Both the position numbers and the translations under genes were made by a program. From Candidatus Pelagibacter sp. (GTDB lineage Bacteria > Pseudomonadota > Alphaproteobacteria > Pelagibacterales > Pelagibacteraceae): a stretch of 15,681 bases of DNA. Shown one piece after another: positions 1 to 15,681 of this stretch. The stretch is from assembly GCA_002704185.1 (NCBI GenBank), contig PAFP01000007.1:1-15681 (forward strand). The letters are read 5' to 3'. Positions within the stretch are counted from its first letter, which is position 1. Every line of letters begins with the position of its first letter. Under the pieces are notes generated by a model. That model had not been told where the DNA came from. It made no database searches and saw only the letters and a program-made list of their open reading frames with translations.

Positions 1-151
1 AATGTTTGAGAATTTAGAAAATGAGGCTAAAGAAAAAAGCAGGGGTATTTGGTCGGGTAAATTCGAAAGACCTCATAATTGGAGAAAAAAAAATAAAACG
101 AAAAAAAGTAAAATCCAAATATCACTACCTCCTTTTGTAATTATAAGATAG
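1..151 (+). CDS. C-terminal end of a staphylococcal-nuclease-like (SNase/thermonuclease) protein, partial
   Basis: The reading frame enters from the left edge (full codons from base 2) and ends at TAG 149-151, leaving about 49 residues. The visible tail contains ENEAKEKSRGIW, then SGKFERPHNWRK, then a lysine-rich end. The pattern EAK..xxGIWxGxF..PxxWR is the usual C-terminal signature of bacterial SNase-domain (TNase, PF00565-type) proteins, where helix 3 is followed by a short tail. The catalytic Arg/Asp/Glu residues lie upstream of the window and cannot be checked. The family hydrolyses nucleic acids and is usually secreted or periplasmic; that role is carried over from family knowledge only. 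A candidate promoter for the next gene lies within this gene's last codons. Confidence 0.65.
   Translation, partial: MFENLENEAKEKSRGIWSGKFERPHNWRKKNKTKKSKIQISLPPFVIIR
142..147 (+). promoter_or_regulatory. Candidate -10 box for the lysozyme-like lipoprotein gene
   Basis: TATAAG lies 14 bases before the ATG at 162, inside the last codons of the upstream gene. It would give a leader of about 8 nt. No Shine-Dalgarno sequence is visible before the ATG and no good -35 box was found, so co-transcription with the upstream gene is equally possible. Confidence 0.3.
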
Positions 152-161
152 AAATTTATTA

Positions 162-755
162 ATGAAAAAAAATATTATCATTTGCTCACTATTTTTTTTT
201 ATTTCATCTTGTACGTCAATTCCAAAAAATACAGTAAATGTATGTAATATTTTTTCGGAAAAATACTTATGGTATAAATTTGCAAAAAAAACTGAGAAAA
301 AATGGGGAGCCCCAATCGAACTGCAAATGGCTATTATAAAGAAGGAAAGCGGATTTGATTGGCTTGCGAAGCCTGATAGAACGAAGATTTTTAAGGTTAT
401 TCCATGGAAAAGACCATCAAGTTCATTTGGCTACTCTCAAGCTGTAGTTGGTACTTGGGATATGTATAAAAGATCTACAGGAAATACCTTAGCGTCTCGA
501 GTATTATTTAAGGACTCTTCAGATTTTATAGGATGGTATGTCGACCAAACCTATAGAAGACTAAAAATTAGTAAAAAAAATTATTATAGACAGTATTTAG
601 CTTATCATGAGGGCTGGAAAAATTATAAGAACTACAACAAAAAGTCCAATGTTGTCAGTTACGCAAAGCAGGTAAGTGTGCAATCCAAAAGGTACAGGTC
701 TCAATTAAATCGATGTAAAAGAAAATTAAATCAAAAAAAATATATTATATTTTAA
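162..755 (+). CDS. Small lysozyme-fold (SLT-like) lipoprotein
   Basis: This is a 197-residue protein with a lipoprotein signal peptide: Lys2-Lys3, a hydrophobic run at residues 4-14, and a lipobox-like ISSC with the acylated Cys at 17. The mature part resembles the lytic-transglycosylase/lysozyme fold: MAIIKKESGF (56-65) has the Glu62-Ser63 pair seen at the catalytic position of SLT enzymes, SFGYSQA (88-94) matches the GxxQ element, and AYHEGW (147-152) matches the late AYN/H-G element. The predicted role is peptidoglycan strand cleavage from the outer-membrane inner leaflet; this is inference from motifs. The C-terminus is basic (RCKRKLNQKK). The ATG follows the previous stop by 10 bases, so the two genes may share a transcript. 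Its last 11 bases overlap the 3' end of the oppositely oriented RND permease gene. Confidence 0.65.
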   Translation: MKKNIIICSLFFFISSCTSIPKNTVNVCNIFSEKYLWYKFAKKTEKKWGAPIELQMAIIKKESGFDWLAKPDRTKIFKVIPWKRPSSSFGYSQAVVGTWDMYKRSTGNTLASRVLFKDSSDFIGWYVDQTYRRLKISKKNYYRQYLAYHEGWKNYKNYNKKSNVVSYAKQVSVQSKRYRSQLNRCKRKLNQKKYIIF

Positions 756-3700
756 TTTGTTTTTTCAATTCTACTTCGACTGCATCTATTCTATCTGTAT
801 TTTTTCCAATAACTAGATACATGCTGGGAATTATGTACAATGTAAAGAAAGTAGTAAAAATCATTCCCATAAAAATAACCACCCCAATAGTCATCCTGCT
901 TGCTTCACCTGGCCCACTACCTAAAATAAGAGGTAGTACACCAACTATAGTAGATAAAGATGTCATTAATATTGGTCTAAATCTAATTTTAGAAGCCTCA
1001 AGTACTGCATCTTGTATTTTTTTTCCAGAAACTCGTAATTGATTTGCAAACTCAACAATTAAGATCCCATTTTTTGCTGATAACCCAATAAGAATTATTA
1101 ATCCTATCTGGCTATAAATATTTAGAGAGCTACCCGCAACTAGTAAACCAACCAAACCACCAAAGACCGCGAATGGAACACTCAACATAATAGTTAAGGG
1201 ATGTTTCCAACTCTCAAATTGAGCAGCCATAGCTAAATATGCGGTGATTAAAGCCAAAGCAAAAATTATATATAAATCTAAGTTTGTTTTTTTGTACTCT
1301 TCTGATGCACCTTTATAGGAAACTCTCGCATCTTCAGGGAGTTTATCATTTACTATTTTATTTAAAAATCTTAAAGCTTCATCCATAGAGTAGTTTTCCG
1401 CAATTCTTGCAGAAATTGTTACAGCTCTCTGCCGATCATATCGACTTAATAGTGGTGCGGTAGCTTTTTCGGATATACTCACAATATTTGATATAGGAAC
1501 TAACTTTCCTGATATATTTGACCTTACATAAATTTTATTTAAATTTGATGACTCTTGTCTATTTTTAATATCACTTTGAAGTACAATTGAATATTCCTTA
1601 CCTTGTTTAGTAAACTTTGTTACTTTTCTTGAACCAAACATTGTCTCAATAGATCTACCAATTGATTGAATGCTAACTCCGAGATCAGCAGCCTTTTCAT
1701 TATTAATTTCAATATTAAGCTCAGGTTTATTTAAATTATAATCATCCTCAATACTTAACAAATTCGGATTTTTTAGTGCCTCCGTTTTTACAATATTTTT
1801 CCACTTTTCTAATTCTTCGTATGTATTTCCAAGTATTACAAATTGAATTGGTTTTTCGACACCACCAGCTCTTATCGCCTGTGGCATAACCGGAAATGCA
1901 ATAACACCTGAAACCTTGCTTATTTTTTGAAATGAATTTCTGAGAATAATTTTACCATCTCTTTTTCGTTCACTCCAATTTTCTAATAAAACTAATATAA
2001 ACGATGAGTTAACTTGTTTACTACTTCTACCAAATCCAGGTACTCTTAAAAGAAGTCTTCTTATTTCTCCTTTACCAACTTCTGGCAGAAACATTTTTTC
2101 AATTTCTTCGGCTTTAGATGCAGTATAATTAAAACCCGACCCTTCGGGAGCTTTTACAATAATAAAAAAAACACCTCTATCTTCCTTTGGAAGTAATTCT
2201 TTTTTTGTGATAAAAAAAAGTGAGGATGTTATTATTAATATAAATACTAAAAATGTGATTATACCTTTCACATTTAATATGACATGTTTTAAACTATCAA
2301 AGTATAAGCTTTCCAAATGTTTAAAAAAACTATTAAATTTCTTAACAATATTTGATCTACTTTTTTTAACGTTTAAATATTTTGAACCAATCATTGGTGA
2401 CAATGAAAGTGCTACAAAACTTGAGATACAAACAGCAAATGACAATGTTACTGCCATTTCTAGAAATAATTTGCCAATTAAACCTTTAATAAAAATTAAA
2501 GGTAAAAATACTGATACCAAAACTACAGTAGTTGCAATTATTGGAAATGCTACTTGTTTAGATCCTTTATAGGCTGCTATCAATCTATTTTCACCCATCT
2601 CCATTCTTCTAGATATATTTTCACCCATGACTATAGCGTCATCTACAACGATCCCAATTGCCAACACTAATGCCATTAGTGTGAATAAATTTAATGAGAA
2701 GCCAGCAAGGTATATAGCTAAGAATGTTGAAATTAAACCAACTGGGATTGTAACAGCAGGTATTATTACACCAGTAAGGTTTCCTAAAAATAAGTAAATT
2801 ATAATAATTACAAGAATGATTGATATTAAAATTGTTTTATATACTTCAAATATCGCACTCTCAATATATTCTGATCTATCAAAAGATATAGCTAGATCTG
2901 AACCAGGAGGTAAGGATGGCCTGATCTTTTCAACTTTATTTTTTATACTTTTGGCTACCTCAATTGTATTAGCTGTTGACTGTTGATAAATTCCAATTCC
3001 AACTGTTTGATTTCCATTACCTTTGAAAAGAGTGTTTGTTGTTAAAGCACCAAATTCTACGCGAGCTATATCTTTTAATTTTATAATTGAGCCATCAATA
3101 CCTCTTTTAAGAACTAGTTCATTATAGTCCTCCACATTTTTAAAGGCTTTTTGCACTTTAATCACTAGATCAACATCTTTAGATTCAATTTTACCAGCAG
3201 GAAATTCTACATTTTCAGTTTTTAATATATCTTCTAATTCATCAGTGGTTATATTTCTTGCAGCCATTGCAACTGGGTCTAGCCAAAGCCTTAGTGATAA
3301 TTGTCTCTCACCTCCTAATCTTATTAACCCTACCCCTGGAATATTAGCGAATTGATCTTTTAAATATCGATCAGCATAATCTGTTAACTCTAAATCTGAC
3401 ATTCTACTACTTTGGAATGCTAGCCACATTGTAGTACGTCTGTTAGCCGAAGATTTATAAACCTGAGGAGGTTCAGCTTGATCTGGTAACTCATCACTAA
3501 TTCTCGCAACTCTATCTCTAACGTCATTTGCAGCAACATCTAAATCTATACTTAAATTAAACTCAAGTGTAATAGATGATCTTCCATCCTCACTTATGGA
3601 GTCTATAGAAATGACCCCTGGAGTACCTCCAATTCTTTCTTCGATTTTTTGAGTTATTTGTTTATCAATAATTTTTGCAGACGCTCCATCGTAATCGGTT

Positions 3701-3843
3701 CTGATATTAATTTTTGCTGTATCTATATCTGGTAGCTCGCGTAATGGTATCTTATTGAAAGTGAAAATTCCGAATAAGACTAATACTAAACTCATCACAG
3801 TTGCAATTACTGGTCTTTTAATTGAAAGTTCTGTTAAAAACAT
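745..3843 (-). CDS. RND multidrug efflux permease (AcrB/HAE1-like)
   Basis: At 1032 residues this is the normal length for an inner-membrane RND pump that exports substrates using the proton gradient. The topology is classical: TM1 (about 13-30), a large periplasmic loop (about 31-335), TM2-TM7 (about 336-546), a second periplasmic loop (about 547-855), and TM8-TM12. The proton-relay residues are present: Asp401-Asp402 in GIVVDDAIVM (TM4) and Lys924 in LSAKNGILIVEFAN (TM10). The N-terminal FLTELSIKRPVIATV and the P-x-R-ELPDID segment are typical of the AcrB/MexF-type branch; no heavy-metal-type charged TM4 motif is seen, so an organic substrate is more likely, identity unknown. The start ATG shares its A with the adaptor stop (TAATG), so translation is coupled. 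No outer-membrane channel gene is present nearby. Confidence 0.93.
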   Translation of the reverse strand: MFLTELSIKRPVIATVMSLVLVLFGIFTFNKIPLRELPDIDTAKINIRTDYDGASAKIIDKQITQKIEERIGGTPGVISIDSISEDGRSSITLEFNLSIDLDVAANDVRDRVARISDELPDQAEPPQVYKSSANRRTTMWLAFQSSRMSDLELTDYADRYLKDQFANIPGVGLIRLGGERQLSLRLWLDPVAMAARNITTDELEDILKTENVEFPAGKIESKDVDLVIKVQKAFKNVEDYNELVLKRGIDGSIIKLKDIARVEFGALTTNTLFKGNGNQTVGIGIYQQSTANTIEVAKSIKNKVEKIRPSLPPGSDLAISFDRSEYIESAIFEVYKTILISIILVIIIIYLFLGNLTGVIIPAVTIPVGLISTFLAIYLAGFSLNLFTLMALVLAIGIVVDDAIVMGENISRRMEMGENRLIAAYKGSKQVAFPIIATTVVLVSVFLPLIFIKGLIGKLFLEMAVTLSFAVCISSFVALSLSPMIGSKYLNVKKSRSNIVKKFNSFFKHLESLYFDSLKHVILNVKGIITFLVFILIITSSLFFITKKELLPKEDRGVFFIIVKAPEGSGFNYTASKAEEIEKMFLPEVGKGEIRRLLLRVPGFGRSSKQVNSSFILVLLENWSERKRDGKIILRNSFQKISKVSGVIAFPVMPQAIRAGGVEKPIQFVILGNTYEELEKWKNIVKTEALKNPNLLSIEDDYNLNKPELNIEINNEKAADLGVSIQSIGRSIETMFGSRKVTKFTKQGKEYSIVLQSDIKNRQESSNLNKIYVRSNISGKLVPISNIVSISEKATAPLLSRYDRQRAVTISARIAENYSMDEALRFLNKIVNDKLPEDARVSYKGASEEYKKTNLDLYIIFALALITAYLAMAAQFESWKHPLTIMLSVPFAVFGGLVGLLVAGSSLNIYSQIGLIILIGLSAKNGILIVEFANQLRVSGKKIQDAVLEASKIRFRPILMTSLSTIVGVLPLILGSGPGEASRMTIGVVIFMGMIFTTFFTLYIIPSMYLVIGKNTDRIDAVEVELKKQIKI

Positions 3844-4721
3844 TATTGGAATTTGTTAATTTTTATTTTTGAACCTGTTCGCACTTTATTTGTACCTTCT
3901 GCTAAAATTATATCTCCCTCATTTAATCCATCTAAGATTTCTATTTTCCCATAATTCCTTTTGCCTATTTTTACTTTTGTTCGGATAATTTTATCATTAA
4001 TAATTTTATAAACAAATTTATCTGTGCTTTGAATAATCAATGCTTGCTCTGGAACACCCAAGGATTGTGTTTCATTAAAAATTAAATTTATGTTAATTAA
4101 CATACCAGGAATTAATTTTTGATTTTTATTGTCTATTTTTGCTTGTACTAGAATTGATCTAGTAGTTGGATCAACTCTAGAGCTAATTGTTTCAATTCTA
4201 CCAAAAAACTTTTCATTAAATGCAGAAGTTGTAGCCTCAACCTTTAAGTTTCTTTTTAAAATTTTGATATAATTTTCTGGTACTTTAATATCTACTTTTA
4301 GTATTTTGATATCATCTAATGTTGCAATTATAGTTTGATCACCACCCAAAATTCCAGGAGTAATTTCTCGTTTACCAATTTTACCGTCAAAAGGAGCAAT
4401 TACTTTTCCAGATGTTAACACAGCAATTGTAGTGCCCTTTTTGATATATTTATAATTATTTAAATCAATAAGTTTAATTAGTTCGTTTTTTTTAATTCTT
4501 ATTGAGTAAGTTCTATTTGCGATTACTGTCCCGAAAGTTTCTAATTTATCAAAAAAATTTGCCTTGCTTACCTTTGTGGCTACTATTCCAACTGGTTTTG
4601 CTCGCGCTTCCTTAATTTTTTTTGAGATTATGTTTGACATAACCGCTCTACCCACAATTATTGAAGTAATTACAAAAATGATAATAGAAAGAATTGCAAT
4701 AAATTTTGTTTTAGTTTTCAT
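3843..4721 (-). CDS. RND efflux adaptor (membrane fusion protein) lacking the alpha-hairpin
   Basis: This is the periplasmic adaptor partner of the downstream RND permease, 292 residues. An N-terminal membrane anchor spans about 7-28; there is no lipobox. The lipoyl-like domain is recognisable from VGIVATKV (44-51) to IAPFDGKIGKREITPG (108-123), followed by the beta-barrel segment with SRVDPTTRSILVQAKI (181-196) and LIPGMLININL (203-213), then a membrane-proximal domain including LDGLNEGDIIL (263-273). In ordinary adaptors the two lipoyl halves are separated by a coiled-coil hairpin of some tens of residues; here VLTSGKVIAPFDG joins them directly, so the hairpin is absent. This explains the short length. 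The gene ends in a TAATG overlap with the permease. The start has no Shine-Dalgarno sequence and an extended -10 box lies 6 bases upstream. Confidence 0.88.
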   Translation of the reverse strand: MKTKTKFIAILSIIIFVITSIIVGRAVMSNIISKKIKEARAKPVGIVATKVSKANFFDKLETFGTVIANRTYSIRIKKNELIKLIDLNNYKYIKKGTTIAVLTSGKVIAPFDGKIGKREITPGILGGDQTIIATLDDIKILKVDIKVPENYIKILKRNLKVEATTSAFNEKFFGRIETISSRVDPTTRSILVQAKIDNKNQKLIPGMLININLIFNETQSLGVPEQALIIQSTDKFVYKIINDKIIRTKVKIGKRNYGKIEILDGLNEGDIILAEGTNKVRTGSKIKINKFQ

Positions 4722-4727
4722 TTTTTG

Positions 4728-4736
4728 ATTTTAACA
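4728..4736 (-). promoter_or_regulatory. Candidate extended -10 promoter for the efflux operon (leaderless)
   Basis: Reading the minus strand, TGTTAAAAT contains the TGn extension and a -10 hexamer TAAAAT (five of six matches to TATAAT). Only six bases (CAAAAA) separate it from the ATG at 4721, which puts the expected transcription start at the start codon itself. No convincing -35 box is present, which an extended -10 can tolerate. Confidence 0.4.
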
Positions 4737-4795
4737 TTTCAACGTATAATTGAATACTTAAATATTTAAAACACGTTAAATTGTCTTAAAAATTA

Positions 4796-5629
4796 TTATT
4801 TTTTTACCAAACCCTCTCTGATTGCCCATTCTGTCCATGAACCATCAAAAATTTTGAATTCTTTACCAGTTACAATTTCATAAGCCTTTCCAATTAGACA
4901 AGCTGTAACACCTGATCCACATGAAAATACAACATTAGTATTTTCATCAATTTTATGTTGTGAGAAGATTTTTTTCAGTTCATCTTTTTTTTTGTAACAC
5001 CCTGATGCTTGATCAACAAGATCAGTATAAGGAATATTAACGCTATTTGGTATTGCTCCGCTTTTTATTTCTTTGCGTGGTTCAGGACTTGTACCGTCAA
5101 ATCTTCCACTTGGTCTGGCATCCACTAAAACAAATTTTTTTTCACTTATATTTTTCTTTACTTTATCGTAGTTAATAATATTTTTTTTTGTTAGGTTTGA
5201 TTTATAAAAAGTTGATACTCTAGACTTTGGATTACCTTTTTCTAAGGGAAAATTATTTTGTTTCCATTTCTTTAAACCTCCATTTAGGATTGAAACATTT
5301 TTATGTCCATATGTTTTAAACATCCACCATGCACGTGATGATGAAAAAATACCAAATGCATCATAAACTATTAAATGGTTACTATTCTCTATCCCTAGTT
5401 TTCCAATTTTCTGGCTAAATTTTTCGTCATTTAAAAGTGTATGGGGATAGGGACAATTTGGATCAGAAAATTCATCGATATCAAAATAAATTGAATTTGG
5501 TATTCGTTCTTTTAAATATTCTTCATTTCCACTTTTCCCAAGATTAGGCAAATACCAGCTACAATCTAAAATCTTTAAATCTTCTTTATTAAGGTTTGTG
5601 TATAACCAGTTTGTATCTACTAAGCTCAT
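4796..5629 (-). CDS. sseA: 3-mercaptopyruvate sulfurtransferase (two-domain rhodanese)
   Basis: This 277-residue protein has two rhodanese domains. The inactive N-terminal domain carries LDCSWYLP (21-28), HLIVYDAFGIFSSSRAWWMF (85-104) and VSILNGGLKKW (112-122). The catalytic C-terminal domain carries VLVDARPSGRFDGTSPEPR (168-186), GAIPNSVNIP (191-200) and the active loop CGSGVTA (237-243). The Cys237 loop is of the CG[ST]GVTA type that marks 3-mercaptopyruvate sulfurtransferases, whereas thiosulfate sulfurtransferases (rhodaneses) have CRxGVTA. The enzyme moves sulfur from 3-mercaptopyruvate to an acceptor such as cyanide or a thiol in the cytoplasm. No signal peptide is present. The gene is transcribed divergently from the transporter at 5665, with 35 bases between the two starts and no Shine-Dalgarno sequence. 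The symbol follows the E. coli orthologue. Confidence 0.87.
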   Translation of the reverse strand: MSLVDTNWLYTNLNKEDLKILDCSWYLPNLGKSGNEEYLKERIPNSIYFDIDEFSDPNCPYPHTLLNDEKFSQKIGKLGIENSNHLIVYDAFGIFSSSRAWWMFKTYGHKNVSILNGGLKKWKQNNFPLEKGNPKSRVSTFYKSNLTKKNIINYDKVKKNISEKKFVLVDARPSGRFDGTSPEPRKEIKSGAIPNSVNIPYTDLVDQASGCYKKKDELKKIFSQHKIDENTNVVFSCGSGVTACLIGKAYEIVTGKEFKIFDGSWTEWAIREGLVKK

Positions 5630-5648
5630 TTCAATTTTAGTTTTTAAG

Positions 5649-5658
5649 TATTATAATA
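5649..5658. promoter_or_regulatory. Palindromic bidirectional -10 element (sulfurtransferase / EamA divergent spacer)
   Basis: TATTATAATA is a perfect 10-bp palindrome in the 35-bp spacer. It contains a consensus TATAAT on the plus strand (5652-5657) and another on the minus strand (5655-5650). On the plus strand it is seven bases from the ATG at 5665, so the transporter mRNA would be leaderless. On the minus strand it leaves about a 14-nt leader for the sulfurtransferase gene. No good -35 boxes are seen on either side. Confidence 0.5.
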
Positions 5659-5664
5659 AATCAT

Positions 5665-6549
5665 ATGCTCACTGAAAATCAACAAGGTATTATATTCATG
5701 TTTTTGAGTGTTATCTGCTTTTCAACAATGGATATACTAGTTAAGTTTTTGTCTGCTTCTTATCCAACATTTCAGCTAGTACTTTTTAGAGGTATTTTTG
5801 GTTTGATACCTATATTCTTTATTATACCGAAAAATCGATACAAAAATCTATTTTATACATCGAAAATTAAATTACATTCTATTAGGGCAATTGCAGGTGC
5901 ACTTGCGATGATTTTTTTATTTTTAGGTTTAAAATATTTGCCTATTGCAGATGCAATTGCTATTAGTTTTGCTGGACCGGTATTTGCAACCGTTTTCTCA
6001 ATAATCTTTCTAAATGAAAATGTGAGAATTTTTAGATGGATAGCTATTATCATAGGACTTATTGGTGTGATTATAATTTTAAAACCAGGAACAGATTTGT
6101 TTTCTTTTTATGCTATATATCCAATATTATTTTGTATTGGATTTGGCGTTATATCTATAGCTATCAAAAAACTTTCATCTACTGAGCCAGATTATTTAAT
6201 CGCTTTATATTTTACTATTGTATTAATATTTATAGGTTCAATAAGTTGCTTTTTTGAGTGGGAGACTATCAAACAAAAGGATCTTGTGTTTTTAGTTTTA
6301 ATTGGTATATCGGGTTCTTTAGGAAATATATTTTTAACAAAATCAATTAGAAACGCTGAAGTTTCAAAAGTTACGCCAATTAAGTATTTAAGCTTAATTT
6401 TTGCAACAATATCAGGTATTTTTATTTTTAATGAAATTCCATCCTTATATACTTTATCTGGATCGTTACTCATTGTTACAAGTACTGCTATAATCATTAG
6501 AAGAGAAGCTATTAGAAAAATCAAAACAACGCCTTTAAGACAAGTTTAA
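5665..6549 (+). CDS. DMT-superfamily (EamA) inner-membrane transporter
   Basis: This 294-residue protein consists almost entirely of membrane segments, about ten, arranged as two EamA repeats (roughly 8-139 and 152-278), the standard architecture and length of drug/metabolite transporters. Visible family features are STMDILVKFLSASYPTFQLVLFRG (20-43) in the first repeat, LPIADAIAISFAGPVF (92-107), GVIIILKPG (134-142) at the end of repeat one, and AEVSKVTPIKYLSLIFA (231-247) in repeat two. The substrate cannot be inferred: DMT members move amino acids, sugars, nucleobases or S-adenosylmethionine. It heads a three-gene plus-strand operon; its TAA overlaps the ATG of the DNA glycosylase gene by one base (TAATG). 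Confidence 0.85.
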   Translation: MLTENQQGIIFMFLSVICFSTMDILVKFLSASYPTFQLVLFRGIFGLIPIFFIIPKNRYKNLFYTSKIKLHSIRAIAGALAMIFLFLGLKYLPIADAIAISFAGPVFATVFSIIFLNENVRIFRWIAIIIGLIGVIIILKPGTDLFSFYAIYPILFCIGFGVISIAIKKLSSTEPDYLIALYFTIVLIFIGSISCFFEWETIKQKDLVFLVLIGISGSLGNIFLTKSIRNAEVSKVTPIKYLSLIFATISGIFIFNEIPSLYTLSGSLLIVTSTAIIIRREAIRKIKTTPLRQV

Positions 6550-7166
6550 TGGCAAAACCTTCATATTGGAATAAAGCTAAAAAGTATTTATCAAAAAAAG
6601 ATAAAACTTTGGCAAAACTTATTTCAAAATATAAAGGATCTCTAGTTTCAAGAGATGATGCGTATTATTCACTTCTAAAATCTATAGTTGGTCAGCAGAT
6701 ATCAGTTGCAGCAGCAAATTCAGTTTGGAAAAAACTTGAGAAAAAAGCGAGGAAAATTAGACCGTTAAAAATTAGCAAACTAAGTAAAAGACAATTATCT
6801 TCATGTGGATTATCTAGGCAAAAAATAGAGTATATAAGAATTATAACAAAGAAATTTATTGATAAATCAATTTGTATCAAAAAATTAAAACAATTAAATG
6901 ATGAAGAAGCAATTAAATACTTGTCTACGATTAAAGGAGTGGGAAAATGGACTGCAGAAATGTTCTTATTTTTCAATCAATTAAGACCAGATATCTTTCC
7001 TATTCAGGATATTGGATTATTAAGAGCAATATCAATACATTACAAAACAAAATACCCACCGAGCTCTGACCAATTAAATTATTTCAAGCGAAAATGGAGC
7101 CCATATTGTACTGTTGCAACTTGGTATTTATGGCGAAGTATTGATCCAGTTCCAGTAAAGTATTAG
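6549..7166 (+). CDS. DNA-3-methyladenine glycosylase II-like (AlkA-type, HhH-GPD)
   Basis: This base-excision repair glycosylase of 205 residues removes alkylated purines, leaving an abasic site. The HhH-GPD core is clear: SIVGQQIS (45-52), the helix-hairpin-helix STIKGVGKWTAEMFL (126-140), and the catalytic aspartate Asp154 in DIFPIQDIGL (148-157), which corresponds to the conserved Asp of E. coli AlkA. The protein lacks the extra N-terminal domain of E. coli AlkA and is nearer the short form found in many alphaproteobacteria. There is no Fe-S cysteine cluster, which argues against an endonuclease III/MutY assignment. The start overlaps the transporter stop (TAATG) and the next gene begins eight bases after the stop, so it sits in the middle of an operon. 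Confidence 0.87.
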   Translation: MAKPSYWNKAKKYLSKKDKTLAKLISKYKGSLVSRDDAYYSLLKSIVGQQISVAAANSVWKKLEKKARKIRPLKISKLSKRQLSSCGLSRQKIEYIRIITKKFIDKSICIKKLKQLNDEEAIKYLSTIKGVGKWTAEMFLFFNQLRPDIFPIQDIGLLRAISIHYKTKYPPSSDQLNYFKRKWSPYCTVATWYLWRSIDPVPVKY

Positions 7167-7174
7167 AGTGTTTT

Positions 7175-7696
7175 ATGGCAGAAAAACTTATTATAAGCTG
7201 GGATGAATACAACAAGACCGTTGAAGAACTAGCAGTCAAAATTCATAATAGTGGTTTTAAAGTTGATTTGTTAATTGGTATTATGAGAGGTGGGGCTCCT
7301 ATAATAGATGTTTTAAGTAGAATATTCAAAATTAAATGTGCATATTTAGCTGTTGAGTCATACACTGGAAAAAGCATTGAGGATAATCAAGGAGATATAA
7401 TATTTTCAAGGGAATTGAGTTCAACTGCAAAAAACTTAGGTGGTAATATTCTTTTATGTGATGATTTATCTGATACAGGGGTAACATTAACTGAAAGCAT
7501 CAATTGGCTTAAAAAATATGATCCAATTAAAGATAATATTAATGAAATAAAAACTGCAGTTTTATGGAAAAAAAAACATTCTACTTTTGAGCCTGATTTT
7601 TGTGCCAAAAAGCTTAATACTAATCCTTGGATCGTCCAACCATTTGAAAGATATGAAGAAATCAGAATTGAAGACATAAAAAAAGGCACCACATAA
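7175..7696 (+). CDS. Purine-type phosphoribosyltransferase (PRTase type I fold)
   Basis: This 173-residue cytoplasmic enzyme would transfer phosphoribose from PRPP to a nucleobase. The PRPP-binding loop is NILLCDDLSDTGVTL (91-105), matching the two acidic residues plus S/T-D-TG signature. GIMRGGAPIIDVLS (35-48) is the PPi/ribose loop region. A late PWIVQPFERYE (151-161) fits the xanthine/guanine/hypoxanthine branch (COG2236-like), where an aromatic residue stacks on the base. A purine substrate is supported by the purine permease gene that converges on it; base preference is not readable. It is the third gene of the EamA-glycosylase-PRTase operon. Its last codons (KKGTT) form the left arm of the shared terminator hairpin. 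Confidence 0.8.
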   Translation: MAEKLIISWDEYNKTVEELAVKIHNSGFKVDLLIGIMRGGAPIIDVLSRIFKIKCAYLAVESYTGKSIEDNQGDIIFSRELSSTAKNLGGNILLCDDLSDTGVTLTESINWLKKYDPIKDNINEIKTAVLWKKKHSTFEPDFCAKKLNTNPWIVQPFERYEEIRIEDIKKGTT

Positions 7697-7712
7697 AACT
7701 TGTAGTGCCTTT
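7682..7712. terminator. Bidirectional hairpin terminator between phosphoribosyltransferase and purine permease
   Basis: The left arm 7682-7693 (AAAGGCACCACA) pairs with the right arm 7701-7712 (TGTAGTGCCTTT), 11 of 12 positions with one C/A mismatch, around a seven-base loop. On the minus strand the stem is followed by seven T (7684-7678), a good intrinsic terminator for the permease. On the plus strand the T-tract is weaker. The left arm lies inside the phosphoribosyltransferase coding sequence and the stop codon is in the loop. Confidence 0.8.
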
Positions 7713-7722
7713 AATCAAATTT

Positions 7723-9009
7723 TTAAACTGCGAAGCTTAATACACTTAAAACAGCAACTAACCATATCGCAGGATTTACTCCTGCAGATTTTCCAGTTAA
7801 AATTTTGATTGCTGCGTAAGAAATGAATGCTAACGCAATACCATGACTGATGCTGTATGTTAAAGGCATCGTAATCATAGCTAAGACTGCTGGCGCTGAT
7901 TCAGCAATATCATTCCACTCAATATCTACAATGTTTCTAACAAATAATACTGCAACATATACTAAAGCTGCACCATCAATTTGTTTAGGCAGTGATGTAG
8001 CAAGTGGAGCAAAAAATAGACATGAAAGAAATAAAACTCCTATTACTAACGAAGTCATACCTGTTCTTCCGCCTGCTTTAATACCTGAGCCTGACTCTAT
8101 ATAACTCGTAACTGTTGTAGTTCCTAACATTGAGCCTGCAACTGTTCCAACACTGTCAGATAACATTGCTTTCTCGATATCTTTTACCTTACCTTTAGAG
8201 TCTACTTTTCCAGCTACGTTAGCCACAGAGGTTAATGTTCCAGCTGTATCAAAAAAGTCTACAAAAAAAAGTGTAAACACTACAGTAACCATGCCTGCTG
8301 ATAAAGCTGCACCTAAATCAAAAGTTAAAAGATGTGTCATCGGAGGTATAGACCCAGCTATTCCATTAAATTTAGCTAATCCTAAAACCCAAGCTATTAT
8401 ACTAAATGCCAATATACCTATTATAATATTACCTTTGATTTTAAGTTTTTCTAAAACGATCATCGTCACAAATGCTAAGCACGCCAATAAAACAATCGGA
8501 TCTTTTAAATTGCCAAGCGTAACTAATGTTACGGGGTGGTCTGCTGACACACCCATAATTTGCAAACCAATAATAGCTAAAAATAATCCTATACCTGCAC
8601 CAATACCCAACTTTAAACTCTTTGGAATCGAATTAATTATCCATGCTCTTAAAGGTGTTAGAGAAATTAATAAAAAGGCAATACCCGCTACAAGTACTGC
8701 ACCTAATGCTTGATCTGGAGTATAACCCATCCCTTTACAAACACCGTAAGCAATAAAAGCATTTAAACCCATCCCAGGAGCTAAACCAACTGGCCAAGTT
8801 TTTCCATATGCGGCCATTATAAAGAAAGCAATTGCTGAGGCTAAAATGGTGGCAGTATAAACACCTCCAAAATCAAATCCACCATCACTCAGTATAATGG
8901 GATTTAAAAACATTATATAAGCCATAGTCAAAAAGGTAGTAATACCCGCTGTAACTTCTGTTTTTAGATTGGTTTTGTTTTGTTTAAATTTAAAATATTT
9001 TTCGAACAT
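7723..9009 (-). CDS. Purine permease, AzgA/GhxP-like branch of NCS2 (hypoxanthine/guanine or adenine)
   Basis: This 428-residue inner-membrane proton symporter importing purine bases has about 12-14 hydrophobic segments. Family motifs are strong: TEVTAGITTFLTMAYIMFLNP (17-37), APGMGLNAF (77-85), DFFDTAGTL (251-259), LSDSVGTVAGSMLGTTTVTSYIES (283-306) and GIKAGGRTG (309-317). These belong to the AzgA subgroup and not to the uracil/xanthine UraA/XanQ subgroup. Whether it prefers guanine/hypoxanthine (GhxP-like) or adenine (AdeP-like) cannot be decided by eye. Unlike most genes here it has a canonical ribosome-binding site, AAGGAG, six bases before ATG. It converges on a phosphoribosyltransferase gene, consistent with uptake plus salvage. 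Confidence 0.9.
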   Translation of the reverse strand: MFEKYFKFKQNKTNLKTEVTAGITTFLTMAYIMFLNPIILSDGGFDFGGVYTATILASAIAFFIMAAYGKTWPVGLAPGMGLNAFIAYGVCKGMGYTPDQALGAVLVAGIAFLLISLTPLRAWIINSIPKSLKLGIGAGIGLFLAIIGLQIMGVSADHPVTLVTLGNLKDPIVLLACLAFVTMIVLEKLKIKGNIIIGILAFSIIAWVLGLAKFNGIAGSIPPMTHLLTFDLGAALSAGMVTVVFTLFFVDFFDTAGTLTSVANVAGKVDSKGKVKDIEKAMLSDSVGTVAGSMLGTTTVTSYIESGSGIKAGGRTGMTSLVIGVLFLSCLFFAPLATSLPKQIDGAALVYVAVLFVRNIVDIEWNDIAESAPAVLAMITMPLTYSISHGIALAFISYAAIKILTGKSAGVNPAIWLVAVLSVLSFAV

Positions 9010-9035
9010 AAATCTCCTTATTTAGAGACTTTATA
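9010..9035 (-). promoter_or_regulatory. Candidate -10 box and Shine-Dalgarno of the purine permease gene
   Basis: On the minus strand TATAAA (9035-9030) lies 20 bases before the ATG, predicting a leader of about 13 nt that just holds the Shine-Dalgarno AAGGAG. No clear -35 box is seen. The spacer shows no purine-riboswitch-like three-way junction. Confidence 0.35.
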
Positions 9036-9108
9036 GTTATTGATTCTTATATTTTAAACTTAAAACAATTTTAGATGTGGATTAAATTTAAAACTTAAAA
9101 TAAAATTC

Positions 9109-9117
9109 TGGTATAAG
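9109..9117 (+). promoter_or_regulatory. Candidate extended -10 promoter for gshA
   Basis: TGGTATAAG carries the TGn extension and a five-of-six -10 hexamer TATAAG. Transcription would begin near 9124, only about three bases before the ATG at 9127. This also argues against the upstream TTG at 9118 as the start codon, because it would lie before the transcript begins. Confidence 0.45.
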
Positions 9118-9126
9118 TTGAAAAAG

Positions 9127-10461
9127 ATGAAAATTGACAAAACTGATTTAATTAATTTTCTTAATTCTGGCTGTAAAAGGCCCGAAAATATGATGATTGG
9201 AACAGAGCATGAAAAGTTTCTCTTTAATTTAAAAACATGCAAACCTGTAAATATCAATGGACCAGAACCAAATTTACAAAGTATTTTTGAAAAATTAAAA
9301 TCTAATAATTGGAATGTTGTAGAAGAACAAGGAGTTACTATTGGTTTTAATAAGGATAATTTAAATATTACCTTTGAACCAGGTTATCAAATAGAGTTGT
9401 CTGGAGATACGCAGTCTAATATTCATCAGACCTGTATCGAAGTAAATTCTTATTTAAAAGAGCTCAAAAATATTTGTACTTCGATCGGTGTTGGAATAAT
9501 TGGCATTGGCTTTATACCAAATGCTAAAATTGAAGAAGTTCCAAAATTAGAAAAAAAAAGATATCAAATTATGAGAGATTATATGCCCAATGTAGGATCA
9601 TTAGGTTTAGATATGATGCATAGAACCGCGGCTACTCAAATTAATGTAGATTATTCTTCAGAGGAAGATTTTAAAAAAAAGTGTAAAGTAGCAAGTTGTT
9701 TAGTCCCTATAGCAGCTACGTTATTTTCAAACTCTCCATTTAGAGATAATAAATTAAATAAATTTTTGTCTAACAGATCTTACATATGGCAAGATACTGA
9801 TAAAAATAGATCTGGCTTAGTCCCTTTCTTTTTTGAAGAAAATTCTTTTGAGAAATATTGTGATTTTGCTTTAGATGTACCAATGTATTTTATACAAAGA
9901 GAAAAGGAAATAATAGATTGTAAAGGATTAAGTTTTAAAAAATTTTTATATAATAACGAAAAAAAATTAGTAAAATATGAAGCAACTTTGGATGACTGGA
10001 AAAATCATCTATCAACAATATTTACTGAAGTTAGACTAAAACAATATTTAGAAATTCGATCTGCGGATTCTTGTTCATGGTCTGGAATATGTTCTATACC
10101 TGCATTTTGGACTGGATTATTATATGACACCTCTGTTTTAGATGAAGCATTAGAGTATGTAAAGTATTGGAATTTTAATGAAGTTAATAAAGCTTATCAT
10201 GAGGTTGCTTTGAGAGGATTTAAAACAGAATTAGATAAAAAAAGTATCAGAACACATGCTGAATATTTTTTGAGGTTATCTAGAAAAGGATTGGAAACAA
10301 GAAATATACTTAATTCTAATAACGAAGACGAAAGTTGTTTCTTAAGTGAAATTGAAAATATTATCACTAAATCCCAAACTCCATCCGAGAAATTGGTTTT
10401 AAGATTTAAAAAACAATATAACAATAATTTAAATAATTTAATAAAAAATGAAGCCTTTTAA
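9127..10461 (+). CDS. gshA: Glutamate-cysteine ligase, alphaproteobacterial/plant type
   Basis: This enzyme catalyses the first step of glutathione synthesis: ATP-dependent joining of the gamma-carboxylate of glutamate to cysteine. It has 444 residues from the ATG at 9127, a usual length for this class. Diagnostic segments are MIGTEHEKFLF (23-33), FEPGYQIELSG (83-93; the family normally has EPGGQFELSG), RTAATQINVDYSSEEDF (166-182), LSTIFTEVRLKQYLEIRSAD (295-314) and FWTGLLYD (327-334). A TTG three codons upstream (9118) would add only MKK and is less likely given the promoter position. The gene is transcribed divergently from the purine permease gene. Its last 14 bases overlap gshB, so the pair is translationally coupled. 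Confidence 0.9.
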   Translation: MKIDKTDLINFLNSGCKRPENMMIGTEHEKFLFNLKTCKPVNINGPEPNLQSIFEKLKSNNWNVVEEQGVTIGFNKDNLNITFEPGYQIELSGDTQSNIHQTCIEVNSYLKELKNICTSIGVGIIGIGFIPNAKIEEVPKLEKKRYQIMRDYMPNVGSLGLDMMHRTAATQINVDYSSEEDFKKKCKVASCLVPIAATLFSNSPFRDNKLNKFLSNRSYIWQDTDKNRSGLVPFFFEENSFEKYCDFALDVPMYFIQREKEIIDCKGLSFKKFLYNNEKKLVKYEATLDDWKNHLSTIFTEVRLKQYLEIRSADSCSWSGICSIPAFWTGLLYDTSVLDEALEYVKYWNFNEVNKAYHEVALRGFKTELDKKSIRTHAEYFLRLSRKGLETRNILNSNNEDESCFLSEIENIITKSQTPSEKLVLRFKKQYNNNLNNLIKNEAF

Positions 10462-11395
10462 AGTAGCATTCCAAATGGACCCTTTGAACAAAATTAGTCA
10501 AAAGACTGATAGCACTTTAATGCTTATGGTAGAAGCGTATTACAGAGGCTTTAAATTATTTCACTATCAACCTAAAGATTTGTTTCTTGAAAATAATAAA
10601 GTTAAAGCTTTTGGTTATTTTTTTAAAATTGAAAAAAAGGGAACGAAATATTTATTTAAAAAAAGTAATAAACAAAGTATAGATCTTGAAAACTTTAATG
10701 TTATTCTAATTAGGCAAGACCCACCATTTGATTTGAATTATATAACCTCAACTTATTTTTTAGAAAAATTAAATAAAAAAGTTTTAATTGTTAATAATCC
10801 GAGCTCAATAAGAAATCATCCAGAAAAACTTTCAATGTTTGAATTTAAAAAATATATTATTAACACGCTTGTATCTTCAGATATTCAAAATATATTAAAA
10901 TTTCATAGAAAAAATAAAATTTCAATAATTAAACCTCTTTATGGAAATGGTGGAGAAGGTATTCAAAAAATCTCTAATAATATTTGTGAAAGCAAAAGAA
11001 TAATAAATACTACCTTAAAGAAATACAAATACCCACTGATATGTCAAAAATTTATAAAAGATATAAAGTTTGGTGACAGGAGAATTATTTTTATTAATAG
11101 TAATTATGAAGGAAGTGTAGCAAGAATTCCAAAAAAGAATTCAATTAAAGCAAATTTTCATGCAGGTGGTATCGCAAAAAAAACTGGTTTAGTTTTTAGA
11201 GATAAAAAAATTATAAGTGCAGTATCTAAATTTCTGAAGAAAAATGATATTTTCTTCGCAGGTATTGACATTATCGGTAATTATTTAACGGAAATAAACA
11301 TCACTTCACCTACAGGAATACAGGAAATAAATAGATTAAATAATTTCAAATTAGAAAAAATTTTTTGGAATAAAATTCAAATAAAAATTAAATAA
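10448..11395 (+). CDS. gshB: Glutathione synthetase (ATP-grasp)
   Basis: This enzyme adds glycine to gamma-glutamylcysteine using ATP, completing glutathione. It has 315 residues, normal for bacterial GshB. The N-terminal domain carries VAFQMDPLNKISQKTDSTLMLM (6-27) and IRQDPPFDLNYITSTYFLE (88-106). The linker has VNNPSSIRNHPEKL (115-128). The ATP-grasp part has the flexible loop KPLYGNGGEGI (162-172), QKFIKDIKFGDRRIIFIN (200-217), the substrate-contact FHAGG (237-241) and the metal-binding region AGIDIIGNYLTEINITSPTG (271-290). It starts within the end of gshA (14-base overlap), with no separate promoter or Shine-Dalgarno visible. A strong hairpin begins at its stop codon. Confidence 0.94.
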   Translation: MKPFKVAFQMDPLNKISQKTDSTLMLMVEAYYRGFKLFHYQPKDLFLENNKVKAFGYFFKIEKKGTKYLFKKSNKQSIDLENFNVILIRQDPPFDLNYITSTYFLEKLNKKVLIVNNPSSIRNHPEKLSMFEFKKYIINTLVSSDIQNILKFHRKNKISIIKPLYGNGGEGIQKISNNICESKRIINTTLKKYKYPLICQKFIKDIKFGDRRIIFINSNYEGSVARIPKKNSIKANFHAGGIAKKTGLVFRDKKIISAVSKFLKKNDIFFAGIDIIGNYLTEINITSPTGIQEINRLNNFKLEKIFWNKIQIKIK

Positions 11396-11420
11396 ATAGA
11401 GGCGGTGAACCGCCTCTATT
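11395..11420. terminator. Perfect 12-bp hairpin terminator between gshB and hsp20
   Basis: AATAGAGGCGGT (11395-11406) and ACCGCCTCTATT (11409-11420) are exact inverted repeats around a GA loop. It is the most GC-rich spot in the surrounding DNA. Both flanking genes end at it (gshB from the left, hsp20 from the right), and the A/T-rich flanks provide short T-tracts both ways, so it likely terminates both. Confidence 0.85.
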
Positions 11421-11431
11421 TTAATTATATT

Positions 11432-11878
11432 TTACTGTATTTCGATTATTTTCGGTTTTTTCACTTCTGGAATTATTCTTTCCAGAGATACTTTTAAAAG
11501 TCCATCTTTTAATACCGCACTTTTCACTTCAGTATCGTCAGCAATTGTGAAGGTTTTGCTAAAAAATCTTTTTGATATACCTTTGTGTAATACACCATTA
11601 TCTGTATCTTTTTTTAAAGATTTATTATTTAGTGATTTAATAGTTAAAAGATTATCAGCATATTCGATATTGATATCTTTTTTATTATATCCAGCTAAAG
11701 CTACTTCAACATCGTATTTGTTTTCACCTGTTTTAACGATATTGTATGGTGGATAATTTACAGTTGGAGTGTCAAAATAATCATCCTCAAACATTTTTTC
11801 AAAATGATCAAACATGTTATCAAATCCAACCGAAACCGGCCGTAATTGATTAAATATAGATAAAGCATTCTTATTCAT
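11432..11878 (-). CDS. Small heat-shock protein, Hsp20/IbpA class A
   Basis: This ATP-independent holdase chaperone binds unfolding proteins during heat stress and forms cytoplasmic oligomers. From the ATG at 11878 it is 148 residues. An N-terminal arm (1-40) is followed by the alpha-crystallin domain: NYPPYNIVKTGENKYDVEVALAGY (41-64), LTIKS (78-82), HKGISKRFFSKTFTIAD (98-114) and the signature AVLKDGLLKVSLER (121-134). The C-terminal I-x-I motif IEI (145-147) is present. The frame is open further up to 11920, but the ATG at 11878 has a strong Shine-Dalgarno (AAGGAGG, four bases before ATG) and a natural start MNKNALSIFNQLRPVSVGFD, so the 14 upstream codons are read as leader. That leader contains a ROSE-like hairpin. 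The symbol is left blank because the ibpA/hspD naming is ambiguous. Confidence 0.92.
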   Translation of the reverse strand: MNKNALSIFNQLRPVSVGFDNMFDHFEKMFEDDYFDTPTVNYPPYNIVKTGENKYDVEVALAGYNKKDINIEYADNLLTIKSLNNKSLKKDTDNGVLHKGISKRFFSKTFTIADDTEVKSAVLKDGLLKVSLERIIPEVKKPKIIEIQ

Positions 11879-11883
11879 ATTTT

Positions 11884-11902
11884 CCTCCTTTACATAAGCA
11901 AG
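11884..11902 (-). promoter_or_regulatory. ROSE-like RNA-thermometer hairpin masking the hsp20 Shine-Dalgarno
   Basis: Reading the minus strand, CUUGCUU (11902-11896) faces AAGGAG (11890-11885) across a five-base loop AUGUA. The pairs are C-G, U-A, U-G, an unpaired G11899, then C-G, U-A, U-A. The UUGCU element opposite AGGA with an extra G is the hallmark of ROSE thermometers found before alphaproteobacterial and enterobacterial small heat-shock genes. The stem is short and weak, as expected for a structure that opens on warming. It occludes the Shine-Dalgarno of the gene it precedes. Confidence 0.6.
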
Positions 11903-11909
11903 TAATTTA

Positions 11910-11932
11910 GAAGATCCCATAAGGCAATCTTC
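11910..11932 (-). promoter_or_regulatory. Upstream hairpin of the hsp20 leader
   Basis: GAAGAU (11932-11927) pairs perfectly with AUCUUC (11915-11910), extended by a U-G pair and, after a G/G mismatch, two C-G pairs closing a UUAU loop. It is not followed by a T-tract, so it does not look like a terminator. ROSE leaders usually carry one or more such hairpins before the Shine-Dalgarno hairpin. Confidence 0.5.
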
Positions 11933-11940
11933 AATAATTT

Positions 11941-11968
11941 ATTTAGTTATTATTTTATTTTTTTCAAG
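11941..11968 (-). promoter_or_regulatory. Candidate heat-shock (sigma-32-like) promoter for hsp20
   Basis: CTTGAA (11968-11963, minus strand) matches the heat-shock -35 consensus and overlaps the oligopeptidase B stop codon. After a 16-base spacer CTAAAT (11946-11941) is a weak -10. The start would fall near 11934, just before the upstream leader hairpin. The -35 is good and the -10 is poor, hence the low confidence. Confidence 0.3.
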
Positions 11969-14039
11969 TGTTCAACAAATTACAAATTTTTAAAATGAAA
12001 GAGTAATCGAATGCTATTTCTTTAATACTTGCGTCCCTTCCTGATTTTCCACCATGTCCTGCTTCCATTTCAGTTTTTAGTAGGAGAAGATTCTGATCGG
12101 TTTTAAAATCTCTTAGCTTAGCAGTAAACTTGAGTGGTTCATCGAATAACACTCTACTATCGTTTAAAGATGTAGTAATTAACATATTTGGATAGTCTTG
12201 TTTTTTTATATTATGATACGGAGTATAAGAAAGTATATATTCAAAATGTTTTTTATTTTCCTTTGCGTTTCCAAATTCAAAAAATTCTCCAGCGGTTAGA
12301 GGTAAGGAATGATCGAGATTAGTTGTTAGTGAATCTACAAATGGTACAGCTAGTATCATACCTAAAAACAAGTTTGGCTTTTCATTTACTACTGCGCCCA
12401 TTAGTAAACCACCGGCAGAGCCACCATAACCAATAATATTACCTTCACCAGTATATTTTTTTTTTATCAAAAATTCTGCTGAGTCTATATAATCATTGAA
12501 AGTGTTCTTTTTATTCATCATTTTACCATCTAACCACCATGACATACCTCTTTCTGAACCTCCTCTAATATGCGCTGCAACCCAAATGATACCTCTATTA
12601 ATTAGACTTAGGTTTGTTGATGAAAAGGCAGGGTACATTGAAGATCCATAACTACCATAACCGTATAATAATAATTTAGCCTCACCATTTAAACGGGTTT
12701 TCTTATGATAAGTTATAGTTAATGGTATATCTTTATTATCTCTAGATTTAGCATTTATTCTTTCCACAATATACTCATCCGGGTTGTGGCCTGAAGGTAT
12801 TGTTTTTTCCTTGACGAGTTTTTTTTCTTGAGTTGATATATTATATAGATATGTTCTTGAGGGAGTTTTAGGAGATTCATAACCTATGTATATATTATCT
12901 GTATTTTTATCTTTCTGAGATAAAGAGATACTTGGACTAATCACAACCTCATCGGTAATTAATAATTCATCTTCTTTTTCTGTTTTTAAATTTCTTACAA
13001 AAATTCTAGCTAAGGCATCTTTTATTTCAGACCTTATCATCCATTTATCAAGGAAAGTACAACCCCCAATTATTGTTTGTTTTTTTGCTGGTATGTAATC
13101 AATCCAACTTCCTGGATCTGAATGTTGAGACTTACATATTTTAAAATCTAAAGCATTTAGATTAGTTCTAATAATTAATTCATCATTCCAAGAATTGACG
13201 GAGTATAAAATATCTCTTTGTCTTTCTCGAATTATTTTTGGATTTGGAATTTTTTCATCTTTTGAAAAAAATAGCACTTCAGATGTTGTATGATCTGACG
13301 TGGAAATAAAATAATATTTTTCGTCAGATGAACTATTAATTGAACATGAAAAAGATTTATCTTTTTCTTCATATATCAGCAGATCTTCTTTTTCGTTTGT
13401 TCCAATTTTATGTCTAAATATTTGTCTAGGCCTATGGTTATTATCCCTTTTAGAATAAAAAATATATTTAGAGTCGTATGACCAGGTAATCGATCCTGAT
13501 GTATGGTAAATTTCATCTTTGAGATCTTTATTATCACTCAAATTTCTTATTTTTATTTTATAAAGTTCGCTACCTTTATCATCAATAGAAAATGCTAACA
13601 GTTTATCATCATCTGAAACTTCTAAGTCACCTAAATTAAAAAAAGGTTTTCCTTTCGCCTCCTCATCACCATTCCAATAAATCTCTATTTTCTTATTCGA
13701 GTGTTTTTGCCTTAGATAGTTAGCGTAATTATTTCCTTTCTCATATTTTGACCAATAAGTATAATCTTTATCTTTGAATTTTAAGCTTTCATCATCAAGT
13801 TTTATCCTACCTTTAATTTCCTTAAATAATATATCTTGTGTTTTTGCAGTATCTTTTAATTTGAAAGCTGTATATTTATTTTCGTTTTCAAGATAATTCT
13901 TCACTTCGGGTAAAAGCTTATTTTTATCAGTTAAAACCTCTAAAATATTTTTTTGATGTACCCATGAGTAATCATCGACGAGTTCATATCCATGCAAATT
14001 TGTTACATTTCTTTTTTTTTCAAGTTTAGGTATCTTCAT
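11964..14039 (-). CDS. ptrB: Oligopeptidase B (S9A prolyl-oligopeptidase family serine peptidase)
   Basis: This cytoplasmic serine peptidase (691 residues) cleaves short peptides after basic residues. The N-terminal seven-bladed propeller (about 65-400) filters substrates by size; YTYWSKYEKGNNYANYLRQ (93-111) is typical of the family. The hydrolase domain (about 410-691) carries YGYGSYG, the nucleophile Ser541 in GYGGSAGGLL, Asp627 in NDSRV and His662 in AGHGGKSG, so the triad is intact and close to the positions in E. coli OpdB. LPLTAGEFFEFGN (579-591) corresponds to the family's LPLTTGEFEEWGN substrate-pocket loop. No signal peptide is present. The start codon is only five bases from the divergent J-domain gene, so any promoter lies inside that gene (a TAAAAT occurs at 14054-14049). 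hsp20 follows on the same strand after 85 bases. Confidence 0.9.
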   Translation of the reverse strand: MKIPKLEKKRNVTNLHGYELVDDYSWVHQKNILEVLTDKNKLLPEVKNYLENENKYTAFKLKDTAKTQDILFKEIKGRIKLDDESLKFKDKDYTYWSKYEKGNNYANYLRQKHSNKKIEIYWNGDEEAKGKPFFNLGDLEVSDDDKLLAFSIDDKGSELYKIKIRNLSDNKDLKDEIYHTSGSITWSYDSKYIFYSKRDNNHRPRQIFRHKIGTNEKEDLLIYEEKDKSFSCSINSSSDEKYYFISTSDHTTSEVLFFSKDEKIPNPKIIRERQRDILYSVNSWNDELIIRTNLNALDFKICKSQHSDPGSWIDYIPAKKQTIIGGCTFLDKWMIRSEIKDALARIFVRNLKTEKEDELLITDEVVISPSISLSQKDKNTDNIYIGYESPKTPSRTYLYNISTQEKKLVKEKTIPSGHNPDEYIVERINAKSRDNKDIPLTITYHKKTRLNGEAKLLLYGYGSYGSSMYPAFSSTNLSLINRGIIWVAAHIRGGSERGMSWWLDGKMMNKKNTFNDYIDSAEFLIKKKYTGEGNIIGYGGSAGGLLMGAVVNEKPNLFLGMILAVPFVDSLTTNLDHSLPLTAGEFFEFGNAKENKKHFEYILSYTPYHNIKKQDYPNMLITTSLNDSRVLFDEPLKFTAKLRDFKTDQNLLLLKTEMEAGHGGKSGRDASIKEIAFDYSFILKICNLLNT

Positions 14040-14044
14040 TTCTT

Positions 14045-14533
14045 ATGAATTTTATTATTTTTGGTTTTTTATTTTTCGCTTTAATATACGGATTTCTATG
14101 GCTTATGGCTAATGCCAAAAGTGAGACCTTTTCAACTTTTTTTAGACTAAGTACAATTATAACCGCAATAGCAATAATTGTGGGTTTATTTGTAGCTGGT
14201 AAATATTTATTGTCACTACCATTTTTTGCCATCCTTTCAGGAGCTATAAAGAAGCGATTATTAAATGTTTTTAATATTATTTACTTGTACAGGCTCTTAT
14301 CAACAATTTTATTTTATACTAGAACTAGACCAAATCAGAATTTCAGAAATTCTTATAAAGAAGTTAATACTGCATATTCTATTTTAGGATTATCTCGTAA
14401 TTGTACAAAAAAAGATATAATTGAAGCACATAGAAGACTGATTAAAAAAACACATCCTGATATGCAGGGTAGCACTGAGGAGGCAAGCAAGATTAATCGT
14501 GCCAGAGATATACTATTGAAAATTCATCAATGA
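14045..14533 (+). CDS. Membrane-anchored J-domain (DnaJ-like) protein
   Basis: This 162-residue protein has an N-terminal membrane part, with hydrophobic segments at about 3-21, 34-51 and perhaps 56-67, and a C-terminal J domain. The J domain shows EVNTAYSILGLSRNCTKKDI (106-125), the basic helix EAHRRLIKK (127-135), the essential HPD triad at 137-139 and INRARDILLK (150-159). There is no Gly/Phe-rich or zinc-finger region, so it is a type III J protein that would recruit and stimulate DnaK at the inner membrane. The layout, membrane helix first and a shortened J domain last, resembles mitochondrial Pam18/Tim14 and its alphaproteobacterial relatives; that link is inference. Its start lies five bases from the divergent oligopeptidase B start. 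Its TGA overlaps the ATG of a downstream microprotein. Confidence 0.83.
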   Translation: MNFIIFGFLFFALIYGFLWLMANAKSETFSTFFRLSTIITAIAIIVGLFVAGKYLLSLPFFAILSGAIKKRLLNVFNIIYLYRLLSTILFYTRTRPNQNFRNSYKEVNTAYSILGLSRNCTKKDIIEAHRRLIKKTHPDMQGSTEEASKINRARDILLKIHQ

Positions 14534-14640
14534 AAATTACTAAACTTATTATTGGTATAATAGATTATTTTTTTATAAAAAACAAAATAATTGGTTTAAT
14601 TATTTTAATTCCGATTATTTTAATTATTTTAATCTTATGA
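14530..14640 (+). CDS. Hydrophobic 36-residue microprotein coupled to the J-domain gene
   Basis: A short frame starts at ATG 14530, overlapping the J-domain gene stop in an ATGA arrangement, and ends at TGA 14638-14640. The product begins MKITKLIIGIIDYFFIKNK, then a run of Ile/Leu broken by one Pro (IPIILIILIL) to the end: one or two membrane segments split by the basic IKNK stretch. I do not recognise a family. The ATGA coupling and the exact fit into the gap before the next gene (six bases) support a real gene. Against it, T-rich DNA readily yields Ile/Leu/Phe runs, and the second half is built on a repeated ATTATTTTAATT unit. Confidence 0.45.
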   Translation: MKITKLIIGIIDYFFIKNKIIGLIILIPIILIILIL

Positions 14641-14646
14641 AAATTT

Positions 14647-15555
14647 TTATTTAAAAAGGTTTACGAATTCACTCTTCACTATTCTCATAACATAATTCTC
14701 GTGAATTTTGTCCATAGCTTTACTATTGTGTGTAACAAATTTATATCCTTCTGGTATTATTGGAAATATTTTTTTTGTATAAGAAGCATATGAATCGGGT
14801 GTATCACCGAATATGCCAAAACTTTTCAATCCGTAACCAGCAGATAAATGCATAAAACCTGTATCATTTCCTATGTATAATTTGCTTTTTTTTATATATT
14901 TTAAACAGTTTGATAAGTCTAAGTCGCATAAAGATATAATATCTTTAACTATGACACCTCTCCTTATTTCTTCTGCGTCTACTCTCTCTCTAATACCTCC
15001 GGCTAAAATAAGACGAAATTTCGATAATTTATAAAGTGAATTAATAAGATTAATGTATTTCACGACACTCCATTTTTTTTGATAACCACTACCACCGATA
15101 CCAATTATCAGGTCATTATTTTTCGTCTTCGGGATTTCGTCGACAAATTTAAACTGATTATCTAATTGGGATTTATTCAGACAGTTAAGCGTAAAGTTGT
15201 AACCATCCGTTACTATATTAGTTTTTTTCTTAATTATACCGTAAAACCTTACTTCTTTTGAACCTGCTATTTTAGCGATAAATGGAAATTTTAATCCATA
15301 ATGAAAAATAAAGGTTTTATGAAAATTATTTTCCGAAATCCATTTGTAGAGTTGTATTTTACTATTATTTAGTTCTTCAAAATACTTAATTTCTTTCAAA
15401 TGATTATCATCTTTTAAGAAAACTTTTGCTGAACTTCTTTTTCTAGTTAACAAAGTGATTTTAGTATTTAAATTTTGCGATATCTCGTGAAAATATTTTA
15501 AATACAAGCATTGATCGCCTATTCCTGGTCTATTTTGTATGATAAGAATATTCAC
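14647..15555 (-). CDS. Family 9 glycosyltransferase (heptosyltransferase-like)
   Basis: This 302-residue protein has two Rossmann-like domains (GT-B fold), slightly shorter than the typical 320-350 of ADP-heptose:LPS heptosyltransferases. The N-terminal half begins ILIIQNRPGIGDQCLYL (3-19), matching the family acceptor-side loop. The C-terminal half has IGIGGSGYQKKWSVVKYINLI (151-171), LILAGG (182-187) and the nucleotide-sugar motif IGNDTGFMHLSAGYG (228-242), equivalent to the GNDTGPMHLAAA signature. It would add a sugar, possibly heptose, to lipopolysaccharide or another glycan; the exact sugar cannot be read. The start is GTG at 15555: no in-frame ATG lies upstream and the N-terminal beta strand needs these residues. 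A TATAAT lies six bases before it. It converges on the microprotein, with six bases between. Confidence 0.85.
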   Translation of the reverse strand: MNILIIQNRPGIGDQCLYLKYFHEISQNLNTKITLLTRKRSSAKVFLKDDNHLKEIKYFEELNNSKIQLYKWISENNFHKTFIFHYGLKFPFIAKIAGSKEVRFYGIIKKKTNIVTDGYNFTLNCLNKSQLDNQFKFVDEIPKTKNNDLIIGIGGSGYQKKWSVVKYINLINSLYKLSKFRLILAGGIRERVDAEEIRRGVIVKDIISLCDLDLSNCLKYIKKSKLYIGNDTGFMHLSAGYGLKSFGIFGDTPDSYASYTKKIFPIIPEGYKFVTHNSKAMDKIHENYVMRIVKSEFVNLFK

Positions 15556-15561
15556 GTTTTT

Positions 15562-15569
15562 ATTATAAT
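15562..15569. promoter_or_regulatory. Palindromic bidirectional -10 element (glycosyltransferase / lysine-rich gene spacer)
   Basis: ATTATAAT is an 8-bp palindrome at the centre of the 20-base spacer. It holds a consensus TATAAT on the plus strand (15564-15569) and on the minus strand (15567-15562). Each is six bases from its start codon (ATG at 15576; GTG at 15555), so both mRNAs would start at or next to the start codon. The same octamer sits in the spacer at 5650-5657. Confidence 0.5.
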
Positions 15570-15575
15570 TAATTT

Positions 15576-15681
15576 ATGGTCAAAAAAAAGAAAAAAAAAA
15601 TAAAGAAAAAAAAAATTAAATCTAAACAACTTAAAAAATCATCCAAAAAGAAAAGTAAGCGATTTTTAATAAAAAAAAAGA
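15576..15681 (+). CDS. Start of a lysine-rich protein, partial (runs off the window)
   Basis: The frame opens at ATG 15576 and remains open to the right edge, giving 35 codons. The product starts MVKKKKKKIKKKKIKSKQLK and about two thirds of the visible residues are Lys or Arg. No domain is visible. Such tails occur at the N-termini of nucleic-acid-binding proteins, but nothing here identifies which. The coding strand holds A-runs of 8, 10 and 10 bases (15582-15589, 15591-15600, 15606-15615). Support for a real gene comes from the TATAAT box six bases upstream and the divergent arrangement. Confidence 0.5.
   Translation, partial: MVKKKKKKIKKKKIKSKQLKKSSKKKSKRFLIKKK

Follow-up and report, generated by a model that had tools for sequence, protein, structure and literature searches.

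Described ROSE elements and related RNA thermometers

According to one account, small heat shock genes are the invariable partners of ROSE elements (PMC4166951), and ABC transporter genes were later added to their targets (PMC11342760). The ibpA leaders of Pseudomonas putida and P. aeruginosa, 62 and 61 nt in length, contain only two hairpins and are proven thermometers (PMC3669281). Phages are also known to carry RNA thermometers, namely lambda cIII, SPbeta blyA and the fourU element of Caudoviricetes sigma70 (PMC11182007). For SAR11, a 2019 screen of strain HIMB5 lists "a possible RNA thermometer" whose gene is unnamed in the available text (PMC6429828) and which may be a prior note of the element described here; the other mention of SAR11 together with RNA thermometers in the accessible texts is a speculation on cold-shock proteins. 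Among the papers listed in searches of the open-access literature, none was seen to report ROSE in marine phages or before an alphaproteobacterial rpoH gene. The SAR11_0636 motif (PMC2704228) was rejected as the same element: the gene behind it encodes a SOUL heme-binding protein, and neither "heat shock" nor "thermometer" appears in the available text of that paper.

The hsp20 locus and its leader

The window (the whole stretch of DNA analysed, 15,681 nt) belongs to a genome of 776 kb in 61 contigs that is 69% complete. The best named relatives are from Pelagibacteraceae (AG-894-A09, AG-359-E06 (90% identity) and HIMB114 (80%)), which places the genome in SAR11, as the initial annotation of this DNA had supposed. 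The features of the locus are as follows.

11432..11878, minus strand: hsp20 coding sequence, small heat shock protein with an alpha-crystallin domain (ORF list, Pfam HSP20, orthologue starts)
11932-11876, minus strand: hsp20 leader with two hairpins (sequence and fold)
11884..11890, minus strand: Shine-Dalgarno AAGGAGG (sequence)
11885..11902, minus strand: hairpin II, presumed sensor (fold; core in 94/96 leaders; end-pair trade-off)
11910..11932, minus strand: hairpin I, 7 bp with a bulged G (11925), CC/GG and a UUAU loop (fold, covariation, RNAalifold, RF00435 form)
11941..11946, minus strand: -10-like CTAAAT (by-eye comparison with two genus mates, L002 and L003)
11963..11968, minus strand: CTTGAA, the -35-like box belonging to a putative sigma32 promoter (sequence; CTTGA in 83/95 leaders)

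The ATG of hsp20 is located at 11878-11876 on the minus strand, where the orthologues also start, and the product matches the Pfam HSP20 domain with an E of 8e-18; the query used for this match and for the family hsp20 search included one extra codon at its start, from 11881. The ORF list extends the frame to an ATG at 11920, within the loop of hairpin I, which was rejected as the start: in relatives this ATG is often missing or is soon followed by a stop codon. In hairpin II, CUUGCUU (11902-11896) is paired with AAGGAG (11890-11885) and leaves the G at 11899 unpaired, so that the stem consists of CUU-G-CUU against AAGGAG with one U-G pair and the bulged G. Hairpin I is encoded by GAAGATTGCC-TTAT-GGGATCTTC (11932-11910, minus strand). 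The positions that the initial annotation had assigned to the Shine-Dalgarno, CUUGCUU and its second hairpin (hairpin I here) are all right on the minus strand, its CTTGAA lies at 11968-11963, and to these are added the bulged G at 11925 and the C-C/G-G pairs below the UUAU loop. Its statement that hsp20 is one of only two genes with a strong Shine-Dalgarno also holds, since this was found at two of the 14 gene starts taken as genuine (hsp20 and a permease at 9009).

From the position of the promoter-like sequence, the hsp20 transcript is expected to start near 11934; in the two genus mates the -10-like position reads CCATAT. At 11964-11968, the peptidase gene upstream of hsp20 ends inside the CTTGAA box (stop codon 11966-11964), a sign of genome compaction.

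The leader is very probably a minimal two-hairpin RNA thermometer of the ROSE type. A sigma32-type promoter, if used, would give a transcript whose 5' end coincides with hairpin I or lies just ahead of it. At low temperature, the Shine-Dalgarno would be held in the weak stem of hairpin II and ribosomes would bind poorly; upon warming to a useful temperature, hairpin II would open and Hsp20 would be made. Hairpin I would stay folded and may serve as a spacer, a folding guide or a 5' protector. A conserved, protein-free heat switch on the Hsp20 of SAR11 would be a simple and testable mechanism for meeting warming.

Relation to ROSE and ROSE-like elements

The initial annotation had anticipated that covariance models may miss a leader of this kind, and the Rfam scan of the window indeed gave no match at gathering score, and relaxing the limit to E 10 still brought up no ROSE. 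The element was not reported by Rfam scans of 20 SAR11 loci, 15 loci of other alphaproteobacteria and 20 phage loci either. As it is missed by this public RNA library, marine thermometers are probably undercounted. Across 190 genomes of the class, the classical ROSE model RF00435 gave no hit above its curated threshold and weak hits in 26; among 20 weak-hit loci that were read, an hsp20 frame was present in 16, with two more recognized by eye. The RF00435 consensus, printed against three of the weak-hit loci, has a hairpin I composed of a stem, a bulged G, CC/GG and a UUAU loop, which is the hairpin I of the window. The last hairpin of both also places UUGCU opposite AGGA. The SAR11 element differs from classical ROSE in having neither the long middle hairpin nor the outer stem enclosing the hairpin of the Shine-Dalgarno. 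Because it scores below the curated threshold and has two hairpins where RF00435 has three to four, it is not filed under that family; since its hairpin I equals the consensus, it is read as a ROSE element minus the middle hairpin and the outer stem.

The short ROSE-like leaders of Pseudomonas ibpA (PMC3669281) resemble the SAR11 element in their length of about 60 nt, their two hairpins, the free AUG, the small heat shock gene that follows and the pairing of U(U/C)GCU with the Shine-Dalgarno in the 3' hairpin. They are under sigma32 control, and a candidate sigma32-like promoter sequence is present here. The loop-side pair is G-C in Pseudomonas, whereas in SAR11 hairpin II it is U-A or unpaired; the lower C-G pair is kept, and the likeness described is one of hairpin plan. 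In the SAR11 leader, U(U/C)GCU pairs imperfectly with the Shine-Dalgarno, and the roughly 60 nt ahead of the small heat shock gene contain two hairpins; by anatomy it belongs with the short ROSE-like kind, and its function is presumed to be the same. The initial annotation had proposed a ROSE-like masking of the Shine-Dalgarno by CUUGCUU with an unpaired G, and both the fold and the relatives support this arrangement, with the response to temperature presumed. Taken by sequence comparison, the element is real and conserved and appears as a new, trimmed variant of ROSE with a putative thermometer function.

The elements found upstream of ABC transporter genes, called ROSE-like and ROSE-G (PMC11342760, PMC12857270), share the ROSE-kind core paired with the Shine-Dalgarno; they precede other genes, and ROSE-G differs further in its CUGCU and a second bulged G. 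The available text of PMC11342760 contains no Pelagibacter, SAR11 or rpoH, and that of PMC12857270 contains no rpoH. The phage thermometers lambda cIII, SPbeta blyA and Caudoviricetes sigma70 fourU (PMC11182007) are alike in that translation is gated by temperature in phage genomes, and differ in belonging to other classes and genes, being neither ROSE nor linked to hsp20. A fourU thermometer was rejected for the SAR11 leader, as the partner of its Shine-Dalgarno is CUUGCUU and not four U.

Conservation and covariation within the SAR11 family

The hsp20 gene was found in 97 of 147 genomes of the family. The 100 hsp20 matches gave 96 parsed leaders, with a fragment from genome G054 left out and three leaders (L107, L108, L109) kept outside by the protein-start filter; the covariance model R1, built from SAR11 leaders, matches L107 and L108 and does not match L109. 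As two leaders are identical to others, the alignment contains 94 distinct sequences. T(T/C)GCT followed by AGGAG is present in 94/96 family leaders, and the remaining two have TTGCT followed by TGGAG.

Across the 94 distinct leaders, 93.1% of the cells are paired and 11 of 16 pairs show changes on both sides. The covariation score of 0.322 was reached by none of 500 shuffles (0.177), and slid partners scored at most 0.091. Hairpin I accounts for most of this regularity, with 98.8% of cells paired, double changes in 7/9 pairs and the bulged G in 91/94 leaders; RNAalifold run without a given structure predicts hairpin I and does not predict hairpin II. The core of hairpin II is nearly invariant in sequence and compensatory change is sparse there, for which reason covariation cannot prove this stem. 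The initial annotation had looked to relatives for conservation of UUGCU and for compensatory changes in the Shine-Dalgarno stem: the former is upheld, with UUGCU or UCGCU kept in 94/96 leaders and no leader losing both end pairs of hairpin II, but compensatory changes are strong in hairpin I and sparse in the Shine-Dalgarno stem, the core of which hardly varies.

The end pairs of hairpin II trade off against each other. Only the outer pair is formed in 50 of the 94 distinct leaders, only the inner pair in 39, both in five and neither in none, these counts coming from related sequences and not from independent events. Both the outer-only and the inner-only types are present within each of the genera g3, g4 and g7. 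This pattern is read as selection on a narrow range of stability.

The heat-shock-like -35 box named in the initial annotation is also widely kept by the relatives, CTTGA being present in 83/95 leaders with enough upstream DNA and a -10-like box in 80/95. A strict pair of -35 and -10 boxes was found in 46/96 leaders, compared with 20/1920 mononucleotide shuffles; the leader of the window is not among the 46.

One further leader, L106, belongs to the second hsp20 copy of genome G125 and has, by eye, one more hairpin placed between I and II; SAR11 therefore also includes a three-hairpin form.

Folding and computed melting

Judged from the window sequence alone, the fold is hardly more than chance in the energy model. 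The 62-nt leader has a z of -1.80 and 9/200 shuffles are equally stable, hairpin II alone (-3.0 kcal/mol) is equalled by 21/200 shuffles, and within a 121-nt stretch hairpin II is absent from the minimum-energy fold. The motif CTTGCTN{3,9}AGGAG occurs once in the window against 0.04 expected. It is the comparison with relatives that clearly raises the element above chance. Model R1 matches the leader of the window with an E of 2.9e-15, the leader itself being part of the R1 seed, and the next-best place in the 776 kb genome is the atpE leader with E 0.06-0.6 in two runs. Weak R1 scores for the atpE leader were obtained in the window genome and two relatives (G000:C47:12730-12796 on the minus strand, G012:C13:25064-25130 and G039:C1:614851-614917); this leader has a strong Shine-Dalgarno and no UUGCU core.

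The isolated hairpin II of the window is predicted at -6.2 kcal/mol at 15 C and -3.0 kcal/mol at 37 C. With the leader cut at the AUG, the Shine-Dalgarno is open at 0.23 at 4 C, 0.31 at 37 C and 0.42 at 50 C. From 4 to 37 C, the opening falls from 0.81 to 0.39 with 9 nt of coding sequence and from 0.58 to 0.49 with 20 nt, both in the wrong direction, and rises again from 0.24 to 0.33 with 30 nt. When 20 nt of coding sequence are attached to each of the 94 leaders, the Shine-Dalgarno is more open at 15 C (0.73) than with shuffled upstream sequences (0.43), and only 3/94 reach the closure seen in the tightest tenth of the shuffles. This apparent contradiction of masking arises largely because the anti-Shine-Dalgarno pairs with the coding sequence. 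A plain stem without the bulge is preferred at 15 C in 6/35 distinct hairpin II sequences. The opening of 13 long ROSE-like leaders has a median of 0.01 at 4 C and 0.08 at 37 C. Between the long ROSE-like leaders and SAR11 lie 22 two-hairpin leaders from outside SAR11 (0.16 and 0.26). Because the long ROSE-like leaders melt as little in the model, the energy-model curves decide little and back the thermometer reading only weakly; with computed melting this weak, we infer a thermometer from homology and anatomy.

Pairing with the coding sequence could itself have a function. In the Pelagibacter subclade whose Hsp20 starts with MTSKD, the anti-Shine-Dalgarno may pair with codons 3-5 (AGUAAGG) and form a two-state switch in place of a simple melting zipper, a possibility to which we give limited credence and which would supplement the thermometer reading, not replace it. 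Codons 2-4 show no synonymous change in 72 SAR11 sequences (ACA 72/72, AGT in 69/69 Ser, AAG in 70/70 Lys), and codons 5-25 that have synonyms all vary in the same sequences. In the remainder of 38 such reading frames (some genomes being represented twice), AAG makes up 87/515 Lys codons and AGT 28/356 Ser codons. The duplex between the anti-Shine-Dalgarno and the coding sequence is computed at -9.4 kcal/mol in genera g2, g5, g10 and g14, against about -2.7 kcal/mol for synonymous versions, with a median share of equally good synonymous versions of 0.02-0.04. The pairing is, however, lacking in the window (-1.7 kcal/mol, 0.93 of synonymous versions equally good) and absent in g6 and g9, and once 30 nt of the gene are included in the fold, the hairpin of the Shine-Dalgarno prevails again. 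The 72 sequences also share ancestry, and the codon run could be kept for another reason.

Distribution among bacteria

Model R1, which matches the leaders it contains by construction, gave matches at E<=2e-8 in 134/197 genomes of the order, and every one of these belongs to the family of the window. At E<=0.1 the count was 151 genomes of the order (135/149 good ones), 17 of which matched only weakly (E 9e-4 or higher) and include all 12 genomes appearing from family f159. None of the weak hits was before hsp20 in the six of these 17 genomes that were inspected, and the 17 are not counted. In a sample of the class, R1 matched 34/289 genomes at E<=0.1. Reading of 27 of these loci placed the element before hsp20 in 11, before rpoH in three (L122, L123, L129), before dnaK in one (L126) and before nothing related in 12. 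NCBIfam confirmed sigma-32 for L122, L123 and L129 and DnaK for L126; the six hsp20 proteins tested matched IbpA/IbpB models at scores under their cut-offs, and the remaining hsp20 calls in the class were made by eye.

The broader model R2 matched 36/367 genomes of the class at E<=0.01 and added the rpoH leaders L198, L200, L201 and L202, and also L336, L338, L339, L340, L343, L344, L346 and L351; the last eight come from a set of 16 loci read, the other eight of which precede nothing related. In the family of genome G346, 18/43 genomes match at E<=0.05, nine of these before rpoH. In all, the element is placed before rpoH in 15 alphaproteobacterial genomes of four families, three of them confirmed by protein family and the other 12 judged from the protein start, not from a family search. 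The window genome has its own rpoH, the leader of which contains no such element. A sample of the phylum gave matches in 8/349 genomes at E<=0.01, three of which are outside the class, and two of those three are before hsp20. The match L337 (E 1.7e-4 per genome) looks false, so single hits near this value need a heat-shock gene to be believed. When other alphaproteobacteria were added to the alignment, 0/500 shuffles reached the covariation score, with the caveat that a model-fitted alignment favours its own structure. Copies before rpoH would mean that the heat-shock circuit is under thermometer control at its uppermost level, and together with the phage copies they form the newest part of the findings.

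Distribution among viruses

The best 80 of 84 hsp20 relatives in viral contigs were scanned (L232-L311). R2 matches the leader before hsp20 in 79/80, and the 80th contig begins inside the element. T(T/C)GCT followed by AGGA is present in 77/80 of these leaders. The 79 matches comprise 46 distinct sequences, in which 144 double-changed cells were counted against 39.7 in shuffles (0/500 as high) in a model-fitted alignment. As viral contigs might be misassigned, named phage records were also examined: 24 were picked and read of 500 records with an hsp20 match (L312-L335), 15 of them from the top 60 and nine from an even spread. The element precedes hsp20 in all 24, with E from 1e-12 to 0.01 and two sharing the same element. 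U(U/C)GCU is present in 23/24 (UCGCU in 18, UUGCU in five), and 11/24 carry a UUCG loop on hairpin I. Their covariation score is 0.466 against 0.148 for shuffles (0/500), from a model-fitted alignment that favours the structure. These records include the Pelagibacter phages Mosig, HTVC008M, HTVC115P and HTVC103P, the cyanophages S-PM2, P-SSM3, Syn33, P-TIM40 and S-CAM1, Methylophilales phage Melnitz-3 and the Pseudomonas jumbo phage Deifobo, the core of which is UUGCG. As the element stands before hsp20 in every named marine phage read, it can be asked whether phages time their chaperone by temperature.

The upstream regions of the viral copies carry promoter-like motifs. ATAAATA is found upstream in 51/76 viral-contig leaders and a sigma32-like pair in five. 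Either TATAAATA or CATAAATA is present upstream in 6/24 named phage records, and we take TATAAATA to be a T4-type late promoter.

In a tree of 88 Hsp20 proteins (149 columns, few for this number of rows), the viral and SAR11 genes interleave. The virus label needs six changes, at least three of which are forced by well-supported branches, and 14 cyanophage-like rows make up one side of a branch. Cyanophage small heat shock proteins have been described as nearer to bacterial class A than to the cyanobacterial ones (PMC3827213). We lean towards the reading that the trimmed ROSE thermometer and hsp20 form a cassette that travels between SAR11-like bacteria and phages and has spread to cyanophages, in which a phage chaperone would be gated by temperature and often transcribed from late-type phage promoters, and that in other alphaproteobacteria the thermometer gates rpoH. 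If so, it would be among the commonest RNA thermometers in the sea.

The distribution bears on an alternative function, in which the leader is mainly a binding site for Hsp20 itself and senses free chaperone and not temperature. E. coli IbpA represses its own mRNA in this manner, and in gamma-proteobacteria IbpA acts on the 5' leader to repress its translation (PMC10474464); the near-invariant core of hairpin II and the weak computed melting would suit a protein site, and the leader and hsp20 stay together in cells and phages. The element is, however, also found before rpoH and dnaK, where self-binding by Hsp20 is not needed, and its anatomy is that of proven thermometers; self-binding is therefore improbable as the main function, and both activities could act on one element. 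That the hairpins arose by chance, or as a by-product of a conserved DNA binding site, would fit the unremarkable single-sequence folding but is barely credible given that 0/500 shuffles reach the covariation score in any of four alignments: SAR11, SAR11 plus other alphaproteobacteria, viral contigs, and named phages (the last three being model-fitted).

Other structures in the window

Two further hairpins were noted in the window. A strong hairpin at 11395-11420 (AAUAGAGGCGG..CCGCCUCUAUU), with T-rich DNA after it, separates hsp20 from a convergent gene whose end is at 11395 and, by eye, is probably a terminator shared by the two. The permease-like gene starting at 9009 also has its Shine-Dalgarno within a stem (GUCUCU..GGAGAU, 9005-9040, minus strand), which has a z of -2.54 and is matched in stability by 3/200 shuffles.
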